Source: Nitrosovibrio sp. Nv4
GTDB lineage: Bacteria; Pseudomonadota; Gammaproteobacteria; Burkholderiales; SG8-39
DNA: 62,501 bases
Reading direction: 5' to 3'
Assembly: GCA_945906765.1 (NCBI GenBank)
Contig: CAMDRF010000004.1
Span: 1 to 62,501, forward strand
The translations under genes were made by a program, and so were the position numbers. Positions within the stretch are counted from its first letter, which is position 1. The number at the start of each line of letters is the position of its first letter. Shown here piece by piece: positions 1-62,501 of the stretch. The notes under the pieces are model-generated. The model saw nothing but the letters and a program-made list of their open reading frames with translations, had not been told where the DNA came from and did not search any database.

Positions 1-675
1 GGTCCCAACGGCGCCGGCAAGACCACGCTAATCAACGCGATCACCGGCGCAGTGCCGCTCGCCGCCGGGCGCGTGCTGCTCGACGGGCAGGAGATCTCGG
101 GTCACGCGTCGCACCACATCGGGCGGCGCGGAGTCGGTCGCACGTTCCAGCATGTGGAGCCGTTTCACGAGATGACCGTGATCGACAACGTGCTGGTCGG
201 GGTCGGCCGTCGCAGTCGGGGACCCTTTCTCGGTGCGGCGCTTAACACACGTTCCGCATCGGCCAACGAACGCGAAGCGACCGCCTTCGCGACCGAGACG
301 CTGGACGCGTTCGGACTGCTCGCTTACCGCAACACGCGTGCGTCGGATCTGCCGTTCGGATTGTTGAAGCGCATGGACCTGGCGCGCGCACTGGCAGCGC
401 GCCCGACGCTTTTGCTGCTCGACGAGCCGACCTCCGGAATGAGTGAATCGGAAGCCGACACCGCGATCGCCACCGCGCGCGAACTGGCGGCGCGGCGCGG
501 CATCACGCTGCTTGTGGTCGAGCACAACATGCGGGTGATGATGGCGCTCGCCGGCCGTATCACGGTCATGCAGTTCGGCGCGGTCGTTGCCGAAGGCACG
601 CCCGAGGAGATCCAGCGCAACCCGACGGTGATCGACGCCTACCTGGGCGAGGAGACGGCCGATGCTGGTCGTTGA
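1..675 (+). CDS. livG: ABC transporter ATP-binding protein, LivG-like (5' truncated by window)
   Basis: Window opens in Walker A (GPNGAGKTT); LLLLDEPTSGM Walker B; ends with ATGC overlap into the next ATPase. Confidence 0.85.
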   Translation, partial: GPNGAGKTTLINAITGAVPLAAGRVLLDGQEISGHASHHIGRRGVGRTFQHVEPFHEMTVIDNVLVGVGRRSRGPFLGAALNTRSASANEREATAFATETLDAFGLLAYRNTRASDLPFGLLKRMDLARALAARPTLLLLDEPTSGMSESEADTAIATARELAARRGITLLVVEHNMRVMMALAGRITVMQFGAVVAEGTPEEIQRNPTVIDAYLGEETADAGR

Positions 676-1372
676 GAACCTGCGCTCCGGCTACACCGGC
701 ATCGACGTACTGCACGACGTGCAGCTCGAGGTACCGACCGGTTCGATCGTTGGTGTGCTCGGAGCCAACGGCGCCGGTAAGACCGCGTTGCTGCGTGCGA
801 TTTCTGGGTTGAACCCGGTGCGCGCCGGCCGGATCATGTTCGACGGCGAGAACCTGGCGGGCTCGTCGACTGACACGATCGTGCGCCGCAGGGTGATCCA
901 CATGCCGCAGGGAAGAATGCTGTTCGGCGACATGAGCGTGCGCGAGAACCTCGAACTCGGCGCATTCCTGATCGACGACCGGGCAACCTTCAACGAGCGG
1001 CTGGCGCACGTGTTCGAACTCTTTCCCATCCTCAAGGAGCGTGCGACGCAGATGGCTGCCTATTTGTCAGGCGGCGAACAGCAGATGCTCGCGCTGGGCC
1101 GCGCCTGGATGTCGAGCCCGAAACTGCTGCTGCTCGACGAGCCGTCGCTCGGATTAGCGCCGAAGATCTTCGATGCCATTCTCGACACGGTGCGAACGAT
1201 CCATGGGGCCGGTGCATCAATCCTGATCGCCGAGCAGAACGCGCGCAAGGTGCTGCGCTTGGCCGATCACTGCTATGTGATGGAGAACGGAAAGGTCGCG
1301 TTCCATGGAACGGGCACCGAGCTGCTGCGCGACGAACGCATCGAAAGAACCTATCTTGGAGCGAGTCACTAA
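662..1372 (+). CDS. livF: ABC transporter ATP-binding protein, LivF-like
   Basis: GANGAGKTALLRAISGL, LSGGEQQMLALGRA, LLLLDEPSLGLAP. Confidence 0.9.
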   Translation: MLVVENLRSGYTGIDVLHDVQLEVPTGSIVGVLGANGAGKTALLRAISGLNPVRAGRIMFDGENLAGSSTDTIVRRRVIHMPQGRMLFGDMSVRENLELGAFLIDDRATFNERLAHVFELFPILKERATQMAAYLSGGEQQMLALGRAWMSSPKLLLLDEPSLGLAPKIFDAILDTVRTIHGAGASILIAEQNARKVLRLADHCYVMENGKVAFHGTGTELLRDERIERTYLGASH

Positions 1373-1375
1373 GCC

Positions 1376-2236
1376 ATGAAGATCATCGACGTCCACTCGC
1401 ATTGGGGCACGAAGCGCGGTTACACGCTGCGCACGCCGGAAGAACTCGCCCAGCAGAAAAAGACCTGGAACTCCGAGCCCACTTATCACACCGAAGACGA
1501 GATGGCCGCTTACTTTCGCGCGAGCAACGTGAAGGCGATCCTCGACTTCGGCTTCACGAAGTTCATGCCGCTCGCCGAGGCGGCGCCGATCCACGACTAC
1601 GGCTTCCAGACGCAGCGCGCGCATCCGGACGAAATCCTCGGTCACTGGATCCATATCGACCCGGGCACCGGCGAGGCGAGTGTTCGCGAACTGCGGCGTT
1701 GCATCGATGAAGCGCCGGGCTTTCTCGGATTCGCTGTGTCGGGCTCTGGCAGCGGTCCGGCGAGCGACCCCAAATGGTTTCCGTTTTACGACCTGTGCAT
1801 CGAAGCGGGCGCGCCGGCGTTGATCTTCGTCGGCACGACAGGCCTGGGTGCCGGCCTGCCGGGCGGCAACGGCATCATTCTCGACGACTGCCATCCGCGC
1901 CATCTGGACTTCGTCGCGGCGAAGTTCCCGAAGCTAACGATCGTGGCCGCGCGGCCCGGCTGGCCGTGGCAGACCGAGACGATCGCGGTGCTGATTCACA
2001 AGCGCAACGTCTGGTACGAGGTGCACGGCTGGTCGCCGAAGTATTTCACCGCAGATCTCAAGCACGAGATCGCGCGCCGGCTACGCGACCGCGTGATGTT
2101 CGGTGCCGATTACCCGCTGTTTACCTACGAGCGGCTGGTGCGTGACTGGCGTGCCGAAGGCTTCGACCAGGAGACACTCGACAACGTTTTTCATCGCAAT
2201 GCAGAACGCTTTCTCGATCAGGTGGGGCGCAAGTGA
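1376..2236 (+). CDS. Amidohydrolase family metal-dependent hydrolase
   Basis: N-terminal IIDVHSHWG and C-terminal RVMFGADYPLFTYERL, TIM-barrel amidohydrolase pattern. Confidence 0.8.
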   Translation: MKIIDVHSHWGTKRGYTLRTPEELAQQKKTWNSEPTYHTEDEMAAYFRASNVKAILDFGFTKFMPLAEAAPIHDYGFQTQRAHPDEILGHWIHIDPGTGEASVRELRRCIDEAPGFLGFAVSGSGSGPASDPKWFPFYDLCIEAGAPALIFVGTTGLGAGLPGGNGIILDDCHPRHLDFVAAKFPKLTIVAARPGWPWQTETIAVLIHKRNVWYEVHGWSPKYFTADLKHEIARRLRDRVMFGADYPLFTYERLVRDWRAEGFDQETLDNVFHRNAERFLDQVGRK

Positions 2237-3012
2237 ATCTCGAACTCAAGAACAAGGTGGCGATCGTCGGTGGTGCAAGCAAAGGCATCGGCTTCGGCAT
2301 CGCTCACATCCTCGCGCAGGAAGGCGCATCGGTAGCGATTACTGCCCGCCGCGAACCCGAGCTGTCGGCGGCGGCCGAGAGAATCCGCAAGGAAACAGGG
2401 GTACGCGTGCTGCCGATCGTGGCCGACGCGCGCAGGGCGGAGGACTGCCGGCGCATCGTCGAAACCGTGAAAGCGGAGTTCGGCGGGTTGGACATCCTGA
2501 TCAACAACGACGGCGCACCGCCTATCGGCGAAATCATGTCGTTCGACGACGCCGCGTGGACCAAGGCGGTCGAGCAGAACCTGATGTACGTCGTGCGCAT
2601 GGTGCGCGAAGCGGTGCCGTTGATGAAGGAGCGCGGCGGCGGCAGCATTCTCAATATCACGGCGATTTCGGCGATCCAGCCGATTCCGGGATTTGCACTC
2701 TCCGTGGCCACGTGGTCCGGTGTGATCGGCTACGCCAAGACGCTGTCGCTCGAAATCGCACCGTTCGGCATCAACGTCAACACGATTTGCCCGGGTTATA
2801 TCGACACGACCCGGCTGCGAAAAGTGTTTGCGGCCGGCGAGGAGCCGGCGGAAGTCGTGCAGGCTCGGTTGCGCGAGGAGATCCCGGTCAAGCGCATCGG
2901 CACCGTCGATGACATCGGCAACCTCGTTGCATTGCTCGTGTCCTCGAAAGGCTCGTACATCACCGGCGCGGCGATCCAGGTCGACGGCGGCCTGTTGCGC
3001 TCCGTGCGCTAG
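2233..3012 (+). CDS. SDR family oxidoreductase
   Basis: GGASKGIGFGIA Rossmann motif, NNDGAPP, C-terminal ITGAAIQVDGG. Confidence 0.85.
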   Translation: MNLELKNKVAIVGGASKGIGFGIAHILAQEGASVAITARREPELSAAAERIRKETGVRVLPIVADARRAEDCRRIVETVKAEFGGLDILINNDGAPPIGEIMSFDDAAWTKAVEQNLMYVVRMVREAVPLMKERGGGSILNITAISAIQPIPGFALSVATWSGVIGYAKTLSLEIAPFGINVNTICPGYIDTTRLRKVFAAGEEPAEVVQARLREEIPVKRIGTVDDIGNLVALLVSSKGSYITGAAIQVDGGLLRSVR

Positions 3013-3021
3013 GAGATCGCC

Positions 3022-4644
3022 ATGATCGAAGCACCCCGTCCGCCGAGCCAGGCGACGATCGACGAATACACCGCCAAGGGCTGGTGGGGCAACCGCACGT
3101 TCTTCGAAGTCGTCGAGCGCCACGCGCGCGAGCACCCCGAACGCGAGGCGATGGTCGACGGCCGCCGCCGCATCAGCTACGGCCAGTTCTGGAAGGAAGT
3201 GAAGCGCTTCGCCGAATTCCTGCGACGGCAGGGCGTGAAGCGCGGCGACGTGGTCACGCTGCAGCTGCTGAACCGCATCGAGTTTCCGGTGGTGTTCTTC
3301 TCGCTCGAACTGATCGGCGCGGTGGCCAACAAGATCAGCGCGGATTTTCGTTCGATGGAAGTCGAGTACATCCTGAAGTTCTCCAACTCACGCGTCTACG
3401 TCTGCGCGAGCCAGTTCAAGGGCTTCGATTATCTGGCGATGATCCGCGAGATTCGGCCGCGGCTGCCCGAGCTGGCGATGGTGATCTGTGTCGACGACGT
3501 CGACGCCGCCGACGTGCGCAGCTTCGCCAAGGTGGTCGACGAGACACCTGAGATCGCGGACGCCGACCGCGTGCGCATAGGTCCATTCGAGATCTTGCGG
3601 ATGTGCTTCACGTCCGGCACGACCGGCAATCCGAAAGGCGTCCTGCACTGCACGAACACAACGATGTGCACGTGCGAGCTGATCAACGATGAACTGAAGG
3701 TTACCGAGAAGGACGTGCTGCTCGACTACCTGCCGGTGGGTCTGAACTGGGGATACATCACGCTGGTGCAGTCGGTGCTGGCGGGCGCCAAGGCGATCCT
3801 GATGGAGCGCTTTTCCGCCGAAGGCGCGCTCGAGATCATCAAGCGCGAGAAGGTGACCTACATCCCGACCGCGCCGGCGTCGATCGTCGCGATGCTGAAC
3901 TCGTCCGACCTGAAGAAGCGCGACCTTTCCTCGCTGCGCGTGGTGATCACCGGCGGCGCATCGGCAGCAGTCGAGACGATCAAGGCGTTCCAGGCTGCGC
4001 TGCCGAGCGCGAAGCTGATCGAGCTCTACGGCATGCTGGAGACGGGCTTCCATTCGTTCACCCGGCTCGACGACGATCCGCTGAAGGTCAACGGCACCGT
4101 CGGCCGCCGCGTGAAGGAAATGGGCCTGCGCATCATCGACGACGACGGTAACGACATGCCGTACGGCGAGGTCGGCGAGATCGCCGCGATCGGGCCGTCG
4201 GTGCATTTCGGCTATCTGAACAACCCGGATGCGAACCGCGACAGCTTCACTGGCGACGGCTGGTTCCGCACCGGCGACCTCGGCCAGTTCGTCGACGCGG
4301 AATGCAATGTCCGTATTGCCGGTCGCAAGAAGGAGATCATCAACCGCGGCGGAAAAAAGTATTTTCCGCGCGAGATCGAGGAACTACTGTACGAACACCC
4401 GGCCATCCTGCAGGTGGCGATCGTCGGTGCGCCCGATGCGCGGCTCGGCGAGAAGAACTTCATGTGCGTGGTACTGAAGCCGGGGGCGACGTTGACCCTA
4501 GACGAAGTCGTCGCGTTCCTGCGCGGCCGCGTCGCCGATTACAAGTTGCCTGAACAACTGGAGATCATGGACGCGCTGCCGATGACTCCGACCGGCAAAA
4601 TCCGCCGGCCGGAACTCGTCAAGCAGGTGAAACAGAAAACGTGA
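3022..4644 (+). CDS. AMP-dependent acyl-CoA synthetase/ligase
   Basis: TSGTTGNPKGVLHCT, ELYGMLE, GDGWFRTGDLG, RKKEIINRGGKK, PTGKIRR. Confidence 0.9.
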   Translation: MIEAPRPPSQATIDEYTAKGWWGNRTFFEVVERHAREHPEREAMVDGRRRISYGQFWKEVKRFAEFLRRQGVKRGDVVTLQLLNRIEFPVVFFSLELIGAVANKISADFRSMEVEYILKFSNSRVYVCASQFKGFDYLAMIREIRPRLPELAMVICVDDVDAADVRSFAKVVDETPEIADADRVRIGPFEILRMCFTSGTTGNPKGVLHCTNTTMCTCELINDELKVTEKDVLLDYLPVGLNWGYITLVQSVLAGAKAILMERFSAEGALEIIKREKVTYIPTAPASIVAMLNSSDLKKRDLSSLRVVITGGASAAVETIKAFQAALPSAKLIELYGMLETGFHSFTRLDDDPLKVNGTVGRRVKEMGLRIIDDDGNDMPYGEVGEIAAIGPSVHFGYLNNPDANRDSFTGDGWFRTGDLGQFVDAECNVRIAGRKKEIINRGGKKYFPREIEELLYEHPAILQVAIVGAPDARLGEKNFMCVVLKPGATLTLDEVVAFLRGRVADYKLPEQLEIMDALPMTPTGKIRRPELVKQVKQKT

Positions 4645-5062
4645 GTGACCCTCGCCGCAGGTCTGACGGATACTCGCCGCTTTCGTCCGAAGGTCGCTGA
4701 CCCGACGCATGGCGCGCAGAGCGATTCGCCGGTGGTTTCTCGCGTTCCTGCTGCTGGTCGTCGCGTCGATCGCCCGCGCCAACGGCCCCTTACTTTCTTT
4801 ATGTGCCGCTGCCGCTTGCCCCACGCAGCGGCAATAAAGCGCTGGACACCCGCTGCGCGGGCGTTGCTTGCCGGGCAGGTGTGGGCCCGGAACTCGGCTT
4901 CGCGCAGAAGTTTGGCGAGGCGAGCGAAGATACGACCGCGATGGTGCTGGCGAAGCTCGAATGGCAGCGGGACATCCTCACTGTGTCCGCTTCCCGGCAT
5001 TCTGGCTCCGTCCTTCACGACCGCAATTGGCCGCTTTCAGTCGATCGCTCAGCACACTCGGA

Positions 5063-5359
5063 TCAGGCGGGTCCATCGCTCACATGGGACGGCTCAAGAA
5101 TCGCTGGCGCAAGACTTGCGCCCAGCACGGCGGACGCTAATCCCCACATTACTCCGTGAAGGCCTCCCACCAGAAAGCCGATGGCACCACCGATGACCAG
5201 CATCGCAACCACCAAGTACGGTCCTCGCGCCAGAGTCCCGCCGGCAGTCCTCCAGAAGCGATAAGCGATAGGCAATTCAATCCTGCTCCTTTCGCGCGCC
5301 TGGCCGTTGGCGACGGGTTGGCGCTGATTCAGCGCTGCCGAGCAATGCGCCGGGAGCAT
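5063..5359 (-). CDS. Small hypothetical membrane protein
   Basis: 98-aa ORF with hydrophobic Gly-rich segments (YLVVAMLVIGGAIGFLVGGLHGVMWGLASAVLGASLAPAIL); no family recognised. Confidence 0.3.
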   Translation of the reverse strand: MLPAHCSAALNQRQPVANGQARERSRIELPIAYRFWRTAGGTLARGPYLVVAMLVIGGAIGFLVGGLHGVMWGLASAVLGASLAPAILEPSHVSDGPA

Positions 5360-5522
5360 GTTGCGCGTGCGCTCGACCGATTGCTATAACGGTTACGTCG
5401 GGATGGCGCTAATCCTGCGGGGCGTGGGGTCATCGCATGGTGCGAGGGAAGCGCTTGACCTGGCATTGTCTTTCATGCCGATCACGCGGATCGCGTCTAA
5501 TAAAGCAGTACCTGTCGCCGCG

Positions 5523-6105
5523 TCAGTCGATGATGTGGTGGACCGGCGCCTTCTCCATCGCCCACTTGCCGGTATCGCGGTCGTAGCGGAACAGCGTGTG
5601 ATGGGTGACGGACTCCGAGGCCAACAGCCGGTGGTTCAGTTCCCAGGTTCGCTGCAGATGGTGCAGGTCTTCGGCGCCCATGTGGGGCATGTCTTCCTTC
5701 AGCATGGCCAGCAACTCGAGGCCGCGGTTGAGCAGCACGCCGTTGGTCATGTAGTTGGTGCTGATGCCGCCGGCGTATTCGTCCATGATCTTCTCGAGGC
5801 GCTGAAGACCGTGGATCGGCAGGAGGTAACTCGGCGATACGGTCCCGGCGGCGATGCGGCCTTCCGTGAAAGATCCTGAGGAGAACTTGTGGGCGGTGCC
5901 CCGATGGTGTCGCCGGCGCCAAACAGGCCGTCGACCGTCATCATGCGGTTGTAGCCCCACTGGTACTCCTGCGGAGCGTAGTCTTCCGGTCCGCTCGCCC
6001 ACGCGCCCGAGCAGGTGGCGTGAGAGCCCATGACGTAAGGCTCGGAGGTGGTCAGCTCGGGGTTGATGTGCTTCGGGTCGATATGCTGCGAGGTCCACAC
6101 CACTC
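5523..6105 (-). pseudogene. Second, divergent aprA remnant (C-terminal part only, frameshift and internal deletions)
   Basis: Two frames together read HIDPKHINPELTTSEPYVMGSHATCSGAWASGPEDYAPQEYQWGYNRMMTVDGLFGAGDTIG / TAHKFSSGSFTEGRIAAG...GLQRLEKIMDEYAGG...MEKAPVHHIID, matching AprA at 7336-9204. Confidence 0.9.
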
Positions 6106-6207
6106 CCATCGCAGACGGTGAACTAAGCAATCGCCGTTGAGGCAATCCCCTTCATGGGTTCGCATCCTTGGCGCGCGAACCGGCTCATCCATGTCACGGC
6201 AGGACGC

Positions 6208-6375
6208 CTACGGCTTTTTCGGCGTCTTGTATTCGGCTTCTTTCTGGAACGGTTCCCAGACGGTTTCGAAACCGACAAACCCCTTTTCGTTCGGCGGCAT
6301 CTGACGCGTGGTCAGAAAACGCGCGCGACCGTCAGGCACCTTGGCGGGGGGCTGCTTGTGCTTTTGCTCGCTCAT
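6208..6375 (-). CDS. Small 55-aa hypothetical protein (not in supplied ORF track)
   Basis: ATG ORF on minus strand: MSEQKHKQPPAKVPDGRARFLTTRQMPPNEKGFVGFETVWEPFQKEAEYKTPKKP*, just downstream of the SlyD-like gene. Confidence 0.45.
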   Translation of the reverse strand: MSEQKHKQPPAKVPDGRARFLTTRQMPPNEKGFVGFETVWEPFQKEAEYKTPKKP

Positions 6376-6405
6376 AAGTCACCTTTCTTGCCGTGAATTT
6401 GGAAC

Positions 6406-6948
6406 TCAAACCGGTCTCAAGCGCGACGGATCGATAGCCGGGCCCGCATCGATCGCCCCGCCCGCCATTGTCTCTTTATCGGTCGCGTCGCGCACGGTCA
6501 GTATTTCGAGCTTGAAGACGACCTCTCTGCCGCAAAGCGGGTTGTTACCATCGACCGTCAGCGTCTCGTCGTCCAGGTGCGTCACGAGAAAACTGCGGGT
6601 CTGACCCTTGTCGTTCTCCATGAGCATGGAGGTGCCGACCTGACGATACTCCTCGGGGACGTTCTCGAGGCGATCGGAAAAAACCAGCGATTCGTCCCTG
6701 GGGCCGAAGATCTGATTGCCATCGAGCACCACTTCGATGGTGTCGCCGGCGGACTTGCCCTCGAGCTCCATATGGACGGACGGGGCCAGGATTTCGTTGT
6801 GTCCGTGAACATAGCCCAACGGGAACTCGACCCTGGTGAGGACGTGCCCCGACTTTCCGTCGGTCACCCTGTAGGTCAGCTCGACGAACTTGCCCGCTCG
6901 GACAACTTCGCGGATAACTTCGCGGATGACTTCAGAAGATGGTGGCAC
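6406..6948 (-). CDS. SlyD-like FKBP-type peptidyl-prolyl isomerase
   Basis: VELTYRVTDGKSGHVL, FPLGYVHGHNEILAPSVHMELEGKSAGDTIEVVLDG; GTG start at 6948 chosen (ORF extends to 6987). Confidence 0.75.
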   Translation of the reverse strand: MPPSSEVIREVIREVVRAGKFVELTYRVTDGKSGHVLTRVEFPLGYVHGHNEILAPSVHMELEGKSAGDTIEVVLDGNQIFGPRDESLVFSDRLENVPEEYRQVGTSMLMENDKGQTRSFLVTHLDDETLTVDGNNPLCGREVVFKLEILTVRDATDKETMAGGAIDAGPAIDPSRLRPV

Positions 6949-7339
6949 CGAAAATCCTGACCTTTCCATCCTCATAGCCGAGGACAAGCCTGCCGAGCCA
7001 CTCGCCTTGTTTCTTGGTGCTCCGCTGCCGGTAAAGAACCGTCACATGCTCGCCCCGGCGGATGACGCCGAGCGGGTCGACTTCTTCAGACAGAGTCCTC
7101 GCCAGTTCGCTATTCGCGAACTGGTGGCCCGCGACAACCTGGTTCATGGCAAGCGCCATGGCACTGGAAAAGTTCCTCGCGAATTCTCCGTACTTGCCTT
7201 CGTTCGAAGATTTGACGAGGTCGCGCCACAGGGGTCCGGCAATGGTCAGGAGCTCTTCATCGGTTTTCTCGGTGATGTTCACGCGCGCGTCTGCGCGAGC
7301 GGAAGGGACCGGCTTCAAAGGGCTCGTTACACCCGTCAT
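6932..7339 (-). CDS. Apr-linked conserved-looking protein, 135 aa, unknown function
   Basis: ATGA overlap with aprA stop (7336/7339); MTGVTSPLKPVPSARADARVNITEKTDEELLTIAGPLW...; supplied ORF 6932-8146 is over-extended into antisense-frame sequence. Confidence 0.65.
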   Translation of the reverse strand: MTGVTSPLKPVPSARADARVNITEKTDEELLTIAGPLWRDLVKSSNEGKYGEFARNFSSAMALAMNQVVAGHQFANSELARTLSEEVDPLGVIRRGEHVTVLYRQRSTKKQGEWLGRLVLGYEDGKVRIFGATIF

Positions 7340-9204
7340 GCTACTTCGTCCCCAACCAGGTGATAGCAAGGCGCCTTCTCCATGGTGTACTCGCCGCTTT
7401 TCGGATCGCGGCGCGAAACCGTCAGCACGTGCCAGTTCGCGTCGTCCACCTTCATGGCGTCGCCCCGGTAGTAGTAGCCCGGCCAGCGGGTTTCCTTGCG
7501 GAACAGCGTGTGCTGCGTGACGCACTCGGCGGCGCGATGACGGTGTTTCAATTCCCACGCACGCAGCAATTCGTGAAGGTCCTTCGCGGCCAGACTCTCG
7601 AGGTCTTCCTCCATGATACTGAGCTTCTTGAGACCGATATTCAGGAGCTTCTCGTTGGTCATGTAGCTGACGGTGACGCCGCCGCAATACTCGTCCATCA
7701 GCTTCTGCAGACGTTCCAGACCCTGCTTGGGATTGATGTAGTGCGGGTTGACATCGCCCGCGACGACCGCATTCCGGTGGATCCTGTAATGCTCCAGGGG
7801 CTTGAAGATCTCGGCCTTGCGGCGCTCGATCTGCTCGTCGGAGACGACGATGCCTTCGGCCTTGCCGTCGTCGATGTACTTGCAGGCGGCCTTGGCGGCG
7901 AGACGGCCTTCGGTGAACGACCCCGACGAGAAGGCGTGCGGCGTGCCGCCGACCGCGTCGCCGGCGCCGAACAGCCCTTCGATCGTCGTCATGCGGTTGT
8001 AGCCCCAGAAATACTCGGGAGGGGAAATGTCCTCGGGGCCCGAGCACCAGGCACCCGAACAGGTCGCGTGGGAGCCCATGACGTACGGTTCGGACGTGGT
8101 CAACTCGGGATTCTCGTTCTTGGGATCCACATCGGTCGCGGCCCACAGCACCGCCTGGCCGACGGTCATGCCGAGGAAGTTTTCCCAGCCGACTTCTTCC
8201 AGATGGGGATCCTGGAAGGCGCGCATGGTCACCATGTGAATGGGGCCGCGGCCGGCATTCACTTCACTGATGATGCAATGGTTGCGTAGACAGGTCGGGA
8301 TCGGCCTGTGGGTCAAGTGCGAAGCTTCCGGATCGAGATATTCCTTGCCGACCATTTGCTGAAGGGCGGGGAACCACTTCGATTCATACTCCTCGCCCAG
8401 GCAATTTTGCGTATAGGTCTTCAGGTGCAGGAAGTACGCGCCGACCGGGCCATAACCGTCCTTGAACCGCGCCAGCACGATGCGATTTTCCATCTGCGTC
8501 ATCTTGGCGCCGGCATTGATCATGAGCCCATAGGCGGACGCGGACGACCAGGGCGCATACCACGTGCGGCCGGCCCCTTCGCCCACCGAACGCGGCTTGA
8601 AGATGTTGGAGGCGCCGCCCGCGCCGCAGATCACGGTCTTTGCCTTGAAGACGTGGTAGTCGCCCGTGCGGACGTTGAAGCCGACGGCGCCGGCAACCCT
8701 GTTCTCCCTGCCGTCGTCCATCAGCAGGTGGGTGACGCAGATGCGGTTGAAGACCTTGTCCGCCGATTTCTTGGCGGCCTCGGCCACGATGGGCTTGTAG
8801 GACTCGCCGTGAATCATGATCTGCCATCGCCCTTCACGCAGGTAGCGCCCGGTTTTCGGGTCCTTCATGATCGGCAGGCCCCACTCCTCGAACTGATGCA
8901 CCGTGGAGTCGACGTGGCGGGCCATGTCGAACAGCAGGTCTTCGCGCACCAGACCCATCAGGTCGATGCGGGCGTAGCGGACATGGTCCTCCGGGTTGTT
9001 TTCGCCCCAGCGCGTGCCCATGTAGCAGTTGATCGCGTACAGACCCTGGGCGACCGCACCCGAGCGATCGATATTGGCCTTCTCGGCAATGACGATCTTC
9101 TTGTTCTGGCCCCAGAATCTCGCTTCCCAAGCGGCACCGGTGCCGCCAAGGCCTGCGCCGACGACCAGGACGTCGATGCCGTCTTCGATGATCGTTTCGG
9201 CCAT
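7336..9204 (-). CDS. aprA: Adenylylsulfate reductase alpha subunit
   Basis: FAD motif VVGAGLGGTGAAWEA, ENPELTTSEPYVMGSHATCSGAW, GLFGAGDAVGGTPHAFSSGSFTEGRLAAK. Confidence 0.96.
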   Translation of the reverse strand: MAETIIEDGIDVLVVGAGLGGTGAAWEARFWGQNKKIVIAEKANIDRSGAVAQGLYAINCYMGTRWGENNPEDHVRYARIDLMGLVREDLLFDMARHVDSTVHQFEEWGLPIMKDPKTGRYLREGRWQIMIHGESYKPIVAEAAKKSADKVFNRICVTHLLMDDGRENRVAGAVGFNVRTGDYHVFKAKTVICGAGGASNIFKPRSVGEGAGRTWYAPWSSASAYGLMINAGAKMTQMENRIVLARFKDGYGPVGAYFLHLKTYTQNCLGEEYESKWFPALQQMVGKEYLDPEASHLTHRPIPTCLRNHCIISEVNAGRGPIHMVTMRAFQDPHLEEVGWENFLGMTVGQAVLWAATDVDPKNENPELTTSEPYVMGSHATCSGAWCSGPEDISPPEYFWGYNRMTTIEGLFGAGDAVGGTPHAFSSGSFTEGRLAAKAACKYIDDGKAEGIVVSDEQIERRKAEIFKPLEHYRIHRNAVVAGDVNPHYINPKQGLERLQKLMDEYCGGVTVSYMTNEKLLNIGLKKLSIMEEDLESLAAKDLHELLRAWELKHRHRAAECVTQHTLFRKETRWPGYYYRGDAMKVDDANWHVLTVSRRDPKSGEYTMEKAPCYHLVGDEVA

Positions 9205-9683
9205 TAGTAGTAGACGCCCGTCTTCAGCTTGAGACCTGCCGCCTCGAGCGTACGCAGACCGCCGTCATCCATGCGGATCCATTTCGGCTCGTTGTACAGC
9301 AGCTGGCCGTCGCGCATTTCCTTGCTGGGTCCGGGAACTTCCGCGAGCTTGGGGATCGCCGTCCCCCAGGGCTTGGTGGTGATGGGCGAGAGGAAGTTCT
9401 TTTCCGTGCCGTTGCGGAATTTGATCTTCCAGGCGATCGTGCCCTTCTTTTCGTCGCGCTGGACGCGAACGCTGTGGCCCAGCGGGGCGAAATCGGCATA
9501 GCCGCGCATGTCGATCGCATTTTGCGGGCAAGCCTTCACGCAGGCGTAGCACTCCCAGCACATGCTCGGCTCGATGTTGTAGGCGCGCCGGTAGGTCTTG
9601 TCGATGTGCATGATGTCCGAGGGACAGATGTCGACGCAATGTCCGCATCCGTCGCACCTCGTCATGTAAACGAAGGTAGGCAT
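9204..9683 (-). CDS. aprB: Adenylylsulfate reductase beta subunit
   Basis: CDGCGHCVDICPSDIMHID...CWECYACVKACPQNAIDMRGYADFAPLG. Confidence 0.96.
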   Translation of the reverse strand: MPTFVYMTRCDGCGHCVDICPSDIMHIDKTYRRAYNIEPSMCWECYACVKACPQNAIDMRGYADFAPLGHSVRVQRDEKKGTIAWKIKFRNGTEKNFLSPITTKPWGTAIPKLAEVPGPSKEMRDGQLLYNEPKWIRMDDGGLRTLEAAGLKLKTGVYY

Positions 9684-9727
9684 GGGTTCGCTCCCTGGTC
9701 AGTTCGCTGGAATCCGCGGGCTGTCTT

Positions 9728-10567
9728 CTAATAGTGGCGCGGTGGTTCGCGCTTGATGCCAAGCCCCATGTCCATTGGGGCGTCTCGCAACAGTTCCATG
9801 GAGTGTCTTTCCCGTTGTGCGGGATCGTCACGGGTCAGCGTCGGCAGATTCTCGACCGTGCCATTGGCCTCGGAAATGCGTTTCTCGAACGCCGCCGCGG
9901 GCTTGAAGAACATGTGCGCGAACTTCGACCACGGCACCGATCCGAACAGTACCGTCGTGGCGATGACGTACAGGCCGAAGACCGCGGTGGCCCCGGAATT
10001 CCCCCGCGCTTGCAGGTAGGCCCAGATCAGCCCGAGCGTCACGCTGACCAGAAGCGAGAGGATGAACAGATCCGCGCGCATCAGGCGGAACGGCGAACCG
10101 CCCTCCGCGGCGACATCCACCCGGATGAAGAACCAGAACCAGTACCCACCAACGCAAATCATCGCACCGCCGATCCACCAAAGCTGCGGCAGGATGGCGG
10201 GCGTGGGCGTCGCGGGCGTCGGGTAGCCGAACACCATGATGGCGGTGGTCACGACGTAGATCACGAATCCGTACATGGTCAGCAGGTGGGCGACGCGGCG
10301 GCGCGCGTTGCAGAATTCCCCGGACGCCAGGACGTCCACGAGGCCGGTCTTGACGGCGAGCGACACCAATTCGCCGCCACCGACTTGCCGCGGTCCTTTG
10401 CTCTTCGATTTCCGCCAATTATCGAAAAAATACTTGGCGCTCCCCTTATGCACGATGTCAAACAGCGTCCCCGCCGCTACCAGGACGATCATGATGACGA
10501 CATAGGTCTGCATGACGGCAGGCGGTATGGACGCCGAAAGCTCGGCAAACGGATTGCTGGTGAACAT
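9728..10567 (-). CDS. aprM: Membrane protein AprM (Apr-associated)
   Basis: Multi-TM protein immediately upstream of aprBA in the same orientation; HdrE/QmoC-like membrane character. Confidence 0.85.
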   Translation of the reverse strand: MFTSNPFAELSASIPPAVMQTYVVIMIVLVAAGTLFDIVHKGSAKYFFDNWRKSKSKGPRQVGGGELVSLAVKTGLVDVLASGEFCNARRRVAHLLTMYGFVIYVVTTAIMVFGYPTPATPTPAILPQLWWIGGAMICVGGYWFWFFIRVDVAAEGGSPFRLMRADLFILSLLVSVTLGLIWAYLQARGNSGATAVFGLYVIATTVLFGSVPWSKFAHMFFKPAAAFEKRISEANGTVENLPTLTRDDPAQRERHSMELLRDAPMDMGLGIKREPPRHY

Positions 10568-10721
10568 CGATGCCTCTCTTCGCGGCCGATTCTACGGGCC
10601 TGGGCGAGGTTGCCCGCCCAAAAAACGACTATGCGGCTATAGACGCGTTGAATGCGCGACCGGGCCGGGGGCTGCATGCTAGGCTTGGACCGAGATTGTC
10701 GCGCCGCCGCGCCGGCAAACA

Positions 10722-12872
10722 ATGAAAAACCTGCGCCGCTTGCTTCCTTTTCTCGCCTGGTTTCCGCTGCGGCGGGAGACTTTCAGGGCCGACCTCGTCG
10801 CCGGCGTCACTGTGGCGATGGTGTTGATCCCGCAGTCGATGGCTTACGCGCAGCTCGCCGGGCTGCCGCTGCATTACGGGCTGTACGCCGCGTTTCTCCC
10901 GGTGCTCGTCGGTGCGCTGTGGGGGTCCTCGCACCAGTTGGCGACGGGGCCGGTCGCGATGGTGTCGCTGCTCACGGGCGCGACCCTGTCGCAGTTCGCC
11001 GCGTCCGGCTCCGAGCAGTTCATCGCGCTCGCCATCGTCCTCGCGCTGATGGTCGGCGTCATGCAGCTGGCGATGGGCCTGTTCAAGCTCGGGGCGATCG
11101 TCAGCTTTGTGTCGCACCCGGTGGTCGCCGGTTTCACGAACGCCGCGGCCATCATCATCGCGTTGTCGCAGCTCAACAAGGTGCTCGGCATCGCCGCCAG
11201 CCGCGGCGAGAGCTTCATCACCGAACTGTGGGGCGTGCTGCGGCAGATCGGCGACACGCATGTGCCCACCCTGCTGATGGCGCTCGCCGCGCTCGCCATC
11301 ATGATCGCCCTGCGGAAATTCGCCCCGCGCTGGCCGGGCGTGCTGATCGCCGTGGCGATCACGACCCTCGTCAGCTGGCAGATCGGCTATGAACGCAAGG
11401 GCGAAGCGCCGATCACCGCCATCGCCGACAGCGAAGTGCGGTCCCTGGCCACCCGGTTCGCCGCCACCGCCGGGCGCGCCGCGCACCTCAACCAGCAGGT
11501 TGCCGCCAAGTCGGCCGCACTCAAGTCGTTCGAAAAGGCGCCAGAGGGAAACAGCCAGCACATGCTCGCACTGAGATTCGAGATCGAGGTGATCAGGCTG
11601 GAGATCAAGGACGCCGAGCGCGAGAACCGGATCCGCGCCCGCGCGCTGCGCAAGTTCGCGTTCGAGCGCGGGGCGAACCCCGCCGGCGCGGAGCCGCACG
11701 CGGAACCGCAGCTCCTCCACCTGACGGACGGCGTCCCCTCCGCAATCGAGACCGACGGCCGTCGCTGGCGCATCGGCCGGATCGTCAACGACCGGCTCGA
11801 GCTGATCGGCGGCGGCGAGGTGGTCGGCGCCATCCCCTCCGGGCTGCCTGCGATCAAGCTCCCGGTGCTGAGCTGGGACGTACTCACGACGCTGCTGTCC
11901 ACGGCGTTCGTGATCGCGCTGGTCGGGTTCATGGAGGCGCTGTCGATGGCCAAGGCGATGGCCACCCGCACCCGGCAGCGCATCGACCCGAACCAGGAAC
12001 TGATCGGACAGGGCCTCGCGAACATTGCCGGCAGCTTCAGCCAGTCGTTTCCGGTGAGCGGATCGTTCTCGCGCTCGGCCGTAAACCTGGCCGCGGGCGC
12101 CGTCACCGGGCTGTCCTCCGCGTTCACGTGGCTCATCGTGCTCGTCACGCTGCTATTTTTGACACCACTCCTGTATCACCTGCCGCAGGCGGTGCTCGCC
12201 GCCATCATCATGCTGGCCGTGATCAACCTCGTGAATCTCAAGGCGATCCGGCGCGCGTGGCAGGCGCAGCCACATGACGGCGCCGCGGCGATCGTGACGT
12301 TCGCGGCGACGCTGGGCTTCGCGCCCCACCTGGACAGCGGGATCCTGCTGGGCGCGGGACTGGCCATCGTGCTCTATCTTTACCGCAGCATGCGCCCCCG
12401 CGTCGCGGTGCTGGGACGCCATTCTGACGGCACCCTGCGCGACGCGCAGCTGCACAAGCTCCAGACCAGCGAGTACATCATCGTGATCCGCTTCGACGGT
12501 TCGCTCTACTTCGCCAACGTGCCGCATTTCGAGGATGCGGTTCTCGCCGAGGTCGCCCATCACACCAAGGCAAGGTACCTGCTGATCGTGGGCGACGGCG
12601 TCAATCAGGTGGACGCCTCGGGCGAGGAAGTCCTGCGCCACCTGGTTGAGCGGCTGCGCGACAACCGGATCGGCGTCGCGTTCAGCGGACTCAAGCGGCA
12701 GGTGCTGCAGGTCATGCGTAACACCGGGCTGGACGCGTTCATCGGCGAGCGCGACCTGTTCCGCACCGAAGACCAGGCTCTCGATGCCATCCGCCGGCGC
12801 ATCGACGATCCCGGCTACGACCCGGCAGCCTGTCCGCTGCGGCACGAGGCCGCCGCCGGTCGTCCGCGCTGA
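10722..12872 (+). CDS. SulP family sulfate/anion permease with STAS domain and long hydrophilic insertion
   Basis: DLVAGVTVAMVLIPQSMAYAQLAGLP...ATGPVAMVSLL; C-terminal STAS (DGSLYFANVPHFED..VDASGEEVL). Confidence 0.9.
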   Translation: MKNLRRLLPFLAWFPLRRETFRADLVAGVTVAMVLIPQSMAYAQLAGLPLHYGLYAAFLPVLVGALWGSSHQLATGPVAMVSLLTGATLSQFAASGSEQFIALAIVLALMVGVMQLAMGLFKLGAIVSFVSHPVVAGFTNAAAIIIALSQLNKVLGIAASRGESFITELWGVLRQIGDTHVPTLLMALAALAIMIALRKFAPRWPGVLIAVAITTLVSWQIGYERKGEAPITAIADSEVRSLATRFAATAGRAAHLNQQVAAKSAALKSFEKAPEGNSQHMLALRFEIEVIRLEIKDAERENRIRARALRKFAFERGANPAGAEPHAEPQLLHLTDGVPSAIETDGRRWRIGRIVNDRLELIGGGEVVGAIPSGLPAIKLPVLSWDVLTTLLSTAFVIALVGFMEALSMAKAMATRTRQRIDPNQELIGQGLANIAGSFSQSFPVSGSFSRSAVNLAAGAVTGLSSAFTWLIVLVTLLFLTPLLYHLPQAVLAAIIMLAVINLVNLKAIRRAWQAQPHDGAAAIVTFAATLGFAPHLDSGILLGAGLAIVLYLYRSMRPRVAVLGRHSDGTLRDAQLHKLQTSEYIIVIRFDGSLYFANVPHFEDAVLAEVAHHTKARYLLIVGDGVNQVDASGEEVLRHLVERLRDNRIGVAFSGLKRQVLQVMRNTGLDAFIGERDLFRTEDQALDAIRRRIDDPGYDPAACPLRHEAAAGRPR

Positions 12873-12882
12873 GCGCCGCGGC

Positions 12883-13941
12883 TCAGGCGTGGCGGTAGCC
12901 GCGCGCCATCGCCGCGACGATGAGGAAAGCGCCGGAGGCGAGCGCGAGCACCATGAGGGCGAAGCTCGCCCGCTCGAGCAGCCTCATGCTCGTCTGCTCA
13001 AGCGCCATGACGCCAAGCTGCGCCAGATAGACCGGCACGACCAGCGCGCGGCTCACGGCGACGATCAGCATCACCGTGGCCATCACCACCTTGATCATGA
13101 ACGGCTTGACGAAGGTGGTGCCGATGGCGCCGAGCTGCACGCCGAACAGGGAGCCCAGCAGGATCAGCATCGCAAGACGGATGTCGACCAGCCCGGCGAG
13201 CGAAAAATTCAACGTGCCGCCGAGACCCATCACGAAGGCGATCACCAACTCGGTCGCGCTCGCCACCAGGCTCGAGGCGCCGAGCACGTACATCATGCCG
13301 GGCACGCCGACGAAGCCGCCCACCGCGATGCTCGAAGCGAGCAGCCCGGTGGCGAAGCCCAGCGGCAGCACGAACAGCACCGACACCCGGATGTTCGCCA
13401 CCCGGAAGCGCACCATCGTTCCCGGGATCTCGACCGACTGCACCCACTGCGCGAGCCGTGAAGTCTGCTCCAGCGCGCTGTTGCGGTAAGTGCGGCGGTA
13501 GCTGCGCAGCGCGTCGCGCAGCACGAACGAGCCGACGATCGCCAGCACGATGACGAACGCGAGGCTGACGTACAAATTGGAACCCGCCTCGCCGTAGAGC
13601 CTGCGGATGTCCTGTTGAATGCCCGCGCCCCACCACATGCCGGGCGTTGCCGTGAGCGCCATCCATAGCCCGAGCTTGAGGTCCACCTGCCCGTACTTGT
13701 GACGCTTGTAGGCGCCCACCAGAGCCTTCGGGAACTTGTGGCACAGGTTGGATGCCACCGCCACCACGCCGGGCACGCCCAGGCTCATCATCGCCGGCGT
13801 CAGCACGAACGCCCCGCCTGAGCCGATGAAGCCGCTCACCAGGCCGCCGATGAAACCGACGATCAAGAGGAACGCGACGCTCTGCGGCGCAAGAACGATG
13901 AACGACTCGCCGCTCATCGCTTCATTCCTCCAACTTAACAT
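12883..13941 (-). CDS. TSUP (TauE/SafE) family sulfite/anion exporter
   Basis: GFIGGLVSGFIGSGGAFVLTPAMMSLGVPGVVAVASNLCHKFPKA; multi-TM. Confidence 0.85.
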   Translation of the reverse strand: MLSWRNEAMSGESFIVLAPQSVAFLLIVGFIGGLVSGFIGSGGAFVLTPAMMSLGVPGVVAVASNLCHKFPKALVGAYKRHKYGQVDLKLGLWMALTATPGMWWGAGIQQDIRRLYGEAGSNLYVSLAFVIVLAIVGSFVLRDALRSYRRTYRNSALEQTSRLAQWVQSVEIPGTMVRFRVANIRVSVLFVLPLGFATGLLASSIAVGGFVGVPGMMYVLGASSLVASATELVIAFVMGLGGTLNFSLAGLVDIRLAMLILLGSLFGVQLGAIGTTFVKPFMIKVVMATVMLIVAVSRALVVPVYLAQLGVMALEQTSMRLLERASFALMVLALASGAFLIVAAMARGYRHA

Positions 13942-14182
13942 CGGTGGTCTCGCCCGCCGGACGCGGGACCACCCCCAGCACCTCCCAGAAATAGCCGGTG
14001 CACGCGCCGTGCACCAGGGAAAAGAGGAACGCGGTCAGCACCGGCAGCGCGGGATACCAGCCGTCGGTGCGCGTGAATGCCGCCATCACCTCTTTTTCGT
14101 TGGCAAACAGCAAGACGTAGCACAGGGCCGACGCGGCGCCCGAGACGAGCAGGAGCAACCAGGGCTTGGGAGATGCGGTCAT
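13922..14182 (-). CDS. Small two-TM hypothetical protein overlapping the TSUP gene
   Basis: MTASPKPWLLLLVSGAASALCYVLLFANEKEVMAAFTRTDGWYPALPVLTAFLFSLVHGACTGYFWEVLGV; overlaps both neighbours in the operon. Confidence 0.6.
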   Translation of the reverse strand: MTASPKPWLLLLVSGAASALCYVLLFANEKEVMAAFTRTDGWYPALPVLTAFLFSLVHGACTGYFWEVLGVVPRPAGETTDVKLEE

Positions 14183-14691
14183 GCGTCCAGCCGCCGGATC
14201 TCGAAGCGCATCGCATCGAGCTCGGCGAAGATCCACGTCGCGGGAGCGGCAAGACCGGCCACCGTGCCGGGATTCACCAACCAGGTCTCTGTCCCCTTCA
14301 CGTTCGCGACGCGCTCGATGCCTGCAACATGGGAATGGCCGCAGCACACGAGGTCCCAAGCGCCGGTGCAGGCCATGGCATGGCCGTACTCGGGGTAGTG
14401 CACCACGAAAATCCGGCGGCCGCCGAGTTCGAGGCGCGCGTCGGGGCCGTAGTACTGCAGCAGGCCGCCGCTCCCGCGCGAAAGTTTGTGCAGCATCATC
14501 GAATCGCCGAGGTTGTTGCCGTGGATGACGTGGAGCGGCAGCCCCAGCGCCATCGCCGGCCGCAGCGTCTGCGCGCCGATGACATCGCCGCAGTGAACCA
14601 CGGCTGACGCGCCCTGTGCTTTCGCCTCGCGCACTGCCTGCGCGAGTGCATCCGCGCGGTCGTGGCTGTCCGAAACGATGCAGATTTTCAC
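14179..14691 (-). CDS. YfcE/MJ0936-type metallophosphoesterase
   Basis: IVSDSHD, VVHCGD, HGNN, CCGHSH metallophosphatase motifs. Confidence 0.88.
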   Translation of the reverse strand: MKICIVSDSHDRADALAQAVREAKAQGASAVVHCGDVIGAQTLRPAMALGLPLHVIHGNNLGDSMMLHKLSRGSGGLLQYYGPDARLELGGRRIFVVHYPEYGHAMACTGAWDLVCCGHSHVAGIERVANVKGTETWLVNPGTVAGLAAPATWIFAELDAMRFEIRRLDA

Positions 14692-14822
14692 GTGCGTATC
14701 TTAACCGAGCGCCGATAAGGAGGGTGTCAGGGACGGCTTATGGCGCCATCAGTTTCACTCATTGCTGCGCCGCTGAAACGGTTGCAGAATCCGTCTTCGG
14801 AATTTCACGCCGGGAAGTCGAA

Positions 14823-17678
14823 TTGGCCACCGAGGTTAAAACCACTACTTGCTACATGTGTGCGTGCCGTTGCGGCATCCGCGTACACCTGCGCGACGGC
14901 GAGATCCGCTACATCGACGGCAACCCGGACCATCCGCTCAACAAAGGCGTGATCTGCGCCAAGGGGGCCAGCGGCATCATGAAACAGGTGTCGCCCGCGC
15001 GTCTCACTCGACCGCTCAGGCGACGCGAAGGCGCGGAGCGTGGCGCGGGCGACTTCGAGCCGATTTCCTGGGAGGAAGCTTTTTCCATTCTTGAAAATAG
15101 ATTGAGAAAAGTTCGGGAAAGCGACCCGAAGAAATTCGCGCTGTTCACCGGGCGCGACCAGATGCAGGCCCTGACCGGCCTTTTCGCGCGCCAGTTCGGC
15201 ACCCCCAATTACGCCGCGCACGGCGGATTCTGCTCGGTGAACATGGCCGCGGGCATGATCTACACCATCGGCGGCTCGTTCTGGGAGTTCGGCGGCCCGG
15301 ATCTCGAGCGCGCCAAGCTCTTTGTCATGCTCGGCACCGCCGAGGACCATCACTCCAATCCGCTCAAGATCGCGATCTCGAAATTCAAGCGGCGCGGCGG
15401 GCGCTTCATTTCGGTCAACCCGGTGCGCACGGGCTATTCTGCGATCGCCGACGAATGGGTGCCGATCCGGCCCGGCACCGACGGTGCGCTGCTGCTCGCG
15501 CTGACCCACGAAATGATCGCGCAGGGGCTGTACGACCGCCCCTTCGTCGCGCGCTACACCAACGGCGGCCAGCTGGTCATCACCGATCCGGCTTCACCGC
15601 GCCACGGACTGCTGGCGGTGGACGAAGGCGGCGATCCGGTCAATCCGCTCTATCCCCAGAACCAGCTTTGGTGGGACCGGCATTCCAACGGCCCGGTGGT
15701 AAGCCATACGCCGGACACCGATCCCTATCTCTTCGGGCACTTCACCCTTGCCGACGGCACCCGCGTGCAGCCGGCGTTTCAACTGCTCGCCGACCGGGTT
15801 CTGCCGCATACCGCGGAATGGGCCGAAGGCATCACCGGAGTTTCCGCCGCGACCATCCGGCGCCTCGCCAATGAGATGGGTGTGACGGCGCGCGACGAGA
15901 AGATCGAGCTGCCGATCGCCTGGACCGATTGCTGGGGCAACGAGCACCAGACGGTCACCGGCAATCCGGTCGCCTTCCATGCGATGCGCGGGCTCGCGGC
16001 GCATTCCAACGGTTTCCAGACGGTGCGCGCACTCGCCATCCTCATGAGCCTGCTCGGCACCATCGATAGGCCCGGCGGTTTCCGTCACAAGGCGCCTTTT
16101 CCGCGCGCCATTCCGCCGTCGGCCAAGACGCCCACCGGCCCCGAGGGCGTGCAGCCGAACACGCCGCTCGCCGGCCTCGCGCTCGGCTGGCCCGGTTCGC
16201 CGGAGGATCTGTTCATCGATGCCGACGGCAATCCGGTGCGCATCGACAAGGCGTTTTCCTGGGAATACCCGCTGGCGGTGCACGGGCTGATGCACAACGT
16301 GATCACCAACGCCTGGCGCGGCGATCCGTACCGGCTCGACACGCTGATGATCTTCATGGCCAACATGGCTTGGAACTCGACCATGAACACCGTCGAGGTG
16401 CGGCGCATGCTCAACGACCGCGTCACCGAAGGCGAAGCGCGTGGTGAGTACAAGATTCCGTTTCTCGTGGTCTGCGATGCGTTTCAGTCGGAGATGACCG
16501 CGTTTGCCGACCTGGTGCTCCCCGACACGACCTACCTCGAACGCCACGACGTCATGTCGATCCTCGATCGTCCGATCTCCGAGTTCGACGGGCCGATGGA
16601 CGCGGTGCGGGTGCCGGTGGTTCCCCCGAAAGGCGAATGCAAACCGTTTCAGGAAGTTCTGATCGAGCTGGCGGGAAGGCTGGGGTTTCCGGCTTTTTCC
16701 AACAAGGATGGCTCAAGAAAATACAAGGACTATCCCGACTTCATCATTCGCCACGAAACCGAGCCCGGCTCCGGAATCGGCTTTCTCGCCGGCTGGCGCG
16801 GCGCCGACGGGAGCAAATCCATGCGCGGCGAGCCGAACCCCAACCAGTGGGAGATGTACAAGCGCAACAACTGCATTTTCCACCAGCCGCTGCCCGCCTC
16901 GTATCGCTACATGCGCAACTGGAACCGCGGCTACATGGAGTGGGCGCAGCGTACGCGCATCCGGCGCTGGGGCGACCCGATCCTGATCCATCTTTATTCG
17001 GAGGTGCTGCAGCGCTTTCGCCTCGCCGCCCAGGGCAAGTGGCCGGGCCGTCGGCCGCCGCCGCATCTCGCCGGCCGCGTCGAGACCTACTTCGATCCGC
17101 TGCCTTTCTACTATCCGCCACTCGAACTGCGCGCGACCGATGTCGAGAAGTATCCGCTTGCCGCAATCACGCAGCGGCCGATGGCGATGTACCACTCCTG
17201 GGATTCGCAAAATGCCTGGCTGCGGCAGATCCACGCCCACAATTACCTCTTCATCAACCCGCGCACGGCGCGCTCGAGCGGCGTCGAGGATGGCGCCTGG
17301 CTGTGGGTGGAGTCGCAATGGGGCCGGGTGCGCTGCATGGGCCGCCTGAGCGAGGCGGTCGAGCCCGGAACCGTATGGACCTGGAATGCGATCGGCAAGC
17401 AGCCCGGCGCCTGGGGGCTTGCGCCGGAGGCCAACGAGGCGCGCAAAGGGTTTCTGCTCAACCATCTGATTACCGACACGTTGCCGGGCGCGACTTCCAA
17501 TTCCGATCCGATCACCGGCCAGGCGGGCTGGTACGACGTGCGCGTGCGCATCTATCCGGCGGCAGCCGGCGAAAAGCAGGAGGTGTTTCCCACGTTCGAG
17601 ACGCTGCCGCCGGCGCCAGGGACCGGGAAGCGCCCGGGCTGGATTGCGTACGTGGCCGGCAAGGAGACGGGAAAATGA
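14823..17678 (+). CDS. soeA: Sulfite dehydrogenase (quinone) SoeA-like molybdopterin oxidoreductase
   Basis: Fe4S4 motif CYMCACRCGIRVHL; MoCo oxidoreductase; followed by soeB/soeC. TTG start at 14823 proposed; ORF open from 14616. Confidence 0.85.
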   Translation: MATEVKTTTCYMCACRCGIRVHLRDGEIRYIDGNPDHPLNKGVICAKGASGIMKQVSPARLTRPLRRREGAERGAGDFEPISWEEAFSILENRLRKVRESDPKKFALFTGRDQMQALTGLFARQFGTPNYAAHGGFCSVNMAAGMIYTIGGSFWEFGGPDLERAKLFVMLGTAEDHHSNPLKIAISKFKRRGGRFISVNPVRTGYSAIADEWVPIRPGTDGALLLALTHEMIAQGLYDRPFVARYTNGGQLVITDPASPRHGLLAVDEGGDPVNPLYPQNQLWWDRHSNGPVVSHTPDTDPYLFGHFTLADGTRVQPAFQLLADRVLPHTAEWAEGITGVSAATIRRLANEMGVTARDEKIELPIAWTDCWGNEHQTVTGNPVAFHAMRGLAAHSNGFQTVRALAILMSLLGTIDRPGGFRHKAPFPRAIPPSAKTPTGPEGVQPNTPLAGLALGWPGSPEDLFIDADGNPVRIDKAFSWEYPLAVHGLMHNVITNAWRGDPYRLDTLMIFMANMAWNSTMNTVEVRRMLNDRVTEGEARGEYKIPFLVVCDAFQSEMTAFADLVLPDTTYLERHDVMSILDRPISEFDGPMDAVRVPVVPPKGECKPFQEVLIELAGRLGFPAFSNKDGSRKYKDYPDFIIRHETEPGSGIGFLAGWRGADGSKSMRGEPNPNQWEMYKRNNCIFHQPLPASYRYMRNWNRGYMEWAQRTRIRRWGDPILIHLYSEVLQRFRLAAQGKWPGRRPPPHLAGRVETYFDPLPFYYPPLELRATDVEKYPLAAITQRPMAMYHSWDSQNAWLRQIHAHNYLFINPRTARSSGVEDGAWLWVESQWGRVRCMGRLSEAVEPGTVWTWNAIGKQPGAWGLAPEANEARKGFLLNHLITDTLPGATSNSDPITGQAGWYDVRVRIYPAAAGEKQEVFPTFETLPPAPGTGKRPGWIAYVAGKETGK

Positions 17679-18406
17679 CGCAGCTTGCCCTGGTCATAGA
17701 CCTCAACGTTTGCGTCGGCTGCCATGCGTGCGTGACGAGCTGCAAACAGTGGAATACCTCCGGCGAAGCCGGCTACCTTTCGGACGACAACCCGTACGGC
17801 GCCGACCCCACCGGGACATTTTTCAATCGCGTGCAGACATTCGAGGTCGGCGAGTTCCCGAAGACGGAGACGGTGCATTTTCCGAAGTCCTGCCTGCATT
17901 GCGAGGATCCGCCGTGCGTGCCGGTGTGCCCGACGGGCGCGAGCTACAAGCGCGCCGAGGACGGTATCGTGCTGGTTGATTACGACAAATGCATCGGCTG
18001 CAACTACTGCGCCTGGGCCTGCCCCTACGGCGCGCGCGAGATCGACGAGCACCAGAAGGTGATGAAGAAATGCACCCTGTGCGTCGATCGCATTTATGAC
18101 CAGGCGCTACCGGAAGCCGAGCGTAAACCCGCCTGCGTGATGGCCTGCCCAACCAGCGCGCGCCTGTTCGGCGACGTGCACGATCCGGAATCGGAAGTTT
18201 CCCGCGCGATCCGGGACCGCGGGGGCTACGCCCTGATGCCCGAATGGGGCACGCAGCCCGCGAATCACTACCTGCCGCGGCGCAAGGCGGTGGCCGAGAT
18301 CCATCCGGATGAGCTGACGCGGCACGACAATCCGCTCAAGGTCGACGGCCAGCTGCCGCGGCCGGCGCCCGGCGAGCCGGCGCTCGATGATGTGACGAGC
18401 TGGTAA
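17675..18406 (+). CDS. soeB: SoeB-like 4x[4Fe-4S] ferredoxin subunit
   Basis: CVGCHACVTSCKQWN, CLHCEDPPCVPVCPTGA, CIGCNYCAWACPYG. Confidence 0.88.
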   Translation: MTQLALVIDLNVCVGCHACVTSCKQWNTSGEAGYLSDDNPYGADPTGTFFNRVQTFEVGEFPKTETVHFPKSCLHCEDPPCVPVCPTGASYKRAEDGIVLVDYDKCIGCNYCAWACPYGAREIDEHQKVMKKCTLCVDRIYDQALPEAERKPACVMACPTSARLFGDVHDPESEVSRAIRDRGGYALMPEWGTQPANHYLPRRKAVAEIHPDELTRHDNPLKVDGQLPRPAPGEPALDDVTSW

Positions 18407-18409
18407 GCC

Positions 18410-19330
18410 GTGCGGCCCGCCTGGTCGGTCATCCTCTTCACCACGCTCGCGGGCGCGGGGCAGGGGCTGTTTCTCGCGCTTTTTGCCGCGGATCTGTTTG
18501 CGAGGGCGCCGCCGGATTTCGCCGCGGCCGGTGCGGCGGTCGCGTTGGGCCTGCTGGCGGCGGGCCTCGCCGCGTCGTTCTTCCATCTCGGGCATCCGGA
18601 GCGCGCCTGGCGCAGCGCCGCGATGTGGCGCACCTCGTGGTTGTCGCGCGAGGTCATCGTGTTGCCTGCGTTTATGGCCGCGGTGGCGGTGTACGGTCTG
18701 ACGCATGCTCTTTCGTATGACAGGAATATTTCTCTCCTGATAGGAGCGGCGGCCACGGTGCTGTGCTTCGCGCTGTTCGTGTGTACCGGGATGATCTACG
18801 CCTGCCTGCCATTCCTGCAGGAGTGGCGCACGCCGCTGACGGTGGTGAATTTCATCGCCTTCGGCTGCGCCTCGGGGTTTACCGCGGCTGCCGCGCTGGC
18901 GGCCGTGCGGTATCCGGCGCTTGCGCCGCGGTACGCGCTCGCCGCGCTGGTGCTGGGCGGCGCCGCCTACCTGACGCGGCTCGCGTCTCTCGCGCGCAAT
19001 GCGCGCCTGCGGCCGAAGTCGACGCTCGCCACCGCGATCGGCATCAAGCATCCCAAGATCGTGCAGATCGCGCAGGGCGCCATGGGCGGCTCGTTCAATA
19101 CGCGCGAGTTCTTCCACGGCCGGCCGCGCGAAGTGGTGCGCGCGGCGCGCTGGGCGTTCCTCGCGCTCGTGTTTCCGCTGCCGGCGTTGCTGCTGGCATT
19201 CGCGCAGAATTCCTTCGCCGCGCTCTTTGCCGCGTTCGCCCTCCAATACGCCGGATTGCTCGCCGAGCGCTGGTACTTCTTCGCCGAAGCGAAGCATCCG
19301 CAGAATCTTTATTACCAGGCGATTGCCTGA
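18410..19330 (+). CDS. soeC: SoeC-like DmsC/NrfD-type membrane anchor
   Basis: Multi-TM, SFFHLGHPERAWRS and ...REFFHGRPREVVRAAR typical of the DmsC family; operon with soeAB. Confidence 0.85.
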   Translation: MRPAWSVILFTTLAGAGQGLFLALFAADLFARAPPDFAAAGAAVALGLLAAGLAASFFHLGHPERAWRSAAMWRTSWLSREVIVLPAFMAAVAVYGLTHALSYDRNISLLIGAAATVLCFALFVCTGMIYACLPFLQEWRTPLTVVNFIAFGCASGFTAAAALAAVRYPALAPRYALAALVLGGAAYLTRLASLARNARLRPKSTLATAIGIKHPKIVQIAQGAMGGSFNTREFFHGRPREVVRAARWAFLALVFPLPALLLAFAQNSFAALFAAFALQYAGLLAERWYFFAEAKHPQNLYYQAIA

Positions 19331-19345
19331 AACCGGAGACCGTCC

Positions 19346-19702
19346 ATGAAAGTACTCGTCGCAGTAAGTGCCGGAACCGATGACCCGACCCGCGCCACCT
19401 TGGGAATGATGGCCGCGAAAGTCGCGCTCGACAAGGGCCATGACGTCGTGGTGTGGTTGCAGGGCGAAGCGGCGGTGATCGCCAATAAGAACGTCTATGG
19501 CAATATCCAGGGCATCAACATGCCGGCGATGAAGGGCGTGGCCGAAGCGCTGGTGGCGGCGAAGGTGCCGCTGTGGGTCTGCGAAGCCTGCGGCAAAGGC
19601 CGCAATGTCGCGCCGGAGAACTGGTTGGAAACCGCGAGCTACAAGACGATGGGCGACTACATTGGCGCTGCTCTTTCCTTCGACAAGAGCCTCAGCTTCT
19701 GA
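19346..19702 (+). CDS. DsrE/DsrF-like family protein
   Basis: MKVLVAVSAGTDDPTRATLGMMAAKVALDKGHDVVVWLQGEAA...VPLWVCEACGKGR. Confidence 0.75.
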   Translation: MKVLVAVSAGTDDPTRATLGMMAAKVALDKGHDVVVWLQGEAAVIANKNVYGNIQGINMPAMKGVAEALVAAKVPLWVCEACGKGRNVAPENWLETASYKTMGDYIGAALSFDKSLSF

Positions 19703-19709
19703 GCGCCGG

Positions 19710-20282
19710 TTATTTCTGCTCCAGCACCCAGCCGGTAAGGCGCTTCAGGTCGGCATCGGAGAGGCCCGGGTTCGGCGGCATCGGCACCTGGCCCCAGACG
19801 CCCTGGCCGCCGGCGCGGATTCTCGCGGCGAGCCGCTGCGGCGCCGTCGCGTCCGAAGAATATTTCGCTGCGATTTCCCTGAAGGAAGGGCCGACGACGC
19901 GCTGCGCGAGCGTGTGGCAGCCGGTGCATGCATGGGCATTGAGCAGCTTCTGCATCGGGTCGGCGCCGCCGGCGGCAAGCGTGTCAGGCGAGGGCGGCGG
20001 GGCGGGATCGCGGCCGTAGTAGGCCGCGAGATAGTCGAGGATGATCGCGATCTCGGCGTCATCCATCGGCGTGCCGCGCTCCTTCATGTTCTTCAGGTTG
20101 TCGGCCCACTCGCCGCGCGACAGCGGCGTGCGGCGGATGTGCTGCAGCTCGTGGCAGATCTTGCACTTGTTCTCGGTCAGGGTGGAACCCGGACCGGAGA
20201 TTAGTTTGTCCTGGTCCTGGGGCGTGCCTGCCGGGGAAAAGATTCCGAGGAAAACGAGGACAAGCAACTTATCAAGCCTCAA
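19710..20282 (-). CDS. Diheme cytochrome c
   Basis: Two CxxCH motifs (CKICH, CTGCH) and a hydrophobic N-terminus; overlaps stop of upstream Mo-oxidoreductase; TTG start proposed. Confidence 0.75.
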   Translation of the reverse strand: MRLDKLLVLVFLGIFSPAGTPQDQDKLISGPGSTLTENKCKICHELQHIRRTPLSRGEWADNLKNMKERGTPMDDAEIAIILDYLAAYYGRDPAPPPSPDTLAAGGADPMQKLLNAHACTGCHTLAQRVVGPSFREIAAKYSSDATAPQRLAARIRAGGQGVWGQVPMPPNPGLSDADLKRLTGWVLEQK

Positions 20283-21519
20283 CCAGCACTCCCACGCGGT
20301 GCACGCCGTTCCAGAAGTAGCCCAGCGGGTTCCAGGCGGACACCATCGGCTGCGCGTTGCCGCGGTCGTCCCAGGCGCGCGCAACGAAGGTCATGTACCC
20401 GAAGCGTTGCGGCTGGTAGTCGAAGGTGAAGGTGCGCCAGGCGTACCGGTCGCCGCGCGAGGCGAGTCGCGCGCGTTGCCAGGTCACGCCTTCGTCCACC
20501 GAAATCTCCACGCGGTCGATCGAGCCTTCGCCGACCCAGGCGCGGCCGCGCACCGTGATGCGCCCCGAGCCCTTGACGCGCGAATTCGGCGCGGGGAATG
20601 TGATCATCGACTTCACCGGCCAGGCTTCGGTCGAAACCGCGTCGGGCGGCATTTTCTGGCCGGGTTCGACCGGCCATTTCGGCATCACGTAGCTGCTCGT
20701 CATGTAGGCGCCCTTGAACGGCGCGTCCAGCACGTGCAGCGTGGTCACCCACTTGGTCGATGCCGAGCCCACCCAGCCCGGCACCACCAGGCGCAAGGGA
20801 TAGCCGTGAACCTTCGGCAGCGGCGCGCCGTTCATGTCCCAGGCGATGAGCGTGTTCTCCTCCATCGCCTTGGCGAGCGGCACCGAGCGGATCACCGGCG
20901 CCGCGGTCGCGATCATCCCCGGGTCGCCGCCCTGTCCGGCGACATGCGCGGCGCCGGACTTCAATCCGGCGGCCTTGAGCAGGCCGGCAAGCCGCACGCC
21001 GGTCCACGCCGGGCAACCCATGCCGCCGGTCTGGCTCCAGGGCGTACCGCTCGCGGCCGGCAGGTAGTTGGTGCGGCCCGCGCCGGCGCACTCGAGCATG
21101 CCTCGCAGGGTCACGGCGGGAAAAGCCTTCTTCAGTTCGTCGAGCGAGAACGACAGCTCCTTGTCCACCAGGCCTTTCACCGTGAGCCGGTGCTGCGCGG
21201 CGTCGATGTCCGGGTTCAGCAGGTTGTTGCGCACGAACATGCGGTCATTCGGCGTGACGTCGAAGTCGTGCTCGTGCGCCGGCACCGAGCCGGTGAGCGG
21301 GCGCTCGGAGTGGTACTGCATCGCGGCATGCTTCTCGCGCTTGATGGCGTCGTTGCCGATCGTGCCGGCCGGCGCGGCGGGCGCCGCGGCCGGCTTGTCC
21401 TGCGCCAGCGCATCACCGATCGCGGCGAGCGCTCCGGCACCTGCGGCCCGGGTCAGAAAACTGCGGCGTGATTGGTCAGGTCTGCGGTCTTCCATGGAAC
21501 CTCCTCGTTCGGTAAGCAC
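20272..21519 (-). CDS. Sulfite oxidase-family molybdopterin-dependent oxidoreductase (SorA/SorT/SoxC-like, Tat-exported)
   Basis: RRSFLTRAAGAGALAA Tat signal; LRGMLECAGAGRTNYLP (Cys ligand region); Mo-co dimerisation domain at C-terminus. Confidence 0.8.
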   Translation of the reverse strand: MLTERGGSMEDRRPDQSRRSFLTRAAGAGALAAIGDALAQDKPAAAPAAPAGTIGNDAIKREKHAAMQYHSERPLTGSVPAHEHDFDVTPNDRMFVRNNLLNPDIDAAQHRLTVKGLVDKELSFSLDELKKAFPAVTLRGMLECAGAGRTNYLPAASGTPWSQTGGMGCPAWTGVRLAGLLKAAGLKSGAAHVAGQGGDPGMIATAAPVIRSVPLAKAMEENTLIAWDMNGAPLPKVHGYPLRLVVPGWVGSASTKWVTTLHVLDAPFKGAYMTSSYVMPKWPVEPGQKMPPDAVSTEAWPVKSMITFPAPNSRVKGSGRITVRGRAWVGEGSIDRVEISVDEGVTWQRARLASRGDRYAWRTFTFDYQPQRFGYMTFVARAWDDRGNAQPMVSAWNPLGYFWNGVHRVGVLVEA

Positions 21520-21527
21520 AATCGAGA

Positions 21528-22133
21528 TTAGATAAACAGGCTTACGTCAGCATCGCGCGCCATCGGCAGGAAGTGCGCCGCGCCGCAGTACTCCTTCACT
21601 TCCGGAATGAAATCGTCGCGCGTGTAGCCGAACAGGTCCACCGTCATCTGGCAGCCGATCAGCTTGACGCCGCCTTCGATGCACGCCTCGCGCAACTCGG
21701 CCACGCCGGCGACCCCCTTGTTCTGGATGGTCTGCTTCATCAATGCCGTGGCCATCGTTTCGAAGCCCGGCACGATGGCCTGCACGGCGTTCGGAATGTT
21801 CCAGTTGATCCCCTTGAACCAGTCCGGGCCGAAGGGCATCTTCATCGGCATGCCGGGGTTGCCGAGCGGGCTTACCTTCAGGTCGCTGATGTCCTTGCGC
21901 AGCAGGCCCAGCCCGTAGAAGGTGAAGAACATCGACACGTCCCAACCCATTGCCCCGGCGGTCGAGGCGAGGATGAACGGCGGATAGGCCCAATCGAGCG
22001 TGCCCTTGGTGGAGATGATGGTCATCGAGGGCGTTTTCGCGGCCCGCAGCTCGGCGAGCTTCTGTGGCAGCAGGGCGTCGAGACGCTCGGCGATCAGCCG
22101 GTCGAGCGCGGCGGTGTCGGGTTGCGCAGCCAT
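21528..22133 (-). CDS. dsrE2: DsrE2 family protein
   Basis: TIISTKGTLDWAYPPFILASTAGAMGWDVSMFFTFYGLGLLRK...IGCQMTVDLFGY. Confidence 0.85.
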   Translation of the reverse strand: MAAQPDTAALDRLIAERLDALLPQKLAELRAAKTPSMTIISTKGTLDWAYPPFILASTAGAMGWDVSMFFTFYGLGLLRKDISDLKVSPLGNPGMPMKMPFGPDWFKGINWNIPNAVQAIVPGFETMATALMKQTIQNKGVAGVAELREACIEGGVKLIGCQMTVDLFGYTRDDFIPEVKEYCGAAHFLPMARDADVSLFI

Positions 22134-22174
22134 GGCGGCCTTCCTTGGGCGTTGCTGAAATTAAAAAAAGCCTA

Positions 22175-22191
22175 ATACCCTCCAAGAGTAT
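22175..22191. promoter_or_regulatory. Candidate CsoR/RcnR-family operator 1 (dsrE2 promoter)
   Basis: ATACCCTCCAAGAGTAT, inverted repeat ATACyCT/AGrGTAT, 42-58 bp upstream of the dsrE2 ATG. Confidence 0.5.
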
Positions 22192-22288
22192 ATGCAAGAA
22201 CTTTCATGTGCCGCACAGCAGCATAAAAGGCATTGTTCGGCCAATAAAATTTATCTTTATCCGCGCTTGCGCGGGGTTGGCGCGGAAG

Positions 22289-22304
22289 ATACCATACCCG
22301 GTAT
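22289..22304. promoter_or_regulatory. Candidate CsoR/RcnR-family operator 2 (regulator promoter/RBS)
   Basis: ATACC-ATACCC-GGTAT inverted repeat just upstream of AGGAGG and ATG at 22318. Confidence 0.5.
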
Positions 22305-22317
22305 AGGAGGCGGCACG

Positions 22318-22593
22318 ATGTCCGGACCCCGCATGCACGATCCCAAGGAAAAACAGGCGATGCTCGCGCGGCTGGCGCGCGTCGAGGGGCAGGTGCGCGC
22401 GCTCCAGCGCATGATCGGGCGCGACGAGGAGTGCGAGGCGATCGCGCAGCAGCTTTCGGCGTCGCGCAAGGCGCTCGACCGCGCGTTCTACGAGATGGTC
22501 GCCTGCATGATCCGGCACGGCGCGCAGGCGCGCGGCGGCGCGCGCGTAGCGGGCGCCGGACAGGTTGCCGATCTACTCGCGCGTTACGCGTAA
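22318..22593 (+). CDS. CsoR/RcnR/CstR (DUF156) family transcriptional regulator
   Basis: RLARVEGQVRALQRMIGRDEECEAIAQQLSASRKALDRAFYEMVACMIRH; start at 22318 rather than 22192. Confidence 0.85.
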   Translation: MSGPRMHDPKEKQAMLARLARVEGQVRALQRMIGRDEECEAIAQQLSASRKALDRAFYEMVACMIRHGAQARGGARVAGAGQVADLLARYA

Positions 22594-22622
22594 ACTTTCG
22601 GACAAATGGAGGTGAATACCGC

Positions 22623-22850
22623 ATGAACTTTGACAAAGAACTCGACGCCCGCGGGCTGAACTGCCCGCTGCCGATCCTGAAAGCGAAGAAATCGCTCAAC
22701 GACATGCAATCCGGGCAGGTGCTGAAGATCGTCGCCACCGATCCGGGCTCGGTGAAGGATTTTCAGGCTTTTTCCAAACAGACGGGCAACGAACTCCTGT
22801 CGCAGACCGAGGCGAACAAGGAATTCATCGTCTTCCTCAGGCGCAAGTAG
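22623..22850 (+). CDS. tusA: Sulfur carrier protein TusA
   Basis: LDARGLNCPLPILKAKKSLNDMQSGQVLKI. Confidence 0.92.
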   Translation: MNFDKELDARGLNCPLPILKAKKSLNDMQSGQVLKIVATDPGSVKDFQAFSKQTGNELLSQTEANKEFIVFLRRK

Positions 22851-22851
22851 C

Positions 22852-23220
22852 CTAGGCGACGCTGCCGAAGCCCTTGTCGATGGCGCCGGCCGGCGCCTTG
22901 AGCCCCGCGATCCGGCAACCTTGGGCCACCGGCCCCGCGGGAAAGAGCACGTAGAGATGCCGGATGCCGCCCTGGCGATGAAATTTTTCATCGAGCGCGT
23001 CGTGCAGTTCGCGCAGTTTGACGGCGGTCGCCTCGTGCTTGGCGTAGTACTCGTGCAGGGCGCGCAACGCTGCCCAGTGGTCTTCGCCGATCTCCAAGCC
23101 TTCCTGCCGCGCGACCTCGCCGGCGGTCGCCGGCGTCCAGCCCTCCGGCGCGTGAGGGAATCGAGGGTCCCTGCTCGCGCCGCGTCCGCCGCCGACGATC
23201 TCATCCATCAGACTCGTCAT
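22852..23220 (-). CDS. DsrC/TusE-family protein retaining only the inner C-terminal Cys
   Basis: GLEIGEDHWAALRALHEYYAKH...C-terminus QGCRIAGLKAPAGAIDKGFGSVA lacks the penultimate Cys. Confidence 0.8.
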   Translation of the reverse strand: MTSLMDEIVGGGRGASRDPRFPHAPEGWTPATAGEVARQEGLEIGEDHWAALRALHEYYAKHEATAVKLRELHDALDEKFHRQGGIRHLYVLFPAGPVAQGCRIAGLKAPAGAIDKGFGSVA

Positions 23221-23250
23221 GTCCCTATCCTTTCAGGGGGAAAACCTGCC

Positions 23251-23739
23251 TCAACGCTTGCGGATCTGGAACTGGTATTCGCCGGGCGCGCTTTCCCGCG
23301 CATCGGCAAGTTCCAGGCCGGTCGCCTTCACCCAGCTGCGCACGTCCGCCCTGATGCCCGGGCAGTCGCTGATGAGTTGCAGCACTTCACCCTTGCCCAT
23401 GCCGTTCAACAGCTTCTTCGCCTCGACGATGGGGCCCGGGCAGGTGGCGCCGCGCACATCGAGCACGGCATTGGGAGAGACGCGCCGCGCCTTGCCCTTG
23501 CGGATGTAATACCCGGTTGCGCCTCGCGCCAGTTTCCTGGTTTTCACGATCTCGACGTCGGCATACTTGGGCCAGGAATAGAGGTCGTCCCTGGTAGAGG
23601 GACAATCGGAAACCAGCAACATCACTTCGCCCGCAAGCAGATCGTCGAGCACTCGCTTGGCGCCCAGCATCGGCCCCGGGCAGGCGGAGCCCTTCATGTC
23701 GAGGGTGACGTGCGGTTTTGGAGAGGTTGCCTTGACCAT
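23251..23739 (-). CDS. Tandem TusA-TusA domain fusion protein
   Basis: Two CPGP motifs in one ORF: DMKGSACPGPMLGAKRVL and DVRGATCPGPIVEAKKLL; internal start MVKATSPK favoured over 23763. Confidence 0.85.
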   Translation of the reverse strand: MVKATSPKPHVTLDMKGSACPGPMLGAKRVLDDLLAGEVMLLVSDCPSTRDDLYSWPKYADVEIVKTRKLARGATGYYIRKGKARRVSPNAVLDVRGATCPGPIVEAKKLLNGMGKGEVLQLISDCPGIRADVRSWVKATGLELADARESAPGEYQFQIRKR

Positions 23740-23835
23740 AGCGGCGCGCGAGCCATGCAGCACTAGAACGGGTGAGTATATACCGCTGGGACAATGCGTT
23801 GCCGTTTGCGCGGGAGGTCGCCATGGAAGTCTTGC

Positions 23836-24420
23836 TCAGCGGGGCGCGGTATCAACCGTCTGTTCGACCAGTTTCTTGATAACGCGCGCCATTTCCGGTG
23901 CCTCGATGTCCATCATCTGCTCGACCACCCACTTGTTGTCACCGCTCGCCATGGCATCGGACACCCTGGTGGCGAAATAGCGCAGGCAGGCAAAGCCAGG
24001 CTCTCCGTCGGGGCACTCGAAGCCGGCGTACTCCGCGAAGCGGGTGTTGAGCAGCTCGATGAATGGTTTGCGGTATTCCCCCGGTCCGAACAGATCCAGC
24101 TGGTTGTTTTCCATGGTCGCCGCCAGGTGGCCCGCCAGCTCGCCGATGAGCGTGGCGCGGTCGGCCTCGCCCAGCTTGCCGTACACCGCGCGGTCTACGA
24201 GTTGAACGAGAAAAGCAATGAACTCGGTGAGCACACCGGTCACCAGCCGGTCCGAGCCGAAGCGAAAGCCCTCTTTCTCCATGTGCTTGAAGATCTCGAG
24301 CGAGATCTTCCAGACGTTCGCGCCGATCACGCCCGCTCGCTCGGCGAGCGTGCGCGCGCGTTTGTTGCGCCAGCGGGTTTTGGCGAGCGCCAGCGTAGGG
24401 CGGCTGCTGATGATGGCCAT
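23836..24420 (-). CDS. Hypothetical protein
   Basis: 194-aa ORF with protein-like composition; no family recognised. Confidence 0.5.
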   Translation of the reverse strand: MAIISSRPTLALAKTRWRNKRARTLAERAGVIGANVWKISLEIFKHMEKEGFRFGSDRLVTGVLTEFIAFLVQLVDRAVYGKLGEADRATLIGELAGHLAATMENNQLDLFGPGEYRKPFIELLNTRFAEYAGFECPDGEPGFACLRYFATRVSDAMASGDNKWVVEQMMDIEAPEMARVIKKLVEQTVDTAPR

Positions 24421-24471
24421 GGTTGCCGGTCAATGCACTATATTCGGGAATAATAGACCCGGGAGCGAAGC

Positions 24472-24912
24472 ATGTCTGAACTGAATATGGAGCTCTCGAG
24501 CGGCATCGCCGCCTTCGAGGCCAAGGAGTTCGCGAGGGCGATGCAGCTGCTGGAGCCGCTCGCCGAGCAGGGCGATCCTCAGGCGCAATACCGCGTTGCG
24601 ATCATGGCCCAGGTGGGCCTGGGCATGGTGAAAAACTGCGCGCGCGCGGTCAAATGGATGCGCGCCGCCGCGGAACAGGGTTTTGGTCTCGCGCAGCACG
24701 GCCTGGGCTTCATGTACTTCCAGGGCGAATGCACCAAGGGCGACCCGGCGGAAGCCGCAAGATGGTTCCGGCTGGCCGCTGCGCAGGGCATGGCGGGATC
24801 GCAAGCGACGCTCGCGACGATGTACGAAAAGGGCGTGGGCGTGGAGCGCGACGCGGCCGAGGCCGCCAAATGGCGCGCGCTGGCCGAGAAGGACTCCTGT
24901 GCTTCGCCCTAA
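24472..24912 (+). CDS. Sel1/TPR-like repeat protein
   Basis: GDPQAQYRVAIM, GFGLAQHGLGFMYFQGE, GMAGSQATLATMYEKG repeats. Confidence 0.8.
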   Translation: MSELNMELSSGIAAFEAKEFARAMQLLEPLAEQGDPQAQYRVAIMAQVGLGMVKNCARAVKWMRAAAEQGFGLAQHGLGFMYFQGECTKGDPAEAARWFRLAAAQGMAGSQATLATMYEKGVGVERDAAEAAKWRALAEKDSCASP

Positions 24913-24932
24913 CGCGCGAGTGTGTTCCGCCC

Positions 24933-25130
24933 TTACTTCCTGATCCAGGCCTCGAAGCCGGCGGAGTTTTTCTCCAGGCCGTGCGCGTAGCCGGCTTCAT
25001 AGGCTTCGTTCAGGCGCTGCTCCTCGCGCTTCGGGTTGTGCAAAAATCCGCCGGCCCAGCCGTTGATGTACTCCGGATCGACGCCCTGCTTCTGCATCCG
25101 GTCGACGGTGTCGTAGTAAGGATTGCTCAT
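24933..25130 (-). CDS. Small hypothetical protein (65 aa)
   Basis: MSNPYYDTVDRMQKQGVDPEYINGWAGGFLHNPKREEQRLNEAYEAGYAHGLEKN. Confidence 0.5.
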   Translation of the reverse strand: MSNPYYDTVDRMQKQGVDPEYINGWAGGFLHNPKREEQRLNEAYEAGYAHGLEKNSAGFEAWIRK

Positions 25131-25207
25131 GAGGTGCGCGCTTTCCTGTATTCGAGTCAGCCTATGGTAATGGATGTCCGGGAACGTTCAACCATGCCGG
25201 AAGAGAT

Positions 25208-25531
25208 ATGCGATTCAAGGTGATCGTCGGCGAGCAGGTCTATGCGGTGGAGGTGCCCGACGATCTGCTGCGCGAGGCGGGGGATTTCCACGCCAGGCTG
25301 GACCGCGACATGGACCGCGGCTGGCAGATGAGCCGCGAATTCGTGGCGTGGCCTGACCGGCTGCAACGCTGCCAGATCGTCGCCGACAAACTGCTCACCG
25401 GCATCATGCAGGGCAACGAGTCGACGGCGATGCTGATGGCCGGCTACATCGCGCTGCGCATGCCCGGCGCCATCGGAGTGGACGTTGACGCCTCGGGTGA
25501 GATGCAAAACACCGAGTTGCTCTACGGCTGA
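25208..25531 (+). CDS. Hypothetical protein, first gene of oxygenase operon
   Basis: 107-aa ORF 3 bp upstream of the 2OG oxygenase gene. Confidence 0.55.
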   Translation: MRFKVIVGEQVYAVEVPDDLLREAGDFHARLDRDMDRGWQMSREFVAWPDRLQRCQIVADKLLTGIMQGNESTAMLMAGYIALRMPGAIGVDVDASGEMQNTELLYG

Positions 25532-25534
25532 GTC

Positions 25535-26128
25535 ATGGCGTTTTCCAGCGCAGCGATTCTCGAAGTCAAACCCCTGAGTTTCATCTATGAGATGGAGCGC
25601 GCGCTGTCGCCCGACGTGTGCCTCGAAACGATCCGGCGCTTCGAGGCCCGCGCCGATCAGCAGCTTGCCGGGCGCATCGGCCAGGCCGGTACGGAGGCCC
25701 CGGAGGTGAAGCGCTCGACCGACCTGCGCATCAGCGGACGGGAGGACTGGCGCGACATCGACCGGACCCTGTCTCGGCAGCTCGTCGACACGTTCAACGA
25801 GTTCGCGCGCGAATTCCCCTTCTTTGCCGCCAACTCCTTCAAGGATATCGGCTACAACCTGCAGCGCACGCTGCCCGGCGAGTATTACCACTGGCACGTG
25901 GATGCCGGTCCGGGGCCGTTCAGCGAGCGTCAACTGGTTGCGATCTGGTACCTTAACGATGTCCCGGGGCCGGGAGGCGAGACCGAGTTTCCGCTGCAAG
26001 AAGTCACGATCCGGCCGGCGCAGGGCAAGCTGATCCTGTTCCCGCCGTTCTGGACCCACGTGCATCGCGGCGTCACACTGGAAAAAGGCGTCAAGTACAT
26101 CGCCACCACATGGATCTGTTTCGCGTAA
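25535..26128 (+). CDS. 2OG-Fe(II) oxygenase superfamily protein
   Basis: YYHWHVDAG...GGETEFPL..RPAQGKLILFPPFWTHVHRG: HxD...H facial triad pattern. Confidence 0.8.
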   Translation: MAFSSAAILEVKPLSFIYEMERALSPDVCLETIRRFEARADQQLAGRIGQAGTEAPEVKRSTDLRISGREDWRDIDRTLSRQLVDTFNEFAREFPFFAANSFKDIGYNLQRTLPGEYYHWHVDAGPGPFSERQLVAIWYLNDVPGPGGETEFPLQEVTIRPAQGKLILFPPFWTHVHRGVTLEKGVKYIATTWICFA

Positions 26129-26140
26129 CCCTGAGACCGC

Positions 26141-26815
26141 ATGCTGCTCCTCCTTCCTGCCGCACTTAGAGCCGACGAACTGGCACTCGTGCGCGCCCTG
26201 CTCGCGGCCGCGCGCTTCGTCGATGGGCGGCTTTCGGCGGGCGCCGTCGCGCGGCGCGTCAAGCACAATGAGGAGATGGACCCCGCCGCGCAGGATCTGG
26301 AACGGCTCAACCGCGTGGTCATGGGCGGCCTCGCGCGCCATCCGGTGTATCGGGCCGGCGCCCTGCCCCTGCACGTGGCGGGTCCTCTGTACGCGCGCTA
26401 CCGCCCCGGCATGACCTATGGCGATCACCTCGACGACCCGATCATGGGCGCCGACGGGGTGAAATACCGTTCGGATATCGCGCTGACGGTTTTTCTGAAT
26501 TCGCCGGATGAGTACGATGGCGGCGAGCTGGTGATCCGCAGCGCGGCGGGCGAGCAGGTGGTGAAGCTGGCGGCCGGCGACGCGGTGCTCTATCCGGCCG
26601 GCAACATTCATCACGTGAGCCCGGTTACCCGCGGCGAGCGCCTCGTGGCGGTCACCTGGGTGCAGAGCCTGGTGCGCGACGCGGCGCGGCGCGAGTTGCT
26701 TTACGGCCTGAATGCGGCGCGCGAGAAGCTGCTGCGGGACGCACCCGAGGCGGCGGAAACGGGGCAGGTCAATGCCGCTTACCTGAACCTGATTCGCATG
26801 TGGTCGGACCTTTGA
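26141..26815 (+). CDS. PKHD-type hydroxylase (PiuC/YbiX-like)
   Basis: GMTYGDHLDDPIMG...RSDIALTVFLNSPDEYDGGELVI...AVLYPAGNIHHVSPVTRGERLVAVTWVQSLVRD. Confidence 0.9.
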   Translation: MLLLLPAALRADELALVRALLAAARFVDGRLSAGAVARRVKHNEEMDPAAQDLERLNRVVMGGLARHPVYRAGALPLHVAGPLYARYRPGMTYGDHLDDPIMGADGVKYRSDIALTVFLNSPDEYDGGELVIRSAAGEQVVKLAAGDAVLYPAGNIHHVSPVTRGERLVAVTWVQSLVRDAARRELLYGLNAAREKLLRDAPEAAETGQVNAAYLNLIRMWSDL

Positions 26816-26825
26816 GGCGGGCGCG

Positions 26826-27116
26826 ATGAGTGATTCGGAAGCATCCATGGAGGCGCGGATCCTGCAGGCGGTGAAGCTGACCCTCGCCAATGTCATCAAG
26901 GACACGGCCACGCCTCACGGCATGCGTCATCCGTTGTCGGACGGCACCATTCAGGATCTGCGCCAGTGCCTTGCACTCATCAGCGCGCGAGAGCGCGAAC
27001 TCGCGCAGGCCGCAGGCAAGGCGGCGGACGAGAAACCACACTACGCCGACGAGCCGGCGCGCGGGGATACGGTGGTCCACTTCTACAGAAAGAAACCCAC
27101 CGGGGAAGAAACATAA
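26826..27116 (+). CDS. Hypothetical protein (96 aa)
   Basis: Same-strand ORF between the PKHD hydroxylase and S24-like genes. Confidence 0.5.
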   Translation: MSDSEASMEARILQAVKLTLANVIKDTATPHGMRHPLSDGTIQDLRQCLALISARERELAQAAGKAADEKPHYADEPARGDTVVHFYRKKPTGEET

Positions 27117-27120
27117 AATA

Positions 27121-27435
27121 ATGGCAGATAACAGTTGCGGCGCGCTCGAACCCTATGCCCTGCGCGTGCTGGGCGACAGCATGGAGCCCGAGTTCGCCGA
27201 TGGCTGCGTCGTCATCATCGACCCGGGCTACGCGCCGCGCGACGGTTCCTACGTGGTGGTCGAATTCGCGGGCGACGTCTTTTTCCGTCAGTTGGTATTC
27301 GACGGCGAGCGCCGTTTTTTGAAACCCCTCAATCCGAAGTACGGTGGTTTCGAGCTGACCCCGCCCTACACCGTCCGCGGCGGCGTGGTGCAGCAGAGAG
27401 GCCGGCGCCGCTCGCAGCACAGACACTACGATTAA
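27121..27435 (+). CDS. S24/S26 (LexA-like) peptidase-fold protein
   Basis: GDSMEPEFADGCVVIIDPGYAPRDGSYVVVEFAGDVFFRQL: Ser motif present, expected catalytic Lys replaced by Arg. Confidence 0.7.
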   Translation: MADNSCGALEPYALRVLGDSMEPEFADGCVVIIDPGYAPRDGSYVVVEFAGDVFFRQLVFDGERRFLKPLNPKYGGFELTPPYTVRGGVVQQRGRRRSQHRHYD

Positions 27436-27441
27436 GCGGCG

Positions 27442-27783
27442 TCAGTACCCGCCCTTGCGCAGGCTCTCGGGCAGCCCGGCGATCTTGCCCGCCTGCTTGG
27501 AGGGGTTGCCGGGGTAAAGATCGAACAGGGTCTTGTTGTCCACCTTGCGGCCTGGCCATTTTTCCTGTATTGCCTTGAGGATCGCGCGGTTGTTCGGTTG
27601 TTCGCCGTTGTGGTTGACATAGGCATCGCGCAGGTACTCGATCACGTCCCAGTGGTCCTGCGTAAGGGTGATCCCCTCGGCGGTCGCGATTACCTCAGCG
27701 ACGGCCCTGTCCCAATCGTCCAGCGATTCCAGAAAGCCGTTCTCCGTCGTCGCAATCTGCTTGCCATTCACTTCGTACGCCAT
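27442..27783 (-). CDS. DsrC/TusE-family protein without cysteine in the C-terminal arm
   Basis: NGKQIATTENGFLESLDDWDRAVAEVIATAEGITLTQDHWDVIEYLRDAYVNH...QAGKIAGLPESLRKGGY. Confidence 0.88.
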   Translation of the reverse strand: MAYEVNGKQIATTENGFLESLDDWDRAVAEVIATAEGITLTQDHWDVIEYLRDAYVNHNGEQPNNRAILKAIQEKWPGRKVDNKTLFDLYPGNPSKQAGKIAGLPESLRKGGY

Positions 27784-27800
27784 GATCTCCTCCGCTGTGC

Positions 27801-28469
27801 TCAGTCCAACCTGGTGCGCAGGTCGGCGATGTCTTTGTGGGGAATAAAGAGGCCGCAGCCGAGCATGCGCCCGGCGCCCAGGCCGTGCTGTTGCAGCGCG
27901 AGCGCGTGCTCAGGTGTGAGGCCCGCCAACATCAGGCTGCGGGTCTGGTAGCTGCGCGCCGGGGTTGCGACCCGAGTCACGCGGCCGCACAACATCCTGT
28001 CAGCGTTGATACCGAGCGCGCCAAGCTCGTCGGCCGCGGCGGCCAGAAACGCGGCCTCATCGTCCACGGCTTCACTGTTCGTGTCCGCGAGCACCACGCA
28101 GCGCGAAAACAGGGTCGTGATGCGCGACAGCGGTCGCACGGCGAGCCTGTCCAGGCGCAGCGGGCAACCAGCGACCTCCAGGGTGCGGCCGAGCAGGGCG
28201 CAGGCGTTGTCCAGGCGGTGCCGGGGCAGGCGCAGTGCGAGCTTGGCACGACGCGAAAGTTGCAGCATCGCGTCCGCACCCTCGGGCCGCATCCAGCCGC
28301 TTGCCGAAGCCGCGCCGTAGACGGTATGCAGGCCGGCGCCGGGCTCCTCGGCAAACCAGGGCAGCGCGCCCTGGATCGCCTGCGACAGCGCGTAGGCATG
28401 ATCGACCGGCAGGCTGCGGCAGGAGATGGCGAACACCGCGTCCACGATATCGGCGAGAGCATCCTGCAT
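27801..28469 (-). CDS. Cas6/Cmx6-like protein (no CRISPR array or other cas gene seen)
   Basis: SLPVDHAYALSQAIQGALP, KLALRLPRHRLDNACALLGRTLEVAGCPLRL, and C-terminal Gly-rich LMLAGLTPEHALALQQHGLGAGRMLGCGLFIPHK resembling recalled type I-MYXAN Cas6/Cmx6 family pattern. Confidence 0.7.
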   Translation of the reverse strand: MQDALADIVDAVFAISCRSLPVDHAYALSQAIQGALPWFAEEPGAGLHTVYGAASASGWMRPEGADAMLQLSRRAKLALRLPRHRLDNACALLGRTLEVAGCPLRLDRLAVRPLSRITTLFSRCVVLADTNSEAVDDEAAFLAAAADELGALGINADRMLCGRVTRVATPARSYQTRSLMLAGLTPEHALALQQHGLGAGRMLGCGLFIPHKDIADLRTRLD

Positions 28470-28470
28470 T

Positions 28471-29193
28471 TCAATCCACGGGCAACGCGGCCTGCAGGGC
28501 CTCGCGGTCGAACCACCAGTCGTCCTGCACCAGCACATCGACGACGTTGCGCAGGCGCGGCAGGAACAGCGCCGGATCGCTGAGTTCCATGTCCTCGATC
28601 CACTTGTTGAAGTTCTGCTGCCCGTCGACGCCGCTGTGCCGGCGCGCGACCGTGGCGAGCACCTGGTTGGCGTAGAGCAGCAGATGATCGCGCTGCGGTT
28701 CCCTGGCGCGCATATCCACCAGGTAGTACGCCGTGACCGCGGCCACCGCCGCGCCGTCGGCGTCGGGCGGCGTCTCCTCGACCACGCGCTGCAGGAGCGC
28801 GACGCTCAGCTCCGGATCGATCGGGTAGGTCACGGCGAGCCAGATGCCGTGGCCGAGCGCGGCGAGCGATTGCGGCTGGTCGGAAAGGAACAGAATGTCG
28901 CAACACTGCGCCGCGCCCTCCCAGGCCTGTTCGGCCATGTACAGGTCGAAGGCTTCGCGCGCGGCGGCCCAGGCTTCGGCATGCTTTTCGAGCCGTACCA
29001 GCGCGCGGCCCAACTGCAGCAGCAGGTCGGCGCGCCGCAGCGTTTCCGCGCCGGCGGAGAGCTCCGCGAGCTGGCCGCGCAGATCCTCCACCAGGCGCTT
29101 GAGCATGCCGGTGGACTCCTTCGCGTCCTCGCTGTTGTCGGCGTTGCCGACGGCCGGATCTTCCTTGATGTACTTGAGAGGGATATGCTTCAT
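28471..29193 (-). CDS. Hypothetical helical (TPR-like) protein
   Basis: Alpha-helical 240-aa ORF; ATGA overlap with upstream TauD-like gene; start at 29193 not 29430. Confidence 0.6.
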   Translation of the reverse strand: MKHIPLKYIKEDPAVGNADNSEDAKESTGMLKRLVEDLRGQLAELSAGAETLRRADLLLQLGRALVRLEKHAEAWAAAREAFDLYMAEQAWEGAAQCCDILFLSDQPQSLAALGHGIWLAVTYPIDPELSVALLQRVVEETPPDADGAAVAAVTAYYLVDMRAREPQRDHLLLYANQVLATVARRHSGVDGQQNFNKWIEDMELSDPALFLPRLRNVVDVLVQDDWWFDREALQAALPVD

Positions 29194-30116
29194 TCGGGTC
29201 TTGCGCCGTTTATGCGGCCGGAGTATCGGGCGCGGTATACCAGCCTGCCCGGGCCGGACGCCCGGTAATCGCTGAAAGCAGTACGGTCGTGCAGCACGTT
29301 GTTGCACACCAGCCCCTGGCCACCGGCAAGACGCAGGGAAAACACGTACCGGGAGCCTGCGGGCGAATCCGCATCGAGAATCCCATTGAGAAACGCCACC
29401 GCGGCGCGCGTGGTTTCGCCGGATTGCCATTCGACGCTGCGCGTGCGCGCGGTGTAACGCATGTGCAGCGTGCCGGCGTCGGTGGAGAACACCGGACCGG
29501 ACTGGGCGGGCCGGATCACGGTTCCCTGCTCAGTATTGGCGGGAATGGTCATCGCATCCGGCGCCGAGAGCGCCTTGACGTATTCCGGGTCTGCGTCGCG
29601 CAGCAAAAGGTAGGCGATCTCGTGATCGAGCAGGCGGTTTGCGCCGCCTGTGGCGGCGGGCCGCACGCAGTGCAGGATGAAGGCGCCGATGCGCTGTTGC
29701 GGGGCATTGTAGTAGCCATCGGTATGCCATCGCAGGCGCTGGTTCGAGTAAGGAATGTAGCCAAGGCCCGATTTTCCCGGCGTCACCTCGAGCGAGCTGA
29801 CGCCGTCTTCGTCCGCGAGCGGATTGGCATGCAAGCGTCCAAGGCCCAACTGCAGGCCCAGGCAGCCAGCGATGTTCTTGTCGGCGACGCCGGCAAGGGG
29901 GCATGCATAGACGGCCATATTCGCCATGCCGCACACGCGACGGAGTTCTTCCGCCTCGCTGTCGCTCAGTTTGCGCGGATCGCGCACTTCCACGATCAGG
30001 TCCTCGGCGCGGCGCGGATAGCGCGCGAGTTTTCGCTCGCGCCAGCGCAGGTAGGCATGCGAGTGCTCTGGCGCAAACGGGTCTTCGGCGGCGTCTGGAA
30101 GGAAGGCGACGTTCAA
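29190..30116 (-). CDS. TauD/TfdA (gamma-butyrobetaine hydroxylase-like) dioxygenase family protein
   Basis: NQRLRWHTDGYYNAP (HxD), ...LVCNNVLHDRTAF distal His; TTG start at 30116 proposed, ORF open to 30245. Confidence 0.75.
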   Translation of the reverse strand: MNVAFLPDAAEDPFAPEHSHAYLRWRERKLARYPRRAEDLIVEVRDPRKLSDSEAEELRRVCGMANMAVYACPLAGVADKNIAGCLGLQLGLGRLHANPLADEDGVSSLEVTPGKSGLGYIPYSNQRLRWHTDGYYNAPQQRIGAFILHCVRPAATGGANRLLDHEIAYLLLRDADPEYVKALSAPDAMTIPANTEQGTVIRPAQSGPVFSTDAGTLHMRYTARTRSVEWQSGETTRAAVAFLNGILDADSPAGSRYVFSLRLAGGQGLVCNNVLHDRTAFSDYRASGPGRLVYRARYSGRINGARPE

Positions 30117-30427
30117 GGCAGCACGTGCGGGGCCGAGTCGGGGTCGGGGAACACAACGTACCGCATAGTTGGCAGCAGCAAAATGCCGCAGCGCGGTACC
30201 GCGAGCGCCTCGAACAGGCGCGGACCGGCGCCCCTGCCGGTGCAATCTGTTGAAACAACGCTTGTTTTAGTGCCCCCGGGGCGGCGCGTCTATCCCTTAA
30301 GTGGGGGGTCCGCGCCGACCCGAGTATCCCCAAAGATCCCGCAGATCCCCGAGGCGGCATAAGGGGGCAACGTTACACTTTTGCGCACCGTTCTGGCCCG
30401 ATCCTGTACTGCCTGGAGGAGGAATCC

Positions 30428-31738
30428 ATGTCCGAGCCGCAACAGCCGCCCAACAACCCCGAGCGGCACAGCACCTTCATGCCGAAGGAAAAGCACTCGA
30501 GCAAGCCGTTTCATCCGACGCCCATGCTCGACCAGCTCGAGAGCGGACCCTGGCCGAGTTTCGTCACCGGGCTGAAGCGCCTGGCGAACGAGAACAACAT
30601 GATGGTCGACCTGCTCGGCCAACTGGAGCATTCCTACAAGACGCGCCTCGGGTACTGGAAAGGCGGCACGGTGTCGGTGTTCGGCTACGGCGGTGGCATC
30701 ATCCCGCGCTTTTCCGAAGTCGCGAGCATGTTCCCGGAATCGAAGGAGTTCCACACGCTGCGCGTACAGCCCCCGGCGGGCAATCACTACACCACCAAGC
30801 TGCTGCGCCAGCTCTCGGGTTCCTGGAGCAAGTGGGGCTCGGGCCTGGTCGCCTTCCATGGCCAGACCGGCAACATCATGTTCATCGGCGCCACCACCGA
30901 GAACACCCAGCATTTCTTCGACGAGATCAACGAGTACGGTTTCGATCTGGGCGGCGCCGGCCCTTGCGTGCGCACCGCCATGTCGTGCGTCGGCGCGGCG
31001 CGTTGCGAGCAGTCGTGCGCCAACGAGCACCGCATTCACCGCACGCTGGTCAACAATTTCGTCGACGACATGCACCGCCCGGCGCTGCCCTACAAATTCA
31101 AATTCAAGGTCTCGGGCTGTCCGAACGACTGCATGAACTCCATCCAGCGCGCCGACTTCGCCGTGATCGGCACCTGGCGCGACGACATGCAGGTGGACCA
31201 GAAGGAAGTCAAGAAATACGTTGAGAGCCACGGCCGCAAGTACATGATCGACAATGTGATTGCGCGCTGCCCGACCAAGGCGCTGTCGCTCAACGACGAT
31301 GACACGCTCGAGGTCGACAATCGGAGCTGCGTGCGCTGCATGCACTGCATCAACGTCATGACCAAGGCGTTGAAGCCCGGCAAGGACCGCGGCATCACGC
31401 TGCTCATCGGCGGCAAGCGCACTCTCAAGATCGGCGACACCCTGGGCACCGTGATCGTGCCGTTCATGAAGATGGATACGGACGAGGACTACGACAAGCT
31501 GCGCCAGCTCGCCGCCACGGTGATCGATTTCTGGGCCGAAAACGGCCTGGAGCACGAGCGCATCGGCGAGATGATCGAGCGCATCGGGCTGGCGAATTTC
31601 CTGGAGGGCATCGGCGTCGATGTCGATCCCAACATGATCAGTCATCCGCGCACCAGCTCGTACGTGCGCCTGGACGACTGGGACCAGGAAGCGCAGAAGT
31701 GGATCGACCGCAAGAAGCCGGCCGCCGTCCAGGCCTGA
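30428..31738 (+). CDS. dsrA: Dissimilatory (reverse) sulfite reductase alpha subunit
   Basis: CVGAARCEQSC, KVSGCPNDCMNSIQRADFAVIGTW, CVRCMHCINVM; followed by dsrB. Confidence 0.97.
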   Translation: MSEPQQPPNNPERHSTFMPKEKHSSKPFHPTPMLDQLESGPWPSFVTGLKRLANENNMMVDLLGQLEHSYKTRLGYWKGGTVSVFGYGGGIIPRFSEVASMFPESKEFHTLRVQPPAGNHYTTKLLRQLSGSWSKWGSGLVAFHGQTGNIMFIGATTENTQHFFDEINEYGFDLGGAGPCVRTAMSCVGAARCEQSCANEHRIHRTLVNNFVDDMHRPALPYKFKFKVSGCPNDCMNSIQRADFAVIGTWRDDMQVDQKEVKKYVESHGRKYMIDNVIARCPTKALSLNDDDTLEVDNRSCVRCMHCINVMTKALKPGKDRGITLLIGGKRTLKIGDTLGTVIVPFMKMDTDEDYDKLRQLAATVIDFWAENGLEHERIGEMIERIGLANFLEGIGVDVDPNMISHPRTSSYVRLDDWDQEAQKWIDRKKPAAVQA

Positions 31739-31753
31739 ACGAAGGAGCGCGCA

Positions 31754-32851
31754 ATGGCACAAGCACAGGCAGTGGTGGCAAAGAAAAAAATGCGTACGCC
31801 GATCGAGAGCGGCTGTCCCGACGGCATGCAGTACATGCATCCGCTGATGATCAAGAACTTCGGCAACTGGAAGTACCACGACCGGCCCCGGCCGGGCGTG
31901 CTGCACCACGTCGCCTACTCGGGCGACGAGATCTGGACGGTGCGCGTCGGCACCCAGCGCCAGCTCGGGCCCTACGAGATCAACCTGCTGTGCGACATCG
32001 TCGACCAGTACGGCGAAGGCCACGTGCGCTTCACCATCCGCTCGAACCTGGAGGTCATGGTTTCCAGGTGGGAGAAGGTCGGCCCGCTGATCCAGGCCTT
32101 CAACGACGCGGGCTATCCGGTCGGCGGCACCGGCAACTCGGTGACCATGATCGCGCACACCCAGGGCTGGCTGCACTGCGACATTCCGGGCACCGATGCC
32201 TCGGGCGTGGTGAAGTCCCTGATGGACGAACTCTACGGCGAGTTCATCAAGGAGGAAATGCCCAACCGCGTGCACATCACCACCTCCTGCTGCCAGATCA
32301 ACTGCGGCGGCCAGGGCGACATCGCGATCAACGTGCAGCACACCAAGCCGCCGAAAATCAATCACGACCTGGTGGCGAATGTGTGCGAACGGCCTTCGGT
32401 GGTGGCGCGCTGCCCGGTGGCGGCGATCCGCCCGGCGATCGTCAACGGCAAGCCTTCGCTCGAAGTGGACGAGAAGAAATGCATCTGTTGCGGCGCCTGC
32501 TATCCGCCCTGCCCGCCGATGCAGATCAACGATCCGGAGCACTCCAAGCTCGCCATCTGGGTGGGCGGCAAGAACTCGAACGCCCGCTCCAAGCCGATGT
32601 TCCAGAAGCTGGTGGCGGCCGGCCTGCCCAACAACCCGCCGCGCTGGCCCGAAGTCGCCGCGGTGGTGAAGAACATCCTCTACACGTACAAGAAGGATGC
32701 GCGCGACTGGGAACGCGTCGGCGACTGGGTGGAGCGTATCGGCTGGCCGCGGTTTTTCGAGCTCACCGGGCTGCCGTTCACCAAGTTCCACATCGACAAC
32801 TGGCGCGGGGCGCGCAACAGCCTCAACGCCTCGGCCCACATCCGCTTCTGA
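31754..32851 (+). CDS. dsrB: Dissimilatory sulfite reductase beta subunit
   Basis: TTSCCQINCGGQGDIAINVQHTKPPKINH, CICCGACYPPCPPMQI. Confidence 0.97.
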   Translation: MAQAQAVVAKKKMRTPIESGCPDGMQYMHPLMIKNFGNWKYHDRPRPGVLHHVAYSGDEIWTVRVGTQRQLGPYEINLLCDIVDQYGEGHVRFTIRSNLEVMVSRWEKVGPLIQAFNDAGYPVGGTGNSVTMIAHTQGWLHCDIPGTDASGVVKSLMDELYGEFIKEEMPNRVHITTSCCQINCGGQGDIAINVQHTKPPKINHDLVANVCERPSVVARCPVAAIRPAIVNGKPSLEVDEKKCICCGACYPPCPPMQINDPEHSKLAIWVGGKNSNARSKPMFQKLVAAGLPNNPPRWPEVAAVVKNILYTYKKDARDWERVGDWVERIGWPRFFELTGLPFTKFHIDNWRGARNSLNASAHIRF

Positions 32852-32877
32852 GCACGGGCGGATATGAAGGGCGCGGC

Positions 32878-33270
32878 ATGAAATTCGGCATCCTGGTCAA
32901 CGAAGGGCCCTATACGCACCAGGCCTCGGACACCGCGTACCAGTTCGTCAAGGCGGCGCTCGCCAAGGGGCACGAAATTTATCGCGTGTTCTTCTATCAC
33001 GACGGCGTGAACAACGCCACGCGGCTCACCGTGCCGCCGCAGGACGACCGCAACATCGTCAAGCGCTGGAGCGAGCTCGCCGCGCAGCACAAGCTTGACC
33101 TGGTGGTGTGCATCGCCGCGGCGCAGCGCCGCGGATTGATGGACAAGAGCGAGGCCAAGCGCAACGGCAAGGACGCCGACAACATCGCGCCGGGTTTCCG
33201 TATTTCGGGCCTGGGCCAGCTCATCGAAGCGGGTATCCAGGCCGACCGCCTGGTTGTGTTCGGCGCCTGA
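32878..33270 (+). CDS. dsrE: DsrE
   Basis: MKFGILVNEGPYTHQASDTAYQF...LVVCIAAAQRRG; synteny. Confidence 0.93.
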   Translation: MKFGILVNEGPYTHQASDTAYQFVKAALAKGHEIYRVFFYHDGVNNATRLTVPPQDDRNIVKRWSELAAQHKLDLVVCIAAAQRRGLMDKSEAKRNGKDADNIAPGFRISGLGQLIEAGIQADRLVVFGA

Positions 33271-33283
33271 CACGGGAACAGCG

Positions 33284-33667
33284 ATGAGCGAAGAAAACGC
33301 CGGCGGCGTCGCCAAGAAGTTCCTGTATGTGAACCGCAAGGCGCCCTACGGCACCATCTACGCGCTCGAGTCGCTCGAAGTGGTGCTGATCGGCGCGGCG
33401 TTCGAGCAGGACGTGAGCCTCGCGTTCCTGGGCGACGGCGTCTACCAGTTAACCAAGGGGCAGGACACCAAAAGCCTGGAAGTAAAGAACTTCTCGCCGA
33501 CTTACCGGGCGCTGGAAGACTACGACGTCACCAAACTCTACGTGGAAGAGGGAGCGTTGCAGGCGCGCGGCCTGAGCGAGAGCGATCTCGTGGTCCCGGT
33601 CGAGGTGGTGAGCGCGCAGCGCATGGCCGAGATCATGGAAGGCCAGGACGTGATCCTGAGCTTTTAA
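33284..33667 (+). CDS. dsrF: DsrF
   Basis: KKFLYVNRKAPYGTIYALESLEVVLIGAAFEQDVSLAFLGDGVYQL; synteny. Confidence 0.93.
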   Translation: MSEENAGGVAKKFLYVNRKAPYGTIYALESLEVVLIGAAFEQDVSLAFLGDGVYQLTKGQDTKSLEVKNFSPTYRALEDYDVTKLYVEEGALQARGLSESDLVVPVEVVSAQRMAEIMEGQDVILSF

Positions 33668-33678
33668 AGGCGAAAACG

Positions 33679-33978
33679 ATGCTGCATACGGTCAACAAGT
33701 CGCCATTCGACAACAGCACGCTGCAGACCTGCCTCAAGTTCGCCCGGCGGGGCAGCGCGGTGCTGCTGATCGAGGACGGCGTGTACGCGGCGGCCAGGGA
33801 CACGGCCGTCTCGAAACAGGTGCAGGAGGCCTTGAAGAGCGTGTCGATTTACGCGCTTAAGCCCGATGTCGAGGCGCGGGGCATGCAAAACCGGGTGATG
33901 GACGGCGTTCGCCTGGTGGACTACGGGGGGTTCGTCGATCTCGTGGTGGAGCACAACGCCGTGCAATCCTGGCTTTGA
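33679..33978 (+). CDS. dsrH: DsrH
   Basis: MLHTVNKSPFDNSTLQTCLKFARRGSAVLLIEDGVYAA. Confidence 0.93.
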   Translation: MLHTVNKSPFDNSTLQTCLKFARRGSAVLLIEDGVYAAARDTAVSKQVQEALKSVSIYALKPDVEARGMQNRVMDGVRLVDYGGFVDLVVEHNAVQSWL

Positions 33979-33998
33979 CCTTGAAGGGAGTACACGAC

Positions 33999-34331
33999 AT
34001 GCCTATCGAACTGAACGGCCAAACCATCGAAACCGATGAGGAGGGCTATCTCGCGAACCGCACCGACTGGAACGAGGACATAGCGAAGGAGATGGCGCGC
34101 CTAGACAGTTGCGACCTGGGCGAGAACCACTGGGAGGTGATCAACTTCCTGCGCGAGTACTACGAGCAGTACCAGATCGCCCCGGCGGTGCGGGTGCTGA
34201 CCAAGGCGATCGGCAAAAAGCTGGGCGCCGAAAAGGGCAACAGCAAGTACCTGTACGAGCTCTACCCCTACGGCCCCGCTAAGCAGGCCTGCAAGTACGC
34301 GGGACTGCCCAAGCCGACCGGCTGTGTGTAG
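33999..34331 (+). CDS. dsrC: DsrC, canonical two-Cys form
   Basis: C-terminus QACKYAGLPKPTGCV with both conserved Cys; synteny. Confidence 0.96.
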   Translation: MPIELNGQTIETDEEGYLANRTDWNEDIAKEMARLDSCDLGENHWEVINFLREYYEQYQIAPAVRVLTKAIGKKLGAEKGNSKYLYELYPYGPAKQACKYAGLPKPTGCV

Positions 34332-34361
34332 TACGCGCTTCGCCGGAACCTGGAGAGACCG

Positions 34362-35111
34362 TTGTCGGTACTGACAGTCCTCTACGCTCTTCTCTTTTAT
34401 GTCGCCACCGCCACCCTTGCCGGCGGCGTGGCCTGGAAGTGCTGGGTGTATGCGCGCACGCCGCAGCCCTTGAAGATTCCGATCCCGCCGGCGCCGGCCA
34501 CGCGCCGCGGGGTCGTGCTGCGCATGCTCACCGAGGTCACGCTCTTCCGAAGCCTGTTCCGTTCCAACAAGTGGATCTGGCTGTTTGGCTGGATCTTCCA
34601 CGTCGCGCTGCTGGCGGTGTTGCTGCGCCATCTACGCTATTTCACCGAGCCGGTCTGGTTCTGGGTGGACATGGTCCAGCCCTTCGGCCTGTACGCCGCC
34701 TTCGCCATGCTCGCCGGGCTGGTGGGACTGTGGGCGCGGCGCTTCCTGGTCGATCGCGTGCGCTACATCAGCAGTCCCTCCGATCACCTGATGCTCGCGC
34801 TGCTCGTGGCCATCGCCGCGAGCGGGCTCGCCATGAAGTATCTGGTGCACACCGACATCATCGCGCTCAAGGCGTTCTTCCTGGGGCTCATGGTTTTCAG
34901 CTGGCAGGAGCTTCCGGCCGATCCGGTGCTGCTGGTTCACCTCGCGCTGGTGGCGGTGCTCATGATCGTTTTCCCTTTAAGCAAGCTGCTGCACGCGCCG
35001 GGGGTATTCTTCAGCCCGAGCCTCAACCAGGTGGACGACGCGCGCGAGCGGCGCCACGCGGCCGGCTGGTCGGCGAAGATCGTCCGCGCCGGCCGAACGC
35101 CGGGAGGCTGA
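34362..35111 (+). CDS. dsrM: DsrM cytochrome b-type membrane subunit
   Basis: NarI-like multi-TM between dsrC and dsrK; TTG start. Confidence 0.93.
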   Translation: MSVLTVLYALLFYVATATLAGGVAWKCWVYARTPQPLKIPIPPAPATRRGVVLRMLTEVTLFRSLFRSNKWIWLFGWIFHVALLAVLLRHLRYFTEPVWFWVDMVQPFGLYAAFAMLAGLVGLWARRFLVDRVRYISSPSDHLMLALLVAIAASGLAMKYLVHTDIIALKAFFLGLMVFSWQELPADPVLLVHLALVAVLMIVFPLSKLLHAPGVFFSPSLNQVDDARERRHAAGWSAKIVRAGRTPGG

Positions 35112-36605
35112 ATGGCCACCGCATTCGAGACGCCGCCGCTGGGCGAGTACCCGGTGATTCCGCTGCTGCGCGAAGGCGCCATGGCGCACAGCAAGCCGTT
35201 TGTGGCCAAGCCCGATCTTCAGAAGGGGCTCGGCTTCCCGGGCGAGCTGGTGCCCGAGTGGGAGAAGGTCGCCGTCACCAAGTTGGGCGAGCTCGTCTCG
35301 CAGTCGCGCGCCCTGCGGGTGTTCCTCGACTCCTGCGTCAAATGCGGCGCCTGCACCGACAAGTGCCACTACTATCTGGGCACCGCCGACCCAAAGAACA
35401 TGCCGGTGGCGCGCCAGGACCTGTTGCGCTCGGTCTATCGCCGCTACTACACCTTCGCCGGCAAGTTTTTCCCGTGGCTGGTGGGCGCACGCGACATGAC
35501 CAAGAAGGTGCTGGACGACTGGTACAGTTACTTTCACCAATGCTCGCAGTGCCGGCGCTGCGCGGTGTTCTGTCCCTACGGCATCGACACCGCCGAGATC
35601 TCGATGGCCGCGCGCGACATCATGGATACGGTGGGCCTGGGCCAGAAGTATTCCAACGAGATCATCGGTAAGGTCCACAAGATCGGCAACAATCTCGGCT
35701 TGCCCGAGCCGGCGCTGCGCAACACGCTCGACGGCCTGGAAGAGGACGTGAAGGAAGCGACCGGGGTGGAGGTCAAGTTCCCGCTCGACGTGAAGGGCGC
35801 CGAAGTGCTGCTCGTCACGCCGAGCGCCGATTTCTTCGCCGAGCCGCACATCGACGGACTGATCGGCTACGCCAAGGTGTTCCACGCCGCCGGCATCTCC
35901 TGGACGCTGTCTTCGCATGCCTCGGAAGCGGCGAATTTTTCGCTCTTCATCGGCAACCACGACAACCTGCAGAAGGTGGCCGAGCGCATCCGCGAGGCGG
36001 CGCTCGAGCTGGGCGTCAAGCGCATCGTGGTGGGCGAGTGCGGCCATGCCTGGCGCGTCGCCTACAGCTTCTGGAACACGCTCATCGGGCCGTTCGATTT
36101 CCTCGACCCGCGCTACCCGGCGCCGCAGCACATTTGCGAGCTGACCTACGACCTCATCCGCCGCGGCGCGCTCACGCTCGACAAGAGCGCCAACGACGAC
36201 AAGGTGGTGACCTTCCACGATTCCTGCAACGTGTCGCGCGGCTCGCGCATGGGTAATGTGCCGGGTGGGCAGTTCACCATCCCGCGCGAGATCATCCGCG
36301 CCTGCGTCAACAAGTTCGTCGACATGGCGCCCGAGACCATCGGCGAGACCACTTTTTGCTGCGGTGGCGGCGGCGGCCTGCTCACCGACGACCTGGTCGA
36401 GTTGCGCGTCAAGGGTGCGTTGCCGCGCATGCAGGCCCTCCAACGTGTGGTGGAGGAGCACGGCGTCAATTACATGGCCGCGATCTGCGCCATCTGCAAG
36501 AGCCAGTTCACCAAGGTGCTGCCTTACTACGAGCATTCCAGGGACATGATCGGCAGTGTGCACGGCCTGGTGGGCAACGCGATCGTGCTCGGACCAAAGC
36601 GATAA
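35112..36605 (+). CDS. dsrK: DsrK HdrD-like iron-sulfur protein
   Basis: CVKCGACTDKCHYYLG, CSQCRRCAVFCPYG, CCGGGGGLL. Confidence 0.95.
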   Translation: MATAFETPPLGEYPVIPLLREGAMAHSKPFVAKPDLQKGLGFPGELVPEWEKVAVTKLGELVSQSRALRVFLDSCVKCGACTDKCHYYLGTADPKNMPVARQDLLRSVYRRYYTFAGKFFPWLVGARDMTKKVLDDWYSYFHQCSQCRRCAVFCPYGIDTAEISMAARDIMDTVGLGQKYSNEIIGKVHKIGNNLGLPEPALRNTLDGLEEDVKEATGVEVKFPLDVKGAEVLLVTPSADFFAEPHIDGLIGYAKVFHAAGISWTLSSHASEAANFSLFIGNHDNLQKVAERIREAALELGVKRIVVGECGHAWRVAYSFWNTLIGPFDFLDPRYPAPQHICELTYDLIRRGALTLDKSANDDKVVTFHDSCNVSRGSRMGNVPGGQFTIPREIIRACVNKFVDMAPETIGETTFCCGGGGGLLTDDLVELRVKGALPRMQALQRVVEEHGVNYMAAICAICKSQFTKVLPYYEHSRDMIGSVHGLVGNAIVLGPKR

Positions 36606-36617
36606 CCGGAGATAGAC

Positions 36618-38627
36618 ATGTCGGCATCAGGGACCAAGCCCGAAGCGAAGAGCGGGCACACCGGGCACACGTTCCGCAGGTACAAGGACGGCGATCACGA
36701 GTGGGGTTCGGCGCAGGAGCAGATCTTCAGCGCCGACGAGACCGACAAGTGCCCGACCTACGTGCACAAGACCCCGCCCTGCCAGGCGAGTTGCCCGTCG
36801 GGCGAGGACATCCGCGGCTGGCTCAATATCGTGCGCGGGGTGGAAAAGGCGCCCAAGGGCACGAGCATGCAGGAGTACGCGTTCCAGCGTGTGAGCACCG
36901 CCAATCCGTTTCCCTCGATGATGGGGCGGGTGTGTCCGGCGCCCTGCCAGACCGGCTGCAATCGCAACGTCGTCGAAGACACCGTCGGCATCAACGCGGT
37001 CGAGCAGTACATCGGCGACTACGCGCTGGAGCAGAATTTCAGTTTTCAGGCGGGTCCCGAGACCGGCAAGAAGGTTGCCATCATTGGCGGCGGCCCGGCG
37101 GGACTCTCGGCGGCGTATCAGCTGCGTCTCAAAGGGCATGCGGTGACGCTTTACGACGATCACACCGAGCTGGGCGGCATGGCGAAGTACGGCGTGCCGG
37201 GCTACCGCCTGCCGCGCAAGCATCTGGACGGCGAGATCGACCGCATCACCGCGATGGGCGTGGAGGTCCGGCTCGGCACGCGCATCGGTACGGATATCCC
37301 GCTGCGAGATATCGAGGCGCAATTCGACGCCGTGCTGCTGGCGATCGGCCTCAAGGCCGGGCGCGGCTTGCCGGTGCCGGGCGCGGACGCGCCCAATTGC
37401 ATCAGCGGCGTCGCGTTTCTCGAGGCTTTCAACCAGGGGCGGCTTCAGTCCGTCGCGGGCCGCGTGGTGGTGGTCGGCGGCGGCGATACGTCGGTGGACG
37501 TGGTTTCGGTGGCGCGCAGGCTGGGCTATCTCGAAGACCTGAAGGAGACTGAGCGTCCCGAATTCGTCATCATGGGCCACACCGCGCACGACGTGTCGGC
37601 CACGGCGGCACGGGAAGGCGCCGACGTGATGCTGATCTCCATGCAACCGGTGGAGCAAATGAACGCCGCCAAGCATGAGATCGAGGACGCCCAGCGCGAG
37701 GGCGTGAAGATCCGCGGCAGCCTGTTGCCGGTGAAGGTTCTCCTCGACGAGAAGACCGGCCGCGCCAAGGCGCTGCGCGTGGTCGAGCTGGACTATTCGA
37801 GTGGCAAGATGGTGCAGAAACCCGGCACTGAAATGGACCTGGAAGCCGACCTGATCGTCTCGGCCATCGGCCAGTCCGGTAACTTTCAGGGCCTCGACGG
37901 CTTTGACAACGGCAAGGGTCTGGTGAACGCCGACAAGTTTTATCAAGTGCCGGGCAAGCCGGGTGTGTTCGCCTGTGGCGACGTCATCCGCCCGCATCTG
38001 CTCACTACGGTGATCGGCCAGGGGTCGATCGCCGCCGACAGCATCGACCGTTATCTGAACAAGCAGGAGATGGCGAAGCGGCCCAAGGTCGACGTGCACC
38101 ACTTCAACCTGCTCGACAAGCTGCGCGAAGTGAACCTTGAGCCCGAGCTGTTCAAGGCGCTTGAGGAGCCGGAGCTGCGCGAGATCGACCGTGGCCTGCG
38201 CGGCACCGACCTCGCCGGCAAAGCGGTGGGCGGCTTTGCGGTTCACAACTACGAGGACCGCAGCGCCGCGGAAGTCTGCAAGTCCGATGAGTTGTTCCTC
38301 GGCCATTTCCCCTATCAGGAGCGCATCAAGCGCAGCGAGATCGGCCCTTCGGCCGAGGAGGTGCTCGGTCACTTTGCCGAGCGTATGGTCGGCCTGAACG
38401 ACAAGCAGGCGGTGGACGAGGCCAAGCGCTGCATGAGCTGCGGCATGTGCTTCGAGTGCGACAACTGCGTCATCTACTGTCCGCAGATCGCGGTCAAACG
38501 CACTCCAAAGGCCGAAGCCACCATGGGCCGCTACGTCTACACCGACTACGACCTGTGCATCGGCTGCCACATCTGCGCCGATGTCTGCCCGACCGGCTAC
38601 ATCAAGATGGGCATGGGCGACCACTGA
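36618..38627 (+). CDS. dsrL: DsrL NAD(P)H:acceptor oxidoreductase
   Basis: GltD-like IIGGGPAGLSAAYQLRLKGHAVTLYD plus C-terminal ferredoxin motifs CMSCGMCFECDNCVIYCP, CIGCHICADVCPTG. Confidence 0.95.
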   Translation: MSASGTKPEAKSGHTGHTFRRYKDGDHEWGSAQEQIFSADETDKCPTYVHKTPPCQASCPSGEDIRGWLNIVRGVEKAPKGTSMQEYAFQRVSTANPFPSMMGRVCPAPCQTGCNRNVVEDTVGINAVEQYIGDYALEQNFSFQAGPETGKKVAIIGGGPAGLSAAYQLRLKGHAVTLYDDHTELGGMAKYGVPGYRLPRKHLDGEIDRITAMGVEVRLGTRIGTDIPLRDIEAQFDAVLLAIGLKAGRGLPVPGADAPNCISGVAFLEAFNQGRLQSVAGRVVVVGGGDTSVDVVSVARRLGYLEDLKETERPEFVIMGHTAHDVSATAAREGADVMLISMQPVEQMNAAKHEIEDAQREGVKIRGSLLPVKVLLDEKTGRAKALRVVELDYSSGKMVQKPGTEMDLEADLIVSAIGQSGNFQGLDGFDNGKGLVNADKFYQVPGKPGVFACGDVIRPHLLTTVIGQGSIAADSIDRYLNKQEMAKRPKVDVHHFNLLDKLREVNLEPELFKALEEPELREIDRGLRGTDLAGKAVGGFAVHNYEDRSAAEVCKSDELFLGHFPYQERIKRSEIGPSAEEVLGHFAERMVGLNDKQAVDEAKRCMSCGMCFECDNCVIYCPQIAVKRTPKAEATMGRYVYTDYDLCIGCHICADVCPTGYIKMGMGDH

Positions 38628-38643
38628 CCATCGGTGACGGAAA

Positions 38644-39027
38644 ATGAAGCAGCGCATTGCGGGGATGCTGGTGCTCGTGCTGCTGGCGGCGGGGTTCGCC
38701 GACGCGGGCGACAAGCGGCCCGCGCGCGTGGCGTTGCCGGCGATCAAGATAGAAAAAGGCGAAAAATGCGTAGCGCCGGTCGATGAAATGCGCCGCGACC
38801 ACATGAAGATGCTGCTGCACCAACGCGACAGGACCATGCGCCAGGGACTGCGCGAGCCCCTCTTCAGCCTGAAGAATTGCGTCGAATGCCACGCCGGCCG
38901 CGAGACCGGCAGCGTGCTCGGCAAGGACGGTTTTTGTTCGAGCTGCCACAGCTACGCCTCGGTCAAGATGGACTGCTTCGAGTGCCATACGCCGCTGCGG
39001 CAAAAGAAGGTGGCGGGCAAACCGTGA
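38644..39027 (+). CDS. dsrJ: DsrJ triheme cytochrome c
   Basis: Signal sequence and three CxxCH (CVECH, CSSCH, CFECH). Confidence 0.93.
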   Translation: MKQRIAGMLVLVLLAAGFADAGDKRPARVALPAIKIEKGEKCVAPVDEMRRDHMKMLLHQRDRTMRQGLREPLFSLKNCVECHAGRETGSVLGKDGFCSSCHSYASVKMDCFECHTPLRQKKVAGKP

Positions 39028-39749
39028 ATCCCGAGCGCCGCCAGGTGCTGGGTTGGGGCGCCGCCGCAGCAGCCGGCGCGGTGTTGGCGCCGGGCCTCAG
39101 CCTGATCGAACTTGCGCGGGCCCGCTCTCCCGAGGAGGCCGCCTCCGCCCTGCAGCGCTGGGGGCTGCTGATCGACATCTCGAAGTGCGGGGAGTGCAAT
39201 GACTGCGTGACCGCGTGTCACGAAGAAAACGGCGTGACGGGCCACGGCCGCCCCGAGACCGACGCGCAGTGGATCCGCAAGGTGAACCTGCGCGACAAGC
39301 GCACCGGCCATGCGCAGACGCTGCCGATGATGTGCCAGCACTGCGAGGACCCGCCGTGCGTGGATGTGTGCCCGACCGGCGCCTCGTTCAAGCGCGAGGA
39401 CGGCATCGTGCTGGTTGACAAGCACACCTGCATCGGCTGCCGCTACTGCGTCATGGCGTGCCCGTACGGCGCGCGCTCCTTCATCCACGAGGCGGTGAGC
39501 GGCCAGAAGGCGGACGTGCCGCGCGGCAAGGGCACGGTGGAGTCCTGCACCCTGTGCGTGCACCGCGTGGATCGCGGCGAGACCCCAGCCTGCGTGGAAG
39601 CGTGCAATCGGGATGGCGGCAAGGCGATGGTGTTCGGCGACCTCAACGATTCCTCGGCCGAGATCCACCGCCGCCTGCGCAGCGAGCCCTCGAGCCAGGT
39701 GCGCGCCGATCTCGCGCTCAACACCGGCGTGCGTTACCAGGGCCTGTAA
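39024..39749 (+). CDS. dsrO: DsrO periplasmic iron-sulfur protein
   Basis: Tat-like ERRQVLGWGAAAAAG, CGECNDCVTACHEENG, CEDPPCVDVCPTGA; GTG start. Confidence 0.93.
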   Translation: MNPERRQVLGWGAAAAAGAVLAPGLSLIELARARSPEEAASALQRWGLLIDISKCGECNDCVTACHEENGVTGHGRPETDAQWIRKVNLRDKRTGHAQTLPMMCQHCEDPPCVDVCPTGASFKREDGIVLVDKHTCIGCRYCVMACPYGARSFIHEAVSGQKADVPRGKGTVESCTLCVHRVDRGETPACVEACNRDGGKAMVFGDLNDSSAEIHRRLRSEPSSQVRADLALNTGVRYQGL

Positions 39750-39751
39750 CC

Positions 39752-40948
39752 GTGGCGAGCGTCCAGTACCGCGAGATCGACGGCCGCAGCGGCGGCTTTT
39801 ACGCTCTGCTCGGCGGGCTCGGCGTTCTCATCGCGGCCGGCCTCGGCGCCGCCTGGAGCATGGAGCATCACGGCCACGCGGTCACCGGCATGAGCAACCG
39901 GATCGTATGGGGAATGCCGCATGTGTTCGCGCTGTTCCTGATCGTCGCCGCCTCGGGCGCGCTCAACGTCGCCTCGATCGCCTCGGTGTTCGGCCGCGAT
40001 TTATACAAGCCGCTCGCCCGGCTCTCCGGTCTGCTCGCGATCACGCTGCTTGCCGGCGGCCTTGCGGTGCTGGTGCTCGATCTCGGGCGCCCCGACCGCC
40101 TGATCGTGGCCATGACCTACTACAACTTCAAATCGATCTTCGCCTGGAACGTCTTCCTCTACACCGGTTTCTTCGCCGTGGCGGCGCTCTACCTGTGGAC
40201 CCTGTTCGAGCGGCGTATGAACGGCTACAGCAAGCGCGCGGGCCTGCTCGCGTTCCTCTGGCGCCTGGTCCTCACCACCGGCACCGGCTCGATCTTCGGC
40301 TTGCTCGTCGCGCGCGAGCCCTGGAACAGCGCGCTGCTCGCGCCCCTCTTCATCGTCATGTCGTTCTCCTTCGGGCTGGCGGTCTTCGTGCTGGTGCTGA
40401 TGGCGGCCTGCCGCTGGAGCGGCCGCGCGCTGGGCGACGTGGTGCTGAACCGGCTCGGCAAGCTGCTCGGCGTGTTCGTCGCGGTGGTCCTGTATTTCGT
40501 CGCGGTCCAGCACCTCACCAACCTCTATATCGCGCGCCAGCACGAGGTCGAGCGCTTCTTTCTCTGGGATGGAGGGATCTACCCCGCGCTCTTCTGGTTC
40601 GGCCAGATCCTGATTGGCGGCATTCTGCCCCTGGTTCTGTTGTTCAAACTCCCGTCGCGTCGCGCCATCGCAGCAGCGGCGGCGGGCGTGATTCTGGGCG
40701 GCTTCGCCCAGCTCTACGTGATCATCATCGGCGGGCAGGCCTACCCCCAGTTGATGTTCCCGGACAAGCATGTCGCGAGCAGCTTCTTCGACGGCGTGGT
40801 GGCCGCCTACTCCCCCAGCCTGCCGGAAGTGGCGCTCGGCGCGGGCGGCGTGGCGCTCGCGCTGGCGCTCACCGCCGTGGCGCTCAAGGTGCTGCCGTTC
40901 CTGCCGCGCAGCCTCGCGGACGGCGACGTCGATCCGGCGGCGGCGTGA
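39752..40948 (+). CDS. dsrP: DsrP NrfD-like membrane protein
   Basis: Multi-TM NrfD family, follows dsrO; GTG start. Confidence 0.93.
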   Translation: MASVQYREIDGRSGGFYALLGGLGVLIAAGLGAAWSMEHHGHAVTGMSNRIVWGMPHVFALFLIVAASGALNVASIASVFGRDLYKPLARLSGLLAITLLAGGLAVLVLDLGRPDRLIVAMTYYNFKSIFAWNVFLYTGFFAVAALYLWTLFERRMNGYSKRAGLLAFLWRLVLTTGTGSIFGLLVAREPWNSALLAPLFIVMSFSFGLAVFVLVLMAACRWSGRALGDVVLNRLGKLLGVFVAVVLYFVAVQHLTNLYIARQHEVERFFLWDGGIYPALFWFGQILIGGILPLVLLFKLPSRRAIAAAAAGVILGGFAQLYVIIIGGQAYPQLMFPDKHVASSFFDGVVAAYSPSLPEVALGAGGVALALALTAVALKVLPFLPRSLADGDVDPAAA

Positions 40949-42348
40949 ACCGCCTCCTCATCTCCGCGGCCCACAAGTCCTCGGGCAAGACCACGGTATG
41001 CATCGGCTTGTGCGCCGCGCTGCGCGCGCGCGGCGCGGTGGTGCAGCCGTTCAAGAAAGGCCCGGACTACATCGATCCGCTATGGCTCGGCCTCGCGGCC
41101 GGGCGGCCCTGCTACAACCTCGACCCCTACCTGAGCGGCGCGGAGGAGATCCGCGCCGAATTTGCGCGGCGCATGCATGGCGCATCGCTCGGCTTGGTGG
41201 AAGGCAACAAGGGCCTGTACGACGGGCTCGACCTGGACGGCAGCAACAGCAACGCCGCGCTCGCCGCGCTGATCGGCGCGCCGGTGGTGCTGGTGATTGA
41301 CGCGCGCGGCATGACACGCGGCATCGCGCCGCTCATTCTCGGCTACCAGGCGTTCGACGCCAACATCCGCATCGCCGGCGTGATCCTCAATCAGCTCGGC
41401 GGCGCGCGCCACGAGGCGAAGCTGCGCGCGGTGATCCGGCACTACACCGGCATTCCGGTACTGGGCGCCGTGCAGCACGACGAGCGCATGGCCATCGTGG
41501 AGCGTCACCTGGGCCTCGTGCCGAGCAACGAGACCGATTCCGCGCGCGCGTGCGTGGACGAAATCGCGGCGCGCATCGCCGCCCAGGTCGATCTCGACGA
41601 GGTGCTCGCGGTCGCCCGTCAGGCGGGACCGCTCGGCACGGCCGAGCCGATTTCAAATGCCAGGTGCGGCCCCTCGGTGCGCGTGGGCATCGCGCGCGAC
41701 GCCGCGTTCGGCTTCTACTACCCGGGCGATCTCGAGGCCTTGCGCGCCGCCGGGGCGGAGCTCGTAGCCTTCGACGCCCTGCACGATGCGCATCTGCCGC
41801 CGGTGGACGGTCTGTTCATCGGCGGCGGATTCCCCGAAACCCACATGGATACGCTCGCCGCGAACAGCAGCCTGCGCGCCGAACTGCGCGCCGCGATCGA
41901 CGCGGGACTCCCGGCGTATGCCGAGTGCGGCGGGCTCATGTACCTTGCGCGCGGCATCGAGTGGAACGGGCGCCGCGCCGAGATGGTCGGTGTCGTCCCG
42001 GCCGACATCGTCATGCACGCCCGTCCGGTCGGGCGCGGCTACGTGCACCTGCGCGAAACCGGCCGCGGGTTGTGGCCGGCGCCGCAGGCCGGCGAAGCGG
42101 CGCTCATCCGGGCGCACGAATTTCACTACTCGAGCGTCGAGAATCTCGCGCCGGGCGTCGAGTTCGCCTATGAGGTGGAGCGCGGTCATGGCATCGACGG
42201 CCGGCACGACGGCATCGTGCACAAGAACCTGCTGGCATCGTATGCCCACCTGCGCGACGTCCGAGGCAACCCGTGGGCGCGGCGCTTTGTCGATTTCGTG
42301 AGGAGTTGCCATCATGCCGCGGGCCTGGAGCACCGGCTGACGCCATGA
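40945..42348 (+). CDS. dsrN: DsrN cobyrinate a,c-diamide synthase-like amidotransferase
   Basis: AAHKSSGKTTVCIGL, FKKGPDYIDPLWLG, class I GATase AECGGLMYL; GTG start. Confidence 0.93.
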   Translation: MNRLLISAAHKSSGKTTVCIGLCAALRARGAVVQPFKKGPDYIDPLWLGLAAGRPCYNLDPYLSGAEEIRAEFARRMHGASLGLVEGNKGLYDGLDLDGSNSNAALAALIGAPVVLVIDARGMTRGIAPLILGYQAFDANIRIAGVILNQLGGARHEAKLRAVIRHYTGIPVLGAVQHDERMAIVERHLGLVPSNETDSARACVDEIAARIAAQVDLDEVLAVARQAGPLGTAEPISNARCGPSVRVGIARDAAFGFYYPGDLEALRAAGAELVAFDALHDAHLPPVDGLFIGGGFPETHMDTLAANSSLRAELRAAIDAGLPAYAECGGLMYLARGIEWNGRRAEMVGVVPADIVMHARPVGRGYVHLRETGRGLWPAPQAGEAALIRAHEFHYSSVENLAPGVEFAYEVERGHGIDGRHDGIVHKNLLASYAHLRDVRGNPWARRFVDFVRSCHHAAGLEHRLTP

Positions 42349-42662
42349 TCATCATCACGCCGCAGGCCGCGGAGCAGATCGCCAGGTCGGCGCAGCAGGC
42401 CGGCCCGGGCGAGGTCTGGCTGCGCCTTGCAGCGCGCCTGGACGACAAGGGCGTGATCGAGTACGGCATGGGCTTGGACGCCAAGGCCGATGGCGACCTG
42501 GCGTTCGCGGTGGGCGGGATCAGCCTGCTGGTGTCCCCAGGCAGCGTCGAGCTGCTCACCGGCGCGACGCTCGATTACGTGGAAATCAATCCCGGCGAGC
42601 CGCGCTTCATCTTCAGCAACCCGAACGACCCTTCGCACAAGGCGCCCAAGGCAATCGGGTAA
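42345..42662 (+). CDS. dsrR: DsrR IscA-like protein lacking Fe-S cysteines
   Basis: A-type scaffold-like ORF without Cys directly after dsrN. Confidence 0.88.
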   Translation: MIIITPQAAEQIARSAQQAGPGEVWLRLAARLDDKGVIEYGMGLDAKADGDLAFAVGGISLLVSPGSVELLTGATLDYVEINPGEPRFIFSNPNDPSHKAPKAIG

Positions 42663-42709
42663 CGGCGGGAACTGGACGCCACGGCACGGGGAAGTTAGGC
42701 TGGGCACCC

Positions 42710-43846
42710 ATGTCGGATCCCGCTGTCCCCCATTCAGGCGCAGGCGCGCCGGCATCCGCGGAGAAATCCGGATCCTTGCCGCAAACTCAGGCGGTGCGCC
42801 TGGCGCGCAAGACGCAATCGCTCGACATCCTCTACGAGGTTGCGGCCAGCCTCAACCAGGCCGGCAGCCTGGAGCAGTTGATTGGCAGCTTTCTGGACGT
42901 GTTGATCGATCTGCTGGATGCGCGCGGGGGGGGCGTACGGCTTGCGGCGGCGGACGGGCAGAGTCGCCTTGTTGCAAGCCGCGGCCTCGCGCCGGAAGCA
43001 ATCGAGCGCGACCGGGCCCAGTCCATTGAAATTCCGGTGCAGTATCAGGGCCGCGTCCTCGGCGTGTACAACCTGCTTCTCGACCGTCCGCTCGCAGCCA
43101 TGGGCGAAGACCTGCCCGACCTTCTGGTCAGCGTCGGCCGGCATCTCGGCCTGGCGATCGAAAAAACGCGCCTGGAAGGCGAGGCGCGCCGCCTTGCAAT
43201 CATGGAAGAGCGCAACATCATCGGCAACGAGCTGCACGATTCCCTGGCGCAGTCGCTGATCGGCATGCGGCTGCAGCTGAATGTGCTGGGCGAATCGCTC
43301 GCGCGCAAGGACTTCGGCGCCGCCCGCTATGAGGTCAAGGCACTGCAGCGCGCGATGCAGCAGGCGAGCGCGGACCTGCGCAGCCTGCTCACCGATTTCC
43401 GGCTGAAGATTGACGAAGCGGGCCTCGCGCAGACGGTTGCCAAGCTCGTCGAACGATTCCGCCGGGAAACCGGCATCGCGGTGTTCTTCCAGAACGAATG
43501 CCAGGCGCTCGCGCTCAGCGCCGCGCAGGAGATTCAGGTCTACTACATCATCCAGGAGGCCCTCGCCAATATCCGCAAGCACGCCCGCGCCCGCAACGTG
43601 CGCATCCTGCTCAATAACGAGGGCGATCTCTACACCGTTCTGATCGAGGATGACGGCCTCGGCATGGCGGGACCGGAGGAGCCGATGCCCGCCGAGCACG
43701 CCGGGCTCGACATCATGCGCGAGCGCACCGAACGCTTGCCGGGCCAGATCGTGATCGAGAGCGAACCGGGCGAAGGCACGCGGATCGTGTTGATCTTCAA
43801 TGCGCCGCCGCAGGCCGGGGCATCCATGGCCGCGGCGGGACGCTGA
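42710..43846 (+). CDS. Soluble GAF-domain sensor histidine kinase (HisKA_3, NarX-like)
   Basis: ERNIIGNELHDSLAQSLIG H-box; HATPase motifs; no evident TM segment. Confidence 0.88.
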   Translation: MSDPAVPHSGAGAPASAEKSGSLPQTQAVRLARKTQSLDILYEVAASLNQAGSLEQLIGSFLDVLIDLLDARGGGVRLAAADGQSRLVASRGLAPEAIERDRAQSIEIPVQYQGRVLGVYNLLLDRPLAAMGEDLPDLLVSVGRHLGLAIEKTRLEGEARRLAIMEERNIIGNELHDSLAQSLIGMRLQLNVLGESLARKDFGAARYEVKALQRAMQQASADLRSLLTDFRLKIDEAGLAQTVAKLVERFRRETGIAVFFQNECQALALSAAQEIQVYYIIQEALANIRKHARARNVRILLNNEGDLYTVLIEDDGLGMAGPEEPMPAEHAGLDIMRERTERLPGQIVIESEPGEGTRIVLIFNAPPQAGASMAAAGR

Positions 43847-43847
43847 C

Positions 43848-44525
43848 ATGCGCGTGCTGCTCATCGACGACCATGCCCTGGTGCGCAAGGGCATCGGCGA
43901 GCTGCTGCAAAGCCGCGGCGCCCAGGTGGTGGCCTCGGTGAGCTCTGGCGAGGAAGGTGTGCGCCGCGCGGTCGAATTGCTCCCGGACATCATCCTGCTG
44001 GACGTGAAGATGCCGGGTGTGAACGGCATCGAAACCGTCGAGCGGCTGCGCGCCGCCGGGGTCAGCGCGCCGGTGGTGATGCTGACCATGAGCCGCGAGG
44101 ACGCGGAGCTCGGCGCCGCGCTGCGCGCCGGCGCGCAGGGCTATCTGCTGAAAGACATGGAACCGGAGGAACTGCTGCCGGCTCTGCAAGCGGCACTGCG
44201 CGGAGAAAGCGTGGTGGCCCGCGAGATGGTCGGGACGCTCGCAGATATCGTGCGCGATGACGCGGGCGCGAGGCCGGCGGCGCCGCGCCCGGCCGATCCG
44301 TTCGCCGGGCTCACGCCGCGCGAGCTGGAGATTCTCGGGCTCGTCGCCGACGGATCGAGCAACAAGATGATCGCGCGCGCGTTGTCGATCACCGATGGCA
44401 CGGTCAAGCTGCACGTGAAGGCGATCCTGCGCAAGCTCGGCATGCGCTCGCGCGTCGAGGCCGCCGTGGCGGCGGCAGGGCACGGTCTGGGAAAGAACAG
44501 GAAAAAACCGGGCGCCGTTTCTTGA
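43848..44525 (+). CDS. LuxR/NarL-type response regulator
   Basis: REC domain (LIDDH, LLDVKMPG, LTM, LLKD) and LTPRELEILGLVADGSSNKMIARALSITDGTVKLHVKAILRKL HTH. Confidence 0.92.
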   Translation: MRVLLIDDHALVRKGIGELLQSRGAQVVASVSSGEEGVRRAVELLPDIILLDVKMPGVNGIETVERLRAAGVSAPVVMLTMSREDAELGAALRAGAQGYLLKDMEPEELLPALQAALRGESVVAREMVGTLADIVRDDAGARPAAPRPADPFAGLTPRELEILGLVADGSSNKMIARALSITDGTVKLHVKAILRKLGMRSRVEAAVAAAGHGLGKNRKKPGAVS

Positions 44526-44538
44526 TGCGTCTGTGTGC

Positions 44539-45612
44539 TTACTCCAGCGTGTTGACGAACAACTGCGTGCGCGCCAATCCGCGCTCCAGCAGCAGGTATT
44601 CCGCCGCGTTTGTCAGCGGTGCGGGCCCTGCAACGTAAACGTCGCAGCTCTCCAGCCCGGCATGGGCGGCCAGCGCCTGCGGTAGGACGCGTTCGACGGC
44701 CTCCCGCGACCAGGCGCCCTGCAGAGTCAAGGGGAGGTAGCGGAAATCGTCCAGCGCGTCGCTCCATGAGCGGCACAGATTGTCGAGGTAGTGGCCGTCG
44801 TTGGCGGCGAGCCAGATGAGACTCAGCGATTCCGCCGATTCGAGCGCCATGGCATGCTCGATCAGGCTCTTGATGGGCGCGAAACCGGCGCCGCCCGCGA
44901 TGAATACGAGTGCGCGGTTCGATTCTTCGTTCAGCACGAAGCCACCGCGTGGTCCCTCGATTCGCACTGTGTCCGCACCGCCCAGGCCCTCGAACACGCG
45001 CGCGGCAAAGGTGTCGCCCGCGTGCCGGCGAACGTGGAATTGCAGGTTGCGGTCGTCGCAAGGACAGCTTGCCACCGGATAGGAGGCCGATATGCCACCG
45101 GGCAATTCGAGCGCTACCGACTGGCCGGCGAGAAAGCGCAGCCGATTGCTGCGCGGTGTCTGCAGGTGCAGCAGCCGCATGTCTTCGGCAAGCGGGGTGA
45201 CTGACTTTACCCGGGCCTCGATGTTCTGCAAGGGCATGTCGGTGGCGCCGTGCGCCTCGCGCGCCTCGAGCACGAGGTCGCCAACGGCCGTGTTGCAGCA
45301 CAGGAGCACGACCCCGGCGCCTTTCTCCGCCGCGCTCAACACGTAGTCAGAGTGGCGCGTTTTCTGCACTTGGCCCGAGAGCACTTTCGCCTTGCATTTG
45401 CCGCAACCGCCGGCGCTGCAGCCGTAGTCGAGCGCGAGCCCGGCGCGCAGCGCCGCCTCGAGCAGGTTGTCGCTGCCTTCGACGAAGAACTCGTGACCGC
45501 TCGGCATGAGCTGAACGTGCGCCGTCATGATCCTCAGAAAATCCTGCTGCATCCGCAGCGGCCGCGGTTCTCCGCTCCGCGCGGCCCTGGACAGGGTAAG
45601 CAGCTGGGACAT
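44539..45612 (-). CDS. 2Fe-2S ferredoxin/FAD/NAD(P)-binding oxidoreductase
   Basis: CSAGGCGKCKAKV...C 2Fe-2S motif; FNR-like SYPVAS and AGGAGFAPIKSL; start uncertain (45630 also possible). Confidence 0.85.
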   Translation of the reverse strand: MSQLLTLSRAARSGEPRPLRMQQDFLRIMTAHVQLMPSGHEFFVEGSDNLLEAALRAGLALDYGCSAGGCGKCKAKVLSGQVQKTRHSDYVLSAAEKGAGVVLLCCNTAVGDLVLEAREAHGATDMPLQNIEARVKSVTPLAEDMRLLHLQTPRSNRLRFLAGQSVALELPGGISASYPVASCPCDDRNLQFHVRRHAGDTFAARVFEGLGGADTVRIEGPRGGFVLNEESNRALVFIAGGAGFAPIKSLIEHAMALESAESLSLIWLAANDGHYLDNLCRSWSDALDDFRYLPLTLQGAWSREAVERVLPQALAAHAGLESCDVYVAGPAPLTNAAEYLLLERGLARTQLFVNTLE

Positions 45613-45646
45613 GCGGCGCTCGATTTGCAACTATCATATCGGCAGC

Positions 45647-47032
45647 ATGAATTATCTGCCGATATTCCTCGATATCCGCGACCAGCCTTGCCTGGTGGTG
45701 GGCGGCGGCGAGGTGGCCGCGCGCAAATGCGCGATGCTGCTGCGCGCGGGGGCACGGGTGACGGTGCTCGCGCCGTCGCTGAACGCGGCTTTCAGCGCCG
45801 ATCTTGCCGCTGCCCGGATCGTGCATCGCGCGACGGAATTTCGGGACGAGGATCTTGCCGGGGTTGCGCTGGCGATTGCCGCCACCGACGACGATGCTGT
45901 GAATCGCGCGGTGGCCGCGGGCGCCAGGGCACGGCATATCCCGGTAAACGTGGTGGACCAGCCGGCGCTGTGTTCTTTCATCCTGCCCTCGATCATCGAG
46001 CGCGCGCCCCTCATCGTTGCGGTATCCAGTGGCGGTGCCTCGCCGGTGCTTGCGCGGCTGCTGCGCGCGCGCCTGGAGACGCTCATTCCCGCTGGCTACG
46101 GCCGCCTCGCCGCGCTGGCCGGAGCGTTCCGTGACCAGGTCAAGGCGCGCTTCGAGCCGGCGCAACGGCGGCGCTTCTGGGAACGCGTGCTGCAAGGTCC
46201 GATCGCCGAATTGGTGTACGGCGGCCGGGAGGGCGAGGCCCGCAAGGCCTTGCAGGAAACACTGCATGACCCGCGCCTCGTCATCAGCGGCGGCGAGGTG
46301 TCTCTGGTCGGCGCCGGACCGGGGGATCCGGATCTGCTCACCTTTCGTGCGCTGCGCCTCATGCAGCGGGCCGACGTGGTAGTGTATGACCGGCTGGTTT
46401 CGCAGCCTGTTCTTGATCTGGTACGGCGCGACGCCGAGCGCATTTATGCCGGCAAGGAGCGCGCCAAGCACGCGCTGCCGCAGGAAGACATCAATCACCT
46501 GCTGATTCGCCTGGCGAAGGAAGGCAAGCGCGTGGTGCGCCTGAAAGGCGGCGATCCGTTCATTTTCGGGCGCGGCGGCGAAGAGCTCGACACGCTCGCC
46601 GCCGAAGGTGTCCCGTTCCAGGTGGTGCCCGGCATCACGGCGGCTTCGGGCTGTGCGGCCTATGCCGGCATCCCGCTCACTCACCGCGATTGCGCGCAGT
46701 CCGTGGTATTCATCACCGGCCACCTGCAGGACGGCAGCATGAATCTCAACTGGCCGGCGCTGGCGCAGCCGCGCCAGACCATCGTGTTCTACATGGGACT
46801 GATCGGCGTGGATATCCTGTGCCGCGAGTTGATCGCGCACGGCCTGCCGGCCGCGACGCCCGCCGCGCTCATCCAGCAGGGCACCATGCCGGAGCAGCGC
46901 GTACTTGCCGGCGATCTGGAGACGCTGCCCCGGATCGTGCGCGAGGGCGGCGTGAAAGCGCCCACCCTCATCATCATTGGCGAGGTGGTGAAGCTGCGGG
47001 ATCGCCTCAAATGGTTCGAGCCGGCGGCATGA
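45647..47032 (+). CDS. cysG: Siroheme synthase CysG
   Basis: PCLVVGGGEVAARKC dehydrogenase/chelatase and VSLVGAGPGDPDLLTFRAL...VVRLKGGDPFIFGRGGEE uroporphyrinogen methyltransferase. Confidence 0.95.
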   Translation: MNYLPIFLDIRDQPCLVVGGGEVAARKCAMLLRAGARVTVLAPSLNAAFSADLAAARIVHRATEFRDEDLAGVALAIAATDDDAVNRAVAAGARARHIPVNVVDQPALCSFILPSIIERAPLIVAVSSGGASPVLARLLRARLETLIPAGYGRLAALAGAFRDQVKARFEPAQRRRFWERVLQGPIAELVYGGREGEARKALQETLHDPRLVISGGEVSLVGAGPGDPDLLTFRALRLMQRADVVVYDRLVSQPVLDLVRRDAERIYAGKERAKHALPQEDINHLLIRLAKEGKRVVRLKGGDPFIFGRGGEELDTLAAEGVPFQVVPGITAASGCAAYAGIPLTHRDCAQSVVFITGHLQDGSMNLNWPALAQPRQTIVFYMGLIGVDILCRELIAHGLPAATPAALIQQGTMPEQRVLAGDLETLPRIVREGGVKAPTLIIIGEVVKLRDRLKWFEPAA

Positions 47033-47364
47033 GCGTCACGCAAGGATTCGTGGTGGCGGCAAGGGCGGGCGAGCTTGCGCCGGGCCGCATGAAGCGGGTC
47101 GATATTGGCGGCCGGCGCATCCTGCTGGCGAACGTCGGGGGACATTACTACGCGGTGGACGATACCTGCACCCATGAAGATGCTTCGCTCTCGACCGGTT
47201 TCCTGAAAGACGAGCTGGTCAAATGCCCGCTGCACGGCAGCCGCTTCAACGTTCGCACCGGCGAAGCACTTGAGGAACCGGCGGAGGCGGCGCTCCGGAC
47301 CTATCCGCTGCGCCTGGAAGGCGAGCGCATCCTGATCGATTTGTCCGAAGCGGGGACGCCATGA
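47029..47364 (+). CDS. Rieske (2Fe-2S) domain protein, NirD-like
   Basis: CTHEDASLS...CPLHGSRFNVRTG. Confidence 0.88.
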   Translation: MSVTQGFVVAARAGELAPGRMKRVDIGGRRILLANVGGHYYAVDDTCTHEDASLSTGFLKDELVKCPLHGSRFNVRTGEALEEPAEAALRTYPLRLEGERILIDLSEAGTP

Positions 47365-48479
47365 GCATCCCCGTCCGGGCGATCCCCGCCGATCCCGCGG
47401 CCCTGATGCGTTCCATCCTCAAGCGCATCGCCACCGGCCCGGAGCTGAGCAAGGACATCTCGCGCGAGGAGACCTGCGCCGGCATGCGTCTGGTGCTCGA
47501 TGGGCAAGTCGATCCGGTGCAGGCCGGGATATTCCTGATCGCGCTGCGCATGAAGCGCGAGACGGACGATGAAAACCGCGGCGTCCTCGAAGCCATCCGC
47601 GAGGCGACGCGCCATGCCATCGCGCCGGTGGACGAGGTGGTGGATATCGGCGATCCCTACGACGGCTACATCCGCACGCTGCCGGCTTCGCCCTTCCTTG
47701 CGCCGGTCCTCGCCGCCTGCGGCGTCGCGGCGGTATCTCATGGCGTCGAGCGCATGGGGCCCAAGTACGGCGTCACGCATCGGCAGGTGCTTGGCGCCGC
47801 CGGCCTGCCAGTGGATCTGGCGCCCGAAGAAGCCGCCGCGCGCGTGGGCGACCCGGCCATCGGCTGGGCCTACATCGATCAGAGTAATTTCTGCCCGAAA
47901 CTCCATGCACTCGCGGCCCTGCGCACGCTGATCGTCAAACGGCCGGCCATTACCACCGTCGAGGTTCTGGCCGGGCCCATCCGCGGCCGTGTGAAAACGC
48001 ATCTCGTCACCGGTTACGTGCACAAACCCTATCCGCGCATTTACGCGCTGCTCGCGCGCCACGCCGGCTTCGATTCCGCGCTCATCGTGCGCGGGGTCGA
48101 GGGCGGCGTGATTCCGTCCCTCTCTCATGCCGGCAAGGTGTTCCACTATCACGGCGGCGGCGAGGAGAACTCCACGGATTGCAAGCCGGCCGACTTGGGA
48201 ATCGACCAGTCCGTGCGCGCGCCGCGCATTCCCGGCGCGAGCCTCGAGGGCCAGAGCGAAGCGCCGCTCGATGCCGCCGCCGTGGCGAAAGCGGCCGCCG
48301 AGGCCGGCATGGCGGCGCTCGCCGGCGAGCCCGGCGCGACGCGCGACTGCCTGACCTACGGCGCTGCGCTGTGCCTGTGGCATCTCGGGCGCCACGGCGA
48401 CCTGAGAAGCGCCGCCGACGCCGTGCGAATCACACTCGATCGCGGCAAGGCGCTGAAGCATCTTCATCAGGCAATTTGA
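47361..48479 (+). CDS. TrpD2/anthranilate phosphoribosyltransferase-like glycosyltransferase
   Basis: VERMGPKYGVTHRQVLGAAG, ALRTLIVKRPAITTVEVL, RGVEGGVIPSL. Confidence 0.8.
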   Translation: MSIPVRAIPADPAALMRSILKRIATGPELSKDISREETCAGMRLVLDGQVDPVQAGIFLIALRMKRETDDENRGVLEAIREATRHAIAPVDEVVDIGDPYDGYIRTLPASPFLAPVLAACGVAAVSHGVERMGPKYGVTHRQVLGAAGLPVDLAPEEAAARVGDPAIGWAYIDQSNFCPKLHALAALRTLIVKRPAITTVEVLAGPIRGRVKTHLVTGYVHKPYPRIYALLARHAGFDSALIVRGVEGGVIPSLSHAGKVFHYHGGGEENSTDCKPADLGIDQSVRAPRIPGASLEGQSEAPLDAAAVAKAAAEAGMAALAGEPGATRDCLTYGAALCLWHLGRHGDLRSAADAVRITLDRGKALKHLHQAI

Positions 48480-48626
48480 TGAGCGCCTTCGCAACTCCAA
48501 TGCGTGAACCGCGCTCGCCACGCCACAATTCCGCATGAGCGAAGCCACTGATGGGCTTCGGCGGCATCACCGCGCTGGGCTGCACCATCGTCGCCGGCGC
48601 GGCGCTAGAGGGCGCCCGCCAACGCT

Positions 48627-49406
48627 CTAGAGCGTTCCTGGATAGGCGCCGCCGTCCATCAGCAGATTCTGGCCGGTGATAAAACCGGCGTGTGTGCTGC
48701 ACAGGAACGCGCAGGCGGCGCCGAACTCCTCGATGCTGCCGAAGCGCTTCGCGGGGTTGGCTTCGGCGCGCGCTTGCGCCAGCTCCTCCGGCGTTTTGCC
48801 GAGTTTTTTCGCGTTGAATACCATATTGGCGCGCAGGCGATCGGTGTCGAATGGCCCGGGCAGCAGGCCGTTGATGGTGACGTTATGCGCCACCGTCTGG
48901 CGCGAGAGGCCGGCGACGAAGCCGGTGAGGCCGGTGCGGGCGCCGTTCGACAGGCCGAGCTCCGGAATCGGCATCTTTACCGCAGCGGAGGTGATGTTGA
49001 CGATGCGGCCGAATTTGCGCGCGATCATGCCGTCCAGCGTCGCCTTGATCAGCTCGATCGGCGTCAGCATGTTGGCGTCCAGCGCCTTCAGCCAGTCCTC
49101 GCGCGACCAGCTCCTGAAGTCGCCGGGCGGCGGGCCGCCCGCGTTGTTGATGAGAATGTCCGGGTTGGGGCAGGCGGCGAGCGCCGCGGCGCGTCCGTCG
49201 GCCGTAGCGATGTCGCCCGCGATCGCGATGACCTGCACGCCGCTGCTTTTGCGGATCGCCTCCGCCGTCGCCTCCAGCGCCTCCTTGCCGCGCGCGGTGA
49301 TGACCAGATTCACGCCCTCGCTCGCGAGCGCCATCGCGCAGCCCTTGCCCAAGCCCTTCGATGCCGCGCATACCAGCGCGGTCCTGCCCTTGATTCCCAG
49401 ATCCAT
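48627..49406 (-). CDS. SDR family oxidoreductase
   Basis: ALVCAASKGLGKGCAMALA, INNAGGPPPGDF, ITGQNLLMDGGAYPG. Confidence 0.88.
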   Translation of the reverse strand: MDLGIKGRTALVCAASKGLGKGCAMALASEGVNLVITARGKEALEATAEAIRKSSGVQVIAIAGDIATADGRAAALAACPNPDILINNAGGPPPGDFRSWSREDWLKALDANMLTPIELIKATLDGMIARKFGRIVNITSAAVKMPIPELGLSNGARTGLTGFVAGLSRQTVAHNVTINGLLPGPFDTDRLRANMVFNAKKLGKTPEELAQARAEANPAKRFGSIEEFGAACAFLCSTHAGFITGQNLLMDGGAYPGTL

Positions 49407-49408
49407 GA

Positions 49409-50317
49409 TCAGTTCCTTTTAAGAGAGACGAGCAGCACGCCCGAGACGACGAGTGCGCCGCCGAGCATCTGCGCCACGCTGAGCGCGCCATTGAGCAGGA
49501 CAAAATCGGCGAGCACGGTGGTGACCGGGCCGAGTGCGCCGATGAGCGCGAAGTGGTTGGCGCCGATGCGCTTCAACGCCTCGGCGACGAGGAATACCGG
49601 CAGCACGGTGCATACGCTGGCGAGCGCGATCGCGATCCACCACAGGTTCGCGGGCAGCTCGAGCGCGGCCGGCGATTCGAGGATGAAAAACTGTACGACC
49701 GCCGGCGCGGTGGAAACAATCATGGTGTAGGCGGTGAAGCGGATGCTGCCGACGCGCTGCACCAGCTGGCCGCCGGTGACCAGATACACGGCGTAGCACA
49801 TTGCCGAGGCGAAGATCAGCAGGGCGCCGAAGACGAAGCTGCTGTGCTCCGGCGCCGCGGAAATCTGGCTCGAGAGCAGCAACGCGATTCCGCTGTAGGT
49901 AATCGCGAGGGCGGCAAGCTGCCGCAGGGCCGGGTTCTTCTTCAGGAACACGGCGCTCAGGATCACCACCAGCGTCGGGTAGAGAAACATGATCAGCCGC
50001 CCGACGCCGGCTGAAACGTATTGCAGGCCGAGAAAATCGAGCAGGCTGGCGAAGTAGTAGCCGAGGAAGCCCAGGCCGACAATGCCGAGCCAGTCGCGCC
50101 GCGCGATCGGTGCGGCAGAAGGATTGTTGCGGCGCATCCACCAGGCCATCGCGAGGAAAAACGGCAGCGACAGCGTCATGCGCAGGAAGAGAAGAGTGGT
50201 CGCGCTGACCGGATGCACCGAATAGCCCAGCTTGATGAGAATCGGCCGGAAAGCGAAGGTCACCGTTCCGGCGAGGGCAAACACGATGCCCCACATTCTG
50301 AAGCTGTTTGAATTCAA
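49409..50317 (-). CDS. EamA/DMT family transporter
   Basis: Ten-TM-like hydrophobic profile; GPVTTVLADFVLLNGALSVAQMLGGALVVSGVLLV. Confidence 0.85.
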   Translation of the reverse strand: MNSNSFRMWGIVFALAGTVTFAFRPILIKLGYSVHPVSATTLLFLRMTLSLPFFLAMAWWMRRNNPSAAPIARRDWLGIVGLGFLGYYFASLLDFLGLQYVSAGVGRLIMFLYPTLVVILSAVFLKKNPALRQLAALAITYSGIALLLSSQISAAPEHSSFVFGALLIFASAMCYAVYLVTGGQLVQRVGSIRFTAYTMIVSTAPAVVQFFILESPAALELPANLWWIAIALASVCTVLPVFLVAEALKRIGANHFALIGALGPVTTVLADFVLLNGALSVAQMLGGALVVSGVLLVSLKRN

Positions 50318-51420
50318 GCCAGATCTCGAAGCGCCTGCTGAAGTCGCCGCGAATTTTCCGGTTGTGCCAGTTGGATAATTTCATTCAATCCCGAGGGACT
50401 ACGAAGATGCAGACGTTCGTAGATCGCAATCGGGATCTCTCGGTTATCCTTGAAGCGCTGATCCGGCTCTCCCGACTTGTTTACATACATCCAAGTTTTT
50501 CCGACAACTTCTGCGCCTTTTGGTAACTCGCCAGACTCAACAAATCGTTCCTTTGACGTTGAGATAGAGAGGTCTGAATACCTTATCGCACCATATCCTT
50601 CAGGTGCTTCTACAAGAATTCGATCGGGTAAGAAAAACAGGTTCTGTTGCCCGACAGGAAGCATTGGCACGGAAATATTTGTCTTGAGGTGTATTGGCCC
50701 GGCCCCAACGTTCGGCAAGATCGCCTTCCTCTCTATGGTCGACGTCGCGCCAGCAGAACGCCTTGAGTCAGGCGCGCTTTGCTCTGACGAGATGTGCCAC
50801 GCACCTCCAGATGCGGCAAGGTCTTCAAACGCAGTGCAGAGATCGCGATACGGTTTCTCGATGTCGTCGTCAAGTTCGTACATTGAGACCATGTAACGCT
50901 CCGCTTCATCTTTCTGGTAACACCAGAAGGTCAGTGCAATCCCAATTACTGAAGCGCAGGTCCATAGCCAACTGCTAACGCCAGAAACGCCGAGTCCGAC
51001 AACGACCGCTATGGTTACACCGGCAATCCAAGGCCACGTATTCGCTCTGTTGCGCTTTGCATTCAACTCGCCAAGTAGTTCCTCGGATGTCGCGTCGACC
51101 ATTCTGAGCGCACTTCCACTTTCAAATTCAGTGACTTTGGGCGCATCCGAATCTGCTATGGCATCGCGCGAATCATTATTCTCCAATGACGGCGGCACGA
51201 TTTTCTTGGCCAAGTCCCTGAACGCGGTTGCACTCCCGATTGGCTGGCCTGGAAGCGTTTTCCGGTAATAGATGCCTTCGCGGCCCGCGTGAACATAATT
51301 GCCTTGGGCCCCAGAGCCGATGCGGAGTCCACGAACGCCGGCGGAGATGCCAATTCCCGATTTCGAAATATTGAATCTAAGAGGTCCTACCGAGATTGCC
51401 TTGCGTATGTAGAACGGCAT
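50314..51420 (-). CDS. DUF4236 domain membrane protein
   Basis: N-terminal MPFYIRKAISVGPLRFNISKSGIGISAGVRGLRIG...YRKTLPG. Confidence 0.75.
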   Translation of the reverse strand: MPFYIRKAISVGPLRFNISKSGIGISAGVRGLRIGSGAQGNYVHAGREGIYYRKTLPGQPIGSATAFRDLAKKIVPPSLENNDSRDAIADSDAPKVTEFESGSALRMVDATSEELLGELNAKRNRANTWPWIAGVTIAVVVGLGVSGVSSWLWTCASVIGIALTFWCYQKDEAERYMVSMYELDDDIEKPYRDLCTAFEDLAASGGAWHISSEQSAPDSRRSAGATSTIERKAILPNVGAGPIHLKTNISVPMLPVGQQNLFFLPDRILVEAPEGYGAIRYSDLSISTSKERFVESGELPKGAEVVGKTWMYVNKSGEPDQRFKDNREIPIAIYERLHLRSPSGLNEIIQLAQPENSRRLQQALRDLA

Positions 51421-51430
51421 GACAGCGTTG

Positions 51431-52999
51431 CTACCGCCGTTTAGATGTCATGCTAACTGGCGATCTGTATCGTTTCGATACCGGCGGCATTCCCTCTTTT
51501 GGGTTCGTGCCGCCATCGAGTCTCGTAATTGAACTGAGGATGCCTCGAATTATTCTTTGTCCAATATCGCGTCCGATTTGAGAGCCAATCGCCCTCTGAA
51601 TATTTCTCGCAAGTGGAGAATCGAGAAGAGCCTTTAACGCATTGGACGCCTTGTCCATGGTTGATTGGGCAGGCTGCTCGCCGGAGTCTTTCTCTTTCGT
51701 TGGTGGCACCTCCAGCCCGACATGAAGCATTTCAAACGCGGACTCCTTGTCAATTACCTCCTGATACTTCTGGCAAAGAGAGGATCCCTCGATCAATCGG
51801 AGCCTCTCGCTCTCCGATATGGGGCCGAGCTGGCTTCCGGGAGGAACGACAAATGCCCGTTCAACTACGTTTGGTCGTCCTTTCTCGTCAAGAAACGAAA
51901 TCAGGGCCTCCCCCACAGCGAGTTCAGTGATGATTCGTTCGACCTTGAGCTTCGGATTCGGTCGCATGGTCTCGGCGGCCGATTTCACTGCCTTCTGGTC
52001 GCGCGGGGTGAAGGCGCGCAGCGCGTGCTGCACGCGGTTGCCGAGTTGCCCCAGCACCGTGTCCGGGATGTCGAGCGGGTTCTGAGTCACGAAGTAGACG
52101 CCTACGCCCTTGGAGCGGATGAGGCGCACCATCTGTTCGATCTTATCGAGCAATGCCTTGGGCGCTTCATTGAAAAGCAAATGTGCTTCGTCGAAAAAAA
52201 ACACGAGAACTGGTTTCTCGGGATCGCCAAGTTCTGGAAGGTGCTCAAAAAGCTCTGCAAGCATCCACAAAAGGAATGTGCCGTAGAGCTTGGGCGAATT
52301 CATCAGTTTTTCGGCGGCAAGGATGTTGACAACTCCCTTGCCATCTCGAACCTGCATTAGGTCTTTGATGTCCAACATGCGCTCGCCAAAGAACGAATCC
52401 GCGCCTTGGCTTTCAAGCGAAAGAAGACCTCTCTGGATGGCTCCGATTGAGGTGGTAGAAACGTTGCCGTACTCCGTGGTGAAATCCGATGCTTTGTCTC
52501 CCACATACTGGAGCATTGCGCGGAGGTCCTTTGCATCGAGCAAAGGGAGCTTCCGATCGTCGGCGATCCTGAAAACGAGATTGAGCACGCCCTCCTGGGT
52601 GTCGTTCAGGTTGAGCATCCGCGCGAGCAGCAGCGGGCCCATGTCCGACACCGTGGCGCGCACCGGATGGCCGCTCTTGCCGAACACGTCCCAGAACGTC
52701 ACCGGGCAGGCGGCGAAGGCGATGTCGATCTTGAGGCTCTTGGCGCGCTCGGCGACTTTGGGATTGCCGCCGCCGGCGGAGTTGGGGCCTCCGGCTAGTG
52801 CGAGCCCGGCGAGATCGCCTTTCACGTCGGCCATGAACACCGGCACGCCGATGGCGGAGAAGCCTTGCGCCAGGGTTTGCAGCGTCACGGTCTTGCCAGT
52901 GCCGGTCGCGCCGGCGATCAGGCCGTGGCGGTTGGCGAGCGCGGGCAGCAGGACAAGATCCGCCTTCGGGTTTTTCGCGATCAGAATCGGCGCGGCCAT
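51431..52999 (-). CDS. HerA/YjgR-like (DUF853) ATPase
   Basis: [55 protein letters not shown]. Confidence 0.9.
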
Positions 53000-53016
53000 G
53001 ACGGTAAAATTATCAC

Positions 53017-53742
53017 ATGGCCGGACACAGTAAATGGGCGAATATCAAGCACCGCAAAGCGGCGGCCGATTCCAAGAAGGGCAAGGTGTTCACGCGCCTG
53101 ATCAAGGAAATCACCGTCGCGGCGCGCATGGGGGGCGGCGACCCGGACTCCAATCCGCGCCTGCGCATGATGCTCGACAAGGCGCGCGACGCCAACATGA
53201 CCAAGGACAGCGTGACGCGCGCCATCCAGCGCGGCACCGGTGAGCTCGAGGGCGTCGACTACGAGGCGATCCGCTACGAGGGCTACGGCACCGGCGGCGC
53301 CGCGGTGATGGTCGAGTGCCTGACCGACAACCGCACCCGCACGGTCGCCGAGGTGCGCCACGCCTTCGCCAAGCATGGCGGCAACATGGGGGCCGACGGC
53401 GCGGTGGCGTTTTTGTTCAAGCATTGCGGGCAATTCGTCTTTGCGCCGGGCGCGAACGAGGACCAGGTCATGGCGGCGGCGCTGGACGCCGGCGCCGACG
53501 ACGTGGTGACAAACGCGGACGACTCCGTGGAGGTCCTCTGCGCGCCGCCAGATTTCGACAAGGTCAAGGCCGCCCTGGAGAAGTCCGGGCTCAAGCCCGA
53601 TGCCGCCGAAGTCACGATGAAGCCCTTGTCCGAGACCGCACTCGCCGGCGCGGACGCGGAGAAAATGCGCGGTCTGCTGGATGCGCTGGACGAACTGGAC
53701 GACGTCCAGAACGTTTATACGACGGCGGCGCTCGACGAGTGA
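53017..53742 (+). CDS. yebC: YebC/PmpR family protein
   Basis: [32 protein letters not shown]. Confidence 0.95.
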
Positions 53743-54254
53743 GGATTCTTGGCATCGATCCCGGTCTGCGCATCACGGGCTTCGGCGTCATCGAGCAAAC
53801 GGGCAGCAAGCTTCGCTACCTCACCAGCGGTTGCGTGCGCTCCGGCGAGGGCGAGCTCGCCGCGCGCCTCAAAGTGATTCTCGATGGCCTGGCGGAGGTG
53901 ATCGACGCGAATCGGCCGCACGAAGTCGCGATCGAGAAGGTTTTCGTCAACGTCAATCCGCAGTCGACGCTGCTGCTGGGCCAGGCGCGCGGCACCGCGA
54001 TCTGCGCCGCGGTCATCGCCGGCCTGCCGGTCGCGGAGTACACTGCGCTGCAGGTCAAGCAAGCCGTGGTCGGCAAGGGCCACGCAAAAAAAGAACAGGT
54101 GCAGCACATGGTCAGAAGGTTGCTCGCACTGCCCGGAGACCCCAGCCCCGACGCCGCCGACGCGCTCGCCTGCGCCATCTGCCATGCGCATGGCAGGCAA
54201 CTGGGTGGTTTTTCGACTAAAGGTCTTCGCATCCGGAAAGGGCGCCTGGCGTGA
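53739..54254 (+). CDS. ruvC: Holliday junction resolvase RuvC
   Basis: [43 protein letters not shown] start. Confidence 0.95.
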
Positions 54255-54820
54255 TCGGGCGCCTTGCAGGCACGCTCATCGCCAAGCAACCGCCTCAAGT
54301 ACTGCTCGAGGTAGCAGGCGTCGGCTACGAGATCGACGTCCCGATGAGCACTTTCTACAACCTGCCCGCGACTGGCGAAGCGGTGACCCTGCACACGCAC
54401 CTCGTAGTGCGCGAAGACGCCCATGTGCTCTACGGATTTGCGACGCTCGAAGAGCGATCGGCATTTCGCAAACTGATCCGCATCTCGGGGGTCGGCGCGC
54501 GCACTGCGTTATCCGTTCTTTCCGGCCTCTCGGTCGCGGATCTCGCGCTGGCGGTGACGCTGCAGGATACGGCGCGGCTCACCAAGGTTCCCGGCATCGG
54601 CAAGAAGACGGCGGAGCGCCTGCTGCTGGAACTCAAGGGCAAGCTCTCCGACGCGCTGCCGGCAGGGGCGAAAACCGGCTCGGGCAATGATGTGCTGAAC
54701 GCGCTGCTGGGATTGGGCTACAGCGAGAAGGAAGCGCTCAATGCGGTTAAGGGTTTGCCCACGGGGTTGGCGGTGACCGAAGGCATACGGGCGGCGTTGA
54801 AGGCGCTGGCGAAAAGCTAG
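54251..54820 (+). CDS. ruvA: Holliday junction helicase RuvA
   Basis: [31 protein letters not shown]. Confidence 0.95.
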
Positions 54821-55938
54821 TCAGCGAATCGCCCTAAGTCGGGAGATTGCTTCCGCGATCTCCTTCTGCTTCGCCTCGATCAGGTCGAGAATTTCCTCCG
54901 GCGTGCGCGTGTCCTCTTCGACTTTGGCATTCGGATTTACGGCCTTCAGGTCGTAACCTTTCTGTTCGAGAACCGCGCGCTCGACGGTCCAGCTGCGCTC
55001 GCTCGATTCGCGCTTCGGCAGCCGCGCGAAGAAGTCCTCGAAGTGCGCGAGCGTGAGCGGGGACTTCTTTCCCATCTTGATGTCGGAGAGATCGTAATAC
55101 CAGATGCGCTCCGTCGGTCCGCCGCGGGTGAAGAAAAGGAGGTTCGTCTTCACGCCGGCGCCGGCGTTCACGAATGCGCCCGCCGGGCTTGAGGCTGTCG
55201 ATGACGTGCTGCAGGAACAGCACTTGTGTGGCGCCGGTCTTGTAGGGGAAGCGCGTTTGCGCGTCCTTGCCTTCCGTGCCGCCGAACGGCGGGTTGGTGA
55301 GCACCACGTCGTAGAGCGATGGCGCATCCTGAAACAGGCCACCGTATATTTCCCCGCCCGTCAGCGTATTGCCATGCCAGAGATGCGGCTCATCCACCCC
55401 ATGCAGGACGAGATTGGCGAGCGCGATCGGATAGATCAGGTTCTCCTTCTCCCGGCCGTAAAGCGTCCTGTGCTTGAGGGTATCCAGTTCGTCGGGTGTG
55501 ATGCTGTCGCCCAGGCGGCCGCGCATGTACTCGAAGGCCTGCGCGAGAAACCCGCCGGTGCCGCAGCCGGGGTCGTACACCGTCTCGCCCGCCTTCGGGT
55601 CGACGGCGCGCACCACCGCGCGGATGACTTCCCGGGGCGTGAAGAACTGCCCGCCGTCGTTGCCCTTCTCGCCCATCTTGAGCAGCAGTCCCTCGTAGAT
55701 AACGGAAGGGCGCGGCGAACGAAGGCGAGAATTCCGCGCTCACCGCCTCGGCGTGCTCCGCTTCGTACTGCTCGCGCTCGTCCAGAATCCGCAGAAACAG
55801 GATCCAGGTCAGCTCGGGCACGTACTGCATCGAGCCCGCGCAGTTGGAGCGGCGCATCACGTCGCAGATGCTCTTGATCGCGCCGTTCAGCGACTGCTGC
55901 GTCGCGTGGCGCTTGCCGTTCTGCGTCCCAGTTCTCAT
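54821..55938 (-). pseudogene. Type I restriction-modification methyltransferase HsdM, frameshifted
   Basis: Three overlapping frames: MRRSNCAGSMQYVPELTWILFLRILDEREQ; GQFFTPREVIRAVV..DPGCGTGGFLAQ..VVLTNPPFGG; FVNAGAGVKTNLLFFTRGGPTERIWYYDL. Confidence 0.88.
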
Positions 55939-57101
55939 TTGGCCGGCTCCAGTTCCGCGGCCAGGAGTTCGACGTAGCGCCGGTAGCTAAAGACGCGGCC
56001 ACGCCGCCGGTTCGTCAACTCACCGACGATGCCGATGCGTTCGAGATGCGCGAGCGTCTTGTTGACTGTGGCAGGTGTGAGCTTTGTCGCCTTGACCAGG
56101 GCGGCCGTAGTGGCGAGCGGTTGGCGCTGCAGGGCCTGGTGGACCGCAAGAGCCGATTCCGCCGCGCGCCCGAGGACCGCGATGCGATCGCGGTCCTTGT
56201 TGACGAGCGCCAGCAGCGCATGCGCTGTCGTCACGGCCTCGGTCGCGCTGACCTCGATGCCCTCGGCGAAGAAGTCGAGCCAGCGTTCCCAGTCTCCGCG
56301 CAGGCGCACCTCGTTGAGCAGCTCGTAATACAGCGCGCGATGCGTCTTGAAGAACAGGCTCGGATACAGCATGGGCTGGCTCAGCACGCCGTCGGCCACG
56401 AGCTGCATCACGATGAGCAGCCGTCCGATGCGCCCGTTGCCGTCGAGGAACGGGTGGATCGTCTCGAACTGGACATGCACCAGCGCCGCCTTGAGGAGCG
56501 GCGGCGTGGACTCCGGCTCATCATTGATGAAACGTTCCAGGCGCCCGAGGCATTCCGGCACGGCATCGGCGGGCGGCGGCACGAACACTGCGTTGCCAGG
56601 CCGCGTGCCCCCGATCCAGACCTGCGAGCGGCGCACCTCCCCCGGGGCCTTGCCGCGGCCGCGGGGGTGGGTGAGCAGCACCTTGTGCATGTCGCACAGG
56701 AGCCGCGCGCACAGCGGCAGGCCGCCCCGCAGCTTCTTCAGGCCGGTCTCCAAGGCCGCCACGCAGCGGCTCACCTCCCGAGCGTCCTCCACCGGCACGC
56801 CGGGCTGCTCGTCGATCTCGTAGAGCAGCAGATCGGCGATCGAGGACTGCGTGCCCTCGATCTGCGACGACAGCACCGCCTCCTTGCGCACGAAGCTGTA
56901 GAGCAGAAGCGCGGCGTTGGGCAGCATGCTCGTGACCGCGTTTAGCCGCCCGAGCGCCACCAGCGCGGCGTCGAAGCGCCGCCGCAGCGCAGGCGACCAC
57001 GCCACCACCGGCTCCGGCGGCAGCGGCGCGGGCACGAAGGCCTGGAAAGGCTCGCTTGCCGTCGTGACCTTCACGTAGCGGCCGGGGGAAGGGCGGTGCA
57101 C
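55935..57101 (-). CDS. Fic family protein with C-terminal winged-HTH-like region
   Basis: HPFLDGNGRIGRLL Fic core; N-terminal SSQIEG inhibitory-type motif; C-terminal TPATVNKTLAHLERIGIVGELTNRRRGRVFSY. Confidence 0.92.
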   Translation of the reverse strand: MHRPSPGRYVKVTTASEPFQAFVPAPLPPEPVVAWSPALRRRFDAALVALGRLNAVTSMLPNAALLLYSFVRKEAVLSSQIEGTQSSIADLLLYEIDEQPGVPVEDAREVSRCVAALETGLKKLRGGLPLCARLLCDMHKVLLTHPRGRGKAPGEVRRSQVWIGGTRPGNAVFVPPPADAVPECLGRLERFINDEPESTPPLLKAALVHVQFETIHPFLDGNGRIGRLLIVMQLVADGVLSQPMLYPSLFFKTHRALYYELLNEVRLRGDWERWLDFFAEGIEVSATEAVTTAHALLALVNKDRDRIAVLGRAAESALAVHQALQRQPLATTAALVKATKLTPATVNKTLAHLERIGIVGELTNRRRGRVFSYRRYVELLAAELEPAK

Positions 57102-57111
57102 GGTTCGGGCA

Positions 57112-57140
57112 ACCTGAAATAAGAATGGCCGTTATTTTAG
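57112..57140. repeat. Direct/inverted repeat copy A upstream of fic
   Basis: ACCTGAAATAAGAATGGCCGTTATTTTAG. Confidence 0.6.
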
Positions 57141-57199
57141 TTTAATAGCCAAAAGTAAATCAACGGCCGACCGTAATTTAGGTTCCCGCTACCCCGCCC

Positions 57200-57231
57200 T
57201 TATTTTCGTTTTCGGCCTAAAACGAAAATAA
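57200..57231. repeat. 13-bp-arm inverted repeat upstream of fic
   Basis: TTATTTTCGTTTT-CGGCCT-AAAACGAAAATAA, perfect arms. Confidence 0.85.
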
Positions 57232-57239
57232 TGGAATTC

Positions 57240-57262
57240 CTTGTTAGCGCGGCGCTAACAAG
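57240..57262. repeat. 23-bp perfect inverted repeat
   Basis: CTTGTTAGCGC-G-GCGCTAACAAG. Confidence 0.85.
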
Positions 57263-57282
57263 CTCCCGCCCCACGAAATATG

Positions 57283-57312
57283 GGTCAAGTATCGGTCAAG
57301 TGATCGGTCAAG
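57283..57312 (+). repeat. Three GGTCAAG direct repeats (11-12 bp spacing)
   Basis: GGTCAAG at 57283, 57294 and 57306. Confidence 0.8.
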
Positions 57313-57343
57313 CCGCCTCGTCAGCGCAGCAGGGCGATTCCGC

Positions 57344-57372
57344 ACCTGAAATAAGCCGGATCGCTATTTTAG
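57344..57372. repeat. Direct/inverted repeat copy B
   Basis: ACCTGAAATAAGCCGGATCGCTATTTTAG, same length as copy A. Confidence 0.6.
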
Positions 57373-57402
57373 GATCCGGGCGAAGACGCCCGGGCGAAAG
57401 CG

Positions 57403-57751
57403 CTAGTCCCGAAGCAGCGCCTTGAAGCCCGCCTGCTCGAAATGGTGGTCGTGGGCGAGGGCGTCCTTGATTCCCTGCTCTTCCATGATCAGAAAAAATG
57501 CACAGTCGGTCAGGCCCCATTCCTTGTCGCCTCGGTTTTCATACCGGTCGACGGCGCGACGGAAAAGGTCTCTCGTCTGAGGCACAACCGTAACGTTTGG
57601 ATTGCCTGCAATCGCCTCAGCGACCATCTCGGAGGTAACGATGTGGCATCGGAGCCAACTCTTTCGTTACGGTTTGGGCCTTCTGGTGAAGGTCGTCCTG
57701 CGGGTTGAGCGTCGCTTGCCAATACCCGGTGTCCGCGAAGACCGTCCGCAC
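57403..57751 (-). pseudogene. PIN-domain toxin, frameshifted
   Basis: VRTVFADTGYWQATLNPQDDLHQKA in one frame, then EMVAEAIAGNPNVTVVPQTRDLF...WGLTDCAFFLIMEEQGIKDALAHDHHFEQAGFKALLRD in another. Confidence 0.75.
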
Positions 57752-58268
57752 GGCGAATCGTATTTAGGCCCCTCGACGGCGGCCGGCCGAAGATCCGTAA
57801 CCTTACGGATGCTTCTCAGTTGCCCCGTGGCCCCCGAAAACTCTCCGACCCCGATGACGCGAAGCCGCCTCTCCGCGTGGTCCCGCAGGGCTTCCGTGAA
57901 CAGGACTTCCTGTTCTGGCGCAAAAACGCCGCGAACCTTGTGATCGTGTTTTCCAGTAGGTCAGCCGCCTGATCGAGCTCGCCTTCCAGCAAAGAGAGAT
58001 TCCCCGTGTCTTCCGGGATCACGCGCTTGAGCGGAACCCCCGTCGAGCCTTCCGTCAGCCCGTAGAACTTGATCGACAGGCTCGCCTCAAAACCCCTGGG
58101 CAAGCGCTCGCGATCCGGGTGCTGGGCGCGCCAAAGCGACTTCGCGGTTTCCACCAGAAGTGCCTTGTACGCCATCAATTCGGGCAGCACGTCGAGATCG
58201 AGGCCGTGATCGTCGAATCGCGGCCCCTCAAACCTCAGCGTCGTCAAATCGCGAGTCTTGTCATCCAT
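57751..58268 (-). pseudogene. Probable partner/antitoxin-like gene of the PIN toxin, frameshifted
   Basis: MDDKTRDLTTLRFEGPRFDDHGLDLDVLPELMAYKALLVETAKSLW...; coding-like frame switches near 57935 to QEVLFTEALRDHAERRLRVIGVGEFSGATGQL. Confidence 0.55.
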
Positions 58269-58420
58269 CCGGACCTCCTTGCCTAACAACTCTCAGTACG
58301 GGCGCGAGTGTAAGCCGAAGCGAGGCCTCTCAGCGACCAAAGGCCAGATATCAGCCGGCGCACGTACCCGCGTGTTGCGGAATCCAAACAACGCACGAGA
58401 ACTGATCCGGTTGGCGCACT

Positions 58421-58693
58421 TCAGACGCTCCCGGCAAAGGCGCGGCGGAGGTAGGCAGAGGGCAACTTCTCGACCAACTTAATCTGCTCGTCAGTCTTAC
58501 TGATCGCTTCTTGGATCAACCGCACCTGCTTGGCGAACTCGTGCTGCGCTTCGATTCCCGGCACTTCGACTGAGGCCACGGCTAGGCGCTTGAAAAGAAG
58601 CCGTTCGCGCACGGCGCCCCGCGTAAGTCCTTTAATGAAGTTTTCGCCGTAGAGGGAGCGCAACCAATAGTAGAACGTGCTCTTATTGATCAC
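58421..58693 (-). pseudogene. HsdS specificity-subunit C-terminal fragment
   Basis: FIKGLTRGAVRERLLFKRLAVASVEVPGIEAQHEFAKQVRLIQEAISKTDEQIKLVEKLPSAYLRRAFAG. Confidence 0.7.
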
Positions 58694-59795
58694 GCCCCAA
58701 ACATCCTTTCTTTCGTCTCACGCAGCACGTCGGCAGGCTTACCAACGGATTTCAGAGCGTCGAGGCCGCCGACTTTGGCGACTTCGGGGACTTCGAAGAC
58801 TTTGGGGTTTTCCAGGCCGTCGGTGCCGCTGCGGGCGAACTGGGAAGCGATGGCCTTCACTGTTGCGGCGGCGTTGGGGGGAATCGTTGAGAGCCAGGCG
58901 CCGTTTTTGTAGTTGAAGGCGTCGGCGCGGTCGGAGCGGGTGCGGGGGAGCATGCCGTAGCCGAGGTCGGCGAGCGCACGTACTTGAAGAACACGATGTT
59001 GCGCACGGCGGGCACGTCGACACCGGTGGTGAGCAGGTCGACGGTGGTGGCGACGAAGTGATGGCGTGACGCGGCGCGCAGGCCGGGCAGGAAGTCGCCG
59101 CCACCGCTCTCGGAGGTGCACTTGAAGGCGTAGGGTTCGGCGCGCGGCTTGCCGTTCTTCGTGCACCACTCGGCGTAGAGGTTGTTCATCGCCGCGGAGA
59201 CGGCGTCCGCGTGGCGGTCGCGGGCGCAGAAGATGATGCTCTTCTGCTCCGGCCCGCCGGTTTCCAGCAACCGGGCGAAGAGGTTCTTCGTCATTTCCGC
59301 GACACGCTCGGGCATGAGGAGCTTTTCCTCGATGTCCGGGGCGTCGTAGCGGTCTTTGGCCGCGTCCGGGTAGTAGCGCCGCGTCGCCTCGCCCCCTGAC
59401 TACCGGACAAGCAAGGGCTTAGCCGCAGGTGCATCGAGCGAGATGCCCTTTGCCTTCTCATACCGTGCACGCAGCGTCGCGGGTGACGAGAATTCCGCAA
59501 GTGGCCGGGGATTCGAGGTCAGTCCCGTTGTTGCATCAAACTCGACGAACAGGCGCCCATTCGAAGAAAAAATGAACGGCACGTTCATACGCCGCGCCGA
59601 TCCGTAACCCTTGGCCTGCTCCAGGCCGTGGCCGGGCGGCAGTCCTTCGGCCTTGGCTTCGATCAGCGCCGCGCCTTGCCGCTGACCACCTCGACCGTGC
59701 CTGCGGTTTCCTCGCGGCGAATGAGGTCCTCTGTCCACCCGCAGCCACGGATGGCCGGATCAATCAGCTTTGCCCGGGTATCGGACTCGTTGTAG
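58690..59795 (-). pseudogene. HsdR restriction subunit, internally deleted and frameshifted
   Basis: N-terminal [46 protein letters not shown] joined to C-terminal half (KSIIFCARDRHADAVSAAMNNLYAEW); helicase core missing. Confidence 0.85.
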
Positions 59796-59856
59796 GCCAG
59801 AACGTCCCCCTGTACGCATCATAACGGCAGGCCACAGGGCCGGTAAGATAGAGGGG

Positions 59857-60909
59857 ATGGCAGTTGAAACCGACCGTCTGATCTCCGCCAAGCCCTCCTC
59901 GGTGCAGGAGGAGCAGATCGAGCGTTCGCTGCGTCCGGCGACGCTCGCCGAATATGTCGGCCAGGACAAGATCCGCGAACAGCTCGACATCTACATCCAG
60001 GCGGCGCGTGGGCGCAGCGAAGCGCTGGATCACGTGCTTCTCTTCGGGCCGCCGGGTCTGGGCAAGACCACGCTCGCGCACATTCTTGCCAAGGAATTGG
60101 GCGTCAATCTGCGCTCGACCTCCGGGCCGGTGCTGGAGCGTCCCGGTGACTTGGCCGCGATCCTCACCAACCTCGAACCGAAGGACGTGCTGTTCATCGA
60201 CGAGATCCATCGCCTGTCGCCGGTCGTCGAGGAGATCCTCTACCCGGCGCTGGAGGACTACCAGATCGACATCATGATCGGCGAGGGCCCCGCGGCGCGC
60301 TCGATCAAGCTCGACCTGCCGCCCTTCACGCTGGTGGGCGCGACCACGCGCGCCGGCATGTTGACGAACCCCTTGCGCGATCGTTTCGGCATCGTCGCGC
60401 GGCTCGAGTTCTACAGCCAGGAAGATTTGACGACGATTGTGCGTCGTTCCTCCCAGCTTTTGAAAATAGAAATTGAAAATCAAGGAGCGAGCGAGATCGC
60501 GCGGCGTTCGCGCGGCACGCCGCGCATCGCGAACCGGCTGCTGCGGCGCGTGCGTGACTACGCGCAGGTCAAGGCTGACGGCAGGATCTCCAAGCCGGTG
60601 GCCGACGCCGCCCTGAAAATGCTCGACGTGGATGCGCTGGGTCTGGACCTCATGGACCGCAAACTCCTGCTTGCGGTGATCGAGAAATTCTCCGGTGGCC
60701 CGGTCGGGCTGGAGAATCTCGCGCACGTGATCGGGGAGGAAGCCGACACCATCGAAGACGTGTTGGAGCCTTATCTGATCCAGTGCGGCTACCTGCAGCG
60801 CACGTCGCGCGGGCGCATGGCGACGCTTACCGCTTACCGCCATTTCGGCATCACAGCCCCGGCGGGCGCGCAGGATCTTTTGTCGCAGCCTGACCCGAAC
60901 GCCACGTGA
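59857..60909 (+). CDS. ruvB: Holliday junction helicase RuvB
   Basis: [53 protein letters not shown]. Confidence 0.96.
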
Positions 60910-61307
60910 ATACGTTCAACTTGCAGGTGCGGGTCTATTACGAGGACGTCGATGTCGGTGGCGTCGTCTACTATGCCAACTACCTGCGCTACTTCGAGCG
61001 GGCGCGCAGCGAGTGGCTGCGGAGCCTTGGCGTGAACCAAGAGCGCCTCGCCGCTGTCGAAGGGATCGGCTTCGTGGTGGCGCGCGCCGAAATCGACTTC
61101 AGGGCGGGGGCGCGGCTGGATGATCTGCTCAGCGTCACGGTAAAAATGACGGAACACAAGAAAACCTACCTCTGGCTGGAGCAGGAAGCGCGCCTTGCCG
61201 ACGGCAAGCTGTGCGCCAAGGCGCGCATTCAGGCCGCCTGTGTGCGGCATAGCGACATGCGGCCGCAGCCGATTCCCGAATTCCTCACCACAAGGATCGC
61301 GGCATGA
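60906..61307 (+). CDS. ybgC: Tol-Pal-associated acyl-CoA thioesterase YbgC
   Basis: [32 protein letters not shown]. Confidence 0.93.
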
Positions 61308-61990
61308 CGATGACGCAGGACATGGAGCTCTGGACGCTCATCGCCAACGCCTCCTTCGTGGTGAAGGCGGTGATGCTGCTGCTGCTCGCGGTGTCGTTCA
61401 TGTCGTGGATGTTCATCTTTCGCAAGTGGATGACGATCCGCAGCGCGCGCGCGCAGACCGAGCAGTTCGAGCGCGAGTTCTGGAGCGGCAACGACATCAA
61501 TTCCCTGTACCAGGGCTCGGTCAACAACCGCCACACGATCGGCAGTCTGGAGCGCATTTTCGAGGCCGGCTACCGCGAATTCACCAAGCTGCGCGCGCAG
61601 CGGGGCACGGACGCCTCGACCATGGTGGACGGTGCGCGCCGCGCGATGCGCGCCACTTACCAGCGCGAGATGGACCACCTCGAGAGCCACCTTTCGTTTC
61701 TCGCCTCGACCGGCTCGGTCAGCCCCTACGTCGGCCTGTTCGGTACGGTGTGGGGGATCATGCATGCCTTCCGCAGCCTCGCGAACGTGCAGCAGGCGAC
61801 GCTGGCGCAGGTGGCGCCGGGAATCGCCGAAGCGCTGATCGCCACCGCCATCGGCCTGTTCGCGGCGATTCCCGCGGTGGTGGCGTACAACCGCTACTCG
61901 CACGACATCGACCGGCTTGCGATCCGTTTCGAGAGCTTCATGGAGGAGTTCTCCAACGTGTTGCAGCGGCAGGCGGCAGTGAGGACCTGA
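61304..61990 (+). CDS. tolQ: TolQ
   Basis: ExbB/TolQ family: GSVSPYVGLFGTVWGIMHAF...AEALIATAIGLFAAIPAV. Confidence 0.95.
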   Translation: MTMTQDMELWTLIANASFVVKAVMLLLLAVSFMSWMFIFRKWMTIRSARAQTEQFEREFWSGNDINSLYQGSVNNRHTIGSLERIFEAGYREFTKLRAQRGTDASTMVDGARRAMRATYQREMDHLESHLSFLASTGSVSPYVGLFGTVWGIMHAFRSLANVQQATLAQVAPGIAEALIATAIGLFAAIPAVVAYNRYSHDIDRLAIRFESFMEEFSNVLQRQAAVRT

Positions 61991-62403
61991 TGGCGAGATT
62001 GCATTCCAAGCGCGGCGCGATGTCCGAGATCAACGTCGTGCCCTATGTCGACGTGATGCTGGTGCTGCTCGTGATCTTCATGGTCACCGCGCCGCTGGTC
62101 ACCCCCGGCGTGATCGACCTGCCCTCGGTGGCGAAGGCGGGCCAGCCCAAAGTCGTGCCGCTCGAGGTGGTGATCAAGGAGGACCGTTCCCTGTCGGTGC
62201 GCGAACGCGATGCCTCGGGCCGGATTGTGAGCGACCGGCCGGTGGAGCGCGGCGATTTCCCGAAGATTTTCAAGGATCCGAAGGTTCCGGTGCTTGTCGC
62301 GGGGGACAAGAACGTGCGCTACGAGGCGGTGCTCCAGGTAATGGACGACCTTCGCGCGCAGGGTGTGGAGCGCGTCGGTTTGCAAGTAAAGCCAAAACAA
62401 TGA
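61990..62403 (+). CDS. tolR: TolR
   Basis: SEINVVPYVDVMLVLLVIFMVTAPLVTPGVIDLP. Confidence 0.95.
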   Translation: MARLHSKRGAMSEINVVPYVDVMLVLLVIFMVTAPLVTPGVIDLPSVAKAGQPKVVPLEVVIKEDRSLSVRERDASGRIVSDRPVERGDFPKIFKDPKVPVLVAGDKNVRYEAVLQVMDDLRAQGVERVGLQVKPKQ

Positions 62404-62501
62404 CTGCTGCGGCCGGCACTGCCGCGATGTTCGACGAGCGAATTGATCCGGGCAGGATTACGTCGTTCGTGCTTGCGGCGGCGATGCATATTGCGCTGTT
62501 C
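62400..62501 (+). CDS. tolA: TolA N-terminus (truncated by window)
   Basis: MTAAAGTAAMFDERIDPGRITSFVLAAAMHIALF; follows tolR. Confidence 0.75.
   Translation, partial: MTAAAGTAAMFDERIDPGRITSFVLAAAMHIALF

What the first reader, a model, noticed from the sequence alone, without database searches (positions are those of the whole stretch)
57112..57372. Cluster of related palindromes and direct repeats upstream of fic
Seen: copy A ACCTGAAATAAG-N8-TTATTTTAG (57112-57140) and copy B ACCTGAAATAAG-N8-CTATTTTAG (57344-57372) are direct repeats about 230 bp apart, each also an imperfect inverted repeat. Between them lies TTATTTTCGTTTT-N6-AAAACGAAAATAA (57200-57231), sharing the TTATTTT half-site. Inference: operator array for the Fic winged-HTH, or ends of a small mobile segment.
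Basis: partly seen in the sequence, partly recalled or inferred. Interest (0 to 1): 0.6.

Follow-up and report, generated by a model that had tools for sequence, protein, structure and literature searches.

The report
Self-regulation switch of a Fic toxin
The repeats just upstream of this gene are very probably the DNA sites to which the encoded toxin-like enzyme (a SoFic-type Fic anti-phage protein) binds to shut down its own gene; the same array, with exactly fixed spacing, precedes related genes across many bacterial phyla, and its letters change together with the protein's DNA-reading helix.

Summary
The repeats are real and at the stated coordinates. Copy A (57112-57140) is the promoter-proximal part of a three/four-half-site array on the minus strand: CTAAATTAC-N9-TTGATTTAC-N14-CTAAAATAA-N9-TTATTTCAG, directly upstream of an intact class II Fic-wHTH gene (PADLOC SoFic, E 8e-111). 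It overlaps the only sigma-70-like promoter (TTGATT-18-TAAAAT). The array recurs upstream of most homologous fic genes (60 of 77 loci with 5 or fewer mismatches in 18), with invariant spacings (half-sites 23 and 18 bp apart, 41-bp repeat). Homologs with other half-site letters keep the spacing, and those letters covary with the recognition helix (partial Mantel r 0.51, p 0.001) but not with the catalytic core once the helix is accounted for. Best reading: an autorepression operator of the Fic protein, working like CccR of Yersinia but with different geometry. Copy B is a lone core of the same specificity. The central palindrome has half-site TTATTTTCG, the type found before a different Fic at the same ruvA-ruvB hotspot in a congener, so it is probably a relic. 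The mobile-segment reading is not supported. Binding and repression are untested. The kind (autorepressing Fic-HTH) is known; the conserved array, helix code and orphan arrays appear undescribed in the papers searched.

The parts
55935..57101 (-). fic gene, 388 aa, class II Fic (SSQIEG inhibitory motif, HPFLDGNGRIGR) with C-terminal winged HTH; overlaps the following hsdM start by ATGA
   Evidence: non-synonymous distance well below synonymous against relatives
56037..56075 (-). codons of the predicted recognition helix, residues 343-355 (PATVNKTLAHLER)
   Evidence: AlphaFold2 model, helices 332-339 and 343-355, block pLDDT about 94-96; covaries with operator letters
57114..57140 (-). copy A core: CTAAAATAA-N9-TTATTTCAG (half-sites 57132-57140 and 57114-57122)
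   Evidence: conserved upstream of homologous fic genes
57155..57163 (-). upstream half-site TTGATTTAC, 14 bp from the copy A core, overlapping the -35 hexamer
   Evidence: F-N14-R spacing conserved in relatives
57173..57181 (-). fourth half-site CTAAATTAC, 9 bp from the previous one (41-bp repeat unit)
   Evidence: PWM hit 57152-57182, coordinates; tandem 41-bp copies also in L012, L044, L056, L057, L061
57134..57163 (-). predicted sigma-70 promoter TTGATT-18-TAAAAT lying under two of the half-sites
   Evidence: only promoter-like hit in 57050-57500
57344..57372 (-). copy B: lone core CTAAAATAG-N9-TTATTTCAG, 232 bp upstream of A, same specificity, no third half-site and no adjacent gene start
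57200..57231 (.). central palindrome TTATTTTCG-N14-CGAAAATAA: same geometry, CG-type half-sites as in the array of a different Fic (39% identical) at the same ruvA-ruvB site in congener G004
57240..57262 (.). perfect palindrome CTTGTTAGCGC-G-GCGCTAACAAG, function unknown, no T-tract
54821..55938 (-). hsdM remains (HsdM_N and N6_Mtase in different frames) directly after fic

Best explanation
Copy A and the adjacent half-sites are the operator through which the Fic protein represses its own transcription. Shown by sequence: each half-site is about 12 bp (TTATTTTAGGWT type); three are arranged F-N14-R-N9-F on the fic promoter, over the -35, the -10 and about the start site. Inferred: Fic dimers (SoFic-type proteins dimerise through the N-terminal domain) bind pairs of inverted half-sites 18 or 23 bp apart with the recognition helix 343-355 and block RNA polymerase, keeping a toxic AMP-transferase at a low level; a drop in Fic or in its DNA occupancy restores synthesis. 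Through the ATGA overlap the same operator would have governed the now broken hsdM. Copy B is most likely a spare or leftover core; the central palindrome is most likely the leftover operator of an earlier, different Fic at this insertion hotspot.
For: Array upstream of homologous fic genes in a wide range of phyla: 60 of 77 loci with 5 or fewer mismatches in the 18 core positions. 61 R..F pairs at spacing exactly 9 and 46 F..R pairs at exactly 14, against about 0.1 per spacing in mononucleotide shuffles. In the 3-7 kb fetched around each fic the core scores only in the stretch up to about 130 bp upstream of fic, with one weak exception. Order-wide scan of 399 genomes: of the 15 best sites, 10 precede a fic, 2 lie at fic remnants, 3 are orphans. 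Homologs with different letters keep the geometry: best of all tested spacings is the 41-bp period in 19 divergent loci and in 80 further loci from viral contigs (28 at score 24 or more, against a median of 1 over spacings). Operator distance follows recognition-helix distance with core distance removed: r 0.61, p 5e-4, N 39; 0.51, p 0.001, N 47 and 0.34, p 0.001, N 21, while helices 1-2 give 0.04 in the strict set and core given helix is -0.05 to -0.15. Sole promoter hit lies under the array. Precedent: CccR, a Fic-HTH, binds palindromes at its -35/-10; its promoter is 3.3-fold more active without it (PMC9755527).
Against: No binding, footprint or expression data for this protein. The Mantel tests do not model phylogeny, and the Fic sets are partly related. 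About a fifth of homologs have no clear array of this geometry; more distant Fics (L133-L148) seem to use other palindrome spacings. Geometry differs from the CccR footprint (N26). CbFic2 was reported to bind random DNA strongly (PMC10628234). The window's own first half-site (TTGATTTAC) is degenerate.
Confidence: 0.87

Rival explanations
1. All three elements (A, central, B) form one operator complex for this Fic, with A and B 232 bp apart joined by a DNA loop.
For: A and B have the same letters and both score as cores; 232 bp is close to 22 helical turns; some relatives carry two cores 41 or about 82 bp apart.
Against: No relative examined shows a second core 232 bp away; B lacks the flanking half-sites; the central palindrome has a C at a half-site position that is nearly always A in the aligned arrays of this group, and it matches the array of another Fic.
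Confidence: 0.15
2. The repeats are the ends of a small mobile segment.
For: Direct repeats about 230 bp apart; the region is an insertion hotspot (ruvA-ruvB).
Against: The array is a fixed 5' element of fic genes in unrelated sites and phyla; nothing recognisable lies between A and B; no empty site tied to A/B was seen.
Confidence: 0.03
3. The palindromes act in RNA (attenuator, terminator or leader structure).
For: Central and 57240-57262 palindromes fold well as RNA (z about -3.5).
Against: Copies A and B do not fold better than shuffles; no terminator found; conserved letters lie on the promoter, mostly upstream of the likely start site; covariation is with a protein helix.
Confidence: 0.03
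4. The array is the site of another, unlinked regulator that controls fic genes.
For: Binding by Fic itself is not shown.
Against: Half-site letters covary with the Fic recognition helix beyond overall relatedness; the array goes with fic across phyla, and the window's hsd/M32A/PIN neighbours are not shared by most loci; the own genome has no other core sites at 1 or fewer mismatches.
Confidence: 0.07

Closest known systems
CccR of Yersinia pseudotuberculosis (Fic-HTH toxin and autorepressor; PMC9755527)
   Same: Class II Fic with C-terminal HTH; inverted repeats near the -35 and -10 of its own promoter; shown there to bind and repress its own gene.
   Different: CccR footprint is two half-sites AGATAATCAT-N26-ATGATAATCT; here there are three or more half-sites with N14 and N9 spacing and a 41-bp repeat, conserved across phyla. 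CccR is a secreted effector; nothing here suggests secretion.
SoFic / EcSofic anti-phage Fic (PADLOC SoFic; PDB 3EQX, 3ZEC; EcSofic-AS1, PMC12249575)
   Same: Same domain architecture; PADLOC model hit at E 8e-111.
   Different: Only distantly similar to the solved SoFic proteins (best phmmer E 5e-33) and below the NCBIfam SoFic equivalog cut-off (146.5 against 550 bits). I found no operator described for SoFic in the papers read; PMC10628234 states DNA binding had not been shown for SoFic.
CbFic2 of Coxiella burnetii (PMC10628234)
   Same: Class II Fic with C-terminal HTH; DNA binding affects its activity (deAMPylating dimer on DNA, as proposed there).
   Different: Tested with random DNA; no own-promoter operator defined; acts on host histone H3.
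Type II toxin-antitoxin autoregulation
   Same: Toxin level set by binding of the module's own product to a palindromic operator.
   Different: No separate antitoxin recognised: toxin domain, inhibitory helix and DNA-binding domain are in one chain.

Membership tests
SoFic-type Fic proteins | Fic motif HPFx(D/E)GNGRxxR | tested here: met
   HPFLDGNGRIGR; Pfam Fic 2e-19, Fic_N 2e-22
SoFic-type Fic proteins | N-terminal inhibitory motif (S/T)xxxE(G/N), class II | tested here: met
   SSQIEG in the N-terminal domain; S78, S79, I81, E82, G83 invariant in alignment A2
SoFic-type Fic proteins | C-terminal winged HTH | tested here: met
   AlphaFold2 model and a weak HTH_24 hit below its cut-off
SoFic-type Fic proteins | PADLOC SoFic profile | tested here: met
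   E 8e-111, residues 19-381
NCBIfam SoFic equivalog NF046030 | score above curated cut-off 550 | tested here: not met
   146.5 bits
SoFic-type Fic proteins | AMP-transferase activity and anti-phage effect | not testable with these tools
   needs biochemistry and phage assays
Autorepressing Fic-HTH (CccR kind) | inverted-repeat sites over the -35/-10 of the own promoter | tested here: met
   array and predicted promoter overlap
Autorepressing Fic-HTH (CccR kind) | CccR operator geometry (10-bp half-sites, N26) | tested here: not met
   N14/N9 spacing instead
Autorepressing Fic-HTH (CccR kind) | own protein binds the sites and represses the gene | not testable with these tools
   only indirect: helix-operator covariation
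Mobile segment ends | repeats flank a unit present/absent in relatives | tested here: inconclusive
   no match to the A-B interval beyond array pieces in 101 relatives
Type I restriction operon regulator | fic or its array regularly linked to hsd genes | tested here: not met
   hsd-like neighbours by tblastn in only 7 of 80 fic loci; orphan arrays before hsd genes or remains in 3 genomes

The most novel reading that the evidence does not exclude
The operator is itself the safety catch of a one-protein toxin-antitoxin: bound to its array, the Fic dimer is held inactive (or deAMPylating, as proposed for CbFic2 on DNA) and also represses its gene; phage attack on host DNA or transcription frees the protein, switching on toxicity and expression together. 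Arrays left behind after fic loss then serve as ready promoters for other defence genes.
Probability: 0.1. Interest if true: 0.85.

Novelty: new variant of a known kind. Interest (0 to 1): 0.5.

Why it matters
Fic-HTH proteins are common anti-phage toxins whose control is poorly understood. A conserved operator with fixed geometry suggests that self-repression is a general property of this group, not a peculiarity of CccR, and gives a ready set of natural variants (same spacing, different letters, different recognition helix) from which the DNA-reading code can be tested directly. It also gives a DNA signature that marks fic genes and the places where they have been lost or replaced.

Tried and rejected
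my genome pattern had spacing 8 instead of 9 and found nothing; not evidence, repeated correctly. Rfam: no family in the window; no tRNA. RNA-structure reading of the repeats: copies A and B do not fold better than shuffles. R-M operon regulator as the general role: hsd neighbours are rare around these fic genes. Another Fic in the own genome as owner of the central palindrome: the nearest (contig C13) is only 34% identical to the G004 Fic and is cut at the contig edge, so no CG-type Fic was found, though the assembly is only about 95% complete. Literature search for an operator of SoFic or a helix-operator code found only CccR and CbFic2 as relevant; many subscription papers are not held. (a further paper search) was rejected for its syntax and not repeated.

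Full report
What is there. The minus strand carries an intact 388-aa fic gene (57101 to 55935). It has Fic_N and Fic domains, an inhibitory motif SSQIEG, the catalytic motif HPFLDGNGRIGR and a C-terminal winged HTH, and is a PADLOC SoFic (E 8e-111). It ends in an ATGA overlap with an hsdM that is broken into several frames; further hsd remnants lie at about 58.4-59.7 kb. Between fic and the remnants upstream is a 300-bp stretch with the repeats. All three elements of the finding are present at the stated coordinates, and the A/B pattern is not expected by chance (0 in 100 shuffles) nor found elsewhere in the own genome at 1 or fewer mismatches.

The repeats belong to a larger array. Reading toward fic: CTAAATTAC-N9-TTGATTTAC-N14-CTAAAATAA-N9-TTATTTCAG, then 12 bp and the GTG start. 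The only sigma-70-like promoter in the interval, TTGATT-18-TAAAAT, lies under the second and third of these half-sites.

The array is conserved with fic. Eighty homologous loci (51-88% identity) were fetched. Directly upstream of fic, a three-half-site array recurs: TTATTTTAGGAT...TTAANCTAAAATAANGnnnnnnCTTATTTTAGGTT. Spacings are exact: R..F pairs at N9 (61) and F..R pairs at N14 (46), against about 0.1 per spacing in shuffles (counts of pairs, not of loci). A position weight matrix finds cores almost only within about 130 bp upstream of fic (it was built from these sites, so the positions, not the scores, are the evidence). Several loci carry a second core 41 or about 82 bp further up.

Geometry is kept when the letters change. 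Scoring only self-similarity of three 12-mers at the fixed offsets, with no preference for letters, most loci beat all their shuffles. Examples: CAAAGAAAGGAT (L081, L086), TTATGTAAGCAT type (L055), TTAATTTCACTT (L017), AAAAGTCAATTT (L077), TTATTAAAGGAT (L131). Among 19 divergent loci, the 41-bp period (N14/N9 or its register-shifted equivalent N12/N11) is the best of all spacings tested; the same holds in 80 loci from viral contigs. Background DNA from the same loci reaches score 24 in 3 of 750 pieces, upstream regions in 55 of 75.

The letters follow the recognition helix. The model places HTH helices at 332-339 and 343-355. Proteins with (P/A)ATVNK at the start of the second helix mostly go with TTATTTTAG; P-T variants mostly go with ...AAAGGAT and similar sites. 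Partial Mantel tests with catalytic-core distance removed give r 0.61 (p 5e-4, N 39) and 0.51 (p 0.001, N 47) or 0.34 (p 0.001, N 21) for the helix, 0.04 for the preceding HTH region in the strict set, and nothing for the core once the helix is accounted for. These tests do not model phylogeny; I take them as strong but indirect support that the Fic protein itself reads the array.

Specificity across genomes. A sequence model of the array scanned over 399 genomes of the order gave 26 genomes with a match at E 0.01 or better. Of the 15 best sites, 10 lie at the 5' end of a fic, one precedes an internally deleted fic, one lies beside a fic N-terminal fragment at a contig end, and three are orphans. 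Further weak hits precede truncated fic remnants (L173, L178).

Copy B and the central palindrome. B is a single core with the same letters as A, without the outer half-sites and without a gene start of its own; none of the relatives examined has it. The central palindrome is F-N14-R with half-sites TTATTTTCG. In congener G004 a different Fic (39% identical) sits in the same ruvA-ruvB gap behind arrays of this CG type. In the aligned arrays of the window's own Fic group that position is almost always A. I therefore read the central palindrome as a relic of an earlier Fic operator and B as a detached spare. This step is inference.

The locus is a hotspot. In several congeners ruvA and ruvB touch; the window has a 5-kb defence insert, G004 has a Fic, and G011 has an array of a third letter type (TTATTAACG-N14-CTTTAATAA-N9-TTGTTAAAG) with no fic found. 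In another family, the same array position next to an acyl-CoA dehydrogenase gene is followed by fic in G617, by hsdR remains in G582 and by hsdMS in G702, with alignable DNA up to the third half-site; in G545 a close copy of the array precedes a full-length hsdRMS operon (gene names there by eye from the translations). Arrays can thus outlive their fic.

Mechanism. Known relatives make self-repression the obvious function: CccR binds inverted repeats at its own -35/-10 and represses itself about threefold (PMC9755527); CbFic2 changes activity on DNA (PMC10628234); EcSofic is a dimer whose C-terminal domain affects toxicity (PMC12249575). The separation of DNA-binding helices reported for CccR, about 70 Angstrom, corresponds to about 20 bp, between the 18- and 23-bp half-site distances here; this is a rough comparison only. 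Selection on fic is purifying (ratio of non-synonymous to synonymous distance about 0.1-0.16 against relatives), while the hsd genes have decayed.

Verdict. The operator interpretation is right for copy A, extended; the central palindrome probably belongs to another Fic; the mobile-segment idea is not supported. The kind of system is known (CccR); what appears undescribed in the papers I could search is the conserved array geometry across SoFic-type proteins, its covariation with the recognition helix, and orphan arrays in front of other defence genes.

Noticed in passing
window 54820-59857 (ruvA-ruvB gap) and L112, L116, L118, L120: The ruvA-ruvB gap is an insertion hotspot in this genus: genes touch in several congeners, but the gap holds a defence insert (window), a different Fic (G004), a toxin-antitoxin-like pair (G008), hsdR-like remains (G009) or an orphan Fic-type array (G011).
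   Followed up: partly
L193 6989-7041, L194 1146-1198, L195 7739-7791, L196 6055-6107: The same array position is followed by different defence genes: fic (G617), hsdR remains (G582), hsdMS (G702); in G545 a close copy precedes hsdRMS behind an AbiE-like pair. The genomes with hsd genes there have no close fic.
   Followed up: partly
L163 around 1501-1552 (G690): Complete orphan array between a cyclic-nucleotide-binding-like gene and the end of groEL, with no fic match in the genome.
   Followed up: partly
L133-L143, L146, L148, L153, L154: More distant Fic-HTH genes (37-47% identity) have palindromes of other spacings upstream, for example TTAAAG-N4-CTTTAA repeated; likely operators with a different geometry.
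   Followed up: no
half-site alignment: Half-sites look bipartite: several of the first seven letters vary between Fic groups, while A at position 8 and T at position 12 (often GGAT) stay nearly constant.
   Followed up: partly
window 57240-57262: Perfect 23-nt palindrome CTTGTTAGCGC-G-GCGCTAACAAG without a T-tract; owner unknown.
   Followed up: no
window 57283-57312: Three GGTCAAG repeats at 11-12 bp spacing.
   Followed up: no
window 57403-58289: Remains of a PADLOC PDC-M32A-like candidate defence gene (57816-58289, E 8e-24) and a PIN-like fragment (57403-57627, by eye only).
   Followed up: partly
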